Positions 1-64,000 of a stretch of DNA of 64,000 nt are shown here, piece after piece (positions within the stretch are counted from its first letter, which is position 1; each line of letters begins with the position of its first letter). The position numbers were made by a program, and so were the translations under genes. The stretch spans positions 1-64,000 of the forward strand of contig JAFQKQ010000084.1 of assembly GCA_017396845.1 (NCBI GenBank). The letters run 5' to 3'. Source of the DNA: Clostridia bacterium (lineage in GTDB: Bacteria; Bacillota; Clostridia; Christensenellales; Aristaeellaceae). The notes below the pieces were generated by a model. It was not told where the DNA came from. It made no database searches and was given only the letters and a program-made list of their open reading frames with translations.

Positions 1-110
1 TCAGTCCCGCAAGGGGCTGGCCTCTTTTCATGCCTCGGTGTCTTTTTGGTGTCTTTCCTCGCTGAAAATCGGCCGAAAAAATGGTGCGGTGTCTTTGATT
101 TTGGTGTCTT
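1..110. repeat. Left-edge stretch with four short direct repeats
   Basis: The 9-mer GGTGTCTTT occurs four times (near 37, 49, 87 and 101). On the minus strand an ATG at 31 opens a frame that runs off the left edge (it begins MKRGQPLAGL), but it lacks a clear ribosome binding site. I cannot assign a gene. The strong minus-strand promoter at 120-148 would transcribe through this stretch, so the start of a gene lying outside the window is possible. Confidence 0.3.
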
Positions 111-119
111 TCGTATTGA

Positions 120-148
120 ATTATAAGTGTAGCGATTTTTTCTGTCAA
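120..148 (-). promoter_or_regulatory. Consensus sigma-A promoter, copy A
   Basis: Read on the minus strand, TTGACA (148-143) is followed after 17 bases by TATAAT (125-120), which is a perfect consensus. The promoter and about 40 bases upstream of it (to about 190) recur near 35545-35612, so this is one copy of a duplicated promoter segment. It points off the left edge of the window. Confidence 0.75.
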
Positions 149-242
149 TCAGCTTTCATTTACAAAATGCCCGGAGAATAACAATACCCCTAAACTGTTA
201 TTCATTACATTATTCCTTCTTTCTAAAGTCTTTCTTGATCGA

Positions 243-490
243 CTAAAAGTGATCGTTTGTCACCCCAAGGCAAATATCCTGCCGGTCGAACGAGGGCTTG
301 ATGGAATATTCTTCATCTGCCCATATTCTCTCCGTAACGCCGCCTGTATTGCGGTCTGTTATTCGCGGCGCGGCTTGTATATGCTGCAAAATTCCAACAT
401 ATATCATGCCTTTGCAGATTTTCAGCCTGCCGAATCGCTCTTGCAGCTGCATCTTTTGCTTTTTCAAGCAAAATCCCGGCAGGAAAGGCT
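243..490 (-). pseudogene. Remnant of the small BamE-like membrane-protein family
   Basis: The C-terminal part, with YSIKPSFDRQDICLGV, aligns with YSISLTFDKQDICLGV of the intact gene at 3171-3458, including the shared W six residues before the Y. The N-terminal part is read in a different frame (AARAIRQAENLQ) and resembles the decayed gene at 26503-27082. There is no N-terminal membrane segment and no Shine-Dalgarno; the open frame starts with TTG. I read it as a fused or frameshifted remnant rather than a working gene. Confidence 0.45.
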
Positions 491-538
491 TATATGATCC
501 GGCAAATCGGTTTGCCGTTGTTTGTCAATCTTCGTCTG

Positions 539-826
539 TCAGTATTGTTCATCCTGTACGCCAAGGCAAATGTCCTGCTTATCGAATGTGAGGGAGATGG
601 AATATCCCGCCTCCCGCCAGATTTTCAGCGTATATCCATTTGCCTGTTGGATGATGCTGTTCGGCTTTGCTGCCGCTATGGTCAGAATTTCCCGATAACC
701 CCGCCCTTTGAAAGCCTCTACCCTTGCAAAATTCTCCCGCAGGGAATGGTGCTATTTCCGTAGCCGGAGCGCAAGCAGGAAGCCGCCAAGGAACGCCGCC
801 ACAATCCAGCCAAGATATGCCAGCAT
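539..826 (-). pseudogene. Nonsense-mutated copy of the small membrane protein at 3171-3458
   Basis: This stretch is almost identical in DNA to 3171-3458 and has the same length from ATG (826) to TGA (539). Codon 25, AAG (Lys) in the intact copy, is TAG here, directly after the membrane segment and RLRK. Only a 24-residue membrane peptide would be made. The few other differences are substitutions, so the duplication is recent and the copy has just been inactivated. Confidence 0.8.
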
Positions 827-887
827 TGAACCTCCCTTCTTTCCTCTGTGATGCTTCAATCTTACCTTTCAAGAGGAAGAAAGTCAC

Positions 888-932
888 GTGCAGACCGCGC
901 ACTTTTGCCGAAACGATGTGCAAACCACGCAC
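888..932 (-). promoter_or_regulatory. Twin GTGC-N7-GCAC operators, copy 1
   Basis: Two 15-base inverted repeats of the form GTGCARACCRCGCAC lie at 888-902 and 918-932, starts 30 bases apart. They sit upstream of the dead gene at 539-826, as in the two other copies at 3520-3565 and 9325-9370. The protein that binds them is unknown. Confidence 0.55.
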
Positions 933-1155
933 ATTCGCCATTTTTACTGCTGATATGATCGGTTCGGGCGCTGTTTTTCCTCTTTCTCTATGTCATTTCC
1001 ATGCCGCGCTGCAACCACTATGTCATGAGCTTTGAAGAACTGCTGCTTAAGACCCGGCGTAACTGCCGTGCTTTTCGCAGGGTCTGTAAAACTCTTTGAC
1101 TTTGAAAAACTCCTCCTCCTCCCGAAAGCACGGAAAGAGGAGGAAATGCGATGTA
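933..1155. other. Gene-free stretch with a decayed repeat
   Basis: I see no intact gene. The DNA around 961-1045 resembles 10468-10555 (shared pattern around TTTCTCTATGTC and TTTGAAGAAC). In the plus direction both read roughly as FLYV-x3-P, so both look like remnants of the same lost sequence. The family could not be identified. Confidence 0.3.
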
Positions 1156-2430
1156 TTACCACTGCCTGTCCCGATAGGGCGTGTCTTCGAACCCGTTTGT
1201 GTTCAGCTTGCTGACCATGTGATCCAGATGAGGCTTGCACATCGTTCTGAACCATTCGGTATGGCCGAACCACCTGACCAGCGTGGGGCTGACCGCGTAG
1301 TAGGTGCGGATGAATGCGCGCCCGTACCACGTCTTGGCCAGCAGGTTGTCGCGGTAGCGGCGAAGCGTCCACACCTGCGGGCAGTCATAGGAGCCGTAAA
1401 CGCAGGTTGCTACGTAGCAGCCGCCGCTCTTCTGGCTCTGTGCGGGAGGTGGAGTGAACATGGCGTCAACGTCCGGGGGCTGGAAGCCGGAGTCCAGCTT
1501 TTTGATGTCCTGGTATACCTGCTTCAGTTTGCCGATGTATTTGGGGCGGTTTTCGCCTTTGAGGACGAATGAGGGCCTGTTGTTGACGACGTATTGCAGT
1601 TCGAGCTGCTTTGTATACACCTGCGCAATGACGTGCAGACGTTCCAGACGCAGTTCGTCCTTGCCGGTTCCTTCTTTGGGCACTACGCCGACCAGATCCA
1701 CAACGGGCGCGAGCAACCCGGCGACCCATTCGTCCTTTCGGGCATTCAGATACTCGCCGGGGATGACGTTGTTTTCAAGGATGTCATTGTAAGTAGCTTC
1801 GAACAGGCGCAGCGCAGTATCGAAGACAGCCTGCTCTACTTCCTCCTGAACTGCGTTGTAGTTATCGGTAATGGGATACGCCTTGTATGTTTTGGATGCG
1901 GTAAGATTCAGCTTCTGCATAGCGGGCACGCTGGGATCTTTGATCCTGTTGAGATCAGCCTGAATCTCTTCTTCCGTCGCGCCGGCCTGATTTCCGGCAA
2001 TGCGGATAACGTTGGGCAGCAATTTGGAGGCGAGGTCCATTTCGAGTTTCAGTTTCAGAAACTTGCCCCGTGTTTCGAGAACCTTATCCCATACATACTT
2101 CTGAGCCGGGAAGGTCTCTTCGTGCTGAGCGATTAAGGCGAGAAGACGTTCCCTGAGCCACTCGCACATTTCATTGCGATACTGCTGGGAAAGTGTCACA
2201 AACTCGTCCCATGTTTTGGTGAGCGCCAGCGCCTTGTAAATGACGTTTTTGTAGCTTTCGATCATACTCTCATCCAGATGATCTGCCATCTTCAGAGCGC
2301 AGCTTGCGGCCAGCATGTCTGCCTCCATGACGTCCTGCCCGCTCTTGACGACTTCCAGCGCTACATGAATGGCTTCCTGATATTTACCCTCGTCATACAG
2401 CTTCCGACCCTGTTCCAGTGTGTTTTCCAT
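1156..2430 (-). CDS. TPR-like protein with C-terminal CFI-box domain
   Basis: This 424-residue protein starts with a TPR-like helix pair (about residues 1-60, LEQGRKLYDEGKYQEA), continues as a mostly helical middle, and has a proline/serine linker near 340. The C-terminal segment reads GGCYVATCVYGSYDCPQV, then LRRYRDNLL and GRAFIRTYYAVSP. That pattern is the CFI-box C-terminal domain, found at the ends of many unrelated bacterial proteins and of unknown function. ATG 2430 has a good site (AAAGGAG). The zinc-ribbon gene at 2449-2655 ends 18 bases upstream, so the two probably form an operon. No signal peptide is visible, so it is likely cytoplasmic. The CFI-box call is firm; the role is unknown. 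Confidence 0.75.
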   Translation of the reverse strand: MENTLEQGRKLYDEGKYQEAIHVALEVVKSGQDVMEADMLAASCALKMADHLDESMIESYKNVIYKALALTKTWDEFVTLSQQYRNEMCEWLRERLLALIAQHEETFPAQKYVWDKVLETRGKFLKLKLEMDLASKLLPNVIRIAGNQAGATEEEIQADLNRIKDPSVPAMQKLNLTASKTYKAYPITDNYNAVQEEVEQAVFDTALRLFEATYNDILENNVIPGEYLNARKDEWVAGLLAPVVDLVGVVPKEGTGKDELRLERLHVIAQVYTKQLELQYVVNNRPSFVLKGENRPKYIGKLKQVYQDIKKLDSGFQPPDVDAMFTPPPAQSQKSGGCYVATCVYGSYDCPQVWTLRRYRDNLLAKTWYGRAFIRTYYAVSPTLVRWFGHTEWFRTMCKPHLDHMVSKLNTNGFEDTPYRDRQW

Positions 2431-2448
2431 AACAAGACAACTCCTTTA

Positions 2449-2655
2449 TCATGCTTCGATCGTGTAGTTGCATTTATCGCACATGTAAGTCACTTTTCTT
2501 CGGCCGAGAGCGCCGGCCACCAGTCCGACGGGCCCCAGCAGCACGCCGCCGACAGCTGCCTTTTTGCCGCTGAAACCGCCGGTCCGTTCTCCGATGGGTT
2601 TCAGGAAACCCCTGCGACACCGGGGACAGAGTTTGTAAGCCAGATCCTTAGCCAT
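2449..2655 (-). CDS. Small zinc-ribbon protein with hydrophobic glycine-rich core
   Basis: This 68-residue protein has two CxxC knuckles, CPRC near the start and CDKC near the end, likely binding one zinc. Between them lies a glycine- and valine-rich hydrophobic stretch (AAVGGVLLGPVGLVAGALG) that could enter a membrane or form a glycine-zipper-like helix pair. The start is ATG 2655, which follows AGGAGG at ideal spacing; an upstream in-frame ATG has no such site. It is the first gene of a probable two-gene operon with the CFI-box protein. Similar short ribbon/glycine-rich proteins are common in Clostridia but have no known function. Confidence 0.7.
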   Translation of the reverse strand: MAKDLAYKLCPRCRRGFLKPIGERTGGFSGKKAAVGGVLLGPVGLVAGALGRRKVTYMCDKCNYTIEA

Positions 2656-2685
2656 GTTACGATCCTCCTGTTGTTGTATTGACAT

Positions 2686-3165
2686 TGTATTTTATGCATG
2701 ATGGAACACGTCATCAGCAATTCATGGGTGTAAAGGCAGCACACCGGATGTCTGCCTGCCGGAGTGCAAGGGTGTGAGCCGCTGAAAACAACAGCGGCTG
2801 AACCGTGATCAATGCAGCCGGGCTGACGATGCGCTATGCGCTGCTTCAGGCTTTGCACGGACATTTCGTACGTGCTGATTTCGTTTTGCCATTCTCGTAC
2901 CGTGCGGTCCTGTCCGGGGTGCTTTTGCGGGTCTGAGCTTCTTTGCGGCTGCGATCCGCAGCTTCTTCACGCCCTCCTGCTGCATGATCTGCGTTTCAAA
3001 CGCTTTATCAAAGCAGGCCTTGATGTTTTTTTGCAGTCCGGCTTACGCCCGCCTGCGCTGATGATAATCTCATTGGGTTTATCGGCCTGCATGCAGCAGA
3101 AATCAGGAACGATAATGGCACATAATTTGGCGTCAATGGTATTCCGCATTGTGTTTTTCTATTTC
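2686..3165 (-). pseudogene. Decayed gene, family not recognised
   Basis: No frame is open throughout, but coding-like pieces appear in three minus-strand frames: MRNTIDAKLCAIIVPDF and CMQADKPNEIIISAGGRKP (about 3149-3050), then NIKACFDKAFETQIMQQEGV (about 3035-2975), then DRTVREWQNEISTYEMSVQS (about 2915-2855). Frame changes between them suggest several indels. It precedes the zinc-ribbon/CFI-box pair in the minus direction, so it may once have been the first gene of that operon. Confidence 0.4.
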
Positions 3166-3170
3166 GTTTG

Positions 3171-3458
3171 TCAGTATTGTTCGTCCTGTACGCCAAGGCA
3201 AATGTCCTGCTTATCGAATGTGAGGGAAATGGAATATCCCGCCTCCCGCCAGATTTTCAGCGTGTCTCCATTTGCCTGTTGGATGATGCTGTTCGGCTTT
3301 GCTCCCGCTATGGTCAGAATTTCCCGATAACCCCGCCCTTTGAAAGCCTCTACCCTTGCAAAATTCTCCCGCAGGGAATGGTGCTTTTTCCGTAGCCGGA
3401 GCGCAAGCAGGAAGCCGCCAAGGAACGCCGCCACAATCCAGCCAAGATATGCCAGCAT
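3171..3458 (-). CDS. Small membrane-anchored protein, BamE/SmpA-like tail (intact copy)
   Basis: This 95-residue protein has one N-terminal membrane helix (residues 2-21), a basic stop-transfer stretch RLRKKHH, and a soluble tail ending W-x4-YSISLTFDKQDICLGV. The tail pattern (glycine, tryptophan, then Y-x-I-x-L-x-FD) recalls the two-strand core of BamE/SmpA-type folds; this is inference. ATG 3458 is preceded by AGGGAGG. It is the only intact member of a family with dead copies at 539-826, 8848-9263 and 243-490. A promoter and two operators lie upstream. Confidence 0.65.
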   Translation of the reverse strand: MLAYLGWIVAAFLGGFLLALRLRKKHHSLRENFARVEAFKGRGYREILTIAGAKPNSIIQQANGDTLKIWREAGYSISLTFDKQDICLGVQDEQY

Positions 3459-3490
3459 TGAACCTCCCTTCTTTCCTCTGTGATGCTTAA

Positions 3491-3519
3491 ATCTTACCGA
3501 TTAAGAGGGAGAAAGTCAC
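3491..3519 (-). promoter_or_regulatory. Promoter of the small membrane-protein gene
   Basis: On the minus strand GTGACT (3519-3514) and TAAGAT (3496-3491) are 17 bases apart. The -35 is weak (4 of 6), which fits a promoter needing an activator at the adjacent inverted repeats. The same arrangement is kept in the copy near 9325. Confidence 0.5.
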
Positions 3520-3565
3520 GTGCAAACCACGCACATTTTGCCGAAATGATGTGCAAATTACGCAC
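3520..3565 (-). promoter_or_regulatory. Twin GTGC-N7-GCAC operators, copy 2
   Basis: GTGCAAACCACGCAC (3520-3534) and GTGCAAATTACGCAC (3551-3565) start 31 bases apart, about three helical turns, and directly abut the -35 box at 3519. The placement fits a dimeric activator bound at two sites on one face of the DNA. Confidence 0.6.
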
Positions 3566-3592
3566 ATTCGCCATTTTCACGCCCTAAAACGC

Positions 3593-3618
3593 AAAAAATC
3601 GCCACCGAAGGGGCGAAA
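3593..3618 (-). terminator. Rho-independent terminator (minus)
   Basis: On the minus strand TCGCCCC-TTCG-GTGGCGA is followed by TTTTTT. A near-identical terminator at 9398-9424 follows the XRE regulator gene, so here it probably marks the end of a minus-strand gene that has since been lost. Confidence 0.7.
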
Positions 3619-3760
3619 CAAGTCAAGAGAATGATTCCGAAAAGGGCGGTTCCCTTTTTTGATGCATCAAACCTCAAGCGGTAAATCCGTTGTAAATCGG
3701 TTCTGCATGCAGGAATTACAAGGGTTTTGGCGAATTTAGTTAATTGAGAAGTCCCTGTGC

Positions 3761-3856
3761 AAAACCGGGCGCAGCGCAGGTTTTGATGAAATGGCGAAGG
3801 ACGAAGCCCGCCGCGGCAAGGCCTTCAAAGGCCTGCGGAAGCGCTGCTTCGGCTAA
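3761..3856 (+). pseudogene. C-terminal scrap of a rubrerythrin
   Basis: The plus frame ending at TAA 3856 reads GFDEMAKDEARRGKAFKGL then RKRCFG. This closely matches the last helix of Clostridium-type rubrerythrins (MAKDEARHGKAFxGLLxRYFG). No start or four-helix core precedes it; only about 30 residues remain. A good terminator follows at once (3864-3899), so the fragment is the true 3' end of a deleted gene. Confidence 0.7.
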
Positions 3857-3863
3857 GATATCA

Positions 3864-3899
3864 AACAACAAGGGGGTTTCAAAGCTCCTTGTTGTTTTT
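3864..3899 (+). terminator. Terminator after the rubrerythrin remnant
   Basis: AACAACAAGG pairs with the complementary arm CCTTGTTGTT around a GGGTTTCAAAGCT loop and is followed by a T run. Confidence 0.75.
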
Positions 3900-4003
3900 A
3901 GTTATCATGCTTATAGGGAGGAACCGGACGGTTTCATCCCCTGATGTGTATAACCCGATTCGATTTTGTTTGAGGTTCAGTCTTCATAAAGGAGAAAACG
4001 GCA

Positions 4004-5341
4004 ATGAAAAAGTGGTTGGCGGCAATGACTGCGCTGATTTGTTTGTTGGCAAGCGCGCAGGCAGAGGAATTCCATCTGATCTTTCACGGGGATTGGGATC
4101 GCATTCAAACGCTTACGTACCAGTCTTCGATGGCGGATTTGTTTGAAACCACCTATCCGAGGCTGTATGCCCGCTGGGGCACGGAACAATCGCCTGCAAC
4201 CGTATTGTTTAAGGCGGATGCAGAGGATCATACAAGCGTTGCGTATGCGTATTCCAATTGTGTGGTTGTCAGCGTGGATTATGTCAACCGCAAGCCGCGG
4301 GATCGGGGCTATTTTTCGCATGAGCTGACCCATATGGTTCAGTCATACGGCGACAAAATTGAATACAATGAAAATTCCTGGTGGGTAGAGAACATGGCTG
4401 ATTACGGAAGATTCCGCTATTATCAGTGGATATCGCTGGATCAGATGGAGCCTTCCTCCCGATATGCGGAGGACTGGATGGACTGGGGATATCAGTCCTA
4501 CGGAAACAGCCAATGGTTTTTTGCCTATATGGATTATCGGTATCCCACGATCCCCGGTGAATCGGGCGCACGTGAATACGGGCTGATCGATTCCATTCAT
4601 CTGCTGATCCATGCAAACGAGGGAGAGCCGCTGAGCGACAATCCTTATGATCCTTCTACGCCCATTAACCAAACCGTATATGCCATTACGGGGTACGAAA
4701 CCATAGAGGCGCTTAGGCTCCGGTTTGTCGATGAGCTTGAAAAAGGCACATGGTGCTTCACTGGCTTTGCCGGATATCCGGACAATTTCATTACGGAAAA
4801 TCTGCCCGGGATTGAAAACCCGGAATACCCGCAATGGGAAGATGCGGTTCACGCGACGGATTCCGCTCAGCCGCTTGAAGCGGTTACGGATGGCTATAAT
4901 CTGTGCGCGGACGCATCCGTTTTTGCGGCTTCCGGCTACGTCAATGAGCATGAAGCGCCTGAGATGCTGATTGACGGAGATCTTAGGACCAAGTGGTGCT
5001 CCACGCGATACGATGTGACGAATTCAAAGTACGGTATGGATGAAACGCTTCAGTGGATCGTGATTGACCTGGGAAGCGAAAAACAGTTTAATACCTATAC
5101 GATGATCAACACAAAAACCGTGGAACCCTATTACGGTAATGTGGTCTGCTGGGAATTGTTGGTTTCCAATGATGGTGAGAACTGGGTGAGCGTGGATTAT
5201 CAGCCTTATTGCGATGAGGATATGGTTTCTTTTGACATTGGTCCGCAAAGCGCAAGATATCTGCTGCTGCGCAGCTATGATCCGGATAACGGTGAGGTGG
5301 GTACCATTCGCCTGTACGAGTTCATGCTGTTTGATCGCTGA
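4004..5341 (+). CDS. Secreted basic-secretory-protein-like metallopeptidase with discoidin domain
   Basis: This 445-residue exported protein has a signal peptide (residues 1-20, cleavage after AQA). An N-terminal metallopeptidase-like domain follows, with the zinc motif H106-E107-L-T-H110 (SHELTHMVQSYGD), resembling the plant and bacterial basic secretory protein family. The C-terminal part (about 300-445) looks like an F5/8 type C (discoidin) carbohydrate-binding domain: DGDLRTKWCS, then WIVIDLGS, and a final RLYEFMLF. ATG 4004 follows AAAGGAG. It stands alone between terminators. Likely role: secreted protease that binds glycans or mucin; the substrate is inferred. Confidence 0.75.
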   Translation: MKKWLAAMTALICLLASAQAEEFHLIFHGDWDRIQTLTYQSSMADLFETTYPRLYARWGTEQSPATVLFKADAEDHTSVAYAYSNCVVVSVDYVNRKPRDRGYFSHELTHMVQSYGDKIEYNENSWWVENMADYGRFRYYQWISLDQMEPSSRYAEDWMDWGYQSYGNSQWFFAYMDYRYPTIPGESGAREYGLIDSIHLLIHANEGEPLSDNPYDPSTPINQTVYAITGYETIEALRLRFVDELEKGTWCFTGFAGYPDNFITENLPGIENPEYPQWEDAVHATDSAQPLEAVTDGYNLCADASVFAASGYVNEHEAPEMLIDGDLRTKWCSTRYDVTNSKYGMDETLQWIVIDLGSEKQFNTYTMINTKTVEPYYGNVVCWELLVSNDGENWVSVDYQPYCDEDMVSFDIGPQSARYLLLRSYDPDNGEVGTIRLYEFMLFDR

Positions 5342-5392
5342 GCAACTGCGACTGCGCCATGACAAGGCCTTTGATGTTTGATGGCCTGTGCA

Positions 5393-5420
5393 TTGAATGT
5401 TTGAAAATTTATGATATAAT
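5393..5420 (+). promoter_or_regulatory. Promoter of the metal-type ABC locus
   Basis: TTGAAT (5393-5398) and TATAAT (5415-5420) are 16 bases apart and lie about 40 bases upstream of the ATG at 5463. No Zur/Fur-type palindrome could be recognised by eye. Confidence 0.55.
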
Positions 5421-5462
5421 ACCATCAGGCGCAAGCCAATAAAGCAAAAGAGGGGACTGATT

Positions 5463-5750
5463 ATGAAAAATCGCAAGATCGCATGGCTGCTGTTGCTGCT
5501 GCTGTGTGCGACGGCGCTTCTTTCCGGTACCCTTCTGATTCTCCATGCAGACCACGTTTGTCATCAGACAGCATGCCCGATCTGTACGGTGCTGACGCAG
5601 AGCTTTGAATCGTTCCTGTGCCTGACCGCTGTGACGGTGACGACAGGTCTGTACAGAGACGTAAGCCGCAGCTTTGGCTTCGGCTCACCGGAAAGTAGGT
5701 TTATTCCGGATTGGACACCTGTCCGTCGGAAAGTCAAACTGCTGAATTGA
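5463..5750 (+). CDS. Small membrane protein with HxxH-CPIC cysteine motif
   Basis: This 95-residue protein begins with a hydrophobic helix (residues 7-26) followed by HADHVCHQTACPIC, a cluster of histidines and three cysteines that could bind a metal or form disulfides outside the cell. A second, weaker hydrophobic stretch (about 47-65) follows and the tail is basic. ATG 5463 follows GAGGGG. It is first in the locus leading to the ABC genes at 5890-8781, about 140 bases upstream of the ATPase. Similar HxC-CPxC small proteins sit beside metal transporters in Clostridia; that link is from memory and the role here is inferred. Confidence 0.55.
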   Translation: MKNRKIAWLLLLLLCATALLSGTLLILHADHVCHQTACPICTVLTQSFESFLCLTAVTVTTGLYRDVSRSFGFGSPESRFIPDWTPVRRKVKLLN

Positions 5751-5753
5751 TTT

Positions 5754-5881
5754 CTTCTGTTTTGCACGAATCATATCAAAACAGAAGGAGAATTGAATAT
5801 GAACGTCTATTTATCAAGAATGCAGGGCTTATGCTTCGCCCCTTCTGTTTTGAAGCCACATTTCGATCAAGACAGAAGGAG
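5754..5881 (+). promoter_or_regulatory. Two tandem hairpins sequestering Shine-Dalgarno sites
   Basis: Hairpin 1 pairs CTTCTGTTTTG (5754-5764) with CAAAACAGAAG (5777-5787), a perfect 11-bp stem. Hairpin 2, 88-91 bases further on, pairs the same left arm (5842-5852) with CAAGACAGAAG (5868-5878). In both, the right arm runs into AGAAGGAG. The second is the ribosome site of the ATPase gene (ATG 5890). The first serves a 54-codon frame (ATG 5799, stop 5963) that overlaps the ATPase start. The layout suggests translational control or an imperfect tandem duplication of a leader. Confidence 0.6.
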
Positions 5882-5889
5882 AACCAAAC

Positions 5890-6546
5890 ATGATCCGCAT
5901 AGAAAACCTGCGCAAGCATTTTTCCGACGAATCGGATATTATATACCGAGATCTGAGCTTTGAGGATGGCAAGTCCTATGTGCTGCTGGGCGCATCCGGC
6001 TGCGGCAAATCCACGCTGCTGCACATGATTTCCGGTGTGCTCTCGCCCACCGGCGGACGCATCCTCATCAATAACAAGGACATGGCGGCTGCATCCCAAC
6101 GGGAGAAGGACGCTTTCCGCATCGCAAAAATCGGCTGCGTCTTTCAGGATTTCAAGCTGATCGATGAAATGACCGTTCAGGACAACATCGAGGTGCTGAA
6201 GCTGGAAAAGGTGGATGTGTCCCGCATGGATGCGCTGCTTCTTCAGCTTGGCATTCTGAAGCTGAAGAAGCGTCAGGCGTCCCGCCTGTCCGGCGGCGAA
6301 AAGCAGCGCGTCGCCATCGCCCGCGCGCTGGTCAAGCAGCCGGAGATCATCCTTGCAGACGAACCAACCGGCAACTTAAACTACGCCATCGGCCGTAAAA
6401 TCACCGAAGCCCTGCTGAACGCAGGTAAGGGCAAAACGCTCATCTGCGTAACCCATGATGATCGCCTCTGCGAGCTGTTTGACGAAGTTATCGATATGAA
6501 CGAAGTCACCGCTTCCGCTGTGAAGGGAGGTGAACAGCATGCTTAA
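5890..6546 (+). CDS. ABC transporter ATPase, LolD/MacB type
   Basis: This 218-residue cytoplasmic ATPase has Walker [10 protein letters not shown] (from residue 34), a Q-loop region VFQDFKLI, signature [12 protein letters not shown] and Walker [12 protein letters not shown]. It belongs to the LolD/MacB/FtsE-like group that works with single-permease FtsX-type partners. It overlaps the permease gene by 8 bases. Its ribosome site lies inside the second leader hairpin (5842-5878). With the permease and lipoprotein it forms one transport or mechanotransmission complex; the neighbours suggest a metal-related role. Confidence 0.85.
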
Positions 6547-7867
6547 GTTTGCACTGAAAAACATGCTGGTTCGCCGCGCCCGCGTGGTGCTGGTCACGCT
6601 TTCCATCGTGCTTTCCGCCAGTGTCGCGCTGCTGGCCTTCAACATTTCCCAACAGGTGAGAGAGGGCGTCATCTCTACCGCCGGATACTATGACATGATT
6701 ATCGGCCCGGCAGGCAGCTCTACCCAGCTTGCCATGAACACCATGTTCTTCACCGATGAACCCCTCGGTACCATTTCCTACAAATACGTTAAGGAGCTGC
6801 AATCCGGCGGGCGGACCAATGCCGTCGTGCCCTTTACCATGGGCGACAGCTACAACGGCGCCAAGATCGTCGGCACCAGTGCCGATTACCTTGAAGGCAA
6901 GAGGCTGAAATCCGGCGACATGTTTGACAAACCCTTTGAAGCGGTCATCGGCAGCGCCGTAGCCAAGCGCTATGACCTCGCCCTCGGCGACAGCATGATC
7001 ACTTCTCACGGCCTGACCGGCACCGGACATGCCCATGAGGGGAATCCGCTGACCGTGGTCGGCATCCTGGCAAAGACCGGAACGGCTTACGATAACGTTA
7101 TCTTCACCGCCTGCGAAACTGTCTGGGCGGTTCACGATCACGGACATACCGATGAAGCACATATCCGCGAGGATGAAGAAACTGCTCATGAGGACGACAG
7201 CCATGCGCATGGGGAAGAGGAGCACTCTCATGAGGAAGCCGATGAACCCATGAGCCATGCCGATGCGCACAGCAATGTGACGGGCACGGATAAAGAGGAA
7301 ACGCATGACGAAGCCGCAGAAGAGCACGACCACAGTCGCGGCGATGTGTGCGCGATCCTCGTCAAGAGCAAGAGCTTCAACGACTATTACAAACTGATGG
7401 AGGTGTACGGCGCGAATGCATCGCTGCTGTGCATTAATCCCTCCACAGTTCTGCGCGAAGTGCTGGAACAGGTCGATCTTTCCACGAAGATTGTATACAT
7501 CCTGTGCGCCATCATTTTGCTGATGAACATCGTTGTCATCTCCGTCATTACATTGCTTAACATGTACGACGCGCAGAAGGAAATCGCCCTGATGCGTCTG
7601 ATCGGCATCAGCATGCGCCGGATCGGCCTGCTGTACCTGATCCAGAACGGCGTCATCGGCCTGATCTCCACCGTACTGGCGCTTTTGCTGTCCCACGCCT
7701 GTCTGGGTCTGATGGGCAGCTTCGTTTCGTCGATGGGCATTGTGCTGAATATCACTGCTGTGTATCCAATGGAATGGGCCATCATGGCGCTGGTATTCGT
7801 GCTGAGCGTACTGCCCACCATGGCAAGAATCCTCTCCATGTCCCGCAAGGACAGCCTGCATACGTGA
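6539..7867 (+). CDS. FtsX-type ABC permease with histidine-rich extracellular insert
   Basis: This 442-residue permease has one N-terminal membrane helix (about 16-36), a large extracellular domain, and three C-terminal helices (about 315-435), the MacB/LolC/FtsX layout. Inside the extracellular domain, residues 199-265 hold 14 histidines among Asp and Glu (VHDHGHTDEAH, SHAHGEEEHSH, EEHDHS), and GHAH occurs earlier; this is a likely zinc or nickel chelating loop. ATG 6539, 8 bases after AGGGAGG, was preferred to GTG 6530, which overlaps that site. It is followed closely by the DUF3299-like lipoprotein. Confidence 0.8.
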   Translation: MLKFALKNMLVRRARVVLVTLSIVLSASVALLAFNISQQVREGVISTAGYYDMIIGPAGSSTQLAMNTMFFTDEPLGTISYKYVKELQSGGRTNAVVPFTMGDSYNGAKIVGTSADYLEGKRLKSGDMFDKPFEAVIGSAVAKRYDLALGDSMITSHGLTGTGHAHEGNPLTVVGILAKTGTAYDNVIFTACETVWAVHDHGHTDEAHIREDEETAHEDDSHAHGEEEHSHEEADEPMSHADAHSNVTGTDKEETHDEAAEEHDHSRGDVCAILVKSKSFNDYYKLMEVYGANASLLCINPSTVLREVLEQVDLSTKIVYILCAIILLMNIVVISVITLLNMYDAQKEIALMRLIGISMRRIGLLYLIQNGVIGLISTVLALLLSHACLGLMGSFVSSMGIVLNITAVYPMEWAIMALVFVLSVLPTMARILSMSRKDSLHT

Positions 7868-7878
7868 GGTGATTGACA

Positions 7879-8781
7879 ATGAAAAAGGTCGTATCAATCC
7901 TTCTGCTGCCGGCGCTGATTCTGTGCCTGACGTCATGCGGCAAAGAAGAAAACACCGGCGCGGTTACTTCTCTGAACTTCAGCGATGCGGTGAGCTTTGA
8001 ACGAATCCAAACGCTGAACGGACAAAGGGTGACGATCATCGGCTACATGGCGACCATTTCGCCCATCAGCGGCAAATTCATGTATCTGATGAACATGCCC
8101 TATCAGTCCTGCCCCTTCTGCCTGCCCAACACCACTCAGCTCTCCAATACTATGGCCGTGTATGCCCCCGATGGCAAGGCCTTTCAGTACACCGATCAGG
8201 CCATTCAGATCACCGGCACAATGGTGGTCGAGGACATGGTGGACGAGTTTGGATACACCTACAATTACCGCATCGCGGACGCATCCTATGAAGTGGTGGA
8301 TTTGTCCGCAATCTCCGAGGAATATGCGCTGTGGCAAGCCATCGCCACGGACGGCATCGTCAATGAGCTGAGCGCCATGTTCGATTATCTGCACTTCCTG
8401 TGCCAGTGGACAGAATACACAAGCAGTTATGTTGACGAAAACGGTGCGACTGTGACGTTTAACCTCTACGCAGGAGACGTTCTGCACTATTTGGAGGATG
8501 ACGGCCCCTACGGCTATGCGGACAAATACGCCGCCGGATACTTTCCCGGGCTGATCTCCCGCATCCGTGCCATCAGCCCGGATGGATTGGAGGATTTGGT
8601 CGCCATTGTGGAAGCCGCGCAGAAGCAGGCGGATATCGCCCTTGCCGACTTGAACAGCGGTGCATATACCTACGATGAAGCAACAGATAAATTTACTCTG
8701 AACAATAACGATACCCTGTATAATCAGTTCTACGAGGTGTACTACCGGTTCTCCGACTGGCTTGCACGCTGGGAGCTGTAA
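7879..8781 (+). CDS. Lipoprotein with DUF3299-like OB-fold and CPFC motif
   Basis: This 300-residue lipoprotein has lipobox LTSC near residue 20. Residues about 45-140 contain LNGQRVTIIGYMA, then SCPFCLP and VYAPDG, then IQITGTMVVED. That resembles DUF3299/OB-fold domains (L-x-GK-x-V-x-I-x-GYM). The rest is helical and not recognised. ATG 7879 lies 11 bases after the permease stop, with GAGGTG upstream; the TTG at 7873 is too close to that site. It probably faces outward beside the histidine-rich permease. The motif CPFC could bind metal or be redox active. Function inferred. Confidence 0.65.
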   Translation: MKKVVSILLLPALILCLTSCGKEENTGAVTSLNFSDAVSFERIQTLNGQRVTIIGYMATISPISGKFMYLMNMPYQSCPFCLPNTTQLSNTMAVYAPDGKAFQYTDQAIQITGTMVVEDMVDEFGYTYNYRIADASYEVVDLSAISEEYALWQAIATDGIVNELSAMFDYLHFLCQWTEYTSSYVDENGATVTFNLYAGDVLHYLEDDGPYGYADKYAAGYFPGLISRIRAISPDGLEDLVAIVEAAQKQADIALADLNSGAYTYDEATDKFTLNNNDTLYNQFYEVYYRFSDWLARWEL

Positions 8782-8791
8782 AATACAAAAG

Positions 8792-8832
8792 GCCTGCACA
8801 GATCTGATTTCACATCAGGATTGTGCAGGCTT
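8792..8832 (+). terminator. Hairpin ending the metal-type ABC locus
   Basis: GCCTGCACA pairs with TGTGCAGGC (last base 8831) around a loop of about 20 bases. The T run is poor (TTATTCG), so it may be a weak or bidirectional terminator. Confidence 0.5.
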
Positions 8833-8847
8833 ATTCGTCGTTTGCAC

Positions 8848-9263
8848 TTATAAGAATCTGACAAGTCCTATCCAAGACCTAAGCGTGCCAAACGCCCGAT
8901 AGCTACAGATAGTACGAACCTTCGGCGTATTATGCGCATATTTGGCTTGAGCAAGATTTGGATACGTGTCAAGTTTTCCTGTAAAACCGGAATAGCTGTC
9001 TTTGAATTCAGAAATGTACTCAGAGCATTACCACATCTTTATAGTATGCCTGCAATTCAGGAAGGAAAGGATACTCCCGATCTGCAGACATGAGAGAACG
9101 AATATTGCTCATCGCACGATCCGGATATACTTTCAATGCAGCCGGAGTTTCAACATGCCCTTGCAAAGTTCTCCCGCAGGGAATGGTGATTCTTGCGTTG
9201 CCAGAGCGCCAGCAGGAAACCGCCAAGGAACGCCGCCGCAATCCGGCCAAGGTATGACGGCAT
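8848..9263 (-). pseudogene. Frameshifted third copy of the small membrane-protein gene
   Basis: From ATG 9263 the minus strand reads MPSYLGRIAAAFLGGFLLAL, then HHSLRENFARAC and stop, matching the start of the gene at 3171-3458. Coding-like sequence then continues in another frame (ALKVYPDRAMSNIRSLMSAD, ELQAYYKDVVML) and, after a further shift, EFKDSYSGFTGKLDTYPN up to TAA at 8848. At least two indels are needed to join the parts. The downstream portion differs from the intact copy, so this may be a fusion to another lost gene. Confidence 0.55.
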
Positions 9264-9324
9264 TGAAACTCCCTTCTTTCCTCTGTGATGCTTCAATCTT
9301 ACCTATCAAGAGGGAGAAAGTCAC

Positions 9325-9370
9325 GTGCAGACCACGCACGTTTTGCCGAAACGAGGTGCAAATCACGCAC
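9325..9370 (-). promoter_or_regulatory. Twin GTGC-N7-GCAC operators, copy 3
   Basis: GTGCAGACCACGCAC (9325-9339) and a second site at 9356-9370 (GTGCAAATCACGCAC) start 31 bases apart, the same spacing as copy 2. They precede the dead gene at 8848-9263 and follow the terminator of the XRE regulator gene. Confidence 0.55.
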
Positions 9371-9397
9371 ATTCGCACTTTTCATGCCCGAAAACGC

Positions 9398-9424
9398 AAA
9401 AAATCGCCCCCGAAGGGGCGAAAA
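9398..9424 (-). terminator. Terminator of the XRE regulator gene
   Basis: On the minus strand CGCCCC-TTCG-GGGGCG is followed by ATTTTTT, an ideal rho-independent terminator placed 14 bases past the stop codon at 9438. Confidence 0.85.
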
Positions 9425-9437
9425 GAGTAATGATGAA

Positions 9438-10274
9438 TTATTCGGGAATCTCCTGCGATAGTTCCGCAAATCTGTAAAAGGTCAGAGTGTTTCCGTTTGC
9501 ATCAGTTCCTTCAATGGCAATCGCCGCGCCTTTCATCGGCTGATATTTTAATCCTCCCCACCATTCGGCAATCCTGCCGTTTGACAGGTTCGGATTTCCA
9601 AACGCCATCAGAATATCTTCGCCTTCGTATGTCCACGTGTCACATCGGGTTTCTGATGCAAACATCTGATACGTAATCTTTTCAACCGTAAAGGGAACGC
9701 CGTTCACTTCTTCCATTTTGAAGCAGAAAAGCCATCCTAATTCCTCGGAAAATCCCGCGTCATGAATCACGGGAACGGGATCTTCGTCTATGGTGATGCT
9801 GACAAATGCCTGTCCCTCCACGGGCGTTTGCTCCTGCTGATACCACGCATAGGTAAAGGGTTCGTATGTGACCGCCGGTTCGTCAGCCGGTTTCTGATTT
9901 GTCAAGAGGCAAACAAACAGAACAGCGCACAGCAGGACAGCACCCAGCACGGCGGGCAATACAAATTTTCTTTTGCGGGGAGTGCTTTCCGTCTGGTGAA
10001 CGGCTGTTTCCTGCGCGGTATTTTCCTCGGCCTGCGCGGGAATTTCCTCCGCCTCGGACGCGGTCTGCGCTTCTTCTGCCAACCCCTCCACCGTGAAGAA
10101 ATTATAGTTCAGCACCTTCGACAGATGCTTGATGGTATCAATATCAGGCATCATAATGCCTTTTTCCCAGCGGGAAATGGTCGTGCGGGAGACATTCATC
10201 TCCAGCGCTAATTGTTCCTGCGTGATGTGGCGTTCCTTTCGCGCCGCACTCAGCTGTTCGGCAAAATTCTGCAT
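9438..10274 (-). CDS. Membrane-bound XRE-family regulator
   Basis: This 278-residue protein has an N-terminal XRE helix-turn-helix (residues about 6-60; TQEQLALEMNVSRTTISRWE), an acidic Ala/Glu linker, a membrane helix (104-124) after a basic PRKRK, and an extracellular domain of about 150 residues with no recognised fold. The layout suggests a one-component sensor that couples an outside signal to DNA binding. It is monocistronic, with its own promoter (10311-10339), which contains a perfect palindrome, and its own terminator. Targets unknown; the palindrome suggests self-regulation. Confidence 0.8.
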   Translation of the reverse strand: MQNFAEQLSAARKERHITQEQLALEMNVSRTTISRWEKGIMMPDIDTIKHLSKVLNYNFFTVEGLAEEAQTASEAEEIPAQAEENTAQETAVHQTESTPRKRKFVLPAVLGAVLLCAVLFVCLLTNQKPADEPAVTYEPFTYAWYQQEQTPVEGQAFVSITIDEDPVPVIHDAGFSEELGWLFCFKMEEVNGVPFTVEKITYQMFASETRCDTWTYEGEDILMAFGNPNLSNGRIAEWWGGLKYQPMKGAAIAIEGTDANGNTLTFYRFAELSQEIPE

Positions 10275-10310
10275 ACTGTGTTCCTCTTTTCGTGCATATG
10301 ATCAACTTGT

Positions 10311-10339
10311 ATTATAACAAAAATCCGGATTTTTTGCAA
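10311..10339 (-). promoter_or_regulatory. XRE regulator promoter with palindrome in the spacer
   Basis: On the minus strand TTGCAA (10339-10334) and TATAAT (10316-10311) are 17 bases apart. The spacer is almost wholly filled by the perfect 16-base palindrome AAAAATCCGGATTTTT (10319-10334). A repressor bound there would block RNA polymerase, so an autoregulatory operator for the XRE protein is likely. Confidence 0.7.
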
Positions 10340-11133
10340 TAAAAAATTAGTACGTTATCACAAAATAATCGATATTTGTCATGTAATAAATATCCAAAAA
10401 TCGAGGATTTTCAAGGGAATCACTTCCCAAAGGGCGGTTCCCTTTTTGTCTTGCCATGCGTTTCTTCTGCCGATTTGGGTGTGTTTTTATCTTTCCTCTA
10501 TGTCGCGCTCAGACCGCCGTGTCATGCTATGTCACCAATTTTGAAGAACCGGTCATGCAGGTTTGATCTGCAAATGAGCGCGGTGTTTGCGGAATTGTAG
10601 CTTTCGATCATCGCTGTTCATGAGATTTGAGGCTGTCTTTCTTTTAGTTTTTAGTGTGCCAACTTAACTATACCGGATTCGCTCTCAAATCTCTTTTTTT
10701 CTTTTTTTCCAAGATCTATTGCAGCTCTTTAGTGGCCTTTTTGCCCGCGGCGGCTTGCCGCTTGCAGCTTGGCGAAGCACTTGATGGCGCGGACTATCTG
10801 AGATGTGCGGCGGTTCTCGTTGTCATGTCCGGACACGGCCTGAACCTGATAGCTCCTTGTCCCGAAAGTGGGCCGGCGCAAGGGTTTGCTTGCCTTTGGC
10901 GCAGGTAAAAATGGAATAGGGAGTGGGGCAGGAACCTGAAAAATGGCATAAAAAAGCACCTGATCTCAGGGAGTCGGTCATGCCCTTCGTGTCCGCAATG
11001 ATCTGCGCGAACTGGCATACCCTCAGAAAGCGCCGTACACGCCCCTGGACTCCGGACTCGAAGGGGATCATGGCTCGAAGGATTTATCTTTGAAAAGCAT
11101 AAGTATCCTTCCTGCTATCAATTCATACCGCGC
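10340..11133. other. 800-base stretch of decayed sequence
   Basis: No intact gene is visible. A terminator-like hairpin (AAGGGAA 10413-10419 with TTCCCTT 10438-10444, then Ts) resembles one at 3641-3660. The segment 10468-10555 repeats 961-1045 in degenerate form. On the minus strand about 10875-10735 a coding-like piece reads DNENRRTSQIVRAIKCFAKL and another about 11060-10960 reads RVCQFAQIIADTKGM in a different frame; these look like shreds of one lost gene. Confidence 0.35.
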
Positions 11134-12402
11134 TTACATCATATCCAGCTTACGGAACAAGTCGATTCTGGTCTTCGCTGTTTCGTTGATTGAATTCTCA
11201 TCGGTAACGATCTGGTTGGTCAATATTCCGTGGCGAACTGAATTAACGCCCCTGAAAACCAGACGATGCGTCCATGCATAGGGAATCAGCCAGGCATGTT
11301 TCTGAACATAAGGATATCGTTTTGCCAAATGATTTACGCTGGGGAACAGCGCGCTCATGTACTGTGCCCATTTCCACCTGACCATATATACAAAATACCG
11401 GAAATCGGACTTATCCTTGATCAGCTTCTGCCGATTGTACTCATGCCAGCCCTCTTCGCGGGCTTCCTTATCTGTGTAACCCATCCAGCCGCCTTCTTCA
11501 AGATCGGACAGGATCACATCTACATGTTCCGGCGCTTTTGCGCAGATTCCCGGCAGATCATCCTTGTTGAACCCGCAATATCTGACCATTGCCCACAGGA
11601 TGCTGTTGAGCAGCTTGTCATAGTGCAAGCTGTTGATGGTATTCCAGAAACGATCAACATCGATCTCGGATTTATGCTTCTTGAGATACAGCGCCACATC
11701 CATCATCATCTGAACTGTCAGACCGCTGATAATGAAGTGCTTAATCATGTGCAGCGAGAGGAAGATGAAGTGATCCGTGTATCCAAGCGTATAATACCGC
11801 CCGTCTTTGGAATCAACGGAAAGATGCGGCTCGGTCACAAACTCCGAACCGTCCATCTTGCCGAACCACACCTCCTCCACGATCTCATCATAGAGGATGA
11901 CGTGCAGCTCGACACAGCCCAACCTCGGGTGATGGCAAACGGCATGATGACCGTTTTTCCAGCGGGGTTCCACGGAAAAGCCCTGCTTCTGCATGAACTC
12001 ACAGGCACGGTCTTCGTCCTTGGGATTGATCCAGATATCCGCATCGGAGGATGTGCGGAACTCGGGAACGGCATAGCAATCGGCAATTGCGTACCCTTTC
12101 AGGAGAACAGCGTGAATGCCGGCTGCTTCCATGTCTTCAAGCAGCCGTATGATATCGCTTCTGTTGATTGCATTGCGGACCACGATGCCGCGCGCTCTCT
12201 GGATCATCGGTTTGCGTATTTCATCAGGGCATGAAAGCACCCTGCTGCCCTTCAGTGCATGAGCAATATACACGGTCACTTTCTGCTTCCCGGCCAGGTC
12301 AACGATCTTTTTCCAATCGATATCCGAGCAGTTCACATCGATCGAATGGCTGGTCGCACCCATCGCAGCCAGCTGCAGCATCCGCTGAAATTCACGAGTC
12401 AT
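11134..12402 (-). CDS. Nucleotidyltransferase-family protein of the polysaccharide cluster
   Basis: This 422-residue protein has the signature of the uncharacterised nucleotidyltransferase group found in surface polysaccharide loci: VLLKGYAIADCYA, then RTSSDADIWI (the G/S-x-D-x-D metal site), and ELHVILYDE. The rest is helical. It is the last gene of the minus-strand cluster that starts at 26302, separated from its neighbour by a broken fnl-type gene. Its substrate is unknown; family members are thought to transfer a nucleotide or phosphate-containing group to sugars or proteins. Confidence 0.65.
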   Translation of the reverse strand: MTREFQRMLQLAAMGATSHSIDVNCSDIDWKKIVDLAGKQKVTVYIAHALKGSRVLSCPDEIRKPMIQRARGIVVRNAINRSDIIRLLEDMEAAGIHAVLLKGYAIADCYAVPEFRTSSDADIWINPKDEDRACEFMQKQGFSVEPRWKNGHHAVCHHPRLGCVELHVILYDEIVEEVWFGKMDGSEFVTEPHLSVDSKDGRYYTLGYTDHFIFLSLHMIKHFIISGLTVQMMMDVALYLKKHKSEIDVDRFWNTINSLHYDKLLNSILWAMVRYCGFNKDDLPGICAKAPEHVDVILSDLEEGGWMGYTDKEAREEGWHEYNRQKLIKDKSDFRYFVYMVRWKWAQYMSALFPSVNHLAKRYPYVQKHAWLIPYAWTHRLVFRGVNSVRHGILTNQIVTDENSINETAKTRIDLFRKLDMM

Positions 12403-12421
12403 GTATCTGTATCTCTCCTAA

Positions 12422-12881
12422 TCAGAACTTACGCCACACCATCTTGTTGACCACATCGGTGTAGCTCTGGATAATCTTCACGACCTTCGTGGAGACGTTC
12501 TCCTCCACGTAGTCCGGTACTGGGATGTCATAATCGTCGCTGAGGTTTATATCAACTGCGGTGTCCGCCGCCTGCAAAAGGCTTTTTCGTCGATTCCTGC
12601 CGGCACAAAGCAGCCCTTGTCCAGCGCATCGAGACGCTCGGTGGAGGTGCGAATGCGCACTGCCGGGAAGGAATGGCCGATGCCGGTGGAGAAGCTGCTC
12701 TCCTCGGGAAGCGTGCCGGAATCGGACACCACCGCGAAGGCGTTCATCTGCAGACAGTTATAGTCATGGAAGCCAAGGGGAACGTGACGGATCATACGCT
12801 TGTCCAGCTCAGGCATAGCAGCATGTTACTCGCTGCGCATGTCGTCCTGCTTCTTCTCATCGCGGGAGAAAATGCGGACAT
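12422..12881 (-). pseudogene. Scar: fnlA start fused to C-terminus of UDP-GlcNAc 2-epimerase (fnlC/wecB type)
   Basis: ATG 12881 begins MSAFS exactly like the remnant at 15140, then jumps to SRDEKKQDDM, internal to FnlA, so about 30 codons are deleted. It continues into PLGFHDYNCLQMNAFAVVSD and SGTLPEESSF, the C-terminal half of the epimerase that makes UDP-L-FucNAc (FnlC/WbjD type). A missing T in a T run near 12585 shifts the frame; beyond it LSDDYDIPVPDYVEENVSTK runs to the true stop at 12422. Three lesions together make it non-functional. Confidence 0.75.
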
Positions 12882-12894
12882 ATCAAACCCCTCT

Positions 12895-14025
12895 TTATTT
12901 CTTCTCGATGCTTTTGAGTTCTTCCATGGCCTTGTACTTCTTGTCCGTGGAATACGGATACTCAATCAGTTTTCCGCCATATGTAGCCAATACCGAAACC
13001 ACTTCATCCCTGACAGGTCGCTGAATGCCAGTCAACCAGTCATCTCCATGGACAACATAGGTCGGCTTGTATTTCTCTAGGTTTCCTTTATAACTCAGTT
13101 CTTTCTGAACAACCACACGAAGGACACCGACGATATTTTCAAATATTGCAATTCTTTCTTCACAAGGCAGAATCGGACGCCGCTTGTATTCTGCAACTGC
13201 CTCATCAGCCAGAACTCCAATAATCAGTTTTCCCAACCGCCGGGCTTTCTTGATAATGGCAAAATGACCGCTATGGAGAATATCCGTGGAAAAGCACATA
13301 TATACCGTTCTGTTTTCTACCTCGTTCACACGCGCTGAAACAATTGCCAGATCTTCAGGATTGTCAATTTCGCTGCAAAGCATATTACGGACGTCCAGCG
13401 GACAAACCACACACTTGTCAGACACTTGGTTAAACGCGTTCTCCGCATAGCATTTACGCTGGTCCGATTCGCAGAATTCAATGATTCGATCCAACCATAT
13501 CCACCAATCGCACTTGTTCAGCTTATACAAAGGCTGAGCAGCCATCGCGTCCGTGTAAAATTCAATGCCTACCTTTTCAATATGATCATTCCGAATGACA
13601 GCCTTGAAGTCTTTTTCTGGCAGCGGCAGTGTCGAACTGACCGTCATACAGCTTTTTTCGCTAGCCATAACCATATCTAGCACTTCGTTCTCAAAAACAA
13701 GATCGCCATGCATCAGAAGGATATCGTCATCTAACGCTTCTCTCGCACAATAGATCGAATAGATGTAATTTGTTTCACGATAAATCGGGTTCTTTACAAA
13801 CGTATAGTGAAGCGGCAGCTCCAAAGACAGGCAGTAATTCACCAGAACACTGTCAAACAATCCAGTGGTCATGACGACTTCCTTGATTCCAGCTCCAGCA
13901 ATCTGCTTCAGCTGTCTGCTGAGAATTGTATCTATACTGCTGACCTCTGTCATGCATTTCGGGTGTTCTGACGTAAGAACTCCCATACGACTTCCTATTC
14001 CAGAATTCAATATTAATGCTTTCAT
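12895..14025 (-). CDS. Two-domain nucleotidyltransferase / cytidylyltransferase
   Basis: This 376-residue protein joins two activating domains. Residues 1 to about 230 are a LicC-like NTP transferase (LILNSGIGSRMG, HPKCMTEV, DDDILLMHGDLVF). Residues about 240-376 are a CTP-transferase-like domain with the HxGH motif (STDILHSGHFAIIKKARRLG) and later VHGDDW and EYPYS. It lies 5 bases downstream of licD, so it probably makes the CDP-activated polar head group (choline-, ethanolamine-phosphonate- or polyol-type) that LicD attaches. Two nucleotidyl domains in one chain is unusual; either may act on the same substrate in sequence. Confidence 0.75.
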   Translation of the reverse strand: MKALILNSGIGSRMGVLTSEHPKCMTEVSSIDTILSRQLKQIAGAGIKEVVMTTGLFDSVLVNYCLSLELPLHYTFVKNPIYRETNYIYSIYCAREALDDDILLMHGDLVFENEVLDMVMASEKSCMTVSSTLPLPEKDFKAVIRNDHIEKVGIEFYTDAMAAQPLYKLNKCDWWIWLDRIIEFCESDQRKCYAENAFNQVSDKCVVCPLDVRNMLCSEIDNPEDLAIVSARVNEVENRTVYMCFSTDILHSGHFAIIKKARRLGKLIIGVLADEAVAEYKRRPILPCEERIAIFENIVGVLRVVVQKELSYKGNLEKYKPTYVVHGDDWLTGIQRPVRDEVVSVLATYGGKLIEYPYSTDKKYKAMEELKSIEKK

Positions 14026-14030
14026 TATGC

Positions 14031-14885
14031 TTATGATTCCACCTTATTAATATATTCAGTATACGGTCTGTCCGGGTCAATTACCTCAGCATAGTGGTGT
14101 GGCACTCTCTTTTCGGGCGACGGAAACTGCATATAGTTACCATATACCTGACTCAGCCATTTATCGTATTCTGTCGGTACACGAACTGAAAGACCTTCAA
14201 ACTCCAGAAAGACACCTTCCCCATACCATTCCACAGGCATGATTTCCTTATCTCCCCAGGCGCTGCCATAATTCGTTACCAGTTTACTCGACTTCAGTTC
14301 TGTGTAGAGCTTTTCTCTAGCTAAAACTGCTTGTCGCATTTCCGGATATTTGCACTTAGCATATATAGCAAAAACCCTACTGATAAATTGCCGATAGAAT
14401 CTTCGTTTCCTTTGTGGCACTGAAAAAACTTGAGAAATACGTCTGGTACATATTATTTCTCTGGCCTTAAGAATCTTTCGTTGTTTCTTGTCTTCGAATG
14501 CATAGTCGATGGGGAAAATATCAATATATACCCCATGATTTATCTTTTGATTCTTTACGCTTGATTCAATAAAGGTGGTTCTGTTATCTCTGATTTTCGC
14601 AAAATTCGTATGATATTCAGGCTCGGACTGAATGGACTGAATAAAATAGTGTGAAGGAAAGTATTGCTGTGCTTCCTTCAAGAATCTATCATAATCATCC
14701 CTTGGCATTCCGACATCAATGTCATCATCCCACGGGATAAACCCCTTATGTCGCACAGCCCCCAGCAACGTTCCCTCGACCAGATAATACTTTAGATTGA
14801 GCTGATCACATATCTTGATGAAAACTTTAAGCATTTCCAATTCGCAAGATTTCAGTCTTTCCATCAATTCTGCACTAACCACCAT
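14031..14885 (-). CDS. licD: LicD-family phosphotransferase
   Basis: This protein of 284 residues has the LicD hallmark YYLVEGTLLGAVRHKGFIPW followed by DDDIDVGMPRDDY, the metal-binding site of the family that transfers phosphocholine or similar groups from CDP carriers to cell-surface glycans. YIDIFPIDY and GSAWG are also typical. The start chosen is ATG 14885, which follows GAGGTGAAG; the upstream ATG at 14930 has no ribosome site. Together with the downstream nucleotidyltransferase it forms a head-group cassette placed between two fnl gene scars. Confidence 0.85.
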   Translation of the reverse strand: MVVSAELMERLKSCELEMLKVFIKICDQLNLKYYLVEGTLLGAVRHKGFIPWDDDIDVGMPRDDYDRFLKEAQQYFPSHYFIQSIQSEPEYHTNFAKIRDNRTTFIESSVKNQKINHGVYIDIFPIDYAFEDKKQRKILKAREIICTRRISQVFSVPQRKRRFYRQFISRVFAIYAKCKYPEMRQAVLAREKLYTELKSSKLVTNYGSAWGDKEIMPVEWYGEGVFLEFEGLSVRVPTEYDKWLSQVYGNYMQFPSPEKRVPHHYAEVIDPDRPYTEYINKVES

Positions 14886-14954
14886 CTTCTTCACCTCAAA
14901 CCATAGTTTTCTTAAGTAATCAACAATCATAGCATTTTTTTCTAAACTGTGAAT

Positions 14955-15140
14955 TCACTTCTTTGCCAGTTCCGGCATGGTTGCCTGAAGCTCATGGTGC
15001 ATGTCGTCCTGCTTCTTCTCATCGCGGGAGAAGATACGGATCTGAACGATATCGGAGTTCATGAAATGCTAAAGGACGGTGGAACCGAAAGAACCGGTAC
15101 CGCCGGTGATCATCAGGGTTGCGCCGGAAAATGCGGACAT
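14955..15140 (-). pseudogene. N-terminal fragment of UDP-GlcNAc 4,6-dehydratase (fnlA type)
   Basis: ATG 15140 reads MSAFSGATLMITGGTGSFGS, a Rossmann nucleotide-binding motif, then VL and a TAG stop at codon 24, then MNSDIVQIRIFSRDEKKQDD and a second stop. This is the start of an FnlA/WbjB/CapE-type dehydratase-epimerase; about 280 further residues are missing. The ATG immediately follows the TAA of the flippase gene (15141). The first 14 bases after the ATG are repeated at 12881, marking both ends of the LicD cassette. Confidence 0.8.
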
Positions 15141-16454
15141 TTAATTTACCTCTGTATCAGAACGATGCCAAAGAATCCCCTTCAGCGAAATTGCTTCCAG
15201 AATCAGCATCGAGTTTTCTCTCATATCTTTGATAAAGAACGGTACAACAAGAGTTGTAAATATCTGAGCCACCAACGAAGCGATCGCCGCACCCGATGCG
15301 CCCATATGCGGAATAAGCAAACAATTCAGTACTACATTCGCTACAGCAGAAGCAGCATAAATGGCAAACAGATGCCTTTGCTTATTCTTAGAAACAACCC
15401 AGGCGTTACGTGCGACGCCCAAATAGGAGAAGGCTGTATACCAAGTAACAATCCGCAGAGGATTTACTGCTGGGAGATAACTTTCACCATACATGATATA
15501 GATCAACGGCTTTGCAAGAACCGTAAAGCCAAGCGAAACTACGACAGACAGATAAAATACAATAGCATATAGCTGAACGTTACGTTTTTTGAACAGAGAC
15601 TCATTTCCATTCTTCGCCGCTTCCATAATAGAGGGATAAACAGAATCGATGATCGCACTTAGAATGAAGCACCACATGCCACATAGCGATACAGCTGTGG
15701 CATAATAGCCAATCTCTGCTTCACCAATCATTTGCTTCAGCATCAATTTGTCGGTCTGACCATAAATGGAAACCATTAACCCCGGAAAAATAAAGTGGCA
15801 GCTACGACTAAGTAAAGATTTTCCGTAATTCCAAGAAAATGTAAGTGCTTGGCCATTATGTTTTTTATACTCAGCAAAAAGGATGACTCCCAAACACAAG
15901 TAATCAATAGATGTTACTAACGCAAAATATGCGACGCTTTTCCCTGTCGCCAATAAGTATATCTTATATGCAGAAGAAACAGCATACGCTATCAGAGTTG
16001 CCTTTGCGGTTACCTTTGATTCTAATCTTCTCTGAAACCAATAATTAAAAGTCTCAAAAATATGGAATACCATCCCGATGCTGGAAAGCGCAACAATACA
16101 AATCGTTGTTTTTTCGCCTGCATCAACGAATGACGAAATCGCAATTACAGCACACGCCGAAAAAACACTCGACAGTGCCCTTAGCAGCAACGTTGTGCCA
16201 ATGACCATTCCTTCCTCATCAGGATGATCAACGAACTCTTTTACCAGTACAGAGTTAATTCCCAGCGTACATATAGAGGCGAAAAACGCAGTATATGCTC
16301 CTGCATAGTTTATTAGCCCATAGTTTGCAGGCCCTAAATATCTTGCCGTCAATAAACCTACAACGAGGCCGAAAATCATTTGAATGACTCTACCTGCAAT
16401 CAGGTACCCCGCATTTTTAATCGTTTTATTCTTAAATGCTCTGCGAAGAAGCAT
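15141..16454 (-). CDS. wzx: Wzx-type oligosaccharide flippase
   Basis: This 437-residue polytopic protein has the N-terminus of the polysaccharide transporter (MOP/PST) family: AGYLIAGRVIQMIFGLVVGL, LTARYLGPANYGLINYAGAY. About 12-14 hydrophobic helices run throughout. It would move lipid-linked repeat units across the membrane for Wzy-dependent assembly. It overlaps the upstream acetyltransferase gene by 23 bases and lies within the minus-strand cluster with a Wzy-like polymerase. The gene symbol reflects family role, not a specific orthologue. Confidence 0.85.
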   Translation of the reverse strand: MLLRRAFKNKTIKNAGYLIAGRVIQMIFGLVVGLLTARYLGPANYGLINYAGAYTAFFASICTLGINSVLVKEFVDHPDEEGMVIGTTLLLRALSSVFSACAVIAISSFVDAGEKTTICIVALSSIGMVFHIFETFNYWFQRRLESKVTAKATLIAYAVSSAYKIYLLATGKSVAYFALVTSIDYLCLGVILFAEYKKHNGQALTFSWNYGKSLLSRSCHFIFPGLMVSIYGQTDKLMLKQMIGEAEIGYYATAVSLCGMWCFILSAIIDSVYPSIMEAAKNGNESLFKKRNVQLYAIVFYLSVVVSLGFTVLAKPLIYIMYGESYLPAVNPLRIVTWYTAFSYLGVARNAWVVSKNKQRHLFAIYAASAVANVVLNCLLIPHMGASGAAIASLVAQIFTTLVVPFFIKDMRENSMLILEAISLKGILWHRSDTEVN

Positions 16455-16992
16455 CCTCTAACCTCCTGATTATCTTTGCAGGCACACCACCAACCAGCAC
16501 ATTCGATTCTACATCATTTACCACACAGGCACATCCCGCAATCACGCTGGAATCTCCTATTTTCGTATTTCCGACTATCGTTGCCCGACCGCCAATCCAC
16601 ACACCGTTACCAACCGTCTGATTCGCAATAATCCCTTTACCGGCGCGTCTTTCCGGGCCGCCTATCTCATGTCCGCCTGTTTGGAAAGTAACCTCGGGGG
16701 CAATATCGCAATTATCGCCAATGACAACAGTACCATTTCCGTTTACCCGCAGATTTTTTCCAATCCAACAATTGGTACCTATAACTAGTTTTCCAGTGCA
16801 TTCAATCGGTCCGACGATCTTCGTTCCACTACCAATCTTGTATCCAATCGAGTTTAAGAGACGTCTTTTCCTTTCAAAATGTTTTATAGATACTCCTGAA
16901 AACACCTTATTCACTAAATACATTACAGCATGATGCTTTATGCCTTTCAGGTGTAATATCTTTATTACATCAATCATTCTTATACCATCCAT
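16432..16992 (-). CDS. Hexapeptide-repeat acetyltransferase
   Basis: This 186-residue protein has left-handed beta-helix repeats (IVGPIECTGKLVIGTNCWIG, VVIGDNCDIAPEVTF) and the catalytic-histidine region TGGHEIGG followed by GNGVWIGGRATIVGNTKIGD and GGVPAKII, typical of WcaF/CatB-like O- or N-acetyltransferases. It probably acetylates a sugar of the repeat unit. It overlaps the flippase at its 3' end and the glycosyltransferase upstream by about 20 bases, consistent with translational coupling. Confidence 0.8.
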   Translation of the reverse strand: MDGIRMIDVIKILHLKGIKHHAVMYLVNKVFSGVSIKHFERKRRLLNSIGYKIGSGTKIVGPIECTGKLVIGTNCWIGKNLRVNGNGTVVIGDNCDIAPEVTFQTGGHEIGGPERRAGKGIIANQTVGNGVWIGGRATIVGNTKIGDSSVIAGCACVVNDVESNVLVGGVPAKIIRRLEDASSQSI

Positions 16993-18145
16993 TTTTCAAA
17001 ATCTTTGCTCGGCTGCACGGACCATCTTTAAACAAATCTGCTTTTTTACCATCAATCAGCGCCTGCGCCAGTGCAAGAAATCTCTCCGCTGCCACATCTG
17101 CATTCCACTGATCTGCAAGTGTCTGATACGCTGCGCTTCCCATCTGTTCACGCAATTCCGGCTGCTCGATCAGCTTCACGACGTGGTTGTACAAACCGTC
17201 AATATCACCATTTTTATAAATGAAGCCGTTTTTGCCATCTTCCAACAGAAAGGGAACCGAACCGATCGCGTGGCTGGCAACAACCGCGCAGCCGCTGTTC
17301 ATGGACTCGTTCAGAACCGCGCCCCAGCCTTCGTTAAAATCACTGGTGAACAGGAAAATGTTGGCGGCTTCCATATGATCGCGCACTTCTTCCGGGGACA
17401 TCGCGCCCAGCATGTGAACACAATCACTCAGTCCCTTTTCCTGAATGCTCGCCTTGATGTTTGCCTCCAGCTCTCCGTTGCCAATCAGCTGCATTTCGAA
17501 TTCGATCCCTGCTTTTTTCAAGCGTTCGGCAACTTCGATAGCCGCTTCAGGATGCTTCCATGACAGAAAGCGCGCAACCCATAGGATTACGACTTTCTTG
17601 CCTTTTCGTTTCCTATTCATCAAAGCATCCACATCATAGTGCTTGACTTCCGGGAAATACCCCCATTTAAATGTTTTTCTCATATAAGAACCTGTAAGCG
17701 CATAATCAAAAGGGGTATATGCGCTGGCGCAGAGCATATACAGAGGCTTATTCGCAAAGCGCGTATGATGAATCAGACGGGAGGCAATATTCCTCGGACG
17801 GAATGCCTTATGCAGACCTTCTTTATATATTCTTTCAGAATAGCGGAAGGTAAGCTTATTCTTCTGAATTCTCGACTCTGTATAGACCTCCGGAGCAGAA
17901 CCTGTAATAATCACATCACTGCTTTGTGCCAATACCATCGCAGCTGCCTGATTTTCAGGGCTATCGTATGTCGTCAGAACGAACGGATACTGTTTGTTCA
18001 TGTCATGATAGCCGAGTTTAATACGAGCATGAGACACCGGCATAGTCGCAACAAAAGTGAACTGACCGCCCGTGAGACGATCCATTGCAAGGCAAAACGG
18101 AAGCTGGTGATGATTCAAAAAATTGGAATAGAAGGTTACTTTCAA
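16970..18145 (-). CDS. GT4-like glycosyltransferase (paralogue of 21802-22929)
   Basis: From the TTG at 18145 (after GAGGTG) the protein is 391 residues: LKVTFYSNFLNHHQLPF, a CYSER-like motif FRYSERIYKEG, FKWGYFPE, and the C-terminal donor region LFTSDFNEGWGAVLNESMNS of GT-B/GT4 enzymes. The longer frame from 18304 lies over the neighbouring gene and lacks family-like sequence. It shares motifs along its whole length, including a final GPCS, with the gene at 21802-22929, so the two arose by duplication. Donor and acceptor are unknown. Confidence 0.75.
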   Translation of the reverse strand: MKVTFYSNFLNHHQLPFCLAMDRLTGGQFTFVATMPVSHARIKLGYHDMNKQYPFVLTTYDSPENQAAAMVLAQSSDVIITGSAPEVYTESRIQKNKLTFRYSERIYKEGLHKAFRPRNIASRLIHHTRFANKPLYMLCASAYTPFDYALTGSYMRKTFKWGYFPEVKHYDVDALMNRKRKGKKVVILWVARFLSWKHPEAAIEVAERLKKAGIEFEMQLIGNGELEANIKASIQEKGLSDCVHMLGAMSPEEVRDHMEAANIFLFTSDFNEGWGAVLNESMNSGCAVVASHAIGSVPFLLEDGKNGFIYKNGDIDGLYNHVVKLIEQPELREQMGSAAYQTLADQWNADVAAERFLALAQALIDGKKADLFKDGPCSRAKILKNGWYKND

Positions 18146-18164
18146 TGGTCTGCACCTCAGTCGT

Positions 18165-19379
18165 TTATTTCGTGATACTCTTATATAGATCGATGTATTC
18201 CTGAAACTTGTCCTGCTTGTTAAAGCATCTCGCCCTCTCCACGCATGCTTCCTGCGAAAAGGGCTTTTTTTCACATACATGATGAATTGCACGTTCCATG
18301 GCATCGATATCCCCGAACTCGACCACTATCCCACTCGTTGAGTCGATGCATTCAGGACATCCTCCGGTTCTGAATGTAACAACCGGCGTTCCACATGCAT
18401 TTGCTTCAACATTTACAAGTCCAAACATTTCTTCACGAGTCGGATTCACGAATAGATCTGCCGCAGAATAGATAGCCGCTAATTCGCTTTGATCGTTTGT
18501 TTTATGAATCGAAATTATATTTGGTGGAAGTGTTTTATCAACTTCCGCATTGGTTCCTACCAACACAATTTGATATATTTTTGAATCAAGACGAGTTGCC
18601 AGTTCGATAAATACATCCAGTCCTTTTCGGTAATTCCAATCGAAAGCTACTCCTAAAACAACAAATTTCGATGCAGATATTCCGTATCTTTCTTTAATAT
18701 CACTATCAGTCGGCTTAAATAAATCAAGATCAATTCCGTGATAAATTACTTTCGTTTTGCAACCTGATAAAAATGAACTTTGGACTTGAGTATTTAGCCA
18801 TTGAGATGGCGTTATTAGAATAAGCTCATTTACCCCAGTAATCCATTTCTTTTTATTTTTCCACATCCAGCCTGTGACATCACGCATTACCGGGATTGCA
18901 GGTTTATACTCAGTACAAGCAATACAACCTGTTTTCCATTTTTCGCATCCCGAAAGAGTATAGTGCGGACAATACCCAGTAAATGCCCAACAATCATGTA
19001 ACGTCCATACTACTGGGATATTTTTCTTTCGGATGAAACCAAACAGGAGCTTTAGATTAATATAATTCCCATGAAGATTATGCAAATGAATAATATCTGG
19101 AGTATCATGCTCAATACTACGCAAAAACTTTTTTGTCTTTATATAAGAATAATAGCCTTGAAGCAGAGTGTATTTGACAAGGCGATTATGTACATGACAA
19201 TCCAACCATGAACTAACAGCGATAGAATCTTCAAGGAATAGCGCACATTTTTCATGGTATCTATATGCTGTAATGCAAGTAATACCTTTACCATTAGAAG
19301 TATCATGAATATCCTTCGCAATTTTTCCTGTACTTCCTCTGCCGTATACAGTATTAATTTGGAGAACTTTCATTACCAT
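18165..19379 (-). CDS. Glycosyltransferase family 4
   Basis: This 404-residue GT-B enzyme begins VLQINTVYGRGSTGKIAKDI and has VVWTLHDCWAFTGYCPHY plus the cysteine cluster GCEKWKTGCIAC, a hallmark of one GT4 subgroup common in capsule clusters. The donor-site region is NPTREEMFGLVNVEANACGT. Start: ATG 19379 or 19373; both overlap the 3' end of the polymerase gene. It would add one sugar to the lipid-linked repeat unit on the cytoplasmic face. Confidence 0.8.
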   Translation of the reverse strand: MVMKVLQINTVYGRGSTGKIAKDIHDTSNGKGITCITAYRYHEKCALFLEDSIAVSSWLDCHVHNRLVKYTLLQGYYSYIKTKKFLRSIEHDTPDIIHLHNLHGNYINLKLLFGFIRKKNIPVVWTLHDCWAFTGYCPHYTLSGCEKWKTGCIACTEYKPAIPVMRDVTGWMWKNKKKWITGVNELILITPSQWLNTQVQSSFLSGCKTKVIYHGIDLDLFKPTDSDIKERYGISASKFVVLGVAFDWNYRKGLDVFIELATRLDSKIYQIVLVGTNAEVDKTLPPNIISIHKTNDQSELAAIYSAADLFVNPTREEMFGLVNVEANACGTPVVTFRTGGCPECIDSTSGIVVEFGDIDAMERAIHHVCEKKPFSQEACVERARCFNKQDKFQEYIDLYKSITK

Positions 19380-20536
19380 ACCCCCGTTTCCTCTACAGGC
19401 AGACTCAAGTAATATAATACAAAAACGAAACCAGCATAAAGTGACCCTCCAATGTAGAAGGCTGCTTCTGTACTTGAGAAGATCAGAGTTAATGAAAACC
19501 CAACCAAAGAAAGTGAATTACTAGTATTCCTAACATTAATTCCTTCAGCAGCTTTGATTATAACGCGCCAGATATAAGCAAAAAACAAACCAACAGTTAT
19601 AGCCCCATATTCTACTAAAACAGAAATGAAAATATTGTGTAGATTATGCGAAGCATACTCTCGATAATTACCAAGCAAAATAGTATCAAAATTCAAGCTC
19701 TCTAGCGCGCGGGAAAATATATTAATTCTGCCTGTTTCAATAACATCTCCCATAAAAATGACACTACTTAGTGAATCCTGAAAAACTATTAATAGAACAG
19801 ATATAATCACCGGTATCATCGGCGCAATTCTAATAAGAGGTTTAATGAAACGTGTCCTAATTGTTGGTACTAAATACAAAACGAACATTACTGTAACTAC
19901 CATTGCAGTTCTCGAACTTGTACAATATATCAAGTAAGCCATAATACAGGCGTTTACAGCAAATAAAAACTTTACAATTATTCTTTTTTGTTCAGTAACA
20001 GCTATGCAGAGAACGAAAAACACCGTCATTAAATACATACCGGTTTGATTTGGATTGGGCAATCCCAACGTGAGATCTTTAATATTAGTGTATCCATATT
20101 CTCCAAGAAACTGATGGGCGAGGTGCGTTCTCCACAAAAACATAAAATATACTGAGAATAAATAAAACACAAAATATATTATCGCTCGGATCTTTCTTGT
20201 TGAATTACTTGCTGTATTTACGAGGATGGGTATCTCCAAAAAACACACCAGAGGAACGATTCTTGAATAGGAATACTGTCCAGCACAAATAAACGCAGTA
20301 CTAGCAGACAATGCAAGGAGCATTAATAATAAATCCTCATTCCAAATAGCACTGCTATGCCTGCGGAACCCACGGAGAAAAAAACTTGTAAAAAGCGCAA
20401 GTATTGTTGAACCTGTAACACACAGCGTCCCTAAACTAGAAATACTCGCTAATTTATAGGGCTGTCCCCCCATAATCAACACCATGCCGCCCAGCAAAAA
20501 CCATATGTATGTATTTTTATCTATTATTAGTTTCAC
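19373..20536 (-). CDS. wzy: Wzy-type O-antigen polymerase/ligase-like protein
   Basis: This 387-residue protein consists of about 10-11 hydrophobic helices with a longer external loop containing LGLPNPNQTGMYL and, near the end, SHNLHNIFISVLVEYGAITV, the typical H-N-x2-L-x2-W/F-x4-G element of Wzy/WaaL proteins. Low sequence conservation is normal for this family. It would polymerise repeat units flipped by the Wzx protein at 15141-16454. Confidence 0.75.
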   Translation of the reverse strand: MKLIIDKNTYIWFLLGGMVLIMGGQPYKLASISSLGTLCVTGSTILALFTSFFLRGFRRHSSAIWNEDLLLMLLALSASTAFICAGQYSYSRIVPLVCFLEIPILVNTASNSTRKIRAIIYFVFYLFSVYFMFLWRTHLAHQFLGEYGYTNIKDLTLGLPNPNQTGMYLMTVFFVLCIAVTEQKRIIVKFLFAVNACIMAYLIYCTSSRTAMVVTVMFVLYLVPTIRTRFIKPLIRIAPMIPVIISVLLIVFQDSLSSVIFMGDVIETGRINIFSRALESLNFDTILLGNYREYASHNLHNIFISVLVEYGAITVGLFFAYIWRVIIKAAEGINVRNTSNSLSLVGFSLTLIFSSTEAAFYIGGSLYAGFVFVLYYLSLPVEETGVW

Positions 20537-20569
20537 TCAACATCACCTTATAGTTTTATATAAAATGTA

Positions 20570-21781
20570 TCAATCATTGATTAGATTTAGAATCTTTTCT
20601 GCCTGTGCCTTTGCATTTTTCTCTGTTAGAATAAAATTACTGGCTCTTTTACCAAATTTAATTCTATCCTTCTCTTCCATATCAAGCACAGATTTTATAG
20701 TCTTTGCTAGCGATAGCGCAGAAGAGTCTTCAGGATAAAATAGATACTCATCGTACTCCGTCGGAATTCCGGGTAATCTGTTCATAACAACCGGTGTTCC
20801 GGATGCCATATACTCAATCGTTTTGGAAGGAAAGCTATACTGAGTATATACGCCATCTGAGGTTCTGGGATTGACAAGAGCAACGGCATTTTGCTGCATT
20901 CTGCGCACTTCATCTTTGGTTCTAAAGCCAAGAAAACGAATCCTTGGATTTTTTGCAGAACGTTCCTTGATCTCGTTTTCCATATCACCTGCTCCGCAGA
21001 TCCACAGCTCTGCATCTGTATCATCCATCATTTCAAATGCATCCAACAGGTTCATTATTCCAAACTCTCGTTTGAGGGATCCCGCATAGAAAAAGTACGG
21101 TTTCCCGACTTTTTCATTTTCAGGTACTGTCGTTATCTGCTTTTCGCTGCAAACGCCTTCAACAACTACATACGGCTTATTTCCGATGTTAAGCGGTTTT
21201 GTCATCTGCTCTGTCAATACGACATATCCATCAAAACTCTCTGCAATTTTCATCGCCTTATATCCGGCTGACGCGGCAATCCTCGCCTTGACATAATTAT
21301 TTGGAAGAATTCCATATTTGCCCGGCAAATCAGGAACAATGATTATCGAACGCAATGAAGTATAGCTTCTCTTAACTTTCTGAATCGCCTTCAAATACGG
21401 AAGATACAAAGAATACAGAATAACCACATGCTGATCATCCGGATTCTTGTTGATCCATTTTTGTATATAATCGGCACAGCGGCGTGCTCTCTCTAGCTGC
21501 TTCAAAACCGGCAGATTCCAGCTGCCTATTTCATTAACGGATACACCACAGTATTCCCAGCTTTGATTTTCCAGACGAATTTTCCTGAAATGTTTAGGGT
21601 AGCATCCAACAGGCAGCGCAGTTAGAATTTCAAAATCTTGTTCCAAATGCCGAACAAACCCATCGCACAAATTCCATTGCAGCTCATTGCTTGCAGCAGA
21701 AAGACCGTGTTTGCTGAGATTCAGATACTCGCTTTCGCGTTCATTGTTGTATTGCAGACCCAGAAAGAGATACCGAACCAT
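20570..21781 (-). CDS. GT4-like glycosyltransferase
   Basis: From ATG 21781 (AAGGAG nine bases upstream) the protein is 403 residues. It has the GT-B donor-binding elements FYAGSLKREFGIMNLLDAFE, LWICGAGDME, and SFPSKTIEYMASGTPVVM. TTG 21790 lies inside the ribosome site and was rejected. It sits between the polymerase and the paralogous glycosyltransferase. Specificity cannot be read from the sequence. Confidence 0.75.
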   Translation of the reverse strand: MVRYLFLGLQYNNERESEYLNLSKHGLSAASNELQWNLCDGFVRHLEQDFEILTALPVGCYPKHFRKIRLENQSWEYCGVSVNEIGSWNLPVLKQLERARRCADYIQKWINKNPDDQHVVILYSLYLPYLKAIQKVKRSYTSLRSIIIVPDLPGKYGILPNNYVKARIAASAGYKAMKIAESFDGYVVLTEQMTKPLNIGNKPYVVVEGVCSEKQITTVPENEKVGKPYFFYAGSLKREFGIMNLLDAFEMMDDTDAELWICGAGDMENEIKERSAKNPRIRFLGFRTKDEVRRMQQNAVALVNPRTSDGVYTQYSFPSKTIEYMASGTPVVMNRLPGIPTEYDEYLFYPEDSSALSLAKTIKSVLDMEEKDRIKFGKRASNFILTEKNAKAQAEKILNLIND

Positions 21782-21801
21782 CCAAGTCAATCTCCTTTGA
21801 A

Positions 21802-22929
21802 TTATGTTTCCTGCGAGCAGGGTCCATTTGAATAGGATAATTCCTTCCTATTCAACATACTCTGCGATAATGCAATAAAACGCGCAGCGGCAGTATCTGC
21901 CGACCACTCGTCGGACATTGTTTCAAATGCGCATCGGCCATATAGATGGCATTTGCTCCGTTCTTTCAGTAAAGATACAACATGCTGATATAATTCTTCC
22001 GTCAAGCCATTATGGTATACCAAGCCATTTTCCTGATTCTTGATCAAGTACCGAACGGACTCCGCAGCATCACTGGCAACTACTGCGCATGCACTGCTCA
22101 TAGCTTCGTTTACTACAGCGCCCCAGCCTTCGTTGAAATCAGATGTAAACAAATAAACATCTGACATTTCCATGTATTCTCTCACCTGCTCAGGACTCTT
22201 TGCTCCAAGAAGGTGTACTTGTTTATCCAATCCAAATTCTCTATAAGAAGATTGAATATTTGCGAAGCATGCTCCATCTCCAATGATGTTCATTTCAAAC
22301 GGAATTCCTTCCTGTTTTAACTGCTTGGCTATCTCCAAAGCTGTTTCCGGATGCTTCCAATCAATCATCCTGCCCGCCCACAGAATAGATGCAGGCTGCT
22401 TTTGAGCAATAATCTCATCAAGTGATTTTTTTCTCCCGCATTCCGGAAAATATCCCCATTTGAACGCACGATTTCGGAAAAGACCGATTTTCGCATAATC
22501 CGATGCCGCATAGGCGCTGGCACAGAGCAGGTAATGGTTCTTCTGATACCGCCAATGCTTCAGCCAATACTTTACTGCACGTCCACCGAAGGCAATGGCA
22601 CCAAATCCTTTTTTAAACAAACGCTCAGAATAACAGAATGTCAGTTTTCCTGCTTTCAGCCTGGGCTGGATCATACCGAAAGGACAACTGCCCCAGATCA
22701 CCACATCGGCATCGTTGATCAGTTTCTGACACTCCGCTCGATCCTGTTCACTGGTGTAAGCCTTTCTCACGTAAGCGGGCGCATCCGCATTCGACCATCC
22801 CATATTCTTTCGTTCAGCCGCCATGGGTTCGGTTTCGATGAAGGTAAAGCTGTGCATAGTCTGAATATCAAGACATTTCGCTAGTGCGGCTTGATGGTGA
22901 TTATAATAGCTCGTAATAAATACGATCAT
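21802..22929 (-). CDS. GT4-like glycosyltransferase (paralogue of 16970-18145)
   Basis: The 375-residue protein MIVFITSYYNHHQAALA is taken from ATG 22929 (GGAGG ten bases upstream); GTG 22932 is equally possible. It shares LTFCYSERLFKKG, FKWGYFPE, TSDFNEGWGAVVNEAMSS and a terminal GPCS with the gene at 16970-18145, but ends a few residues after GPCS. It is a GT-B fold enzyme. Two diverged paralogues in one cluster suggest two similar linkages in the repeat unit. Confidence 0.75.
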   Translation of the reverse strand: MIVFITSYYNHHQAALAKCLDIQTMHSFTFIETEPMAAERKNMGWSNADAPAYVRKAYTSEQDRAECQKLINDADVVIWGSCPFGMIQPRLKAGKLTFCYSERLFKKGFGAIAFGGRAVKYWLKHWRYQKNHYLLCASAYAASDYAKIGLFRNRAFKWGYFPECGRKKSLDEIIAQKQPASILWAGRMIDWKHPETALEIAKQLKQEGIPFEMNIIGDGACFANIQSSYREFGLDKQVHLLGAKSPEQVREYMEMSDVYLFTSDFNEGWGAVVNEAMSSACAVVASDAAESVRYLIKNQENGLVYHNGLTEELYQHVVSLLKERSKCHLYGRCAFETMSDEWSADTAAARFIALSQSMLNRKELSYSNGPCSQET

Positions 22930-22957
22930 CACAGCAATGCCTCCTATCTGCCAAGGT

Positions 22958-23974
22958 TTAACTCTCAATCGTCTCTTTTATAGCATCCGCCCAAGCTGCC
23001 GGATCATTCCACGTCACATATCGGCAATCTTTATAGCTGCCCAGTACATCGTGTGCATATTCACAATCGCTGGCAATTATGTAAGCTCCCAAATTTTGTG
23101 CTTCAAGCAAAGGAATCCCAAATGTTTCTATATAACTGGGAAACAGCAGTGTGCGCTCCAGGTATTTTGTACGCATAGCATTCTGATCAAGATAACCTAT
23201 AAATGAAACAGGCAACTGTTCGCGCTGTACTTCATCGTACAACTTTTTCACTACCGCATTTGTGGATGAGTCCAATGTAAACTCGATATGGTAATCATAT
23301 ACGCCGGACTTTTTCAACAATTTGCAAGCCTCAATAATCGTCTTGTGATTTTTATACACATGTCCACTGGCAGGATAAAAAAACAGTGACTTATCTCTTA
23401 TAACCTGCTCGATTCGATTTGCTGAAACATCCGAAATACGCGGAGGCTCTACGAGAATGCGTTCTTCATCGATCCCTGTCCATTTTGCCACTGCTTTTTT
23501 CATCCATCTCGTCTGAACGATAATCGTATCGGCTATTCGCAAATTTCTCCTTATCAAACCGCAAATGACATGCTGCCGGATTGCAATCGAACGCTCTTCT
23601 TTTTTTACAAAACTGAATTTTACTGGTGCAAATTGAAGCGATTGATGAAGATATACCGTCTGCGGGCACTTAGCCTTTGGCATAGTCATATTTTGGAGCG
23701 AAAGCACTCTGTCGGGCTTAATCTCTGATAAGATTTTAGGAATCTTGAAATGCTCAAACATAAATCGGCGCACCCATCGTTTGGGTCCTTTGGTATCCAA
23801 TTCTTTTTGATACAGAACATGGATATTACTGTTTGAGAATTCTTCATACCCTGGTAGAGATATGATAAACCACCACTGATTGCCTTTATCTTCTCTTGAT
23901 TTTTCGATGTACTGATTGAGAATTGTTACTCCACCACCACCAGCTGCAGCGATATCATAAACGACTATATTCAT
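22958..23974 (-). CDS. GT4 glycosyltransferase
   Basis: From ATG 23974 (AGAGGAAG upstream) this 338-residue protein begins MNIVVYDIAAAGGGGVTILN, the glycine-rich donor-side loop of GT4 enzymes, and has YPASGHVYKNHKTIIEA plus LFPSYIETFGIPLLEAQNLG with the E-x7-E motif. The longer frame from 24079 overlaps the previous gene and was rejected. It is followed 28 bases later by the next glycosyltransferase start. Confidence 0.8.
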   Translation of the reverse strand: MNIVVYDIAAAGGGGVTILNQYIEKSREDKGNQWWFIISLPGYEEFSNSNIHVLYQKELDTKGPKRWVRRFMFEHFKIPKILSEIKPDRVLSLQNMTMPKAKCPQTVYLHQSLQFAPVKFSFVKKEERSIAIRQHVICGLIRRNLRIADTIIVQTRWMKKAVAKWTGIDEERILVEPPRISDVSANRIEQVIRDKSLFFYPASGHVYKNHKTIIEACKLLKKSGVYDYHIEFTLDSSTNAVVKKLYDEVQREQLPVSFIGYLDQNAMRTKYLERTLLFPSYIETFGIPLLEAQNLGAYIIASDCEYAHDVLGSYKDCRYVTWNDPAAWADAIKETIES

Positions 23975-24029
23975 AATTCTTCCTCTTTGTATTGGGTGAA
24001 TTCCCCGACAATTCTTGCCCGGCAATATA

Positions 24030-25220
24030 TCAGACATGTATTCCGTCAATGCATTCGGCGTATTTTCCGCTGTTTCCACTCTTGCTAAAGGAACTCAGGA
24101 ATAAGCTCTCCATCTTGCACTCTATACTTTTCTGCCTGATTTGTAGAATCGCCTCACAAAGAGCTTCCGCATCATTGCATCCAATCACCGGACAATTTGT
24201 ACTTTCCCGAATAAAGTTGGCTAGCTTCGACTCGCTGCCAATCGCAAAGATGATTGGTTTTCCGCAGGCAAGACAAGTTGCTGTCTTGCTGGGGAGAGCG
24301 GTACGATAGATGTTCTCTGCAAGAGGAATCACATTCACATCCGCTGCGCTGTATATCGCCGGCGCACATTCTGCACCCATCATGTCGTGGAAGAAGACAT
24401 TGCCTGCCCGCAGATCAGCTGCTAGCTGTTCCAACTTCTTGCGGTACAAGCCATCTCCGATTACATGAAAACAGATGCCCTTTTCGCCTTTCATCTGAGC
24501 AGCAGCTCGAATAATGATTTCAACATTCTGCATTAAGCCGATGTTTCCCGCATATACCACATTGAATTTGCTCCGGTCGATTATGCCCTCCAGACAGTTA
24601 TAATCAATCTCCGCAGGATCATACATCGTATCACGGTAGCTCCAGTTATAAACCACTTCAACCTTTTCTTCAGATACTCCGATTTCTGTCAGCTGATCCT
24701 TCATGTCTTCAGAGATCGTGATGATCTTTGATGCGTAGTGATAAGCATGCCGCTGCATAAAGGCGAAGCATTTGTACATGATGCCGTTTGCGCTCATTTT
24801 ACCGCTATATACAGCATTCTCAGGGAAAATATCCTGAACATTGAAGACCACCGGGATGCCCTTCTGAGTGTGGCGCAGAATCCGGGTCTGGATTCCGGCA
24901 ACATTGGAGGACTGCATGAAGATACGATCAAATTCCCGGTGTGATTTCAGCCATTTAGCAGACATCAATGCGTAGCGCACATCGACTGCAAATCGCCCAG
25001 CCAAATTCTCTTTTTGAGGTGGCGTGCATTCGATTCTCGTTGTACTTACGCCAAGTTGAATCAGTCGCTCAGGCAGAAACGGCTTAGGCCCATTTGTATT
25101 CTTCTGAAGAACATGAACAGTATGTCCTTGCTGATACAAAGCCTCCACCATATCTGTCAGCAAATGCTCGGAGGGTGTCCGTCGATCCAATCCTATACTC
25201 AGCCAGAATAATACTTGCAT
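24030..25220 (-). CDS. WbuB/WcaI-like glycosyltransferase (possible L-FucNAc transferase)
   Basis: This 396-residue GT4 enzyme has an N-terminal half with VVFNVQDIFPENAVYSGKMS and a C-terminal VVYAGNIGLMQNVEIIIRAA, both characteristic of the WbuB/WcaI/CapM-like group; WbuB homologues are annotated as L-fucosamine transferases. C-terminal donor residues: LPSKTATCLACGKPI. It starts at ATG 25220, overlapping the stop of the pyruvyl-transferase gene. If it uses UDP-L-FucNAc, the donor must be made elsewhere, because the fnl genes here are broken. Confidence 0.75.
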   Translation of the reverse strand: MQVLFWLSIGLDRRTPSEHLLTDMVEALYQQGHTVHVLQKNTNGPKPFLPERLIQLGVSTTRIECTPPQKENLAGRFAVDVRYALMSAKWLKSHREFDRIFMQSSNVAGIQTRILRHTQKGIPVVFNVQDIFPENAVYSGKMSANGIMYKCFAFMQRHAYHYASKIITISEDMKDQLTEIGVSEEKVEVVYNWSYRDTMYDPAEIDYNCLEGIIDRSKFNVVYAGNIGLMQNVEIIIRAAAQMKGEKGICFHVIGDGLYRKKLEQLAADLRAGNVFFHDMMGAECAPAIYSAADVNVIPLAENIYRTALPSKTATCLACGKPIIFAIGSESKLANFIRESTNCPVIGCNDAEALCEAILQIRQKSIECKMESLFLSSFSKSGNSGKYAECIDGIHV

Positions 25221-26302
25221 TATTCATTCGCTCCAAGCAATACTTTATTGAGCCAGTCAATCTGGCTCTTCTTTTCGTTTTCAAGCCGTTTTATATCCAG
25301 CTTAACCGGGCGTTTTGTAATCCCTTCTGCGCCCACACGCCCCAGCAGACCGTGTCGATCCGTCTTTGCAAACAGCATGGCACTATGGCCATAAGCCAGC
25401 GTGACTGCACAGGCATGAACACGATCAGACAATGTGAACTCTGCGTTGGCGTACAGATTCAGGTATCCGTACGGAAGATCCGCAACAAAAGAATTCTGCT
25501 GGCGATAGATCTTGCCGCGGAAATGCGGGTGGAAACGATGATCCGTGCGGATCACGTGGAAGCTGCCTACTTCGCTTTTGCGTTTCTTTGCCGGCAGAAT
25601 GCTCATCGCATAAATGAGCGTATCCGTGAAACGATCCGTTTTTGCAGAAAGCGCCGTCAGCCATTTCGGATAAGCGATCTTATAGGTGTTGCCTTCGTAT
25701 TCGAATTGCTGTGCAGACGCCTTTCCATCGCCGGTATCCTTCCAGATTTCCGGTTCGTCAATCTTATCGAAGTTGTAGACAACATAAGGACTCAGACCAC
25801 TCATGCCTGCAGGAGAGTAGCAATCCGGCGTAAAGAACGAAAAACAGATGCCGTTGTAGGCATACTTGGCATATGCACCGAATTCCCTATAAACAGATTC
25901 ATCCCGAGAGGAGATGGCATAAGGCGGGCATTCCTTGAAGAATGCCTTGATCTCCTGACGGGCGGTTTCATTCATTTTCATGGTACCAGCGCTCAGAATG
26001 ATATATCCGATTCCGCGTTCCTTGAGCTTCAGGAGAATGTCCTTCCACAGGCCGAGAAAGTACCTGGAAATAACCGGACCGGCCATCACAACATAATCCA
26101 CATCAAGCGCAGAAATATATTCCAGCTGATTCTGATCTACGTACAGACGCTTACCATAGCTTGTCGTGTATGTCTGAAAATCAGAAACAACCGTGACGTT
26201 CTTTTCACCCAGGACTTTCTTGAGCACATGCTCGACGCCAAGGCTGAAAAATCCATTACCGATATTCGTGCACCAGAAGCCGGTACAATAAGCAACTTTC
26301 AT
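25220..26302 (-). CDS. Polysaccharide pyruvyl transferase family protein
   Basis: The 360-residue protein shows the pattern of the CsaB/WcaK superfamily: GNGFFSLGVEHVLKKVLG near the start, AISSRDESVYREFGAYA in the middle and LSDRVHACAVTLAYGHSAML near the end. The family transfers pyruvate ketals to glycans, although many members in such clusters are unproven. It is the first gene of the minus-strand polysaccharide cluster. No convincing promoter was found in the 200 bases upstream. Confidence 0.8.
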   Translation of the reverse strand: MKVAYCTGFWCTNIGNGFFSLGVEHVLKKVLGEKNVTVVSDFQTYTTSYGKRLYVDQNQLEYISALDVDYVVMAGPVISRYFLGLWKDILLKLKERGIGYIILSAGTMKMNETARQEIKAFFKECPPYAISSRDESVYREFGAYAKYAYNGICFSFFTPDCYSPAGMSGLSPYVVYNFDKIDEPEIWKDTGDGKASAQQFEYEGNTYKIAYPKWLTALSAKTDRFTDTLIYAMSILPAKKRKSEVGSFHVIRTDHRFHPHFRGKIYRQQNSFVADLPYGYLNLYANAEFTLSDRVHACAVTLAYGHSAMLFAKTDRHGLLGRVGAEGITKRPVKLDIKRLENEKKSQIDWLNKVLLGANE

Positions 26303-26502
26303 CTGTGTTCTACCTTTCTGTCAAGGCATCTATTGTCTAGCAGCCATTACTCTGCGGTACTGGCTATAACCTTCTATTTATGTATTTTGTCCCCACCGGG
26401 ACCACAGCAACAGGCTACGCTCAACTACAGCCCACTACGTCCAACTACGCAGCCCGCATTTTTGCACCTGAAAATCCCATAAAAACAGCAATCTGACCGC
26501 AG
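26303..26502. other. Leader of the polysaccharide cluster
   Basis: No gene is visible. Around 26420-26455 CACTAC/AACTAC triplet-like units recur imperfectly. A TTGACA sits only 21 bases upstream of ATG 26302 (minus strand), too near to act as a -35. CCGCAG (26499-26504) and CTGCGG (26509-26514) form a small hairpin that runs into the next remnant. The cluster promoter remains unidentified. Confidence 0.3.
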
Positions 26503-27082
26503 TCAGCTGCGGCCAGACATGCTGTGCGACCTTCGCCGATTTTGGGCTATATAAGCTTGCGGAGAGGATGCTCTGTTGCGGATCGCTTTATCCGCATTTT
26601 TGGATTCGATGTTTGGATAGCGGTATTTCAGCATAGACCGGGGTTGCATCTGGCGCGTTTCTGCGTTATTGACACAATCGTCATTGGCAATTTTAGCCGC
26701 CTGCTCCATAAGCTGTGCCAATTCCATGCCGAAGGCCATACATTTATACGATTCATGTTTTCGGCCATCCAAACCTGCAACAGCACCAACAGCACCGAAT
26801 ACCGCAGCGCTCTATACATCCTTTTTGAAGTTGGAACCGTCTTTCACGGTACCAACAACCGCTTTGCTGCCTCCGCATGCTGCAAAATCTCCGCACAGCT
26901 GAATATCCTTTCAGATATTCGGCTTGACGAATCGCTTCTGCAGCTTCATCTTTTGCTTTTTCGGCTATTTTCCAAGCGAAAGTCCGGCAAGAAAGGCCGC
27001 TTTGATCCATCCGGTGCAAAGCACCATTTGGCCTTTCTTCTTTCTCTTGTGCATAGATATAGCTACATTTATTATATCTCAA
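26503..27082 (-). pseudogene. Decayed gene with coiled-coil and glycine-rich segments
   Basis: On the minus strand a helical start (AEKAKDEAAEAIRQAEYLK) shifts frame into DIQLCGDFAACGGSKAVVGT, followed by a TAG where CAG would fit, then SAAVFGAVGAVAGLDGRKHE and MAFGMELAQLMEQAAKIAND. One frameshift and one nonsense codon separate good coding stretches. The first part matches the remnant at about 370-480, including DNA around GCTTTTTC. The original protein is not recognised; the hydrophobic glycine-rich part hints at membrane contact. Confidence 0.5.
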
Positions 27083-27275
27083 AAGATGAATAATAGCAAT
27101 ACGGCTTCCTTCTATTTTACCTTCCGGCGGAATGCTGTAATATTTTTGTATAGAGGAGGAGAGAGCATTCTTGTGAGGGACTTAAATAACTTAAGGGCGG
27201 GTTCCGGAATCTGGGTTCCATTTTTATATCTCTCCGCCCCCTTGAACATGGAACAGGCGCACGTACAGTCCAACG
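27083..27275. other. Gene-free stretch
   Basis: AT-rich sequence with no recognisable gene, repeat or promoter before the terminator at 27276; it separates the minus-strand polysaccharide side from the starch locus. Confidence 0.3.
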
Positions 27276-27322
27276 GAAAAAGCGGCGTAAGAGAAATGAT
27301 TCTCTTGCGCCGCTTTCTTTTC
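27276..27322. terminator. Strong, probably bidirectional terminator
   Basis: AAAAAGCGGCGTAAGAGA pairs with TCTCTTGCGCCGCTTTCTTT around a four- to five-base loop. A and T runs on both sides allow termination in either direction. Confidence 0.75.
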
Positions 27323-27406
27323 TATGGGTTAATTATGGGGGACAGGCGCTTTTTCTGATTCGAATGAAATCAAGAATTTTCTTCGATTTTGCTGCATATT
27401 CGGCGT

Positions 27407-27420
27407 GGAAACCGGTTTCC
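27407..27420. promoter_or_regulatory. LacI-type operator palindrome
   Basis: GGAAACCGGTTTCC is a perfect 14-base palindrome with the central CG and AAAC/GTTT arms of LacI/MalR-type operators. It lies 12 bases upstream of the -35 box of the starch locus, whose last gene encodes a LacI-family repressor. Binding is inferred. Confidence 0.65.
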
Positions 27421-27431
27421 GTTTTGACTGA

Positions 27432-27459
27432 TTGACAACATTCCGGGAAACGGTATACT
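27432..27459 (+). promoter_or_regulatory. Promoter of the starch locus
   Basis: TTGACA (27432-27437) and TATACT (27454-27459) are 16 bases apart, 34 bases upstream of ATG 27493. Confidence 0.75.
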
Positions 27460-27492
27460 AAAATTACAAAAACCGTTCAAGGAGGTTATACC

Positions 27493-28479
27493 ATGAAGAA
27501 ATTCATCGCTTTGCTGCTCGCCCTGTTGATGCTCCCCGTCCTGCCCGTGATGGCGGAGAGCGCCGAAATGATCGTTGTGTATGCACAGGTACCTGACACC
27601 TGGGCTTATCCCTGCGCATGGTCCTGGAACGCTGCAGGTGAGAACGCCTTCGCTGCGTGGCCGGGCGACATGATGGAGCCTGACGCCAAGAATCCCGGCT
27701 GGTACTACATTTACGTTCCCGCCGGCATGGAAAGCGTCATCATCAACGCAAACGACGGGGCCGTCCAGACCGCTGAAGTGAAGATCGACAAGCAGAACGC
27801 TTGGATCACTGTGATGGAAGACGGCGCTTTCGAAGCTGCTTTCGAGCAGAAGACCGAAGGAGACATTCCCGCTTACGCTTGGCGCTACACCGTCTGGGCT
27901 AAGGTTGACCCTTCTTGGGAAGCGCCCTGCATCTGGGCTTGGGCGGATCCTGCCGGAACCAATGCTTTCGCTGCATGGCCGGGCAAGGCCATGAAGGCCA
28001 ACGAAAACGGGTGGTACTGCGCCATGGTTCCCGAATGGTGCAACAGCGTGATCATCAATGCCAATGGCGGTACGGTGCAGACCGCTGATCTCAAGGATCT
28101 TGATCCTGCCGATCTGTGGATTACTGTGGGCGCTGACGCTGCCGCAGAAATTACCTATGAGGATCCCAACGCGCCCGTTGCTGAAGACATCACCGTGTAT
28201 GCGAAGGTTCCTGCGGATTGGGAAGCCCCGTGCCTGTGGGCCTGGAGTCATCCCGACGGCACCAACGCCTTCACCGCTTGGCCCGGCGAGGCTTTGACCG
28301 CCGGTGAAGATGGCTGGTATGCCATTACCGCGCCCGGCTGGATCAACAGCGTGATCATCAATGCCAACGGCGGTACGGTGCAGACCGCTGACCTTCGTGT
28401 GGAAGCCGGTGCGGATCTGTATGTGACGGTTGTCAGCGCTGAAGAAGCAGCGGTTGCTTACGAAAAGCCTGCGGAGTAA
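27493..28479 (+). CDS. Secreted protein of three CBM26-like starch-binding modules
   Basis: This 328-residue protein has a signal peptide (residues 1-21, cleavage after VMA) followed by three repeats of about 95 residues (about 26-118, 130-225, 236-326). Each reads VYAxVPxxWxxPCxWAW, then NAFxAWPG, GWY, SVIINANGGxVQTAD, which is the CBM26 starch-binding pattern with aromatic ligand residues. There is no catalytic domain, lipobox, sortase motif or SLH domain, so it may be released or held by glycan. It is first in the starch operon, with AAGGAGG and its own promoter, and probably captures starch for the transporter. Confidence 0.8.
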   Translation: MKKFIALLLALLMLPVLPVMAESAEMIVVYAQVPDTWAYPCAWSWNAAGENAFAAWPGDMMEPDAKNPGWYYIYVPAGMESVIINANDGAVQTAEVKIDKQNAWITVMEDGAFEAAFEQKTEGDIPAYAWRYTVWAKVDPSWEAPCIWAWADPAGTNAFAAWPGKAMKANENGWYCAMVPEWCNSVIINANGGTVQTADLKDLDPADLWITVGADAAAEITYEDPNAPVAEDITVYAKVPADWEAPCLWAWSHPDGTNAFTAWPGEALTAGEDGWYAITAPGWINSVIINANGGTVQTADLRVEAGADLYVTVVSAEEAAVAYEKPAE

Positions 28480-28491
28480 AATCATCGCGCC

Positions 28492-28527
28492 GGGGCAGGA
28501 CGGATTGATTCCGCCCTGCCCATTTTC
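28492..28527 (+). terminator. Attenuator-like hairpin after the CBM26 gene
   Basis: GGGCAGGACGGA pairs with TCCGCCCTGCCC across a five-base loop with one mismatch, followed by ATTTTCC. It would let most transcripts end after the CBM26 gene, leaving fewer for the transporter genes. Confidence 0.55.
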
Positions 28528-28547
28528 CGGTTTAGGAGGTATTTGAG

Positions 28548-29756
28548 ATGCGTAAAGTGTTCGCACTGCTTTTGATGATTTGTTTGATTTTCACCATGAC
28601 CGGCTGCTCCCGGAAGGAAAACACCGCTTCCGGCCCTGTGACGATTACCGTCTGGCATGACAAAGAGGACGCCGTGATCGCCGTTCTGGAAGAGGCGGTT
28701 AAGCCCCTCCGGCCGGACATTAACGTGGTGTTTGAAAAGAAAAGCGGAATGACCGAATCCCTGAAGCTGGTAGGCAACGACAAAAATGCCGCGCCAGAAA
28801 TGTATTTCTTCGCCCATGACAAGATCGGCGTGTATGCCGAAATGGGCGTTATTGCTCCGATCACCGATTTTGTGGATGTATCGGAGCAGGCAGGCTATGT
28901 GCCGATCACGGTGCGCGGCGCAGCCTACAAGGGTAAGATCTACCAGATGCCCCTGTACTTTGAAACGCTGCTGTTCATGTACAACAAAAAGTACATGAAG
29001 GAAGCCGATATCCCGGCGACCACCGAACAGCTTTACGGCTACATGGAGCGCAAGACCAAGTACGGTCACTACGGCTTTGTGGAGCAGCATTCCACGCCCT
29101 ACTATGCAGCCGGCTGGATCCATGGCTTTGGCGGCAGTATTCTCTCTGAAGACGGTAAGCCCGGCCTGAACGCGCCGGAAACCGTCAAAGCACTGGCCTA
29201 TCACAAGAAGTTTGTGGATTACATGCCCGGAGAAACAGAGTATGCGACGGTAAACACCCTTTTCACGGAGGGTATGGCTCATGCGACCATCGCCGGCCCG
29301 TGGTTTATTCCCACGGTTCGCGCAGCCGGTATTGATGTAGGCATCGCACCCATGCCCATCGTGGATGAGACCGGGCTTCCGCTGGCTCCCTATTCCGGTG
29401 TGCAGGGCCTGCATGTGCTGAAGGTGCATGCCGAAACGAAAAAGGCTCCCATCACTGCCGTACTGACTACGCTCATGCAGCCGGAAGTCAGCAACAAGCT
29501 GGCGAAAGTCAGCGGCTGTGCGCCTGCGCTGGAAAGCTGCTATGCGCAGGATGATGTGAAGAATGACGTGCTGATCATGGCCATGCGCTCTACGGCTGAA
29601 ACGGCTGTCCCCATGCCCAACACGCCCGAACTGGATGTGATGTGGACGGTTGCCGGTTCATTGCTTACGGATGTGAACATGAGCGGCTATGAAGTGCAGA
29701 CGGCTGCCGACAGCGCACAGAAAAAGGCGCTCGAGCTGATCGAGGCGATGAAATAA
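28548..29756 (+). CDS. Maltodextrin-type ABC binding lipoprotein
   Basis: This 402-residue solute-binding lipoprotein has lipobox MTGC (Cys20), then ITVWHDKEDAVIAVLEEA and PAATTEQ-type sugar-binding elements such as QMPLYFETLLFMYNKKYM and GPWFIPTV. It resembles MalE/GanX family-1 binding proteins. It lies directly before malF- and malG-like genes, overlapping the first by one base, within the starch locus, so maltodextrins are the likely ligands. Confidence 0.85.
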   Translation: MRKVFALLLMICLIFTMTGCSRKENTASGPVTITVWHDKEDAVIAVLEEAVKPLRPDINVVFEKKSGMTESLKLVGNDKNAAPEMYFFAHDKIGVYAEMGVIAPITDFVDVSEQAGYVPITVRGAAYKGKIYQMPLYFETLLFMYNKKYMKEADIPATTEQLYGYMERKTKYGHYGFVEQHSTPYYAAGWIHGFGGSILSEDGKPGLNAPETVKALAYHKKFVDYMPGETEYATVNTLFTEGMAHATIAGPWFIPTVRAAGIDVGIAPMPIVDETGLPLAPYSGVQGLHVLKVHAETKKAPITAVLTTLMQPEVSNKLAKVSGCAPALESCYAQDDVKNDVLIMAMRSTAETAVPMPNTPELDVMWTVAGSLLTDVNMSGYEVQTAADSAQKKALELIEAMK

Positions 29757-30649
29757 TGAACGGTAAACGAAAAAGCTATCTGAAATCATGGATGATCAGC
29801 AGCCCTGCGCTGATCCTGATCGGGCTGATCGTGGTGTTTCCCATTCTGTACACCTTTTACATCAGCCTGACCAACATGAACACCTATCACTGGTTCAATT
29901 ATGATATCATCGGGCTGAAAAACTATGCCCGCGCCGTGACGGTGTTTGATTCCGGCTTCCTTGAGGCGCTGGGGAACACCATTTTGTGGACGGCGGTCAA
30001 CATGGCGATGCAGCTTGTGATCGCATTTGTGATTGCCAACTTCCTGAACGTTCCCGGATTGCGGCTGAGGAATGTGTACAAGACGATTCTCATGTTTCCG
30101 TGGGCTATGCCCGGCTATGTGAGCATCCTTCTGTGGAAGACGGGCATGTTCAACAGCCAGTTTGGCCTTCTGACCCAATGGATGGAGCAGCTTTCCGGAC
30201 AGATGATCCGCTGGCTGCAAAACGATGTGAGCGCCTTCATCTGCTGTACGGTGGTGAATCTGTGGCTGGCGCTGCCCTTCATGATTATGATCATGGACGG
30301 CGGCCTGAAAAGCATTGACCGCAGCTACTATGAATCCGCTACGCTCGATGGTGCAGGCCCGATCCGTCAGGCCGTCAGTATCACGGTACCCTGCCTGAAG
30401 CCTGTCATCGGCCCGTCGGTCATGATCACGCTGTTTACCACCTTCAAGCAGTTCGACGTGATCTATCTGATGACCCAGCAGGTGGGCGCGCAGACCGGCG
30501 CGCATATACATACGGTCATTACCTATGCATATGAGAATGCCTTCATCACTAACAATTACGGATATTCCTCTGCAATCTCCGTGATGATCTTCCTGATGCT
30601 GATCGTTTTTGCGCAGCTGACGGGCAGAAGAAAGGAGGCAGATGCATGA
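29756..30649 (+). CDS. Sugar ABC permease, MalF type
   Basis: This 297-residue inner permease has six predicted helices and the EAA loop YYESATLDGAGPIRQAVSIT near residue 195. It is shorter than E. coli MalF, as is usual in Bacillota. Its ATG overlaps the TAA of the binding-protein gene and its stop overlaps the next ATG (ATGA), so the genes are translationally coupled. No ATPase gene is in the operon; a shared MsmK-type ATPase elsewhere probably powers it. Confidence 0.85.
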   Translation: MNGKRKSYLKSWMISSPALILIGLIVVFPILYTFYISLTNMNTYHWFNYDIIGLKNYARAVTVFDSGFLEALGNTILWTAVNMAMQLVIAFVIANFLNVPGLRLRNVYKTILMFPWAMPGYVSILLWKTGMFNSQFGLLTQWMEQLSGQMIRWLQNDVSAFICCTVVNLWLALPFMIMIMDGGLKSIDRSYYESATLDGAGPIRQAVSITVPCLKPVIGPSVMITLFTTFKQFDVIYLMTQQVGAQTGAHIHTVITYAYENAFITNNYGYSSAISVMIFLMLIVFAQLTGRRKEADA

Positions 30650-31494
30650 CCGCCCGTAAATTCGTTCGTAAGGCAGTAAAGCATACGGCATTGAACGCCT
30701 TCTTCATCGTCTGCTGCTTTCTGGCGCTGCTGCCCATTCTGTATGCGCTGAGCGTATCTTTTGATGCAAAGGGCTCACTGCTTTCCAGCAGCTTCTCCTT
30801 CATTCCCGAGGAGGCAACGCTTAAGCATTACATTGCGGTGTTCACGGAGGAGCCCGTGCTTCAGTGGTTTGGCAACACCATGCTGCTGACGGCGGCAACG
30901 GTGGTGCTGGCGATGTGCTGCGCGGTTCCTGCGGCGTATGTATTCTCCCGGCGGCGCTTCCCCGGAAGGTCTACCGTTCTGCGCAGCCTGCTGCTTCTGC
31001 ATTCCTTCCCATCGATCCTGTCCATGTTCGCCATCTACAAGCTCATGAGCACGATGGGCATGATCAATACCCACATCGGTCTGATCGTCATCTACGCCGG
31101 TACTATGGGCGTGTTCGCAATGCTGAACATGAAGGGCTACTTCGACGCTATTCCGTTGGAAATTGAAGAAGCCGGGAAAATCGACGGCTGCACGGACTTC
31201 CGCATCGTAACCGGGATTGTTATGCCGCTGGCACGGCCTTCGCTGATCGTGACCATGGTGATGATCGTCAACTTCGTCTGGAATGAGTACATCTTCTCCA
31301 TCAACTTCCTCACCGGATCTGACCGCATGACGCTGGCGTCCGGTCTGTATTCCTTGCAGGCGACGGAAACCAGCGGTTCCTGGCCTGTATTTGCAGCGGC
31401 GTCGCTGGTGGTCTCCTTCCCGGTGCTGGTCATATTCTTCCTGTCGCAGAAATACATGGTCTCCGGCCTGACGGCAGGCGGAGTGAAAGGATAA
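30646..31494 (+). CDS. Sugar ABC permease, MalG type
   Basis: The 282-residue permease has six helices and the EAA loop PLEIEEAGKIDGCTDFRIVT, typical of MalG. It pairs with the preceding permease to form the channel. The last residues (KYMVSGLTAGGVKG) match the conserved MalG end. GH13 starts 4 bases after its stop codon. Confidence 0.85.
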   Translation: MTARKFVRKAVKHTALNAFFIVCCFLALLPILYALSVSFDAKGSLLSSSFSFIPEEATLKHYIAVFTEEPVLQWFGNTMLLTAATVVLAMCCAVPAAYVFSRRRFPGRSTVLRSLLLLHSFPSILSMFAIYKLMSTMGMINTHIGLIVIYAGTMGVFAMLNMKGYFDAIPLEIEEAGKIDGCTDFRIVTGIVMPLARPSLIVTMVMIVNFVWNEYIFSINFLTGSDRMTLASGLYSLQATETSGSWPVFAAASLVVSFPVLVIFFLSQKYMVSGLTAGGVKG

Positions 31495-31497
31495 GCC

Positions 31498-33303
31498 ATG
31501 AACAAGCAAGCCATCCTGCACATACCAATGTCCCAATATGCCCATGGGCTGGATGACGACACCATTGTATTCCGCCTGCGCTGCGCACGCGGCGACCTGA
31601 AACAGGTGCGGCTGATTTACGGTGATCGTTCCTGCCGGAATACGCCGGTGGACTATTTTTACGCAGAAATGTCCCTTGCTGCCTATGATCTTTTGCATGA
31701 CTGGTTTGAGGTCACGCTGAAAAGCCCCTTCAAGCGGGTATGCTACGGTTTTCGGCTGACCGATCAGGCGGGCGAAACAACGCTGTATTATGGCGATCAG
31801 TTCAATGACTCCCTGACCGCGGATCGTTCGGAATACTTCCAGCTGCCCTACAATCACCGTTCTGACCGGGCAGACGTGCCGGAATGGATGAAGGACGCCA
31901 TCGTCTACAACATCTTTCCGGACAGCTTTGCAACCTCAAAACGATCCATCATAGACCTGCCTGCTGCGGCGCAGCATGACGGCCTGACCGTCCGTGGAAA
32001 GCGCGGCGGTACAATCCGCGGTATCATGGAGAATCTGGATTATCTCAAGGATCTGGGCGTAAACTGCATTTACATGAACCCCATCTTTGCTGCCGGTGAG
32101 TATCACAAATACGATTTGATTGATTATTACCACATCGATCCGGCGTTCGGAACGGATGATGAATTCCGTACGCTTGTCAATACGGCGCACGGCATGGGAA
32201 TCCGCGTAATGATCGATGGGGTATTCAATCATTGCGGCTGGAAATTCTTCGCTTTCCGGGATGTAATCGAGCACGGCCGCGCCTCGCGCTATTGGAGCTG
32301 GTTCTTCCGTTTGCAGGAGCCGGTCATCGTGCCGGACAACATGGAAGACTACCCGACCTACGAATGCTTCGGCTATGAGCGCATGATGCCGAAGCTCGCT
32401 ACCGACAATCGGGAAGTGCAGAAATACTTCTGCGATGTGGGCGTACACTGGGTGAGGGAATACGACATTGACGGCTGGCGGCTGGATGTGGCCAGCGAGG
32501 TCAACGACGGCTTCTGGCGCGCTTTCCGCGAGGCGGTCAAAGCGGTTAAGCCCCAGTGTGCCCTGATCGGCGAGGTATGGGAAACCGCCTGCCATTGGCT
32601 GGACGGCAGCATGTTTGATTCCACCATGAATTACGATTTCCGCCGTCATTGCAAGCGCTTCTTCGCTGATGAAGACATTGATGCGCAGGGCTTCAACGCC
32701 CGTGTGACCGATATGCTCATGCGCTATCGTAAGCCTGTGCTGTACGGCCAGCTGAATCTGCTGGACAGCCACGATGTAAGCCGATTCCTTTCCCTGTGCG
32801 GCGGCGACAAGCGAAAGATGCGGCTGGCCATCCTGTTCCAGATGACCTTTGCCGGCATGCCCTGCGTTTTCTACGGCGATGAACAGGGAATCACCGGTAT
32901 TCTGGAAGACGAATACCGACACCCGATGGTGTGGGATCAAACGGACGAACTGCACGGCTTCTACCGTCAGGCCATGCGCATTCGTCAGACGGAAGCCGCG
33001 CTGCGAAGAGGTGATTTCCGCTGCGTATTTGCCGGAAAAAACAACGGGCTTTACATCTACGCCCGCAGCAACGAGGGGGAAACCATCACCGTATTCATGA
33101 ATCGCTCCGAGGAAGCCTGCAGCGTGCGGAAAAAGGGAGAAATTCTGTGGCAGTCCGGCTTTAGGGCGGGGGATGTCCCGACGAGTTTGAGCGATTGTCA
33201 TCAATCGCCGTCAGAAGCCCGCAACGAACATTTTGTGGGTTGCAGGCCGGAAGCGAAGGATGGTATACTTGAGGCGTATGGATTCCTGATTTGCAAGGAG
33301 TGA
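31498..33303 (+). CDS. GH13 neopullulanase/cyclomaltodextrinase-like enzyme
   Basis: The 601-residue enzyme has an N-terminal beta domain (about 1-115, CBM34-like) and a GH13 barrel: VMIDGVFNHCG, GWRLDVASEV (nucleophile Asp330), LIGEVWE (acid/base Glu359) and LLDSHDVSRF (Asp426). No signal peptide, so it acts inside the cell on imported maltodextrins. The final 45 residues (WQSGFRAGDVPTSLSDCHQS onward) are unlike the usual C-terminal beta sheet until the closing AYGFLI, and their DNA contains the promoter for the repressor gene. Confidence 0.85.
   Translation: MNKQAILHIPMSQYAHGLDDDTIVFRLRCARGDLKQVRLIYGDRSCRNTPVDYFYAEMSLAAYDLLHDWFEVTLKSPFKRVCYGFRLTDQAGETTLYYGDQFNDSLTADRSEYFQLPYNHRSDRADVPEWMKDAIVYNIFPDSFATSKRSIIDLPAAAQHDGLTVRGKRGGTIRGIMENLDYLKDLGVNCIYMNPIFAAGEYHKYDLIDYYHIDPAFGTDDEFRTLVNTAHGMGIRVMIDGVFNHCGWKFFAFRDVIEHGRASRYWSWFFRLQEPVIVPDNMEDYPTYECFGYERMMPKLATDNREVQKYFCDVGVHWVREYDIDGWRLDVASEVNDGFWRAFREAVKAVKPQCALIGEVWETACHWLDGSMFDSTMNYDFRRHCKRFFADEDIDAQGFNARVTDMLMRYRKPVLYGQLNLLDSHDVSRFLSLCGGDKRKMRLAILFQMTFAGMPCVFYGDEQGITGILEDEYRHPMVWDQTDELHGFYRQAMRIRQTEAALRRGDFRCVFAGKNNGLYIYARSNEGETITVFMNRSEEACSVRKKGEILWQSGFRAGDVPTSLSDCHQSPSEARNEHFVGCRPEAKDGILEAYGFLICKE
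33240..33269 (+). promoter_or_regulatory. Promoter for the LacI-type gene inside the GH13 3' end
   Basis: TTGCAG (33240-33245) and TATACT (33264-33269) are 18 bases apart, 39 bases upstream of ATG 33308. It would give the repressor expression independent of the operon it controls. Confidence 0.5.
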
Positions 33304-33307
33304 TCCT

Positions 33308-34312
33308 ATGTCTGCCACCATCCGTGACGTTGCAAAGAAAGCGGGCGTGTCTCCGTCCACCGTGTCAAAGGCGCTGAATGAATCCGGCGCTGTTTCCGCG
33401 GATACGCTGAAGAAGATCCAACAGGCCGTAAAGGCGCTGAACTATCAGCCCAACGCCCGCGCCCGCAGCTTTGCCACCCGCGCAACCATGCACATCGTCT
33501 TTCTTGCGGATTTCCCTTACGACGCAGCGTTTGTCAATCCGCATTTGTTTGAGATCATGCGCGGCGTGCAGCATTCGCTGGACAAGAAGGGATATGCGTT
33601 GATCATGAAGCAGGCAGATGTGAAATCTGCCTATGCCTATACGGAAACTGCTGCGGCACAGCATCAGGTGGACGGCTTCATTTTCCACGCTTCCGTGGTC
33701 AGTAAAAAGCTTGCGTCGCTGGTTGCGCGCGAAAATATTCCCCATGTTGTCATCGGCAGACCGAATATCGAAAGCCGGATGTGCTGGATCGATACGGATA
33801 ACCAACTTTCAGGCGAACAGGCAGCACAGCACTTGCTGGATCTGGGGCATACCGCTATTGCCATTGTCAACGGCAAAGCGGACGACATGATCTCTTGGCG
33901 GCGCTTATTGGGCGCAAAACGGGTATACAAAGAAAACGGCATTGATATTGTCCAAACGCAAGTGATCCAGACGACCTCCAGCATCACGGACGGCGCCCGT
34001 GCAGTCAAAAAGCTGCTGCACATGAATCCGCGTCCGACAGCTGTCATCTGCGCGAACAATCCCCTGGCATTGGGCGTGCTGCAAGAGCTGCAAAACCGGG
34101 GAATTCGCGTACCGCAGGATATGGCGCTGATCACCTACGACAGTTACCCCTTTGCCATGTTCTCCGAGCCGCTCATGACCGCTGTGGATATCAACATGTA
34201 TGACATGGGGCAGGAGGCCGCACGGCTGGTACTGCGGAAAATGCGGCATCCGGAAGTGCAGATTCAGAGCTATACCACCATGCCCACGCTGATCCGACGG
34301 GAAACAACATAA
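33308..34312 (+). CDS. LacI-family repressor of the starch locus
   Basis: This 334-residue regulator has an N-terminal LacI helix-turn-helix (TIRDVAKKAGVSPSTVSKAL), hinge YQPNARARSFATR, and a periplasmic-binding-protein-like effector domain. It follows the GH13 gene by 4 bases. The likely operator is the palindrome at 27407-27420 in front of the first promoter of the locus. Maltose or a maltodextrin is the probable inducer. Confidence 0.85.
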   Translation: MSATIRDVAKKAGVSPSTVSKALNESGAVSADTLKKIQQAVKALNYQPNARARSFATRATMHIVFLADFPYDAAFVNPHLFEIMRGVQHSLDKKGYALIMKQADVKSAYAYTETAAAQHQVDGFIFHASVVSKKLASLVARENIPHVVIGRPNIESRMCWIDTDNQLSGEQAAQHLLDLGHTAIAIVNGKADDMISWRRLLGAKRVYKENGIDIVQTQVIQTTSSITDGARAVKKLLHMNPRPTAVICANNPLALGVLQELQNRGIRVPQDMALITYDSYPFAMFSEPLMTAVDINMYDMGQEAARLVLRKMRHPEVQIQSYTTMPTLIRRETT

Positions 34313-34330
34313 ATCAGATTCAAAAAAACG

Positions 34331-34378
34331 GATTCCCTGCTGCACGCGACCCAAACCGCGCAGCAGTGAATCTTTTTT
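34331..34378 (+). terminator. Terminator of the starch locus
   Basis: GATTCCCTGCTGC (34331-34343) pairs with GCAGCAGTGAATC (34360-34372), one mismatch, followed by TTTTTTCT. Confidence 0.85.
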
Positions 34379-34468
34379 CTTCTTATAGAATATTGCGGAT
34401 GCAAACGAATTATTTTGGCTTGTTTGATATTCTGTGCCGGGTGCGCTATTATGAACCTCGGAAGAAAT

Positions 34469-35508
34469 TTAAAATATGTGCCCTGCACCGTCAAACATAT
34501 CAGCGGCGGTCTTTATGATTTTCCGGGTCAGCTCAATACATTCGGGATTGAGATTGTCATAGCTGTCATGAACGGTATGATAATAGGGTACAGGCTCATG
34601 TCTTACCGCGCAAAGTCCTGCCGCCTTGACGCCAAGCCGAGAGAACGCCTCCGAATCTATTGCTCCCGGATAGAATTCGGCGTAAGGCATATCAATACCG
34701 TTTTTCAAGCCCGCAAAAGTCAGCAGATCGCAGACCTCATCAGCGTTCTGTTCGGTAAAATTGATGCCTCTTGAGTAGATTTGAAGCTGTTCCGTCTCGT
34801 GGATGGTATCCAAGGCAATCACAACCGTGTTTGCATTCATCAGCATGGAGATATTTTCCTTGGCGAAAGCCGTAGCGCCGCGCAGACCGGATTCCTCGCC
34901 GTCTGTAATCAGGGCGCATACTTCGGTATTATCATATCTGAAATCGTTGTCCGCCATTTCCTTCAATATGCTCATCGCCAAAAAGTTCCGCTTAGATTGT
35001 CGTTCGCTCCGTCGACTACTGTGCTGAAATCCGTAAAGTAAATGGTGATGGTCGCCGTCACATCAATCGTGCTTAAGGCGTTCACGGTTTCGTGAAGGGA
35101 ATCACCGGCCATGGTAATGACGGCGCCCTCTTCCAGAACAACAAAGTCCAGCGGAAAAGCGTGTATGTATACCTTGATGATGTAGGGAATAAAGGCAAAG
35201 ATAATATTGAGCACGGAAATCGACAAGGTAAAGCCCACGGAGTAATAGCGGATTGCCAATATGATCGGGAGCGCATAAAGCAGGCTTACCGAGGAATCAA
35301 TACAGGATGCGATCATGCAAATGGCAACAGACCACGCACCAAACAAGGCATATTTGTGAAGGCTTCCGTGCCTCTTCCGCTTTAAGGAATACCATGCCGT
35401 GGCAATGCAAACTTTTGGCAATCGTTCATAAGGAATGCATTCCTGATCAAAGCCCGGCATTTTCTCAATTAAAACGTATCCATGGAACGAAAAAGACCGG
35501 CTGCACAC
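34469..35508 (-). pseudogene. Chimera: membrane-domain N-terminus joined to a frameshifted M28 peptidase
   Basis: Residues of the upstream frame (35508-34972) include four to five hydrophobic segments (ALPIILAIRYYSVGFTLSIS) like the N-terminus of GGDEF-type membrane sensors, then enter VVDGANDNLSG, a zinc-ligand motif of M28 aminopeptidases. At a T run near 34978 one T appears lost; adding it gives GTFLAMSILKEMAD in the frame 34981-34469, which holds ITDGEESGLRGATAF and HTVHDSYDNL. So a deletion fused two genes and a frameshift followed. Alone, the M28 part lacks its first metal ligand. Confidence 0.65.
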
Positions 35509-35544
35509 CGCGATTCAATCATTCCTCTGTCATAACGGTGGTTA

Positions 35545-35573
35545 ATTATAGGTGCAGCGATTTTGTCTGTCAA
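35545..35573 (-). promoter_or_regulatory. Consensus sigma-A promoter, copy B
   Basis: On the minus strand TTGACA (35573-35568) is followed after 17 bases by TATAAT (35550-35545). It matches the promoter at 120-148 in both boxes and in most of the spacer, and similarity extends about 40 bases upstream. It faces the chimeric pseudogene at 34469-35508. Confidence 0.75.
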
Positions 35574-35729
35574 TCCGGCCTAATTGATAAAATTCCGGGA
35601 GCAGATTATTACCAACATGCGATGCGGACGTGTATTTTCTGTTTGCGCCGTTTTTATAATTGCCATGCAGTTTATTATCAGGCCGATGGGCAGACAGAGA
35701 TGATAATAAAAAAGGAATATGTTTTTTGA

Positions 35730-35758
35730 TTGAAAAAATTGCTGTTCTACGGTATAAT
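35730..35758 (+). promoter_or_regulatory. Promoter upstream of the DUF3267 gene
   Basis: TTGAAA (35730-35735) and TATAAT (35753-35758) are 17 bases apart. About 70 bases downstream a ten-codon frame (ATG 35830, MMKEISYSMV) follows GTAGGGG; beyond it nothing else is seen before the gene at 35943. The little frame may be a leader or chance. Confidence 0.65.
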
Positions 35759-35942
35759 GCTTTTATGTTATCCTTTTGTTGTACTTTTTCTGCTAATATA
35801 TACCCGCTCTTAAGGTAGGGGAATATTTATGATGAAAGAAATTAGCTATAGTATGGTTTGATGGGAATTAAAAACGGGGATTCATTGGATAATCAATCAA
35901 CCTAAGAGGTCTATGCTCATGAATAGGAAGGGAGGCGCTTTT

Positions 35943-36569
35943 ATGGAAAATAAAAAAGAAAGAAAACTGAGCAAGGCTGAACTGGCAAGAAAAGAAGCGT
36001 TTGAAAAACTGACGGACAAGCTGGCCGCGCAGGGATATACGTATAATCTGCTTGGCATCAGCGGTTCCGATGTGAATAGCAAGAGCTTGCTGGTCATGCT
36101 GCCGATCGCGGCGCTGTTTGTTCTCCTGTATTGGCTGCTCGGCCATACATTGTATTATGACTCTGTTGAGCTCCTGATTGCGGTCGCTGCATTTTTTGTG
36201 CTGATTGCCGTGAACGAGGGACTGCATGGTATTGCCTGGGCGTTCTTTGCAAAGGGTAAATTCAAAACGCTATCGTTCGGCATTACCCGCGGATCGTTCA
36301 ACCCGTACTGCACTTGCAGCGAAGCGCTGAAAAAGCATCAGCTGCTTATCGGCTTCCTCATGCCGTTTATTGTGCTCGGCGTGGGCTTTGGGATTGCGGC
36401 AATGCTGACCGGCTCTATGCTCCTTCTGATGATGACCGTGCTGAATCTCACCGGCTGCGGCGGCGATTGGCTGATTGCGGAGAAATTGATCAAGTACAAG
36501 ACGGATTCGACCGATGTGCTGTTTATAAATCATCCGTATGAGTTTGGCACGGCCGTGTTTGAAAAATAA
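35943..36569 (+). CDS. DUF3267 membrane zincin-like protein
   Basis: The 208-residue protein has a charged, helical N-terminus and four hydrophobic segments. The second ends in VNEGLHGIAWAFF; Glu92-x-x-His95 resembles the metal motif of the DUF3267 family, thought to be related to site-2-type zinc proteases. A later TGCGGDWL matches the family's second conserved block. ATG 35943 follows GGGAGG; the earlier ATG at 35919 is less well placed. It is the first of three closely packed plus-strand genes. Confidence 0.75.
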   Translation: MENKKERKLSKAELARKEAFEKLTDKLAAQGYTYNLLGISGSDVNSKSLLVMLPIAALFVLLYWLLGHTLYYDSVELLIAVAAFFVLIAVNEGLHGIAWAFFAKGKFKTLSFGITRGSFNPYCTCSEALKKHQLLIGFLMPFIVLGVGFGIAAMLTGSMLLLMMTVLNLTGCGGDWLIAEKLIKYKTDSTDVLFINHPYEFGTAVFEK

Positions 36570-36646
36570 AAGCGGCGCTTGCGGATTATAAATGACTTGT
36601 GTATTGGCACATGAATGAAGCGGCGGACTGATGGAGGTCTTTACAA

Positions 36647-36874
36647 ATGTATACAAGCTATATGGCCGGGCTTTATTTGGGCAGATTTTTTGGCGCAGCC
36701 GTAATCGGAGGGATCGTTCCGTTTATCATATATGCGGTTAAAAAGCGCTGGGGACTTGAGTTTCTTTCGCTTTTGCTCTGCGGATTTGCCGGTTTTATCC
36801 ATCCGATTGCAGCGATATTCGCAGGCGTCATTATGATTTTTTGCGCCGCTAAAGCGTATAACAAAAGGTCGTGA
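36647..36874 (+). CDS. Small membrane protein, unknown
   Basis: The 75-residue protein has two to three membrane helices (VIGGIVPFIIYAV, LLLCGFAGFIHPIAAIFAGV) and a positively charged C-terminus. ATG 36647 follows GGAGG. It lies 78 bases after the DUF3267 gene and 4 bases before the acetyltransferase gene. No family is recognised. Confidence 0.55.
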   Translation: MYTSYMAGLYLGRFFGAAVIGGIVPFIIYAVKKRWGLEFLSLLLCGFAGFIHPIAAIFAGVIMIFCAAKAYNKRS

Positions 36875-36878
36875 AGCC

Positions 36879-37367
36879 ATGACAGCGCTCGTTTTATATG
36901 ACAATTTTCAGGAAGAATCGCTGATTCCCTTTATAATCTCATTCTGGAATGTCCATCACAGCCAAATGACGCCCGAGCAAGCGAAAGAATCTCTTCGCGA
37001 ATGGGTACAGGATCCCTATCGATTGTACGTGATTACTTGCGACAGTCAGGCTGCCGGTTTCCTGCGCACGCATGCGTCCAGCTCAACCGTATGCTGGATT
37101 GATGATATTTATGTCGATCTCCCCTACAGAGGGAAGGGCGTTGCATCAAATGCCATCGGCATGTTCGAAACGGAAATGAGAAAAGAAGGGTACACAAGCT
37201 TCTGCATGGAGGTCGTTCCCGATAATCTGCCTGCAATGCGCCTGTATCATCGCCTCGGCTATGACCGGCTGAGCATGGTTGTTATGAGAAAGGATTCGGA
37301 TGCATTTAAATCCGAACGAATTGAAACCATCGCGGGGCTTGAGATGCGGGTTCGGCATTTTGACTGA
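36879..37367 (+). CDS. GNAT-family N-acetyltransferase
   Basis: This 162-residue protein has a typical GNAT core: IDDIYVDLPYRGKGVASNAI (acetyl-CoA pyrophosphate loop R-G-x-G-x-A/G) and FCMEVVPDNLPAMRLYHRLG near the C-terminus. It is cytoplasmic. The substrate cannot be deduced. A strong terminator follows. Confidence 0.85.
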   Translation: MTALVLYDNFQEESLIPFIISFWNVHHSQMTPEQAKESLREWVQDPYRLYVITCDSQAAGFLRTHASSSTVCWIDDIYVDLPYRGKGVASNAIGMFETEMRKEGYTSFCMEVVPDNLPAMRLYHRLGYDRLSMVVMRKDSDAFKSERIETIAGLEMRVRHFD

Positions 37368-37391
37368 GGCGGATGTAAAAGTATCGCAAAA

Positions 37392-37433
37392 AACATCATG
37401 GAGACGAAACAAATCCGCCTCCATGATGTTTTT
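37392..37433 (+). terminator. Terminator after the GNAT gene
   Basis: AACATCATGGAG pairs perfectly with CTCCATGATGTT across a 15-base loop, followed by Ts. Confidence 0.8.
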
Positions 37434-37590
37434 ATGCCTCCATATACTCATTGCGGAGTTCCTTAAAAACGATTTCTGTTTACTCAATGAGAACAGGCGT
37501 GACTTTCAAAGGATGTAGGTCATGCCTGTTTTATTGCTTCGAAAAGTTTTTTGCGAAAGATAGATGACGGAATCATGATAACGGATTGTA
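37434..37590. other. Gene-free stretch
   Basis: Nothing recognisable was seen between the terminator and the next promoter. Confidence 0.3.
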
Positions 37591-37620
37591 TGGACAAGGC
37601 ACGGAGGCGTGCGGTATAAT
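37591..37620 (+). promoter_or_regulatory. Promoter of the frameshifted HEAT-like gene
   Basis: TGGACA (37591-37596) and TATAAT (37615-37620) are 18 bases apart, about 58 bases before ATG 37678. Confidence 0.5.
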
Positions 37621-37677
37621 GATTATAATAAAAAAGCATGGATTGCGGGAAGCAGACTTTATAAAAGAGGAGGCGAA

Positions 37678-38333
37678 ATGCGATCAAACGGTATGATTGG
37701 CGTGAATACTACGGAAAATTCTATGATTGGGCGGAAAGCACGCAGGTGCAGAAGCTGTCTTCTCTTACCAATCTCGGCGCGGCGGATGAAGTAGGCGAAA
37801 TCATCATCGAGCTGCAGGGGAATATTCCTGCGTCCAATCGTTTGCTGAAAAGGGCGGTTGAGGCAAAGCTTATGTTTTCGGCGGACGATGTGATAGAGTT
37901 TTTGTGTACAAACGATAAGAAGCTGGCGACGGCTGCGCTTTATAACTCTGCCGGGCGGCTGAGAGATGAGGACATGGAAGCGCTGTACGGTTATGCGCAT
38001 GACGATGACATTATAGCCATCTGCGCCGAATGGAATCTCGTCTTGCCCGAGGAGCTTCGGCTGAAAGAACATACGGAAGATGATGATTCCATGTACGAAT
38101 ATGTGCCCGAAAGGCCGAGGCGGCTTGGTATCCTTGGCGCTTTAGCCGTTATGCTGGGCTTTAAGGATGCGGCGGAGCATTCCCATATGGAAGGGCGCGG
38201 CGGCAGATGCACAGGCGACTGCGAGAACTGTCCCCCGCATTACGGGTATCGGTACGGACGCTGGTATTTCGGACACGGCCATATGTACGGCTGCGAATTT
38301 GGCGGCAACAAAGGCAGAGGCGATATGGATTAA
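37678..38333 (+). pseudogene. HEAT-like protein with Cys/His-rich tail, frameshifted after the start codon
   Basis: ATG 37678 has an ideal AGGAGG site, but its frame reads MRSNGMIGV and is not protein-like. One frame over, coding sequence is continuous from the second codon: AIKRYDWREYYGKFYDWAES and on to TAA 38333 (about 218 residues). One lost G (ATGGCG to ATGCG) explains it. The body is helical and HEAT-like (KLATAALYNSAGRLRDEDME); the tail is rich in Gly, Tyr, His and Cys (CTGDCENCPPHYGYRYG), suggesting metal binding. Internal GTG 37746 could allow a shorter product, or this is an assembly error. Confidence 0.65.
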
Positions 38334-38381
38334 GCCTTAATGGACGGCGGATTGTGAATTCTGTATCCGGCGGCATAAACG

Positions 38382-38427
38382 GCGCCGATGGTCAAAGATT
38401 GATAACGCGAACTTTGACCATCGGCGC
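38382..38427. terminator. Long bidirectional terminator
   Basis: GCGCCGATGGTCAAAG (38382-38397) and its exact complement (38412-38427) form a 16-bp stem between the plus-strand HEAT-like gene and the minus-strand nitroreductase gene. Confidence 0.75.
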
Positions 38428-38471
38428 TGTTGGTTTTATGATTTCGCGGGAGGCGGAATCCGGGCGCTCAA

Positions 38472-39002
38472 TTATTCTGCAAATCTGACAAGCGCATCCA
38501 TGCTCTTGCGCTTCTTTTCGCGGTGCATGTCGCCTTCTGCCGGATAACCTATGGTGATCACGAGGCGAACGGGGGAGTCGACGCCGATTAACTTTCTGAT
38601 GGCTTTGTCGTCAAACCATCCCAGTATGCAGCTGCCGAGGCCTTCCTCGGCTGCGGCGAGCGCAATATGGGCGCAGACGATACCGATGTCGAGAGAGCGG
38701 TAGTCGTTTCCCTTTACCTTTGCGCCGAGGGCGGCGGTTTTTACGTATTCCGCTTCGGAAAGCACGATCAGAACCGGCGCCTGAACCGCGAATTTATTCA
38801 TGCCCATGCCGGTGGTTTCTTTGGCAACAGCTTTGGCTTTATCTCCGCGGCATACGGTGATCAGATAGGGCTGCCCGTTGCATGCGGAGGGCGCGAGGCG
38901 GGCGCATTCAAGGATTCTTGAAAGCTTGCCGTCTTCAACCGTTTTTCCTTCGTCATATTTTCTGGTGGACTGGCGCATTTCCGCCAACTGATAAAAATCC
39001 AT
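38472..39002 (-). CDS. Nitroreductase-family flavoprotein
   Basis: This 176-residue FMN enzyme has MRQSTRKYDEGKTVEDGKL (phosphate-binding R-x-S-x-R), CARLAPSACNGQPYLI, DIGIVCAHIALAAAEEGLGS and VITIGYPAEG, which define the nitroreductase fold. ATG 39002 follows AGGAGG. Probably a NAD(P)H-dependent oxidoreductase; substrate unknown. Monocistronic. Confidence 0.85.
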   Translation of the reverse strand: MDFYQLAEMRQSTRKYDEGKTVEDGKLSRILECARLAPSACNGQPYLITVCRGDKAKAVAKETTGMGMNKFAVQAPVLIVLSEAEYVKTAALGAKVKGNDYRSLDIGIVCAHIALAAAEEGLGSCILGWFDDKAIRKLIGVDSPVRLVITIGYPAEGDMHREKKRKSMDALVRFAE

Positions 39003-39072
39003 AATATACCTCCTGAAAACCGCTTTTTTCTATTGTATATGCTTTTTGATGATGTGTCCACTGGTTTTATGC

Positions 39073-39110
39073 AAAAAAAACGCCCGCGCAAAAGCATGCG
39101 CAGGCGTTTT
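39073..39110 (-). terminator. Terminator of tRNA-Arg
   Basis: On the minus strand CGCCTGCGC pairs with GCGCGGGCG (one G-U) around ATGCTTTT and is followed by TTTTTTTT. Confidence 0.8.
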
Positions 39111-39113
39111 GTA

Positions 39114-39186
39114 CGCGCCCGGCGGGATTCGAACCCACGGTCTTTCGAGTCGGAGTCGAACACTCTATCCACTGAGCTACGGGCGC
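39114..39186 (-). tRNA. tRNA-Arg (anticodon CCG)
   Basis: A full cloverleaf reads on the minus strand from 39186: acceptor GCGCCCG/CGGGCGC, D arm GCTC-AGTGGATA-GAGT, anticodon arm TTCGA-CTCCGAC-TCGAA with anticodon CCG, T arm GTGGG-TTCGAAT-CCCGC. The CCA end is not encoded. Reads codon CGG. Confidence 0.9.
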
Positions 39187-39253
39187 ACAACATATATCAT
39201 TATATCCCATATTCTATTGATTTTCAAGTGCCTTTATGTATCTTTTTGCATGT

Positions 39254-39290
39254 AAAAAAACCGGCGAAGCGCTGATGGACGCACGCCGGC
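39254..39290 (-). terminator. Terminator of the small lipoprotein gene
   Basis: On the minus strand CCGGCG pairs with CGCCGG around a loop of about 17 bases, followed by TTTTTTT. Confidence 0.65.
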
Positions 39291-39305
39291 TGAAGGGGTG
39301 TATTC

Positions 39306-39557
39306 TCAGGATACGCCTTCCGTATCGGCGTTTCCGTTTGTCTGGGCGGGCGCTGTCGCTTCGGATGATGGCATTTCGGTTGCGAGCAGTCCTTCGCCTG
39401 CGGACGCTGTGTTTGTGGGCTGAGGGATCGCTGTCGACTGCGGCATTACGGGCTTCACGGTGGGAGCGGCTTCGTTTTCATCCGTCATTGCGCAGCCGAA
39501 CAAAGACACCATCGCGAGCGCAAGCAAAAGTAATGCGAGAATACGTATCGTTTTCAT
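39306..39557 (-). CDS. Small lipoprotein with Pro/Thr/Ala-rich tail
   Basis: This 83-residue protein has a lipoprotein signal with lipobox LFGC (Cys22). The mature part is short, disordered-looking and rich in Pro, Thr, Ala and Glu (TVKPVMPQSTAIPQPTNT), with no domain. ATG 39557 follows AGGAGG; the longer frame upstream is not supported. It faces away from the divergent HelD gene. Function unknown. Confidence 0.65.
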   Translation of the reverse strand: MKTIRILALLLLALAMVSLFGCAMTDENEAAPTVKPVMPQSTAIPQPTNTASAGEGLLATEMPSSEATAPAQTNGNADTEGVS

Positions 39558-39677
39558 AGTGGTTTCCTCCTGAGATTCTTTTCCGGAAGTCCGGTATTCA
39601 TCAGTATATCCACTTACGCATGTCAAAATCCGTAAATCGTGACATTTTCCGGGCTTTGTCCAAAAATACATTATATC

Positions 39678-39706
39678 TTTACATTGAGCGCGTTTCATGG
39701 TATAAT
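39678..39706 (+). promoter_or_regulatory. Promoter of the HelD operon
   Basis: TTTACA (39678-39683) and TATAAT (39701-39706) are 17 bases apart, about 80 bases upstream of ATG 39785. The longer open frame that begins upstream covers the promoter and was rejected. Confidence 0.7.
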
Positions 39707-39784
39707 ATCAGAAATAAACGCATGAATATGAAAAGCGTGGGAAGCATATCACAACGCAAATACATTTTGCAGGGAGGGATACGG

Positions 39785-41923
39785 ATGGATAAAAACAACG
39801 AACTCATGCTTGAGCAGCAATATACCGCAAATGTGCAGCAGCTGCTTTTGGCAGTCATAGAGCAATCCCGGGATTATTCCCAGGGGCATATCAGTTCCAT
39901 CCGTATGCTTCTGGCGGACGCATGGGAGGAGCTTCGTTTAAAGCCGACGGCGCTGAGCGTTCAGGATATGGAACAGCTGGCGACGGAGGTCGACCGCTTT
40001 CTGGCGCGAAAGGCGCTTACCGATAATCAGGCTGCGCGCTATGAGCGCATGCTGCTCTCGCCGTTTTTTGCACGCGTGGATTTTACGGAAAACGGGGGCG
40101 AGTCCGAAAAAATCGTCATCGGGCTTTACAGCCTTAAGGATTCCGACGGCGCATTGCTTGTGCACGACTGGCGCGCGCCTGTGTGCAGCCTGTATTATGA
40201 TTCAATGCCCGGCGCCGTTTCCTACGAAAGCCCGTCGGGGCTGATTTCGGGAAATATGACGCTGAAGCGCCAGTATAAAATGAATAACGGAAAGCTGGTC
40301 TATTTTGTTGACACGGATGTAGGTATTGACGACAGCTTGCTTCTGGATATTCTCTCCGGCGCGACCAGCCGCCATATCCGCCAGATTGTTTCCACCATTC
40401 AGGCGGAACAGAACCGCGCGATCCGATTTGAAAACGTAAAGCTGCTCTCCGTCGTCGGCGGCGCGGGATCCGGAAAGACGAGCGTCGCCATGCATCGCGC
40501 GGCCTTCCTCATGTACAGGCAGCGCGACCATCTGGACGCAAAGCGAATTGCGATTCTGTCGCCTTCCAATTCATTTTCCGAGTACATTTCCACAGTACTT
40601 CCCGAATTGGGCGAGGAGAACACGAAAACGATCACGCTTCATAAAATCGCCGCGGATGTAACGCAGGCGAAGGTGGAAACTCCGCTTTTGCAGACGGAGG
40701 CGCTGCTGGATGAGGGGAACATACTCAGAAGAAACAGCGTGCGCTTTAAAAGCGGCGGAGAATTTCTGGAAAGAGTCCGCGCCTTCGTAAATCAATTCAG
40801 ACGAGAAGGCCCTGCGTTTGAAACCATTCAGCTGGGCGCAAACGTATTGATTACCAAGGATGAGCTTACCCGCATGTATCAGGTGGATTACAGGCTTTTG
40901 AATCCTGCGCTCAGGCTGATCCGTATACAGACGGTGCTTTCAAGCCGTCTGGAGGTGTGGGAAAAATCGCTGTATCAACAGTATGAAAAGCAGCTTATCA
41001 AGAGCTACCGCGGCAAGGATCTGGAGGTCGCCGTGCGGTTTGCCGTATCTCACCGTTTGCAGCCGATCCGCCTTCAGATCAAGGAAATGCTGAACATTGA
41101 GCCGCTTCAGCTTTTTACCGAGGCTATGAAGGGTGCGAGCGATAATCTGTATGAATGCGCAAAAGAAAACGAGAATGCGAAGCTCGTCTGGTGGGAGGAC
41201 GCCTGTGCGATATGCTATATCATGCTTTCGCTCGGATTCTCTGCGCCGGATAAGAATATCCGCCATCTGCTCGTTGATGAAGCGCAGGATTATTCCGATA
41301 TTGCGCTTGCTATGCTATCGCTGTATTATCCCTCTGCGCAGATTACGCTTTTGGGCGATCCCAAGCAGCGCACCTGCCCGGCGATGCCGCCGTGCGACGA
41401 AAAGCGGTGGAGCGAATGCTTCGGCGTTCCGAATGCGCCCGCGGTATATCTGACCCGCTGCTATCGGTCGACTCTGCCCATCACTCGTCTTTGCAACGCC
41501 ATTCTTCCCGATCAGGATCAGGTGCTTCCCTTCGGACGCGAGGGTGAGCTTCCGAAGGTCGATATTCTGACGGACGAAAATGTGCAGAAGGAGGTTCGCG
41601 GGTTTGTTGAAGCGGGATACACCTCTATTGCCGTCATCACGCGCACGCTGAAGGAAGCGGAGCGCATTGCGGAAAAGATTCCGAGGGCGCATCTGCTCGA
41701 CGGAAGCGATGAGGATATATTAACCGAGCCCGGCGATATCGCCGTAGGCAGCTATCATTTAATGAAGGGACTGGAATTTGACGCCGTGGTCGTCGCATGG
41801 CCCGACGTACGATTGTCCGACGGCGAGAGAAGGCGCATGTACACCGCTTGCTCGCGTGCGCTGCACGGACTGAAACTTTTGTGCGGAAAGCGCCTGATGA
41901 CCGAACTGGGCATCGTAATCTGA
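39785..41923 (+). CDS. helD: HelD-like RNA polymerase-recycling helicase
   Basis: From ATG 39785 (GGGAGGG) the protein is 712 residues. The coiled N-terminal arm (1 to about 80) precedes a UvrD/Rep-type superfamily 1 ATPase: Walker A GGAGSGKTSVAMHR, LSPSNSFSEYIS, Walker B HLLVDEAQDYSD, LLGDPKQR and the C-terminal KGLEFDAVVV and TACSRALHGL. This matches HelD, which binds RNA polymerase and frees stalled complexes, rather than a DNA-repair UvrD. First of four tightly packed genes (39785-45960). Confidence 0.8.
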   Translation: MDKNNELMLEQQYTANVQQLLLAVIEQSRDYSQGHISSIRMLLADAWEELRLKPTALSVQDMEQLATEVDRFLARKALTDNQAARYERMLLSPFFARVDFTENGGESEKIVIGLYSLKDSDGALLVHDWRAPVCSLYYDSMPGAVSYESPSGLISGNMTLKRQYKMNNGKLVYFVDTDVGIDDSLLLDILSGATSRHIRQIVSTIQAEQNRAIRFENVKLLSVVGGAGSGKTSVAMHRAAFLMYRQRDHLDAKRIAILSPSNSFSEYISTVLPELGEENTKTITLHKIAADVTQAKVETPLLQTEALLDEGNILRRNSVRFKSGGEFLERVRAFVNQFRREGPAFETIQLGANVLITKDELTRMYQVDYRLLNPALRLIRIQTVLSSRLEVWEKSLYQQYEKQLIKSYRGKDLEVAVRFAVSHRLQPIRLQIKEMLNIEPLQLFTEAMKGASDNLYECAKENENAKLVWWEDACAICYIMLSLGFSAPDKNIRHLLVDEAQDYSDIALAMLSLYYPSAQITLLGDPKQRTCPAMPPCDEKRWSECFGVPNAPAVYLTRCYRSTLPITRLCNAILPDQDQVLPFGREGELPKVDILTDENVQKEVRGFVEAGYTSIAVITRTLKEAERIAEKIPRAHLLDGSDEDILTEPGDIAVGSYHLMKGLEFDAVVVAWPDVRLSDGERRRMYTACSRALHGLKLLCGKRLMTELGIVI

Positions 41924-41924
41924 T

Positions 41925-43160
41925 ATGGAAAAACACGATATACTCATTGTCGGCGGCGGCGCTTCCGGGCTTGCCGCCGCCATTTCGGCTAAAATGGCGG
42001 GCGTAAAGCAGGCGGCGGTCATAGAAAGGCAGAACCGCGTAGGGAAAAAGTTGCTTGCAACCGGAAACGGGCGCTGCAATATATTAAACAGATTTGCGTC
42101 CGTCGACGCCTTTCACGGAAACAAGGCGCTGATGAAGCCGGCGCTTAACGCCTTTACATATAATGATGCGCTGGATTTTTTCTCGCGCATCGGCATAGAA
42201 ATCCGCGAAAGCGAGAACGGCTGCTGCTATCCTATGAGCAATCAGGCAAGCGCCGTGCTTGACTGCCTGCGCCTTCGGAATGCGGAACTGGGAAACGGCG
42301 AGATTACCGAATTCGACGTGAAAGCGATTGAGCGGACAAAGGGCGGTTTTTGTCTTGTGTCGCAGGACGGAAGCAAGCTGTTTTCGCGGCGCGTAATCGT
42401 AGCGGTAGGCTCCATGGCGCAGCCGAAATTGGGCGGCGGGAGCTTTTTGAAAACCCTTCTTCAGCCGCTTGGACATACGTTCACGCCCTGTTATCCCGCG
42501 CTTACGCAGATTAAGACCGGCGAAGAGCACGTTTCAGGGCTTAAGGGGCAGAAGTATCAGGGAAACATCCGATTAATGGACGGGGAGAAGGAAATCGCCT
42601 GCGAAAACGGCGAAATCCTGTTTACGGAAAACGGCGTTTCCGGAATCGCCGCCATGCAGCTGACGCTGTATGCTTCCGAGCGGTTGAATAAGGGCAGAAA
42701 GCTGAGCTTGATTCTTTCGCCGCTTTCTCTGGATTTGCGCGAAGCGGAGAGCTTCCTCACCAAACGGGCCAAAATGTTTCCCCATCGCTCACTGGAAGAT
42801 TTTTTTACGGGTGTTATACCCAAGCGCATCGGAATGCTGGCCTTCCGCCGTGCGGGACTTCAGCCGCTTGCAAGGGAGGCGGGCTCGCTTTCGGCAAAGG
42901 AAATTTCCGTACTCGCCCGCGAATGCACCCTTTGGCGCGTGCCGGTTGCGGGATGCGGCGGCTTCGATTCGGCGCAGGTGATGCTGGGCGGCGCAAGAGG
43001 CGATGAGTTTAACCCGGAGACCCTTGAATCCCGCCGCGTACCCGGACTGTACTGCGCGGGAGAAATGTTGGATGTAACCGGACCCTGCGGAGGATATAAC
43101 CTCACGTGGGCATGGGCGAGCGGAATTCTCGCCGGAAGGAGCGCAGCAAAGAGCTTATGA
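41925..43160 (+). CDS. HI0933/YhiN-family FAD oxidoreductase (BaiN-like)
   Basis: The 411-residue flavoprotein has a Rossmann FAD motif ILIVGGGASGLAAAISAKMA, the family signature KLLATGNGRCNILN and C-terminal GLYCAGEMLDVTGPCGGYNL. The family includes BaiN, implicated in bile acid dehydroxylation, but most members are uncharacterised. It starts 1 base after the HelD stop and overlaps the next gene by 4 bases (ATGA). Confidence 0.85.
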   Translation: MEKHDILIVGGGASGLAAAISAKMAGVKQAAVIERQNRVGKKLLATGNGRCNILNRFASVDAFHGNKALMKPALNAFTYNDALDFFSRIGIEIRESENGCCYPMSNQASAVLDCLRLRNAELGNGEITEFDVKAIERTKGGFCLVSQDGSKLFSRRVIVAVGSMAQPKLGGGSFLKTLLQPLGHTFTPCYPALTQIKTGEEHVSGLKGQKYQGNIRLMDGEKEIACENGEILFTENGVSGIAAMQLTLYASERLNKGRKLSLILSPLSLDLREAESFLTKRAKMFPHRSLEDFFTGVIPKRIGMLAFRRAGLQPLAREAGSLSAKEISVLARECTLWRVPVAGCGGFDSAQVMLGGARGDEFNPETLESRRVPGLYCAGEMLDVTGPCGGYNLTWAWASGILAGRSAAKSL

Positions 43161-44746
43161 TTCGACTTACCAATGTGAAGGTGGCGCTTAAGGACGCAAC
43201 GCGGGATGCAAAGGATATCGCGGCGCGGAATCTGGGCGTAAAAAGAGAAGATATTATTTCTGCAAATCTCGTAAAAAAGAGCGTGGACGCGAGGGATAAG
43301 GGCGACGTTCATTTTGTGTGCGCATATGATGTTGCGCTCAAAAAAATGCCTTCGCGCCTTCCGAAAAACGCCGCCGAATGCAGGAATGAAGAAAAATGGA
43401 TTGTACGCGAAGACGAAGGTAGGCCCCGGCATCCGCCCATTGTTGTTGGGCTGGGGCCTGCCGGGCTGTTTGCCGCGCTGACGCTTGCCAAAAGAGGGCT
43501 TAAGCCCATAGTGCTTGAGCGCGGAAGCAATGTGGATCAAAGAAAGAAGGACTGCGACAGCTTTTTTTCGAAGGCTGTACTCAATGAAAACAGCAATATT
43601 CAGTTTGGAGAGGGCGGCGCAGGCGCGTTTTCCGACGGCAAGCTGAACACCGGAATCAAGGATGTGCGCTGCCGCTGGGTGCTCGGCGCCATGCATGAAG
43701 CCGGCGCACCGGAGGAGATTCTTTATGAAGCCAAGCCGCATATCGGTACCGACAGGCTGCCCGGCGTAGTAAAAAACATTCGAAAAGAAATCGTTCATCT
43801 GGGCGGCGAAGTGCGCTTTCAAACGGCGCTTACGGGTATACTCGTTGAAAACGGGCGTGTTCAGGCGGTGAAAGTAAATACGTCGGACGGAAAAAATGAA
43901 ATCATTCCCACTTGCGGCGTGATTCTCGCAATCGGACACAGCGCGAGGGATACCTTTGAAATGCTGCTGTCACTCGGCGCGCCTATGGAGAGAAAGCCGT
44001 TTTCGATCGGCGCGAGAATTGAGCACAGCCAGCTGTGGCTGAATAAGTCGCAGTACGGCGCGGCTTATTCGCATCCTGCGCTCGGCGCAGCCGATTATAA
44101 GCTCTCCGCGCGCGTGTCCTCCGGCCGCGGTGCGTATACGTTTTGCATGTGTCCGGGCGGACAGGTGGTTGCGGCGGCTTCCGAAAAAGGTGGCTGCGTC
44201 ACAAACGGCATGAGCCCGTTTCTGCGCGACGGGGCAAACTGCAACAGCGCATTATTGGTCGATGTGAGGACGGAGGATTTTCCGGAGGAAGCAGGCGTTT
44301 TGGCGGGCGTTGAATTTCAAAGAAAGTGGGAAAGACAGGCGTTTTTGCTGGGCGGCGAAAACTACCGTGCGCCCGCGCAGCTGGCGGGCGATCTGATCCG
44401 GGATGTGCCGTCAAAGTCATTAAGAGATGTTGCGCCCACATACCTGCCCGGCGTAACGCTTACAAGCCTTAAGGGCTGCCTTCCGGATTTTGCGTATCAG
44501 GGAATCCGAGAGGCGGTAGCGGCGTTTGACAAAAAAATTCCCGGTTTTGCATATCCGGGCGCGGTTCTGACCGGCGTTGAAACCCGTTCGTCCTCGCCCG
44601 TCAGAATTCTTCGAAATCCCGAAACCTTTGAATCCGCCGTCCGCGGACTGTATCCTTCGGGCGAGGGCGCGGGCTATGCCGGAGGCATACTGTCGGCGGC
44701 TGTGGACGGCCTGAAGACGGCGGAGAAGTTTACCTGGGAGGCGTAG
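43157..44746 (+). CDS. FAD-dependent dehydrogenase-like protein
   Basis: From ATG 43157 (overlapping the previous TGA) the protein is 529 residues. A small N-terminal alpha/beta part (MIRLTNVKVALKD) precedes an FAD-binding domain: VVGLGPAGLFAALTLAKRG, FGEGGAGAFSDGKLNTGIKD and ending YPSGEGAGYAGGILSAAVDG. It belongs to a widespread, uncharacterised FAD protein family. Adjacent to the BaiN-like gene, it is probably co-translated with it. Confidence 0.85.
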   Translation: MIRLTNVKVALKDATRDAKDIAARNLGVKREDIISANLVKKSVDARDKGDVHFVCAYDVALKKMPSRLPKNAAECRNEEKWIVREDEGRPRHPPIVVGLGPAGLFAALTLAKRGLKPIVLERGSNVDQRKKDCDSFFSKAVLNENSNIQFGEGGAGAFSDGKLNTGIKDVRCRWVLGAMHEAGAPEEILYEAKPHIGTDRLPGVVKNIRKEIVHLGGEVRFQTALTGILVENGRVQAVKVNTSDGKNEIIPTCGVILAIGHSARDTFEMLLSLGAPMERKPFSIGARIEHSQLWLNKSQYGAAYSHPALGAADYKLSARVSSGRGAYTFCMCPGGQVVAAASEKGGCVTNGMSPFLRDGANCNSALLVDVRTEDFPEEAGVLAGVEFQRKWERQAFLLGGENYRAPAQLAGDLIRDVPSKSLRDVAPTYLPGVTLTSLKGCLPDFAYQGIREAVAAFDKKIPGFAYPGAVLTGVETRSSSPVRILRNPETFESAVRGLYPSGEGAGYAGGILSAAVDGLKTAEKFTWEA

Positions 44747-44751
44747 AGGGC

Positions 44752-45960
44752 ATGATCGAATGGATCAATATGAATCCCGGCGTTTCGTCCGTCATTGCGA
44801 TTCTCATCTGCTTTCTGCCGGCGAGCGTATTTTTATCGCTGATGTTGAAGAAGCAGGCGCGGAAAAACGCTTCCATGATCCGAAGGCTGGATGAGCGCGT
44901 GAACGGGGGCAACAGCCGCCTGCGCGCGTCGGTTCACACCATCAATCAGGTGATGGGCAACGCTGCGATGAATCTGAACAGCGTAAGTGAGAGCATGGAA
45001 GCCAGGCAGGAGCGCATGCGCCGCGAAATGGAGGAAAAGCTGGAGCTGATCCGCGTAAGCAATGAAACGAAGCTGGAGGAGGTGCGCTTGTCCCTTGGAA
45101 CGAGCGTACAGAAAACGCTGGAGTCGCGGCTCGGGGAATCCTTCAGGCTCGTCAGCGGACAGCTTGAAAGCGTGTATAAAGGGCTTGGCGAAATGAAAAC
45201 GCTGGCGGAAGGCGTGGGCGATTTAAAGCGTGTGCTTTCGGGCGTCAAGACAAGGGGCGTATGGGGCGAGGTTCGGCTTCGCGCAATTCTCTCGGATGCA
45301 TTGACAAGTTCGCAGTATCAGGAAAACGTGTGCGTACAGGCAGGCTCTTTGGAGCGCGTGGAATTTGCCGTGCGGCTTCCGGGAACGGAGGAGAATTCGC
45401 CTGTCTGGCTTCCCATTGACAGTAAATTTCCCATGGAGGACTATCAGCGGCTCGTGCTGGCTTCGGAGAACGGGGAGGCAAAGGAAGTTCAGAAGTGCGC
45501 GCAGCAGCTTGAAAGCGCCGTAATCGAACAGGCAAAGCGCATATCCTCAAAGTATATCCGCGTTCCGAATACCACGGATTTTGCCGTTATGTTTCTGCCG
45601 GTTGAAAGCTTGTACGGCGAGATTCTGTCAAGACGCGGGCTTTCCGAGCGGCTGCAGAGGGACTTTCACGTGCTTCCCGCAGGCCCTTCCAGTTTACAGG
45701 CACTGATCAACTGTCTGCAGATGGGCTTTCGAACCGTGGCGATGGAAAAGAGAAGCGGCGAGATTTTGAGAATGCTCGGCGGTGTAAAGCAGGAATTCAT
45801 GAAATTCGGGGACACGCTTTCCAAGGCGAGAACGCGTCTGGAGCAGGCGGCGGGCGATCTGGACAGCGTGGGCGTTCGTACGCGCGCGCTCAACAAAAAG
45901 CTTATAGAGCTTGAAATGGATGCGCCGGCGGTCGAAATTAAAGAGGATCAATCGTGGTAA
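44752..45960 (+). CDS. rmuC: RmuC-family DNA recombination protein
   Basis: The 402-residue protein has an N-terminal membrane helix (about 10-28), a long coiled coil (about 30-150), then the RmuC nuclease-like domain: RGVWGEVRLRAILSDALTSS, VWLPIDSKFPMEDYQRLVLA and MFLPVESLYGEI. The D-x-K (DSKFP) element is PD-(D/E)XK-like. Thought to limit inversions or rearrangements. Last gene of the HelD operon. Confidence 0.9.
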   Translation: MIEWINMNPGVSSVIAILICFLPASVFLSLMLKKQARKNASMIRRLDERVNGGNSRLRASVHTINQVMGNAAMNLNSVSESMEARQERMRREMEEKLELIRVSNETKLEEVRLSLGTSVQKTLESRLGESFRLVSGQLESVYKGLGEMKTLAEGVGDLKRVLSGVKTRGVWGEVRLRAILSDALTSSQYQENVCVQAGSLERVEFAVRLPGTEENSPVWLPIDSKFPMEDYQRLVLASENGEAKEVQKCAQQLESAVIEQAKRISSKYIRVPNTTDFAVMFLPVESLYGEILSRRGLSERLQRDFHVLPAGPSSLQALINCLQMGFRTVAMEKRSGEILRMLGGVKQEFMKFGDTLSKARTRLEQAAGDLDSVGVRTRALNKKLIELEMDAPAVEIKEDQSW

Positions 45961-46012
45961 GCGCAGTATTCCTCGAATCCTGAAATTTCTTTTGTAAACT
46001 TTTGAAATTCTA

Positions 46013-46041
46013 TTGACAAAGCAGACCTTTTTGTGTATACT
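46013..46041 (+). promoter_or_regulatory. Promoter of the tRNA pair
   Basis: TTGACA (46013-46018) and TATACT (46036-46041) are 17 bases apart, about 42 bases before the first tRNA. Confidence 0.8.
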
Positions 46042-46082
46042 ATTTCTTGTCGGTCGGGCACGTTGTGCTCGGTTGACATCAT

Positions 46083-46156
46083 TGGCGAATGGTGTAACGG
46101 TAACACTAACGACTCTGACTCGTTCATTCTAGGTTCGAATCCTAGTTCGCCAGCCA
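46083..46156 (+). tRNA. tRNA-Gln (anticodon CTG)
   Basis: Acceptor TGGCGAA/TTCGCCA, anticodon arm AACGA-CTCTGAC-TCGTT with anticodon CTG, T arm CTAGG-TTCGAAT-CCTAG, and encoded CCA (46154-46156). Reads codon CAG. Confidence 0.9.
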
Positions 46157-46159
46157 CCT

Positions 46160-46231
46160 GCCTCCATGGTCAAGCGGTCAAGACGTCGCCCTCTCACGGC
46201 GAAAACTGGGGTTCGAGTCCCCATGGAGGTG
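46160..46231 (+). tRNA. tRNA-Glu (anticodon CTC)
   Basis: Acceptor GCCTCCA with TGGAGGT (first pair G-T), anticodon arm TCGCC-CTCTCAC-GGCGA with anticodon CTC, T arm TGGGG-TTCGAGT-CCCCA. CCA not encoded. It lies 3 bases after tRNA-Gln in one transcript. Reads codon GAG. Confidence 0.85.
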
Positions 46232-46234
46232 CTG

Positions 46235-46268
46235 AGATTCCTTGCTGAATGAGCAAGGAATCTTTTTT
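46235..46268 (+). terminator. Terminator of the tRNA pair
   Basis: GATTCCTTGC and GCAAGGAATC form a perfect 10-bp stem followed by TTTTTTT. Confidence 0.9.
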
Positions 46269-46367
46269 TGTATCGTGGCCTTTCTTCGTATATCTGTCAT
46301 GGAAACGAGCAGAATATACGTATGTTGGTTTCATGCATCGGCGCGGTTTTCAGATTCCGCTCGAAAG

Positions 46368-46396
46368 TTGCAAAATACGCGCGTATATGCTAAAAT
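46368..46396 (+). promoter_or_regulatory. Promoter of the membrane-protein/Smr pair
   Basis: TTGCAA (46368-46373) and TAAAAT (46391-46396) are 17 bases apart, 40 bases before ATG 46437. Confidence 0.6.
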
Positions 46397-46436
46397 GATA
46401 AAAAAAGGGCATCTGCCCGCAAAATGGAAGGGATAT

Positions 46437-47276
46437 ATGAATTTTAAAAGATCATTTTGTCTGCTCATCGCCGTTTTGCTGACTGCGTCTGCGGTGCTGC
46501 TTCTGTTTCCGAACTGGCTTTTCGCCATCAAGCCGGATATTGATTTCACCGGCACCATCGTCAATCTGGATGATCTGAAAATCGAGCATTTTCCGTTTTA
46601 TGGCGGAAGAGACGGCGTTTTCGGCGTTTCGGATCTGGTGAAGGGCTATACGGAATACGTTTCCAACGGAACGGAAAATGCGCCGGATATATTAGAGCAG
46701 CTTAAAAAACTCACGCAGCGAGACGATTTCATGAGCGAATTGTATGCATTCCTCTTTATCAGCCTTCTGACCGTACCCGTATACATGCTGATCCGCTTTG
46801 TAATTTACGATACGGTGTACGAAATTCCGGAAATGACGATATTGCCCTTAAGGATTCTGCTCAGAGGCGTTTTTGCCGCAAGTGCCAGCCTTGTTACCGT
46901 GTTTATCACATGGTTTTTGTATCGAACGGTCATATTCGATATCGTGCTTACGTTCCTGATGGAGAAAATTCAGGCGCTTACCAACATGCAGTTTGCACTC
47001 AATGCCACCAATATATTTATGCTGGTCGTTCTGACAATAGCCGTTATCGCGCTGCTTCGGGCCACCTTGTTCAGAGGCTCCATATTCACCTCCATCCTCG
47101 GCGCAATCCTGAGAACGGCGCTGTTTATCATGCTTGTCGCCGTGATCGCCCTGTTCTATGCTAAAATGACGATGCGAGCCATACTCTTTATGCTGGCCGC
47201 CTTCGCCGCAATCGGAATACTCAAATCCATCTTTCTGCCCGAAAAAAGGGCCGCCTACAGAGCAAGGAGACATTAA
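46437..47276 (+). CDS. Polytopic membrane protein, unknown
   Basis: From ATG 46437 (GGAAGGG upstream) the protein is 279 residues with an N-terminal signal-anchor (about 5-25), a soluble stretch to about 95 (IDFTGTIVNLDDLKIEHFPF), then five hydrophobic segments and a basic tail (KRAAYRARRH). The extracellular part between the first two helices may be a small beta domain. No family recognised. The upstream frame from 46242 lies over the tRNA terminator and was rejected. Confidence 0.6.
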   Translation: MNFKRSFCLLIAVLLTASAVLLLFPNWLFAIKPDIDFTGTIVNLDDLKIEHFPFYGGRDGVFGVSDLVKGYTEYVSNGTENAPDILEQLKKLTQRDDFMSELYAFLFISLLTVPVYMLIRFVIYDTVYEIPEMTILPLRILLRGVFAASASLVTVFITWFLYRTVIFDIVLTFLMEKIQALTNMQFALNATNIFMLVVLTIAVIALLRATLFRGSIFTSILGAILRTALFIMLVAVIALFYAKMTMRAILFMLAAFAAIGILKSIFLPEKRAAYRARRH

Positions 47277-47294
47277 TACAAAGGATCTGATTAC

Positions 47295-47537
47295 ATGGAA
47301 GGCATCATCAGAATCGATCTTCACGGAATGCATCTGGACGAAGCCCGCGACGCGCTCGACGAAGCGCTCAGACGGGCGGATCTGAGCGTGTACCGCGTTC
47401 GCGTGATCCACGGCTTCAATAACGGAACCGCCATACAATCCATGATCCGCCGCGAATACGGCATGCATTTCAAGGTCATTCGCGTCGCAAGAGGCCCCGT
47501 AAGCGGACAGACGGATTTGATCTTGAGGGAGTTTTAA
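47295..47537 (+). CDS. Stand-alone Smr domain protein
   Basis: This 80-residue protein is a complete Smr (MutS2 C-terminal) domain: IDLHGMHLDEARDALDEAL (the DLHG motif) and VRVIHGFNNGTAIQSMIR (HGxG-like, here HGFN). Smr domains are nucleases on RNA or DNA; the usual HGxG reads HGFNNG. It follows the membrane protein by 18 bases and precedes a terminator. Confidence 0.85.
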   Translation: MEGIIRIDLHGMHLDEARDALDEALRRADLSVYRVRVIHGFNNGTAIQSMIRREYGMHFKVIRVARGPVSGQTDLILREF

Positions 47538-47540
47538 TGA

Positions 47541-47568
47541 AAAAAACACGCCGCCGGCGTGTTTTTTT
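47541..47568. terminator. Terminator after the Smr gene
   Basis: AAAAAACACGCCGCCGGCGT then GTTTTTTT forms a tight hairpin with flanking A and T runs; bidirectional. Confidence 0.8.
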
Positions 47569-47942
47569 GTATGGTGCGGATGCGCAGCGATCGGAATCAT
47601 ACGCGTGAACGCATAGGGCCTTGCAATCTGTATGCTTCCTTAAAAACGACAGCAGGAAACGATGAGAAAAAGCCGTCGCCCCTTCCGTCCCGCTTCGCTT
47701 AATCATCCGTCCCGGCAAGCGGGTACGGGAGGAGGCAGAGCGCGGAATGGCGCCAAATTCGATCAGCTTTGCAAAGTTAACAAGCCTCCTGGCAGATGTG
47801 CGGCAGGAGGCTTGTTAACCGATCAATCTTCTGTTTTTACGAATTTTCTTTTGCACAAGCTCCCCCAAGGCCGGAAGGCCGTTTTTGGAGCGTCGCGTGT
47901 TTGACCGTTTGGATATCCGGAATCAGATGCGGGCTGCAGATT
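47569..47942. other. Gene-free stretch with a long inverted repeat
   Basis: No protein-like frame. The main feature is GTTAACAAGCCTCCTG (47776-47791) with its exact complement (47804-47819), a 16-bp stem and 12-base loop. About 60 bases further on GGCC-GGAA-GGCC is followed by a T run. A small RNA or stacked terminators are possible. Confidence 0.45.
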
Positions 47943-48806
47943 TCACTTTCTGAACAGCCGACCGTTTCTTTCGAAGATTTCGTAAAAATACGGTCTTTCT
48001 TCAAGGTGGGCGTTCGGGCTGTGGAGCGTCAGGTAGAGCTTGCCGTCGAGGCCTTTGAACACCATGCCGTGACCGCCGTCATCCATGAACAGCGGGTCGA
48101 TCTGGGTGAAATTGCCGTCGATATCGCCGTTATCGGACAAAGCAACGGCTTGCGTATATCCGCCTTCGGAGAAGCTTGCCCAAAGACACAAAAGGGAGCC
48201 GTCTTCACATCTCCACATGAACGGACCGTCGGTTACGCAGCCGGAAACGCCGCTTGAATGATGCATGACCTTACACCAGGCGGCGTCGGATGCGTGGAAA
48301 AGGAGCCTGGGCTCTCCATCCGGCGCTGTAAGGTCGTTTGTAAGCTTGACAGCGTCTACCTCGCCGTCTCCCGCCTGCACCCATTCGTGGCAGAAGACCA
48401 TGTAAGGCGTGCCCTTCTTATCCACGTAAAAGGTTCCGTCCAGGCATTCCCAGTCTTTGGGCGTTATGCAGCCGTTCGAATGCGGCACAAATGGCCCCAT
48501 CGGCGTTTCGGCTTTCAATATCGCAGTGCCGCGCCGGACAGTTTCGTTTTTAAAGCTTGCAAACATATAATATGCGCCTTTGTACACGTGTACCTCGGGC
48601 GCCCAGTAGTTTCTGTCCGCCCAGAAGGAGCCGTCGTTTTCAAAGCACACAAAGGGGCCGTCCCAGTTTTCGAGATTATCGCTTACGTATACGTCAAATC
48701 CGTTTGCCGTTCCCCAGCAGGTAGCGCCGCGCGTGCCGTACAGATAGTATTTTCCGCCGTCCGTGAGTACAAACGGGTCGCGGATATTGATTTCGTCTCT
48801 CCTCAT
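47943..48806 (-). CDS. GH43 family glycoside hydrolase
   Basis: This 287-residue enzyme has a five-bladed beta-propeller pattern: INIRDPFVL (general base Asp10), WAPEVHVYKGAYYMFAS, ECLDGTFYV (Asp, pKa modulator) and VTDGPFMWR, where the acid position is TDGP rather than the commoner EGP, as in one GH43 group. No signal peptide, so it is intracellular and probably cuts imported arabino- or xylo-oligosaccharides. It lies downstream of the transporter genes but beyond their terminator. Confidence 0.8.
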   Translation of the reverse strand: MRRDEINIRDPFVLTDGGKYYLYGTRGATCWGTANGFDVYVSDNLENWDGPFVCFENDGSFWADRNYWAPEVHVYKGAYYMFASFKNETVRRGTAILKAETPMGPFVPHSNGCITPKDWECLDGTFYVDKKGTPYMVFCHEWVQAGDGEVDAVKLTNDLTAPDGEPRLLFHASDAAWCKVMHHSSGVSGCVTDGPFMWRCEDGSLLCLWASFSEGGYTQAVALSDNGDIDGNFTQIDPLFMDDGGHGMVFKGLDGKLYLTLHSPNAHLEERPYFYEIFERNGRLFRK

Positions 48807-48913
48807 GAAATATCCTCCAAATTTCGCGCTTTGCCCGGAGCAAGGCGCTTTTCTATGCGTATTTTAACACATATTGCGAGCATAGACAATGAATAAATCG
48901 GATCTGAGAATGC

Positions 48914-48944
48914 AAAAACCGGACGCATTTTTCCATGCGTCCGG
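48914..48944 (-). terminator. Terminator of the LplABC-type operon
   Basis: On the minus strand CCGGACGCAT and ATGCGTCCGG form a perfect 10-bp stem followed by TTTTT. Confidence 0.85.
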
Positions 48945-48960
48945 CAGATAAGACAATTGA

Positions 48961-50466
48961 TTATTTCGCGAGGAAAGCATCATAGGCGGCCTGATACAGC
49001 TCGACATAGCGATCGGAGCCGATGGCCTTTGCGGTCTCGAGGAACTTATCGAAGCTTTCGTCGGTTACGCCGTTCTTGGCGAACTCGATTACGGATTCCT
49101 TGATGAACTTCTCAAGTTCGGTCTTGATGTTGGCAACTTCAACTGCGTCTTCGTTGCTCATCTTGCTGAGGTCGCGCAGATACTGGAAGCTCTTCGCCTC
49201 GAGTACGTCTGCGGCGGCGTATGCCTGAGAATCCTCATAGCGCTCTACGCGGTGGGGAGCCATCTGATAGATTGCAGAATAGTACTCGCCGGGCGCAAAG
49301 AACTGACCCATGGTTACGGGAACGATCTTGTACAGGCCGTTGTCGGCGGGTACGTCGATAACTTCGTACTTGCCGGCATCGTTGATGATCATCTGCTCGC
49401 CCATCTTGCCGTTGGAAGCGATCATCATGTTTTCGGTCTCGAGCTGTGCGTCGATCCACTTAAGAGCGGCAATGGGATCCTTGCAGTCCTTGGTCAGGTA
49501 AGCGCCGCCTACGGGGAGCTCCATGATCTGGGAAACCGCTACCTTGTGGCCGTCTGCAGCGGGGGGCAGCATGGAATCAAAGTTGGCATAGGTCTCGGGG
49601 GTCAGCGCGGTGTTGATCAGACGGAGATAGTTGAAGGAAGCAACTTCGCCGTTGTTAACCTTGCTGCTCCAGAGGTTGGAGTCCTGAGACAGGGATTCGG
49701 GATCCATGAGGCCTTCTTCATAGAGCAGGTGCAGCCATTCTACCGCATCGCGGAAGCCGGGCAGATCGCCAATGAAGTGAACGGTGTCTTCTTCATCGAT
49801 GGTGGCGAACACGTACATCTGTACCGGTACGCCAAAGGAGGCGAACTGCGCCCAGATGTGCTCTGCGCCGTTGTCGGAGAAGGAAGCGGAATAGGGATAT
49901 TTGATGCCGGCTTCCTTGAAGGCGCGCAGTACATCGGTGTACTCGTCGATGGTGGTGGGAACCTCAAGGCCCAGCTCCTCGAGCAGCACGGTATTGATGT
50001 ACCAGGTGGGCTCGTGGTTTACGTTCTGAGCGATCAGGTAGCCGATGTAGTAGGTTTTGCCGTCAGAGGCGGGGATGGAGTCGCCGGCGTTGTTCAGGGG
50101 CAGGCGGGCTACGTAGTTGGGCATGATCTCCTCGGTGAGGTACTCGTCGAGGGGGAGCAGCAGGCCCTGGGATACGCCGTAGTCTTCTACGTCTACGGGG
50201 TTGCGCAGAATCATGTCGGGCATGTCGCCGGAGGCGAACATCAGGTTGAGCTGGGTGGACCAGTCGGCGTCTTTTACGACCTGGAAGTCTACATGTACGC
50301 CGGTCTGCTCTTCGATCATCTGGAAGTACCAGAGGTTATCGAAGTCTACGTTCTGGTTCTCGAGGCAGTACTGGAACGCGGTCAGGTTTACCTTTTCTTC
50401 CTCTGCGAAGGCAGCGCCGCCGATGACCATCATCAGCGCAAGAAGAAGAGCAACGAGCTTTTTCAT
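48961..50466 (-). CDS. Oligosaccharide ABC binding protein (LplA type) without lipobox
   Basis: From ATG 50466 (AAAGGAG upstream) the protein is 501 residues. The signal peptide MKKLVALLLALMMVIGGAAF ends in an SPase I-like AFA site with no cysteine, so unlike most Bacillota binding proteins it appears not to be a lipoprotein. The mature part matches the large LplA/YtcQ group (FDNLWYFQMIEEQTGVHVDF, MFASGDMPDMILR). It forms one operon with two permeases and is divergent from two glycosidase genes. Confidence 0.8.
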   Translation of the reverse strand: MKKLVALLLALMMVIGGAAFAEEEKVNLTAFQYCLENQNVDFDNLWYFQMIEEQTGVHVDFQVVKDADWSTQLNLMFASGDMPDMILRNPVDVEDYGVSQGLLLPLDEYLTEEIMPNYVARLPLNNAGDSIPASDGKTYYIGYLIAQNVNHEPTWYINTVLLEELGLEVPTTIDEYTDVLRAFKEAGIKYPYSASFSDNGAEHIWAQFASFGVPVQMYVFATIDEEDTVHFIGDLPGFRDAVEWLHLLYEEGLMDPESLSQDSNLWSSKVNNGEVASFNYLRLINTALTPETYANFDSMLPPAADGHKVAVSQIMELPVGGAYLTKDCKDPIAALKWIDAQLETENMMIASNGKMGEQMIINDAGKYEVIDVPADNGLYKIVPVTMGQFFAPGEYYSAIYQMAPHRVERYEDSQAYAAADVLEAKSFQYLRDLSKMSNEDAVEVANIKTELEKFIKESVIEFAKNGVTDESFDKFLETAKAIGSDRYVELYQAAYDAFLAK

Positions 50467-50525
50467 TGGGAAATCTCCTTTCATTTTATCATTCTATGCG
50501 CATAATTGCGCATGAATTTCAGTAT

Positions 50526-51458
50526 TTAGCCCTTGAGAGAGCCGATCATAACGCCCTTTACGAAATACTTCTGCATGAAGATGTAGAGTATTACCGCAGG
50601 TACTGTGGAAACTACGATACAGCAGTACTTTGCAACCTCGGCCTTGCGCATGGCCTCCTGAAGTCCTTCGGTATTATCCGCAAAGGATGCAAAGAAGGTT
50701 TCACTCGAGCCGGAAATCGAAAGCGATGCAAGGATTTCTCTGAGTATCGTCTGAAGGGGCAGCTTGTTTCTGTCGCGGAGGAATACAAGGCCTGTAAAGT
50801 AGTCGTTCCAGCGGGCAACGCCGTAATACACGGCCAGCACCGCGATAATGGTTCCGGAGAGCGGCAGAACGCACTTGAAGAAGTAGGTGAAGTGGTTCGA
50901 ACCGTCCATAACCGCCGCTTCATAGAGCTCGTTGGGAATGGAGGACTGGATATAGGTACGAGCAACCATCAGATTCCATACCGAAACCGTATTCATGATG
51001 ATGAGGATCGTTCGCGTATTGTACAGGCCCAGATCGCGGACATTCAGGAATATCGGGATTAGGCCGCCGGAGAAGAACATGGTGAAGGTGATCGCGAGGT
51101 TTACCCATTTTTTTCCGGCGAACTTTCTGGACAGAGAATACGCGGCGGCCAGCGTGACTATAACGCTTAAGATCGATCCGGCAACAGTATAGAAAATGGA
51201 GTTAGCATAGCTCGACCACAATTCCGCGTATTCAAATACTGCTTTATAGCCGATAACCGAAAAATCCTTCGGTAAAAACAGCACCTGACCTGCCATCACC
51301 GCGTCCGGATCGGATACGGAGGCGATGATGATCAGCCACAGCGGATACAGTATCACAAAAAGCACAATAAACCAGAACAGCAGGTTGCATGCGTTGAAAA
51401 TATTGTCCGAGCGCGTTTCCTTGATTCGAATGCCGCGAATCTCAGTTGCTTTTGCCAT
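50526..51458 (-). CDS. ABC permease, LplC/YtcP type
   Basis: The 310-residue permease has six helices and EAA loop PNELYEAAVMDGSNHFTYFF, followed by LPLSGTIIAVLAVYYGVARW, typical of the LplC/YtcP group. It ends KYFVKGVMIGSLKG, the normal end. With the second permease it forms the channel for the binding protein at 48961. No ATPase gene in the operon. Confidence 0.85.
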   Translation of the reverse strand: MAKATEIRGIRIKETRSDNIFNACNLLFWFIVLFVILYPLWLIIIASVSDPDAVMAGQVLFLPKDFSVIGYKAVFEYAELWSSYANSIFYTVAGSILSVIVTLAAAYSLSRKFAGKKWVNLAITFTMFFSGGLIPIFLNVRDLGLYNTRTILIIMNTVSVWNLMVARTYIQSSIPNELYEAAVMDGSNHFTYFFKCVLPLSGTIIAVLAVYYGVARWNDYFTGLVFLRDRNKLPLQTILREILASLSISGSSETFFASFADNTEGLQEAMRKAEVAKYCCIVVSTVPAVILYIFMQKYFVKGVMIGSLKG

Positions 51459-51476
51459 GTCTCATTCCTCCTTTCC

Positions 51477-52424
51477 TTAGAACAGGCTGATCTCGCTGAG
51501 CCTTCTGGAGATCGCGTTTACGGACATGATGATTGCAAAGTTGATGACATTCAGGCACAGACCGATGGCGGAGGTATAGGAATACTGTGCCTTTCCAAGA
51601 CCGGTATTGTATACGTATACGCCGATGATATCGCTGGTTTCCATATTGCCGCCGGTCTGCATGAGCAGCGCTTTGTCGGTGTTGGAGGAGAGCAGCGAGC
51701 CGCAGTTCAGAATCAGCATCATAACCGCAATCGGAATCAGATGCGGAATGTCGATATGCTTGATCTTGCCCCAGCGCGTTGCGCCGTCGATCGTAGCCGC
51801 TTCATAGAGCTGCGGGTCGATGCTGGTGAGCGTGGCGATGTAGAGGATCGTGTTCCAGCCGGCGTTCTGCCAAACATCCGAGCCTACGAACAGCGGTCTG
51901 AACCAGCCGGCTTCGATCATGAAGTAGATCGACTCGCCGCCGAAGAGCTCAATGATCTTGTTGATGATACCGCTGGAGGGGGAGAAGAACAGGTAGATCA
52001 TACCGGCAAGAACGACGGTGGATATGAAGTGCGGAACATATATCGCCGTCTGCGCAAAGCCTTTGAAGCGCTTCCCGTTCAGCTGATTGAGCATTATTGC
52101 CATGAGGATGGGAAGGGGGAAGCCGAAGGCAAGACCGTAAATGTTCAATATGATTGTGTTGTAGAACATTCTGCCGCAGTAGTAGGATGAGAAAAACTCT
52201 GCAAAATGCTCAAGCCCCACCCATTCGCTGTCTGTGATTCCGAATGCCGGCTTGTATTCGCGAAACGCGATCTGTACGCCGTACATCGGGAAATAGCAGA
52301 ATATAAGAAAGAATAAAAGCGCCGGAAGCAAAAGCACCCAAAGCTGCCAATCGCGGGAAAGAGCCATGGTAAATCGTTGGCGCAGGGTGTTTTTCTTAAG
52401 GGCAGGCAATCGCAAATCGGACAT
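51477..52424 (-). CDS. ABC permease, LplB/YteP type
   Basis: From ATG 52424 (AGGAG seven bases upstream) the protein is 315 residues with six helices and the EAA loop QLYEAATIDGATRWGKIKHI. It is the first gene of the minus-strand operon, followed by the second permease and the binding protein, the reverse of the usual order (binding protein first). GTG 52433 overlaps the ribosome site and was rejected. Confidence 0.85.
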   Translation of the reverse strand: MSDLRLPALKKNTLRQRFTMALSRDWQLWVLLLPALLFFLIFCYFPMYGVQIAFREYKPAFGITDSEWVGLEHFAEFFSSYYCGRMFYNTIILNIYGLAFGFPLPILMAIMLNQLNGKRFKGFAQTAIYVPHFISTVVLAGMIYLFFSPSSGIINKIIELFGGESIYFMIEAGWFRPLFVGSDVWQNAGWNTILYIATLTSIDPQLYEAATIDGATRWGKIKHIDIPHLIPIAVMMLILNCGSLLSSNTDKALLMQTGGNMETSDIIGVYVYNTGLGKAQYSYTSAIGLCLNVINFAIIMSVNAISRRLSEISLF

Positions 52425-52468
52425 ATCTATCACTCCTGTACAGCAGTTTGAGATATCTTACGGTAAAT

Positions 52469-52497
52469 ATTATAGCATAATTTTTAACATTAGTAAA
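52469..52497 (-). promoter_or_regulatory. Promoter of the LplBCA operon
   Basis: On the minus strand TTTACT (52497-52492) and TATAAT (52474-52469) are 17 bases apart, about 45 bases from ATG 52424. It is divergent from the promoter at 52529-52556, with 31 bases between the two -35 boxes, room for a shared regulator. Confidence 0.6.
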
Positions 52498-52528
52498 GGG
52501 TTTTATGAAATTATATGGACGATTATAT

Positions 52529-52556
52529 TTGCAAACTCCGATTTATCATGTATAAT
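52529..52556 (+). promoter_or_regulatory. Promoter of the glycosidase pair
   Basis: TTGCAA (52529-52534) and TATAAT (52551-52556) are 16 bases apart, 28 bases upstream of GTG 52585. Confidence 0.65.
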
Positions 52557-52584
52557 AAGTACAAAAAGAAAAGGAGGGGTATGC

Positions 52585-54021
52585 GTGCTTCCGCGTACGA
52601 GGGTTATATTTAAAACGGATAACGAAGCAGTGAAGAGGCTGTATGATGAGGCGGAGGCAAAGTGCCTTAAGAATCTGAATGATTTTGCCGGGCGAACGGT
52701 GTTGGTCGAGGGCGGCGGATATGTAAAAATCTGGCTTGAAACCCAGCCGATGGGCGGCGAGATGTACGCCAAGCGCAATATGGAGGCTGCGCTCAACAAT
52801 CAGCTGTTCTTTATGGAAACGCAGCGCGGGGACGGGCGGCTGGCTGGCTCCATTGAAAACAAGGGGAACGGACAAATCGAGGCGCAGTTCAACAAATTTC
52901 AGGGCTTCTGCTTTCCTTTCCCGGCGCTCAACATGTACTACTGGATTGGAAAAGATGAGAGATACCTAAGAATGCTCTTGCGTACGCTTCAGAAATTCGA
53001 CGAATATCTCTGGAAAACGCGCGATTCCAATGGAGACGGAATCCTTGAATCCTTCTGCGTGTATGATACGGGCGAGGACAACGCCGTTCGCTACGGCGAC
53101 GCGCCCAACTACTGCACGGAGGATTTCCCGACCGAAAACAGCAGAATCGTTCCGATGGCGTCGATGGATATCATGTCCTTTTCTTACGCCGCGAGGGATA
53201 CGCTTTCCGAGATCAGCAGGATTCTAAAAGACGGGCGCGAGGAATACTGGAAAAATGAAGCCCGAAAGGTTGCGGATAAAATACGCTCCGAGCTTTGGAA
53301 CGAAGAAATCGGCGCGTGCTTTGACAAGGATAAATTCGGAAATGTGATCCCGGTTCTTACGCACAACAGCTTGCGGTGTATGTATTGGGGTTCTTTTTCA
53401 CAGGAAATGGCGGACAGGTTTGTAAACGAGCATCTTTTGAATGCCAATGAGTTTTGGACATATTTCCCGCTTCCCTCTGTCGCCGCCAACGATCCTGCCT
53501 TTAAAAACGCGCCGGAAAACAACTGGAGCGGCCAATCGGAGGGGCTTACCTACCAGCGCGCGATCATGGCGCTTGAAAGGTACGGCTACGAGAGCATCGT
53601 TACAAAGCTCGGAAAAAAACTGATTGAAAACGTCATTAAGAATCATTATGTGTTTACCCAGCAATACGATCCCTTTACCGGAAAGGCGAGCCGCGTATCG
53701 CCCGTCACCAAAGAACCCATACCGGAGGGGAGCGACGAGGAGGGGCAGGATGCATACGGCCCCACGCTTCTTTCCGTGCTCGAATACATCGCACATATCT
53801 GGGGCGTGCATATGCATAAGGGCGAGATCTGGTTTTCGCTCGCGGGCGGACTGAGCTATTCCTACAGTCAGACGTGGGGCGAAAACGAATACGCCATTGA
53901 AAGCGACGGAAAACGAGCCAGGATTTTCATAAACGGCGTTTTGCACCACACTTCGCCCGTAGGCGTGCGCCTGATTACGGATGAAAACGGAAATCTTCTT
54001 AGAACGCGGGCAATTGAATAA
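52585..54021 (+). CDS. (Alpha/alpha)6-barrel glycosidase, MGH1/GH63-like
   Basis: From GTG 52585 the protein is 478 residues; the ATG at 52581 after the same AGGAGG is in another frame. It has alternating helices of an alpha/alpha toroid, SRDSNGDGILESF-like and YDTGEDNAVRYGDAP (candidate acid Asp, compare SG-x-DN-S of GH63), ASMDIMSFSYAARDTLSEI, and WSGQSEGLTYQRAIMALERYG. This fits mannosylglycerate-hydrolase/GH63-type enzymes. No signal peptide. It is divergent from the transporter operon and followed by the GH10-like gene; substrate unknown. Confidence 0.65.
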   Translation: MLPRTRVIFKTDNEAVKRLYDEAEAKCLKNLNDFAGRTVLVEGGGYVKIWLETQPMGGEMYAKRNMEAALNNQLFFMETQRGDGRLAGSIENKGNGQIEAQFNKFQGFCFPFPALNMYYWIGKDERYLRMLLRTLQKFDEYLWKTRDSNGDGILESFCVYDTGEDNAVRYGDAPNYCTEDFPTENSRIVPMASMDIMSFSYAARDTLSEISRILKDGREEYWKNEARKVADKIRSELWNEEIGACFDKDKFGNVIPVLTHNSLRCMYWGSFSQEMADRFVNEHLLNANEFWTYFPLPSVAANDPAFKNAPENNWSGQSEGLTYQRAIMALERYGYESIVTKLGKKLIENVIKNHYVFTQQYDPFTGKASRVSPVTKEPIPEGSDEEGQDAYGPTLLSVLEYIAHIWGVHMHKGEIWFSLAGGLSYSYSQTWGENEYAIESDGKRARIFINGVLHHTSPVGVRLITDENGNLLRTRAIE

Positions 54022-54040
54022 CAATGAAGGAGCTGAGTAT

Positions 54041-55513
54041 ATGAAAACGGTACGCATCAGAATCGACGGCCCCGGCGGCATGCCTATGCCGGAAAAGGTA
54101 TTAAAGACCGCGTATGCGTCCGCGCTCGATTTTGAGCCGGATGAGCGGCGGATGAGAATTGCATCCGACGGAACCGTGGAGCTGGAGGTAAACACTGAGC
54201 CGTACATCATTCATGTAAAAATGACCATCCCGCTGTATGGCCAGCTCTGGGTAATTGCGGATAATCTCGGCGAAGGCTACAAGGGCGATTTTGTGGACTT
54301 CGTTTCCGAAGCCACGCGCACATATATCGCGCATGCCAAGCGCTTTTCGGAGGGAATTGAGCTTTCGGTAAAGACGAAGGGACATCTGGAAGCGGCGGCA
54401 GAATTTGAACATCTGGCCAACCGCGGCATGGATACGCCGGATAACCGCCTCTACGCGCTTTCTCACGCCATCTACGCGGCGGAGGGCGCATTGTTTGAAC
54501 GGTCGGCGGCAAAGGCATATAGGAATCCGAGAAATAATCTGAAGCTCGGCTGCAATTTCATGCGGTTTACGTCGCCTTCCTCCAAATACGCCAAGTTCTT
54601 TGCAAACGCCTTCGATTTTGCCACCCTTCCCTTCTATCCCGGGCGCACGGTTCCAAAGAAAGACATCTATACCTACGGCTATATCGATAACGCGCTTTCC
54701 TATCTGCTCGAAAAAGGCATTACGCCCAAAGGGCATCCGCTGTTTTTCGGCCACAAGGAAGTAAATCCCGAATGGATGTTTTCGTTAAGCTACCCCGAGC
54801 TTCGAAGGGAAGCCGCAAAAATCGCCTGTCATCACGTATCTCAGTACAAGGATACCGTGAAAGTGTGGGACGCGATGAACGAGGCGCACGATTGGGCGAA
54901 CTGCTTTGAGCTCAATCAGGCGCAGCTTGTCGATCTTACGCGAGCGACCACCGACGCGCTCAGGGAAGCAAACGACCAGGCGACAAGCATTGTAAACATC
55001 TGCCTGCCCTTTGCGGAATATGTCGCCGGGCGCTATAACTGTTACGGTGCGCTTCCCGAGCGCCTGCGTTCGCCGCTTTCATATTTTAAGGCGATTCTGG
55101 AAGCGGGCGTGGATTTCGATGTGATCGGCATACAGCTCTATTTCCCCGGACGCGATATGGTGCAGGTAAATCTGATGCTGGATGCATTCAAGGCGCTTGG
55201 AAAGCCCGTTCATATTACCGAAATGGGCGTAAACGGCGGTTTCCGTCAGAAAGGCAACGCAGGAAGCAGCTGGTCGCAGCTGGATATGTCTGAGGGTACC
55301 TGGCACGGCGGCTGGAACGAACACACGCAGGCGGATTGGATGGAGATGTTCTACACCATTGCGGCTGCGAGAGACGAAATCGAAGCCCTCACCTGGTGGG
55401 ATTTCATTGAGCCCAGCTTTTCCGGAAACGGCGCGTTCCTGTACGAGGATGAAAACCCGAGAGAGATGTACTTCAGACTGCTGGCGCTGAAGGACAGAAT
55501 CATTAAGAAGTAA
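54041..55513 (+). CDS. GH10-like xylanase family enzyme, intracellular
   Basis: The 490-residue protein has a 160-residue N-terminal region (maybe carbohydrate binding) and a GH10-like barrel: KGHPLFFGHKEVNPEW (compare GHPLxWHxxxPxW), VWDAMNEAHDW (acid/base Glu281), VHITEMGVNGG (nucleophile Glu394) and LTWWDFIEPSF. There is no signal peptide, so it probably acts on imported oligosaccharides. Several GH10 aromatic positions are changed (WH to FG), so the substrate may not be plain xylan. ATG 54041 follows GAAGGAG; 19 bases after the previous gene. Confidence 0.75.
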   Translation: MKTVRIRIDGPGGMPMPEKVLKTAYASALDFEPDERRMRIASDGTVELEVNTEPYIIHVKMTIPLYGQLWVIADNLGEGYKGDFVDFVSEATRTYIAHAKRFSEGIELSVKTKGHLEAAAEFEHLANRGMDTPDNRLYALSHAIYAAEGALFERSAAKAYRNPRNNLKLGCNFMRFTSPSSKYAKFFANAFDFATLPFYPGRTVPKKDIYTYGYIDNALSYLLEKGITPKGHPLFFGHKEVNPEWMFSLSYPELRREAAKIACHHVSQYKDTVKVWDAMNEAHDWANCFELNQAQLVDLTRATTDALREANDQATSIVNICLPFAEYVAGRYNCYGALPERLRSPLSYFKAILEAGVDFDVIGIQLYFPGRDMVQVNLMLDAFKALGKPVHITEMGVNGGFRQKGNAGSSWSQLDMSEGTWHGGWNEHTQADWMEMFYTIAAARDEIEALTWWDFIEPSFSGNGAFLYEDENPREMYFRLLALKDRIIKK

Positions 55514-55523
55514 TTCAGCATAG

Positions 55524-55570
55524 AAAAACCTGCCGGATAGATGCCCGCGCATCCTCCGGCAGGTTTTTTA
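55524..55570. terminator. Terminator after the GH10-like gene
   Basis: AAAAACCTGCCGGA pairs with TCCGGCAGGTTTTTT; likely works in both directions, also serving pepF on the minus strand. Confidence 0.85.
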
Positions 55571-55596
55571 ATGGATTGATAAGGTTCTGATTTGTT

Positions 55597-57357
55597 TTAC
55601 TCCTCCAAAAGCGAAGAGAGCGTTTCAATGTCTTCCTTGATTACGCTTAATGAATCGCGCCAGAAGTCGATGGAATGAACGTCGATATCCGCGCTTTCGG
55701 CTACTTCTTTTATATTGCCCGTCGCTGTTTTTCTCAGGAGTGCATCGTATTCGGGCACAAAGCTTTCTCCGCGGGCGAGGTAGCGGGCGTAGATTCCCTT
55801 TCCGAACAGCAGGCCAAAGGCGTAGGGGAAGTTATAGAAGTGGAGATCGGCTCTGTAATAATGGCTCTTGCAGGCCCACATATATGGATGGAGATAGTTT
55901 TCGTCAAGGCCGTCGCCGTAGGAGGCTTTCTGCGCGTCTAACATGATCTCTTTCAGCTCGCGGGCGGTGAGTGAATGCGTTTTTCTTCTTTCGATTACTT
56001 CGGTTTCGAAAATATAGCGGGAGAGTATGTCGACAATGACCTGGCATGCCTTCGAAATTTCCTGCTCGAGCAGAGAAATTTTCTCCTCGCGGTTTGCGTT
56101 TTCTAACATTTTCTGCATGAGCAGCGTCTCATTGAATATGGATGCGGTTTCTGCAAGCGGCATGGGGTAGCTGCAGTTGAGCATGGAAAGCGAGCGCAGG
56201 CAGCGGTTATGATATGCATGACCCAGTTCATGCGCGAGCGTGGACACAGAGGAGAGGCTGCCGTCGAAATTGGTGAGCACATAGCTGGTTTCAATCGGAT
56301 GTACGCTGGAGCAGAACGCGCCGCCGCGCTTGCCTTCGCGGGGATACGCATCGATCAGGCGGTTGTCGAAGGCGTCCCGGATGTGATCGGCCATTTTGCC
56401 GGAGAAGCGTCCGAGTACGTCTATGAGAAGCATCTTTGCCTCATCAAGCGTGTACGACTTTGTTTCCTTTCCAAGCGGCGCGAACAGATCGTAAAACGGA
56501 AGCCCGTTTTCGTGTCCGAGTTTTTTTGCCTTGGCGCGGAGGTATTTTCTGAAAGCCGGGAGGGATTCCCGCATGGCGGACAGCATGGCGCTCAGCGTTT
56601 CTTCGTCCATGCGCGATGTTTCAAGCGTCTGTTCAAGAAGGCTTGAATATTTCTTGAGCGGAAGCAGCGTAAGCGCCTCGCCTTTCATGCTGCTTAAACA
56701 TGCAGCCATGGCGGTTTCGATCTGCGGATAGGCGTTCAGCTCCGCCTCATATGCGCGCTTTCTGACGACGGGATCGGGAGAATGCGCAAGGTTTCTCACG
56801 GCCGGGAGCGGAAGATACTTCTCTTCTCCGTTTTCATCGTATTTTACCTTTAAAGTGCTTTCAAGCGTACCGCGAAGCTGGCCCCACGCGCCAGAACCGG
56901 TCAGGCGGAGATTTAAAACCGTCTCTTCAAGCGCCGGATCGATGGTGTGGCCGGCAGCCTTGGCCTTTTCCCGAATATAGAAGGCATGCTCCGTAAGCGT
57001 TTCATCGGACGCAAGAATCTCGTCGAGGTTATCGATTTCGCCGACATAACGGGAAAACGCACTGTACAGCTTTCCGGAGCCGATCATCAGCTTCTGCGTG
57101 CGGTCCTGTATTTTGAGCGCTTCTTCGTTTTCGGCGTCCGCCGCCAGCGTAAGGCTGATCATTGCCGAAAGCCGGCGAGTTTTTTTCTGCATTTCGTTAA
57201 AGGAATTGATAAGGTCTTTCAGCTGCTCCTTTACCGTCGGCAGAGGATGCAGGAATTTCTCATGGATTTCATCGGTAAAACGCTTGACAAAAAGCATGTC
57301 CGCTTCAAACGCGGGATCGGAAAAACCATTATAGAGCCTGGAGAGGTCCCATTTCAT
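55597..57357 (-). CDS. pepF: Oligoendopeptidase F
   Basis: From ATG 57357 (GAGGTGA nine bases upstream; ATG 57363 is too close) the protein is 586 residues, normal for PepF of the M3 family. The zinc motif reads TLAHELGHAYH, and GAFCSSVHP, YGDGLDENYLHPYMWA and FYNFPYAFGLLFGKGIYARY are family hallmarks. It is a cytoplasmic peptidase that trims oligopeptides. Monocistronic. Confidence 0.95.
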   Translation of the reverse strand: MKWDLSRLYNGFSDPAFEADMLFVKRFTDEIHEKFLHPLPTVKEQLKDLINSFNEMQKKTRRLSAMISLTLAADAENEEALKIQDRTQKLMIGSGKLYSAFSRYVGEIDNLDEILASDETLTEHAFYIREKAKAAGHTIDPALEETVLNLRLTGSGAWGQLRGTLESTLKVKYDENGEEKYLPLPAVRNLAHSPDPVVRKRAYEAELNAYPQIETAMAACLSSMKGEALTLLPLKKYSSLLEQTLETSRMDEETLSAMLSAMRESLPAFRKYLRAKAKKLGHENGLPFYDLFAPLGKETKSYTLDEAKMLLIDVLGRFSGKMADHIRDAFDNRLIDAYPREGKRGGAFCSSVHPIETSYVLTNFDGSLSSVSTLAHELGHAYHNRCLRSLSMLNCSYPMPLAETASIFNETLLMQKMLENANREEKISLLEQEISKACQVIVDILSRYIFETEVIERRKTHSLTARELKEIMLDAQKASYGDGLDENYLHPYMWACKSHYYRADLHFYNFPYAFGLLFGKGIYARYLARGESFVPEYDALLRKTATGNIKEVAESADIDVHSIDFWRDSLSVIKEDIETLSSLLEE

Positions 57358-57720
57358 AAGCATTCACCTCATTGGGATATAGAGTGTGTCATTAGTATAG
57401 TATGGCTTTTTGCCGTAGTCAATTGTTTTTGATTCATTATGAAATAAAATTGAGAGAGAACGAAAGGCGTTCAGGGGAAGCTTGGAAGGGTTGCCCCCTC
57501 TCCGGCGCTCATGCACAGGGGCTGCTGCAAAAAACGAAAAAACGTATAAGGGAGAACTCTGACGGTTAACCGGCCGCTTGCCGCCCTTCCGACAGGACGG
57601 GCGGGGGGGGACCGCGCGAGCGGTTGGGGGGGATGGGGCGAGGGAAACCGCTTGAAGTATCGGGAATAAATTTTCCGGCAATCGGATTTTTGCTGATCCG
57701 CTATTGCAGCGCGCACATAA
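57358..57720. other. Gene-free stretch with a G-run cluster
   Basis: No gene is visible. Between 57598 and 57646 there are six runs of three or more G on the plus strand (one of eight, one of seven), enough to form a G-quadruplex. The surrounding 57480-57600 is GC-rich without homology that I can recognise. Confidence 0.45.
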
Positions 57721-57750
57721 AAAAAGAGACTGCGGCGTCAGTCTCTTTTT
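57721..57750. terminator. Bidirectional terminator
   Basis: AAAAAGAGACTG-CGGCGT-CAGTCTCTTTTT is a perfect hairpin ending the minus-strand Lgt-like operon. Confidence 0.85.
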
Positions 57751-57788
57751 ACATGCGGAAAACCGCCGTCGGGCGGATGTTTATTGGT

Positions 57789-58799
57789 TTACCTACGCCG
57801 TTTTCCGGCTTTTAAGCGTCTTTGCTTGGCTTTCTTATGCCTGCTAAGCGCTGTGACGGCGTACAGCGACGGCGCGTACATGAGCAAGGAACCGATGAAC
57901 ATGATCAGGTAATTGATTTCTGCGTGAATTGCGCCGTCTACCTGGAATTCTTCATATATTACGAGCGCGGCGGCTGCAAGGTTCAAAACGGGCATCCACA
58001 AAACGTTTGCGCCCAATATGTGCTTTTTCTTAAGGCGAACAATGAAGTAAAACGCCAGTATGATCAAAAACAGTATGGATATGGCCTGGGATACGCGGAC
58101 GAAGCCGAATCGGATGAAATCGTCGTCGCGCATGCTTTCAAATACGATCTGAAGGAAAGCATATGCGCCTACGGCGAGCCGCCAGAGATCGCCGCCCGGA
58201 TTCGAATGGCTTTTGATGCATTTTTTCAGGGCGAAAAATACGATGAAGAACAATATCAGAGCGTATACGCCTTCAAACTGGAATACGGCGAAACGGGCCT
58301 CGTGATAGGTGTCATACACGGCCGTGAGAGGGGTCGAAAGAAAATCGTAGGATACGATTCTGCCGATTCCCTGTCCGGTAAACACCTCCGCGAAGCGCAT
58401 AATCGCGATAAAGAGCATGAAGCCCGGGGTAAACGCATCCATCGTATGCGCAGAAGAAGCGCCGGACAAGCGGGTGACGAGCGTGCAGGCAAGCCAGAAG
58501 CCGAGGATAAAGCCCCACATGGAAAGACCGCCAAGAGATATGGAGATGATTTCCAGGGGCTCTTTGAGCGAGTAATCATAGTAGTTGCCGACAACCCAGA
58601 TCAGGCGGGACAGTATGAGACCGATGGGAAGGCCGGCTGCGAAACCCTTGATGACCGTGCAGACGTCCGTCCGTATCCGTTTGTTTTCCTGCTTCATGAG
58701 GTAGGCAAAATAGATGCTGATACCCAGAAATGCAATCAGCGCAAAGGCTGCGACAACGCCGTAGGGATAGACGGTAAGACTTGAAAGCAATGACTTCAT
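57789..58799 (-). CDS. Lgt-like membrane protein lacking the catalytic histidine
   Basis: The 336-residue protein has about nine hydrophobic segments and the overall layout of prolipoprotein diacylglyceryl transferase (Lgt): LSRLIWVVGNYYDY, then SLGGLSMWGFILGF and RFGFVRVSQAISI near the end. In E. coli Lgt the middle motif reads GGMSFHGGLIG with an essential histidine; here that position is Trp and the following G-G is G-F. The GR-x-GN-x-x-N-x-E signature is also missing. It lies 3 bases after the phosphodiester glycosidase gene and extends past Lgt by a basic tail. Likely a different function from Lgt. Confidence 0.6.
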   Translation of the reverse strand: MKSLLSSLTVYPYGVVAAFALIAFLGISIYFAYLMKQENKRIRTDVCTVIKGFAAGLPIGLILSRLIWVVGNYYDYSLKEPLEIISISLGGLSMWGFILGFWLACTLVTRLSGASSAHTMDAFTPGFMLFIAIMRFAEVFTGQGIGRIVSYDFLSTPLTAVYDTYHEARFAVFQFEGVYALILFFIVFFALKKCIKSHSNPGGDLWRLAVGAYAFLQIVFESMRDDDFIRFGFVRVSQAISILFLIILAFYFIVRLKKKHILGANVLWMPVLNLAAAALVIYEEFQVDGAIHAEINYLIMFIGSLLMYAPSLYAVTALSRHKKAKQRRLKAGKRRR

Positions 58800-58802
58800 A
58801 GA

Positions 58803-59840
58803 TTATTCCCCATATCCTTCAATCTGCGAGGAGGCGAAATAGATGATGTCGTACATGTTGCGGCGTATGCCGGTAGTGAGATTATAAATCTTATCGTTAA
58901 AGAACATGTAGCTCGACGCACCGCCGTCCAGGTTGAACGCCTGCGTGCAGCCGCGTTCCTTCATGTACTCAGCCAGCACCTGCACATTAACGCCGATAGA
59001 TTTATTGCTTCTACCGTCTACAACTACTACCAGGTACTCCAAAGGTCCGATCTGACCGATGGCGGTTCTGGGATTTCGGTAGGTTGCGCCGAAGTCGTAG
59101 GGTTGGTCAAGATCCGGACAGATTTCGCCATCGATGATCAGCGCGGGGCCGAAAGCGAAGGACTGGTAGATGTTGCCCTGCATTTCGTCGATGCCCGCCT
59201 GCTTGTCTGCCGCCTGATAGACGTGGAAGTCGCCGTCGTAATCCACGATCAGTATGTCGAGGTTGGAATTGGAATTATTTCTGACAACCTGACCCTGCCT
59301 GATCAGAAGATCGCCGTTCCTGTGAGAGTAGTAGTCGCCGTTCAGCGCGAGGACGGAGTTGTTTCTGCGGGAAAGCGTAAGGAACGATGCATAGCGCACG
59401 GTATTTACATCGCCCGCCAGCGAGGTTCTCAGCTGGCTCGGATGCGCAATTTTCACATAGGCGTAATTGTAGCGGTCGCTGCCGATTTTTTCATTTCCGA
59501 TGGTAACGGTAATGGATTCGTCGCTGTATCCGGTTTTGGTGTAGCCGCTCTCTCTGGGAACTGAGCCGATATCGAATGTATCCATCGGCAGCGGACGCGG
59601 CGTGGGCGTAGGCGACGGGGTCGGCGTGGGCGTGGGCGTCAATTCAACATACGGCGTGGGGGTGGGAACGGGCGTGGGCGTAGGCGTGGGGGTCGGCGTA
59701 GGCGTAGGGGTGGGGGTCGGTGTAACGACCGGGATGCTCGATACGCGGCCGCCCGTTGAAAGCAGCACCGGAGCTACCATAATCAGTATGATGATAATAA
59801 TGACGGAAAAAACCGTTGTAAGTATCCTGGTTATATTCAT
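58803..59840 (-). CDS. NAGPA-type phosphodiester glycosidase with PT-repeat linker
   Basis: The 345-residue protein has a membrane anchor (about 8-28), then a long Pro-Thr linker (about 39-83, mostly PT pairs) and a C-terminal NAGPA (DUF2233) domain: [43 protein letters not shown] and [17 protein letters not shown] domains cleave GlcNAc-1-phosphodiesters; bacterial members act on cell-wall or exopolysaccharide. The linker probably holds the domain away from the membrane through the wall. First gene of a pair with the Lgt-like protein. Confidence 0.8.
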
Positions 59841-60029
59841 ATATTCTTAGGCCCTTTCAGCCGATTGTATTTAATAACCGTGCGTGTAAATATCATTTTC
59901 ATTATAGTGTCTTCTTTTTCAGTGTCAAGCGCTTGCATGTTAGAATCCATGCCTTTTTTGTGGACAAAAGAAGGATGATGCCGCTTTTTGGCGAACTTAA
60001 ATATGAAGGGCATTTCGGAGGGGATGGAT
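59841..60029. other. Short intergenic stretch
   Basis: Divergent region between the minus-strand glycosidase gene and the plus-strand kinase gene. I could not pick convincing promoters for either. The frame from 59988 overlaps this stretch but has no ribosome site. Confidence 0.3.
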
Positions 60030-60506
60030 ATGGTTCGGGCGGAATTGATTTGCGGAAAAATCGCGTGCGGCAAGACGACGGTTGCCGAAAAGCTAAGGGA
60101 TGAAGGCCGGCGCGTGATTTTATCGGTGGATGAAATCACATTAAGCCTTTTTGATGAAAACCTCGGCGATCAGCACGAGATCATCTGCGCCCGCGCGCAA
60201 GGGTATTTATTTGAAATGTCTTTAAAGCTCATCGAAAAGGGCGTAAGTCCGATTCTCGATTGGGGCTTCTGGACAAAAAAGAGCAGAGATGAAGCCGAGG
60301 CGTTTTTCGCAAGCCGGAATATTCCGGTGCGATGGCATTATGTATGCCCGGCGGAACGGGAAAGGCTGAAGAGAATCGACAAAAGAAACGCGCTTTCAAA
60401 AGAAGGGAAAACGCAGGCGTATTTTGTTACGGATGCTATTTTCCAAAAGTGCGAAGAATTGTTTGAAACGCCGGAGGACGGCCGAATGGATGTAATCCAC
60501 GATTGA
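60030..60506 (+). CDS. Small P-loop kinase (zeta-toxin/chloramphenicol-kinase-like AAA)
   Basis: From ATG 60030 (GGAGGGG upstream) the protein is 158 residues: Walker A LICGKIACGKTTVAEKL, SVDEITLSLFDE, a helical lid with WGFWTKKSRDEAEAFFASR, and VRWHYVCPAERERLKRI. This fits small AAA_33-type kinases that phosphorylate metabolites, nucleic-acid ends or antibiotics. No antitoxin-like partner gene lies beside it, so a toxin role is not supported. Confidence 0.7.
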   Translation: MVRAELICGKIACGKTTVAEKLRDEGRRVILSVDEITLSLFDENLGDQHEIICARAQGYLFEMSLKLIEKGVSPILDWGFWTKKSRDEAEAFFASRNIPVRWHYVCPAERERLKRIDKRNALSKEGKTQAYFVTDAIFQKCEELFETPEDGRMDVIHD

Positions 60507-60527
60507 TTTGATCGGAAAAGGAGGGGT

Positions 60528-60578
60528 ATGCGTGCTGCTTGCCATATTTGTTTCTCCATGCTGAGTACGCGGGGGTGA
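60528..60578 (+). other. Tiny open frame behind a strong ribosome site
   Basis: AGGAGGGG precedes ATG 60528 and a 16-codon frame, MRAACHICFSMLSTRG. The 22 bases from 60515 to 60536 are identical to 52568-52589 at the start of the MGH1-like gene. It could be a leader peptide for the MFS gene or a relic; evidence is thin. Confidence 0.25.
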
Positions 60579-60653
60579 AACGGCATGGAGGGATTCTCAT
60601 CCCGCGGACTTTGCGCAGAACCGGAAATCTATTAAATAAGGAGCGAAGTCCGT

Positions 60654-61949
60654 ATGAAACGTATTTTTACTCAGGTTTATGAAATGCGCGCATTTCTTAC
60701 ATTGTGGTTTACGCAGTCGCTTTCGGGACTCGGAAGCGCGATGACGAGCTATGCGCTGGTATTGTGGTCGTACGGCGAAAAGGGTTCCGCACTGGTGACG
60801 GCGCTTCTCATGGTGTGCTCCTATGCGCCGTATGTGCTGTTTTCGATTTTCGCCGGAGCGCTCAGCGACAGATGGGACAAGAAAAGGACGATGCTCGCAT
60901 GCGACGCGTTCGCTGCGTTGGTTTCGATTGCGACAATTGCGTTGTATATGTCCGGTGCGCTTCGGATCTGGCATCTGTATGTGCTTAACGCGCTCAACGG
61001 GTTTATGAACACGCTTCAGCAGCCGGCAAGCGAGGTTGCGACCACGCTGCTTCTGCCGAAAAAGTACTATCAGAAGGTGGGTGCGCTGAAGTATTTTTCA
61101 AATGCGCTTCAGTCGATTCTTACGCCCGTGATCGCCACGATGGTGATGGGGCTCTGGGGTATCGGCGCGGTGTTCGCATTTGATATGTGTACGTTTTTTG
61201 CCGCGTTCTGCTCGCTTTTGTTCCTGATCAGGCTTCCGAAAGCGGATAAGAAAGCGGTAAATACCGGCGGCTTCTTATCCTCCGTTCGGGAAGGGCTGCG
61301 GTATCTTCAGACGAATCGGGGAATCCTTTATCTGATACTGTTTTTCGCGTGTATCAATCTGGTAGCCTCGATGTACGAGGCGGCGCTTCCGGCGGTGATT
61401 CTGTCCCGCGCGGACGATCGGGCGCTTGGCGCGGTAAATGCGGCGGTCGGCATAGCGATGCTGGCGGGCAGCATCATTGCGTCGTTCCTGCCTGCGCCGA
61501 AGAGCCGGGTTCGGGCGGTTATGAATACGCTGCTTTTCTCGATGAGCTTTGAAAATTTTCTCCTGGCCTTCGGGCGGTCGCTGCCCGTGTGGTGCATCGG
61601 CGCGTTTCTCGGCTGGATTCTGATTCCGCTGATGAATGCAAATTTGTCCGCGCTTATGCGGCTTTCGATTCCGGAGGATATTCAGGGAAGAGTGTATGCC
61701 GCCAGAAATTCGCTTCAGTTCTTCACGATTCCCGTCGGGTATTTTCTGGGCGGATTTTTTGTGGACAAGGTGTTTGAGCCGCTGATGGCCGCGGCGGATG
61801 CAAACGGCATATTTGTCGAGCTGTTCGGCGCGGGAAAGGGCAGCGGCGGCGCAATGTTTTACGCGTGTCTGGCAGTTACGGGCATATTCGTCTGCCTGAT
61901 TTTCAGGAAAAACAAAGCGATTTGGGAGCTTGACGATCTGACAAAGTGA
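60654..61949 (+). CDS. MFS exporter (macrolide-efflux-like)
   Basis: The 431-residue protein has 12 predicted helices, LWFTQSLSGLGSAMTSYAL, motif A-like GALSDRWDKKRTM and NALNGFMNTLQQPASEVATT, as in the MefA/ErmB-associated and related drug-efflux group of the MFS. ATG 60654 follows AAGGAG. It stands alone. Substrate cannot be deduced; resistance should not be assumed. Confidence 0.8.
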   Translation: MKRIFTQVYEMRAFLTLWFTQSLSGLGSAMTSYALVLWSYGEKGSALVTALLMVCSYAPYVLFSIFAGALSDRWDKKRTMLACDAFAALVSIATIALYMSGALRIWHLYVLNALNGFMNTLQQPASEVATTLLLPKKYYQKVGALKYFSNALQSILTPVIATMVMGLWGIGAVFAFDMCTFFAAFCSLLFLIRLPKADKKAVNTGGFLSSVREGLRYLQTNRGILYLILFFACINLVASMYEAALPAVILSRADDRALGAVNAAVGIAMLAGSIIASFLPAPKSRVRAVMNTLLFSMSFENFLLAFGRSLPVWCIGAFLGWILIPLMNANLSALMRLSIPEDIQGRVYAARNSLQFFTIPVGYFLGGFFVDKVFEPLMAAADANGIFVELFGAGKGSGGAMFYACLAVTGIFVCLIFRKNKAIWELDDLTK

Positions 61950-61956
61950 TTGAATG

Positions 61957-62005
61957 AAAAAAACAAGGATGCCGCAGGTGCGTTTCTGCGTCATCCTTGT
62001 CTTTG
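61957..62005. terminator. Terminator between convergent genes
   Basis: AAAACAAGGATG pairs with CATCCTTGTCTTTG, stem strengthened by CGCAG/CTGCG; serves the MFS gene and, in reverse, the HTH gene. Confidence 0.75.
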
Positions 62006-62006
62006 T

Positions 62007-63440
62007 TTAGTCGCTGTTCTTTACGACCTGAATCAAGTGTTTCAGGTATTCAATGCTTGCTTTCGGCGTTTCCGAGGCGCTTTTGATCAGTATGTTTACG
62101 GCGTAATTGGTGTAGTGATCGATCAACTCCGGTACGGTCAAGAGAATTTCCCGGAACTCCTCCGAAAGGCTGTAGGTAGTGTTCAGATTGTATATGATTA
62201 GTCCGTAACCTTCGAAGCCGATGAACGAGTAGGTTTGATGAAGGTCGGGATTTACCAGAAACAACGGTATGAAATACGGGTTTTTCTGCGCCTGATGGAT
62301 CAGGTGTTCAAATATCTTTATGCGTTCGTCCTTTGTGAAGGGCCTGAGGCAGAAGGGGTGATCGATCATCATTCCGCTCTTTGCAAAATTCACCATCGCG
62401 GTTTTGTTCAGGAAAAGATACGTAGGCTTGTTCTTGTAATGCATATTGTGAAAGCGTTTTTCGAACAGCTGCAAAAGCTCGTTTTCGACTTCGTGGATCG
62501 CTTCGGAGCCTTCGTATCCTTCGTAGCTTTTGAAATTTTCAATCAGTATATCTACCGGTATATGCTCCGGGCCGACATCGGGTTTGATCTGGTATATGGT
62601 TTTGTTCTGCTCGTGATGGAGACAATTTTTGACAAAATCGATATAGTCGTTGCTGGCTTCATAGTTGTAGTATACTTTATAGCTCGATTGCTTCGTTACA
62701 TTTTCCGTGATGACGGAAGTGTAAAAGCCGTACAGATCCTGATCCGGAGGAAGCGTCATTACCCGGAAGCTTTTGCAGGATACGGGTATGATGAGTTTCT
62801 GAACGCGCGAATTTTTCAGGATCAGCGCGTCCTGCAGAACGAGGTGCGAGGCGTATATGTTGCTATCGGAGCATACCGATATTATGTTGTAATTCGGCTG
62901 AACGAGAAGCGCAAGTATATCCGTGAGTATAGGCGTAAGATCCGGGAATTGGGTTTCGGAATAATAGTGAACGGCGCTGACGGTATCCCGACGGGCGGCG
63001 AGAAGCTTTTTTACGGTCCGAAGGATCGGTGCTTCTATGCAGCCGATGATGAGCATCTGCGTTTTTTCACTGCCGACATGGGCAAAGAGCTCATCGGCAA
63101 GCGGCAAATGGGAAACGGAAGAAGCTTCTGATGCGTCCGACGCAGGCATTGCGAGATTCGAAAACGCCTGATATGACAGATACCGCCCTTTTCCGTAGCG
63201 GGATACGTCTACGCTTTCGCGAAAGTCTTTGAGCTCGTTTTCGTCAAGATTCGGAAGGGCGGTCATGAGCTCGGATATAAACACGGCGCATCTTTGCGGG
63301 GTACACTGGTCGTGCATCAAACGGGAAACGGTCGTCTGGCTTTTCTGATGGGTGATTTCGCTGAGATATGCGCAGGTGTAGCTGTGCGCTTCCATCCATT
63401 TTGTAAGATATTCTCCGAAGGTATATATGCACTTGAACAT
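62007..63440 (-). CDS. Long HTH protein of unknown function
   Basis: The 477-residue protein starts with a degenerate XRE-like helix-turn-helix (about 5-75: FGEYLTKWMEAHSYTCAYLS, ITHQKSQTTVSRLMHDQCTP). The long remainder is predicted mixed alpha/beta, with no recognised catalytic motif; pieces such as MLIIGCIEAPILRTVKKLLA suggest a Rossmann-like part. Nothing marks it as exported. ATG 63440 follows AAAGGAG. It resembles phage-like repressors only at the start; likely a transcription regulator with a large sensory domain. Confidence 0.5.
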   Translation of the reverse strand: MFKCIYTFGEYLTKWMEAHSYTCAYLSEITHQKSQTTVSRLMHDQCTPQRCAVFISELMTALPNLDENELKDFRESVDVSRYGKGRYLSYQAFSNLAMPASDASEASSVSHLPLADELFAHVGSEKTQMLIIGCIEAPILRTVKKLLAARRDTVSAVHYYSETQFPDLTPILTDILALLVQPNYNIISVCSDSNIYASHLVLQDALILKNSRVQKLIIPVSCKSFRVMTLPPDQDLYGFYTSVITENVTKQSSYKVYYNYEASNDYIDFVKNCLHHEQNKTIYQIKPDVGPEHIPVDILIENFKSYEGYEGSEAIHEVENELLQLFEKRFHNMHYKNKPTYLFLNKTAMVNFAKSGMMIDHPFCLRPFTKDERIKIFEHLIHQAQKNPYFIPLFLVNPDLHQTYSFIGFEGYGLIIYNLNTTYSLSEEFREILLTVPELIDHYTNYAVNILIKSASETPKASIEYLKHLIQVVKNSD

Positions 63441-63593
63441 TTGTATCAGGCTCCTTTATACGATATTTTCGATAAAAAGGAGGGATTGTCAAGTGTGTTA
63501 CGGAATGATTATGAAATAACTAAAATTTTGCATGGATGTAATTGTGCATAGGTTACAAAGTAAAGCGTGGGATATATTGCCCCGTATCTGTAC

Positions 63594-64000
63594 TTACGGT
63601 ATAAATCCATACGCTTCCATAAGTGAAGAAAGCGCGTTTTTCTTATCCTTTGAAAGTGTTGTAAGCGGAAGACGCAGTTCTTCCTGTATGAGCCCCAGCA
63701 TGGAAAGCGCCGCCTTGACCGGCGCGGGATTGACATCTGAAAACAGCGCCCTTGTAAGCGGCAGCAGGCGATTGTGGATTTCCCGGGCGGCTTCATAATC
63801 GCCGGAGAATGTGCATGTGATCATCTGCCTTATTTCGCGGGGCGCTATGTTCGCGGTGACAGAGATTACGCCCCTTGCGCCGAGGGCGAGCATGGGTAAA
63901 AGCATTGCGTCGTTTCCGGCGTAGATATACGCTCCGTCGCCTGCATGCATAATCAGGTCGATGATCTTGTCGAAATTGCCCGTTGCCTCTTTCAATCCCT
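63594..64000 (-). CDS. dapA: 4-hydroxy-tetrahydrodipicolinate synthase, partial
   Basis: The minus frame enters from the right edge in GLKEATGNFDKIIDLI. The K of KEATGN is the Schiff-base lysine of DapA-type aldolases. It continues GDGAYIYAGNDAMLLPMLAL and GARGVISVTANIAPREIRQM to stop 63594, 135 residues visible. The N-terminal half lies outside the window. It forms dihydrodipicolinate precursors for lysine and diaminopimelate from pyruvate and aspartate semialdehyde. Confidence 0.9.
   Translation of the reverse strand, partial: GLKEATGNFDKIIDLIMHAGDGAYIYAGNDAMLLPMLALGARGVISVTANIAPREIRQMITCTFSGDYEAAREIHNRLLPLTRALFSDVNPAPVKAALSMLGLIQEELRLPLTTLSKDKKNALSSLMEAYGFIP

Follow-up and report, generated by a model that had tools for sequence, protein, structure and literature searches.

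A clostridial FtsX/MacB-type ABC operon related to the Zrg systems and its possible role in zinc handling outside the cell membrane

What does an ABC system with a histidine-rich FtsX-type permease do in a clostridial bacterium that already has a ZnuA gene accompanied by genes for an ATPase and a permease? The question is raised by a four-gene cluster in a 64,000-nucleotide stretch (the window) of contig JAFQKQ010000084.1. An earlier note had likened the cluster to PA4063-PA4066 of Pseudomonas aeruginosa, for which it gave a response to zinc starvation, and considered it a plausible single-membrane form of an undescribed metal-handling machine.

The operon and its conservation in Clostridia

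The four genes lie on the + strand and encode a membrane protein with H/C motifs, an ABC ATPase, an FtsX/MacB-type permease and a CPxC lipoprotein. P0001 (5463..5750, 95 aa) is a membrane protein with the motifs HADHVC and CPIC, and its hydrophobic N-terminus is followed by HADHVCHQTACPIC. P0002 (5890..6546) is an ATPase of the FtsE/LolD/MacB type (PF00005, 125.7 bits); among the NCBIfam matches listed for it, every relative stayed under the cut-off. The permease P0003 (6539..7867), which was placed by alignment (A3) and tree, matches both PF02687 (FtsX) and PF12704 (MacB_PCD) above cut-off. GTG 6530 is a possible start, while ATG 6539 is the choice of most aligned relatives; residue numbers are counted here from GTG 6530. 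P0004 (7879..8781) is a lipoprotein with lipobox LTSC and a CPFC motif, whose N-terminal domain appears DUF3299-like in profile-profile comparison.

A promoter-like TTGAAT-16-TATAAT is found 5' of the operon (5393..5420, + strand) by consensus scan alone, in a region with 4 such matches observed and 2.6 expected. Tandem inverted repeats lie between P0001 and P0002 (5754..5883, + strand), and their 3' arms extend into Shine-Dalgarno-like sequences, one of which precedes a short ORF (near 5800) and the other the ATPase.

The gene set was followed in 56 loci titled Clostridia or Firmicutes, or lower taxa thereof, that were retrieved via the permease. The ATPase adjoins the permease in all 51 loci with room for it, the lipoprotein lies beside it in 48 of 50, and for the small protein the count is 38 of 46. 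A lipoprotein is present in the remaining two of the 50 loci as well (L036 and L050), where the ORF starts are over-long. Gene reading and a co-occurrence beyond chance together confirm the one operon of the earlier note, and show it to be conserved. Of the three absences that this note had counted against itself, two were those of gene co-occurrence and of DUF3299 similarity, the third that of metal-dependent expression or binding; the first two features were looked for and found, DUF3299 similarity as described below. A purine gene cluster, at up to 8 loci, made up most of the recurrent neighbours of the clostridial loci when these were read by eye, in a list with many false ORFs.

Relationship to the Zrg, MacB and Lol systems

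The permease ectodomain carries the ligand-type residues H160 and H169 (7007..7036, + strand, from alignment columns), and H202 with a His/acid-rich insert behind it (7133..7351, + strand). H160 and H202 are each found in 90 of 91 aligned permease rows and H169 in 86; summarily, two permease histidines are nearly invariant and a third is usually present. E. coli MacB and LolC have no counterparts of these residues, and LolE has one. From H202 (included) to the next conserved block P0003 holds 14 His in 73 residues, so that the 67-residue insert with 14 histidines noted earlier was about right.

In a tree of 90 permeases, the window's clade (n = 68) and the DUF3299/ZrgA clade (n = 22) each have a support of 1.0, and the two are joined apart from MacB, LolC and LolE with a support of 0.79. 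The permease of L162, included in the first alignment, grouped with LolC/LolE and was left out of the membership. PDB sequences matching the permease profile include LolF, LolC, LolE and FtsX. The window's system shares PF02687 and PF12704 with the type VII systems MacB, LolCDE, LolF and FtsX, and a separate ATPase with LolD. The MacB tripartite exporter, in contrast, has its ATPase fused to the permease and works with MacA/TolC, and no adaptor gene was seen by eye beside the window operon.

Like the Zrg systems and PA4063-PA4066, the window has an ATPase, an FtsX/MacB permease and a DUF3299-type protein in one operon, and with Zrg it also shares the conserved permease histidines. Two Zrg-type loci (L087 and L126) have a small H/C protein upstream as in the window; the P0001 HMM reaches one of them (L126, E 8e-4), and P0001, being similar in build, may correspond to the small membrane protein ZrgD. 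Zrg systems, however, possess ZrgA (PF10986, called DUF2796 in papers) and a permease without His-rich insert, whereas in the window operon a His-rich loop lies within the permease. The own genome, which is 73.5% complete, gave no ZrgA match, the ZrgA HMM matched zero clostridial loci and no such gene was seen in the window's clade. The insert holds 2–14 His (median 8) in 53 clostridial permeases, the window's included, but 1–2 in 18 permeases that have ZrgA in their neighbourhood, and at least 4 His stand at this position in 57 of the 68 permeases of the window's clade. The placing of the histidine-rich part inside the permease, seen by the earlier note, holds where ZrgA is missing, as a distinction between the two clades. 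It is confounded with clade membership: four Zrg-type permeases with no ZrgA seen nearby lack the insert as well (1–3 His), and among the 15 permeases of the window's clade from outside the Clostridia, 7 have no more than 2 His at this place.

No DUF3299 match was found for P0004 in direct Pfam and NCBIfam searches, and a PF11736 search found nothing in the own genome or in any of 14 control genomes. We therefore used bridging sequences and profile-profile comparison. Compared with the DUF3299 profile, the lipoprotein gave 95.9%, or 83.7% without signal peptides, where column-shuffled controls reached at most 5.5% and 0.26%. The bridge consists of gammaproteobacterial proteins, of which one from Natronospira scores 20.6 bits on PF11736 (cut-off 22) and that of L145 28.1 bits; the clostridial lipoprotein profile does not match the solved DUF3299 structure at the sequence level. 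The DUF3299-like domain, with CPFC inside it, would span about residues 30–140, followed by a C-terminal part not seen in short relatives. The window lipoprotein is longer than the Zrg DUF3299 protein and has CPxC where the latter has C-x-H-x-PPP. The DUF3299 likeness claimed earlier thus fails in direct searches of P0004, but holds for its N-terminal part as a predicted distant relationship at the profile-profile level.

Judged by permease tree and profile-profile comparison, the likeness to PA4063-PA4066 holds too, and the operon can be regarded as a Gram-positive cousin of the Gram-negative Zrg system, in a clade beside the Zrg permeases. As far as our searches show, "undescribed" fits the window's clade; it does not fit the Zrg kind overall. 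Zinc/Zur control is documented both for PA4063-PA4066 and for the zrgABCDE genes of Vibrio (PMC11481552, PMC9817125), in agreement with the zinc response that the earlier note had given for P. aeruginosa.

Gene neighbourhoods and links to zinc

None of the operon's four proteins is of the ZnuA or ZnuB type according to Pfam matches, and the own ZnuA genes sit on contigs other than the operon's. A P0001-family gene heads both operon types: it stands in front of ZnuABC/AdcABC operons of the same bacterial family, as here, and in front of znu genes at 48 of 57 places examined. This count includes L248, L264 and L265, where the sole znu sign is a match to ZnuA some 2 kb further downstream. It leaves out L228, L229 and L261, which we judged to be FtsX-type operons broken by contig ends, because the ZnuC query reached only 57–64 bits, because the permease is also visible in L229 and because the genomes of L228 and L261 carry the lipoprotein on another contig. 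An OB-like lipoprotein behind znuB looks P0004-like by eye; hhalign gave 1.2% with the clostridial family, 74% with the bridging set and 19.5% with DUF3299.

In 31 upstream regions a Bacillus-type Zur-box consensus did no better than in shuffled sequence. Palindromes shared among znu-type operons were then sought, which yielded TGARAANNNTTYTCA; it precedes 18 of 43 of these operons, a count that is not independent since the motif was derived from the same set. This Zur-like palindrome precedes 0 of 31 FtsX-type operons with up to one mismatch allowed, and zinc-starvation control through the box typical of many znu operons was accordingly not borne out. The own genome has five exact copies of it. 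One lies roughly 100 bases upstream of the Fur-family gene of this genome, and no recognised zinc gene was seen by eye near the other four; with up to one mismatch the palindrome is absent from both own ZnuA loci and from the entire window.

Among the relatives, FUR and/or cobW (COG0523) genes are near L085, L145, L146 and L147, and the gammaproteobacterial relatives lie close to Fur/COG0523 genes. In another branch of the window's clade, from Deinococcota and Alphaproteobacteria, alkaline phosphatase is directly upstream in all 10 plasmid records read, and likewise in D. radiodurans, L148, L171 and L172; none was seen at L164 of this branch. In D. radiodurans R1 the phosphatase is DR_RS15680, and DR_RS15690-DR_RS15700 encode the CPxC protein, ATPase and permease. 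Five permeases of the branch group inside the window's clade, and ten more retain H160 and H202. Its operons share the CPxC protein (annotated as hypothetical, beside an ABC transporter), the ATPase and the permease with the window, but differ in the phosphatase gene in front, the order CPxC-ATPase-permease and, in several, a short permease insert. No P0001-family match was found in L086, L148, L164, L171 and L172, and class-wide searches for further phosphatase-linked copies found only the starting genomes (1/29 and 1/82). An E1-E2 ATPase adjoins L171, and a copper chaperone gene lies near L287.

A proposed zinc machine at the outer surface of the membrane

These neighbourhoods of the relatives suggest zinc handling outside the cell membrane. 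Our best reading, with a probability of roughly 60%, is a zinc-handling type VII (FtsX/MacB-fold) ABC machine beside the Zrg clade, without ZrgA, that would move zinc along the membrane's outer side; it is not a proven importer. Gene content, homology, the conserved ligand-type residues and the neighbourhood ties to zinc genes are read from sequence; we infer zinc as the metal, the direction of transfer and each of the following steps. The permease ectodomain would capture Zn(II) via the conserved histidines, with the His/acid-rich loop supplying the metal-collecting capacity that Zrg has in ZrgA. P0002, by binding and hydrolysing ATP, might act on the ectodomain through mechanotransmission and drive the transfer of zinc among permease, CPxC lipoprotein (P0004) and small H/C membrane protein (P0001). 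The Znu importer or secreted zinc enzymes would thereby find zinc at the outer face. The loop alone may not replace ZrgA, because V. cholerae ZrgA can function without its own His-rich loop (PMC9820375). The missing Zur-like box counts against the zinc reading, as do the zinc contents of mutants in the P. aeruginosa counterpart, among which no relevant difference was seen (PMC11481552), and the position of the alkaline phosphatase link in a branch other than the window's.

No ion path is known in FtsX/MacB-fold permeases, which have four TM helices. This argues against a true zinc importer as proposed for V. cholerae ZrgABC, in which Zn(II) would enter the cytoplasm and the His-rich permease would serve as channel and as solute-binding protein at once, and so do the own Znu genes and the lack of a Zur-like box. 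Import would agree with the poor growth of Vibrio zrgA mutants without zinc (PMC9820375, PMC9817125), the kinship with the Zrg clade and the presence of the P0001 family in znu operons too; the MacB-like fold of PA4064-PA4065 was itself argued to speak against it (PMC11481552), and we consider import unlikely. The published readings disagree, with import in PMC9820375 and export in PMC11481552, where the P. aeruginosa counterpart is proposed to export pyochelin/cobalt; pyochelin and cobalt accumulate in PA4065 mutants of the znuAzrmB background.

This accumulation and the PF12704 match of P0003 would fit export of the MacB type, of a small molecule or peptide carrying metal (a metallophore), in which the His-rich loop and the CPxC protein would handle the metal as it leaves. 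We find such export improbable for the window, where the ORFs flanking the operon include no MacA-like or metallophore synthesis gene by eye (a family search covered 4004-5341) and where the recurrent clostridial neighbours are mainly purine genes. Just as little weight is given to another metal (Cu, Ni or Co), or to zinc excess instead of shortage. His/acid loops and CxxC bind several metals, the E1-E2 ATPase and copper chaperone genes would suit such a role and a Zur-like box is absent, but the neighbours whose families can be read (znu, FUR/COG0523, alkaline phosphatase) point to zinc.

More tentatively, and in our view less likely than not, the outer-face zinc machine may represent a widespread clade of machines that use ATP to load zinc outside the cytoplasm. 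Their ABC motor, acting solely on the outer face, would pass zinc from a His-rich permease ectodomain via a CPxC OB-fold carrier to zinc enzymes that are secreted, alkaline phosphatase among them; the Zrg "importers" would then be a branch of the same machine kind and not importers. Even for P. aeruginosa and Vibrio, published readings differ on the role of a MacB-fold ABC protein in zinc supply. The ZrgA-less clade spans Clostridia, Deinococcota and Proteobacteria and in one of its branches the partner gene, alkaline phosphatase, is fixed, which offers phosphatase activity as a simple readout in a laboratory organism that is harmless. Metallation of secreted enzymes is mostly thought of as passive, and if the proposal is true, an energised step would be added to it.

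The operon and its lipoprotein

The open reading frames for the small H/C membrane protein (5463–5750), the ATPase (5890–6546), the permease (6539–7867) and the CPxC lipoprotein (7879–8781) are closely set and run in the same direction (+ strand), as the earlier note had read them. A gap of 139 bases separates the small-protein gene from the ATPase gene, while the permease, with its start at ATG 6539 as in most aligned relatives, overlaps the ATPase 3' end by a few bases. The ATPase matches PF00005 and the permease PF02687 and PF12704; neither of the other two proteins matches a Pfam or NCBIfam family above cut-off.

A permease search of the species-genome collection gave 57 loci, 56 titled Clostridia/Firmicutes or lower taxa and one from the gammaproteobacterium Natronospira. 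Co-occurrence of the four genes across Clostridia was borne out in the 56: the ATPase gene adjoins the permease gene in all 51 loci with room for it, the lipoprotein gene in 48 of 50 (the remaining two have it too, with over-long ORF starts) and the small-protein gene lies beside it in 38 of 46. The lipoprotein is present in 26/150 genomes of the same family and 13/398 of the phylum, own genome counted. Among neighbours recurring in at least five loci, mostly false other-strand ORFs, no regulator or fifth partner was apparent by eye; up to 8 loci share a purine gene cluster. The gene just upstream of the operon (4004–5341) codes for a protein that looks secreted and whose translation shows a HELTH motif resembling that of zinc metallopeptidases, but Pfam gives F5/8 type C domains only; the ORFs listed for the related locus L029 include no counterpart upstream of its operon.

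By profile comparison, the lipoprotein is a DUF3299 relative, as had been proposed. The clostridial profile matched that of 28 canonical DUF3299 proteins, picked by motif, with 95.9% probability, or 83.7% once 30 N-terminal residues had been trimmed from each protein; column-shuffled controls (twenty per version) reached at most 5.5% and 0.26%, respectively. CPxC relatives from other groups (18 proteins) gave 97.6%, or 97.2% trimmed, in an unshuffled comparison. The Natronospira protein (CPYC) scored 20.6 bits on DUF3299, slightly below the Pfam cut-off of 22, which was exceeded by proteins of genomes G321 (29.8 bits), G188 (27.0) and G175 (25.1); the L145 protein, from G321, scored 28.1 bits in a separate search. 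By eye, the canonical ACIHxPPPPxNQ aligns with SCPFCxPN, the first Cys being common to both. Among solved chains, PDB entry 4hsp comes closest to the Phaeobacter DUF3299 protein; PMC8561739 names it as PA4066 and terms it OB-like. Short relatives lack the C-terminal part of the lipoprotein, which longer proteins of three other Bacillota genomes (L163, L167, L168) probably share.

A permease clade beside Zrg

Three histidine columns (numbered from the possible start GTG 6530) are conserved in the 91-row permease alignment, H160 in 90, H169 in 86 and H202 in 90 rows, and no further His column reaches 70% of rows. The sole row without H202, L162, was placed with LolC/LolE by FastTree, and the family was therefore counted as 90. 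E. coli LolE has one of these histidines, MacB and LolC none. The tree of 90 separates 22 Zrg-type permeases from the window's clade of 68 (support 1.0 for each), with 0.79 for the node uniting both apart from MacB, LolC and LolE. The 68 comprise 53 clostridial members (window included), 3 from a single other Bacillota family, 5 from an alkaline phosphatase branch, 4 gammaproteobacterial and 3 others. Ten further alkaline-phosphatase-linked permeases all keep H160 and H202; seven have His in the H169 column, and the other three have one further on in the same loop.

From H202 on (included in all counts), the window's permease has 14 His among acid residues. The 18 permeases with a ZrgA gene in the fetched stretch have 1–2, and four Zrg-type permeases without one, some in stretches cut short, 1–3; the 53 clostridial permeases have 2–14 (median 8) and the 15 other clade members 1–59, with 1–2 in seven. 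Of these seven low-His members, four (L163, L166, L167, L168) instead carry additional His in the interval from H160 to H169; L086, L148 and L172 have neither feature. A same-clade permease in L170 (6437–8011) carries a repetitive HDDH/HAHDD stretch and accounts for the 59. Across the clade, 57 of the 68 permeases have at least four His there. ZrgA had no match in the window's own genome (73.5% complete). The contrast tracks the two clades and thus represents few independent events, and the His-rich loop of V. cholerae ZrgA is dispensable according to PMC9820375, which argues against simple replacement by the permease loop.

Possible signals for operon control

Allowing one mismatch at most, the Zur-like palindrome TGARAANNNTTYTCA precedes 18/43 znu-type operons (43 of the 48 znu places described below), the set from which the motif was derived, against a maximum of 1 in shuffles. 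It is upstream of none of 31 FtsX-type operons (31 of 34 in alignment A4), that of the window among them, so the suggested control by zinc starvation finds no sequence support here. Elsewhere in the genome (C18:44611–44625, L276), a palindrome, TGAGAATTATTCTCA, lies ~100 bases before the single detected Fur-family gene.

The gap between the small-protein and ATPase genes (5751–5889) holds tandem inverted repeats, CTTCTGTTTTG/CAAAACAGAAG-GAG (fold z −4.5). Each 3' arm enters a Shine-Dalgarno-like sequence, one of a short ORF (about 5800) and one of the ATPase gene, which the repeats can cover; alternative pairings are possible. The repeats are kept in L029 and L031 and partly in L030, gave no Rfam match, and may bear on operon control.

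Neighbourhoods and a proposed link to zinc

A profile of the small protein found 84 places in 72/150 genomes of the family, 19 of them sharing a contig with a lipoprotein gene by hand comparison. Of the other 65, the 57 strongest were retrieved. Among these, 48 have a znuA or znuC match downstream on the same strand (in three, ZnuA only, about 2 kb away), and three more were judged to be FtsX-type operons truncated by contig ends. The remaining six have neither: L230 and L250 are near contig ends, L244 and L260 have an OB-like lipoprotein downstream, and in L254 and L255 nothing was recognised there. Upstream, 17 of the 57 have a Fur-family match no more than 1.5 kb away; Pfam confirmed two Fur examples and one ZnuA. 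Some znu operons (L212, L214, L222, L227 and others) end with a gene for an OB-like lipoprotein in which a CC motif is conserved; two tested had no Pfam match. Profile comparisons gave 1.2% with the clostridial lipoprotein family, 74% with the bridging set of relatives and 19.5% with DUF3299, which leaves it at most a possible DUF3299 relative.

FUR, CobW/COG0523 and DksA-like genes are typical of zinc shortage. They lie near gammaproteobacterial relatives that share the permease type: Natronospira (L085) carries a divergent FUR gene, L146 a FUR and a CobW/COG0523 gene, L147 one CobW/COG0523 gene, and L145 two plus a DksA-like gene.

The third neighbour is alkaline phosphatase, a zinc enzyme that cells secrete. 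On D. radiodurans plasmid MP1, genes for alkaline phosphatase, the CPxC protein, ATPase and permease are consecutive. Matches to the CPxC protein were found in 55 plasmid records; in all ten read, selected for genus coverage (Deinococcus, Thermus, Allomeiothermus, Roseomonas, Rhizobium, Paracoccus twice, Shinella, Azospirillum, Ensifer), alkaline phosphatase is immediately upstream. PF00245 is also upstream in L148, L171 and L172; none was seen in L164, the fifth tree member of the branch, a GC-rich locus with many false ORFs. The plasmid records of Deinococcota and Alphaproteobacteria (L279–L288, L086) share the fixed order alkaline phosphatase, CPxC DUF3299-like protein, ATPase, FtsX permease, with the CPxC gene annotated as hypothetical. 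The clostridial operons have no comparable fixed partner.

The related systems have been interpreted in two ways. Zrg is regarded as a zinc acquisition system in PMC9820375 and PMC9817125, with zrgA important for zinc-less growth in two Vibrio species; the five zrg genes are induced 76- to 206-fold (PMC9817125), and a Zur regulon survey lists zrgABC for V. cholerae (PMC6103462). PA4063–PA4066 is zinc-repressed and was proposed to be a MacB-type pyochelin/cobalt exporter, with no relevant difference in zinc content, according to PMC11481552 (mBio 2024). No Gram-positive counterpart of Zrg appeared in titles or abstracts among the open-licence literature matches listed.

The four-gene system is real and its analogy with PA4063–PA4066, drawn in the earlier note, correct in substance; it falls in a ZrgA-less clade that neighbours Zrg and has a distribution of its own. 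Its link to zinc comes from neighbourhoods of three kinds: znu, gammaproteobacterial Fur/COG0523 and alkaline phosphatase. The MacB/FtsX fold, together with the partnerships with znu genes and alkaline phosphatase, leads us to infer that the system would serve transfer at the outer face instead of import.
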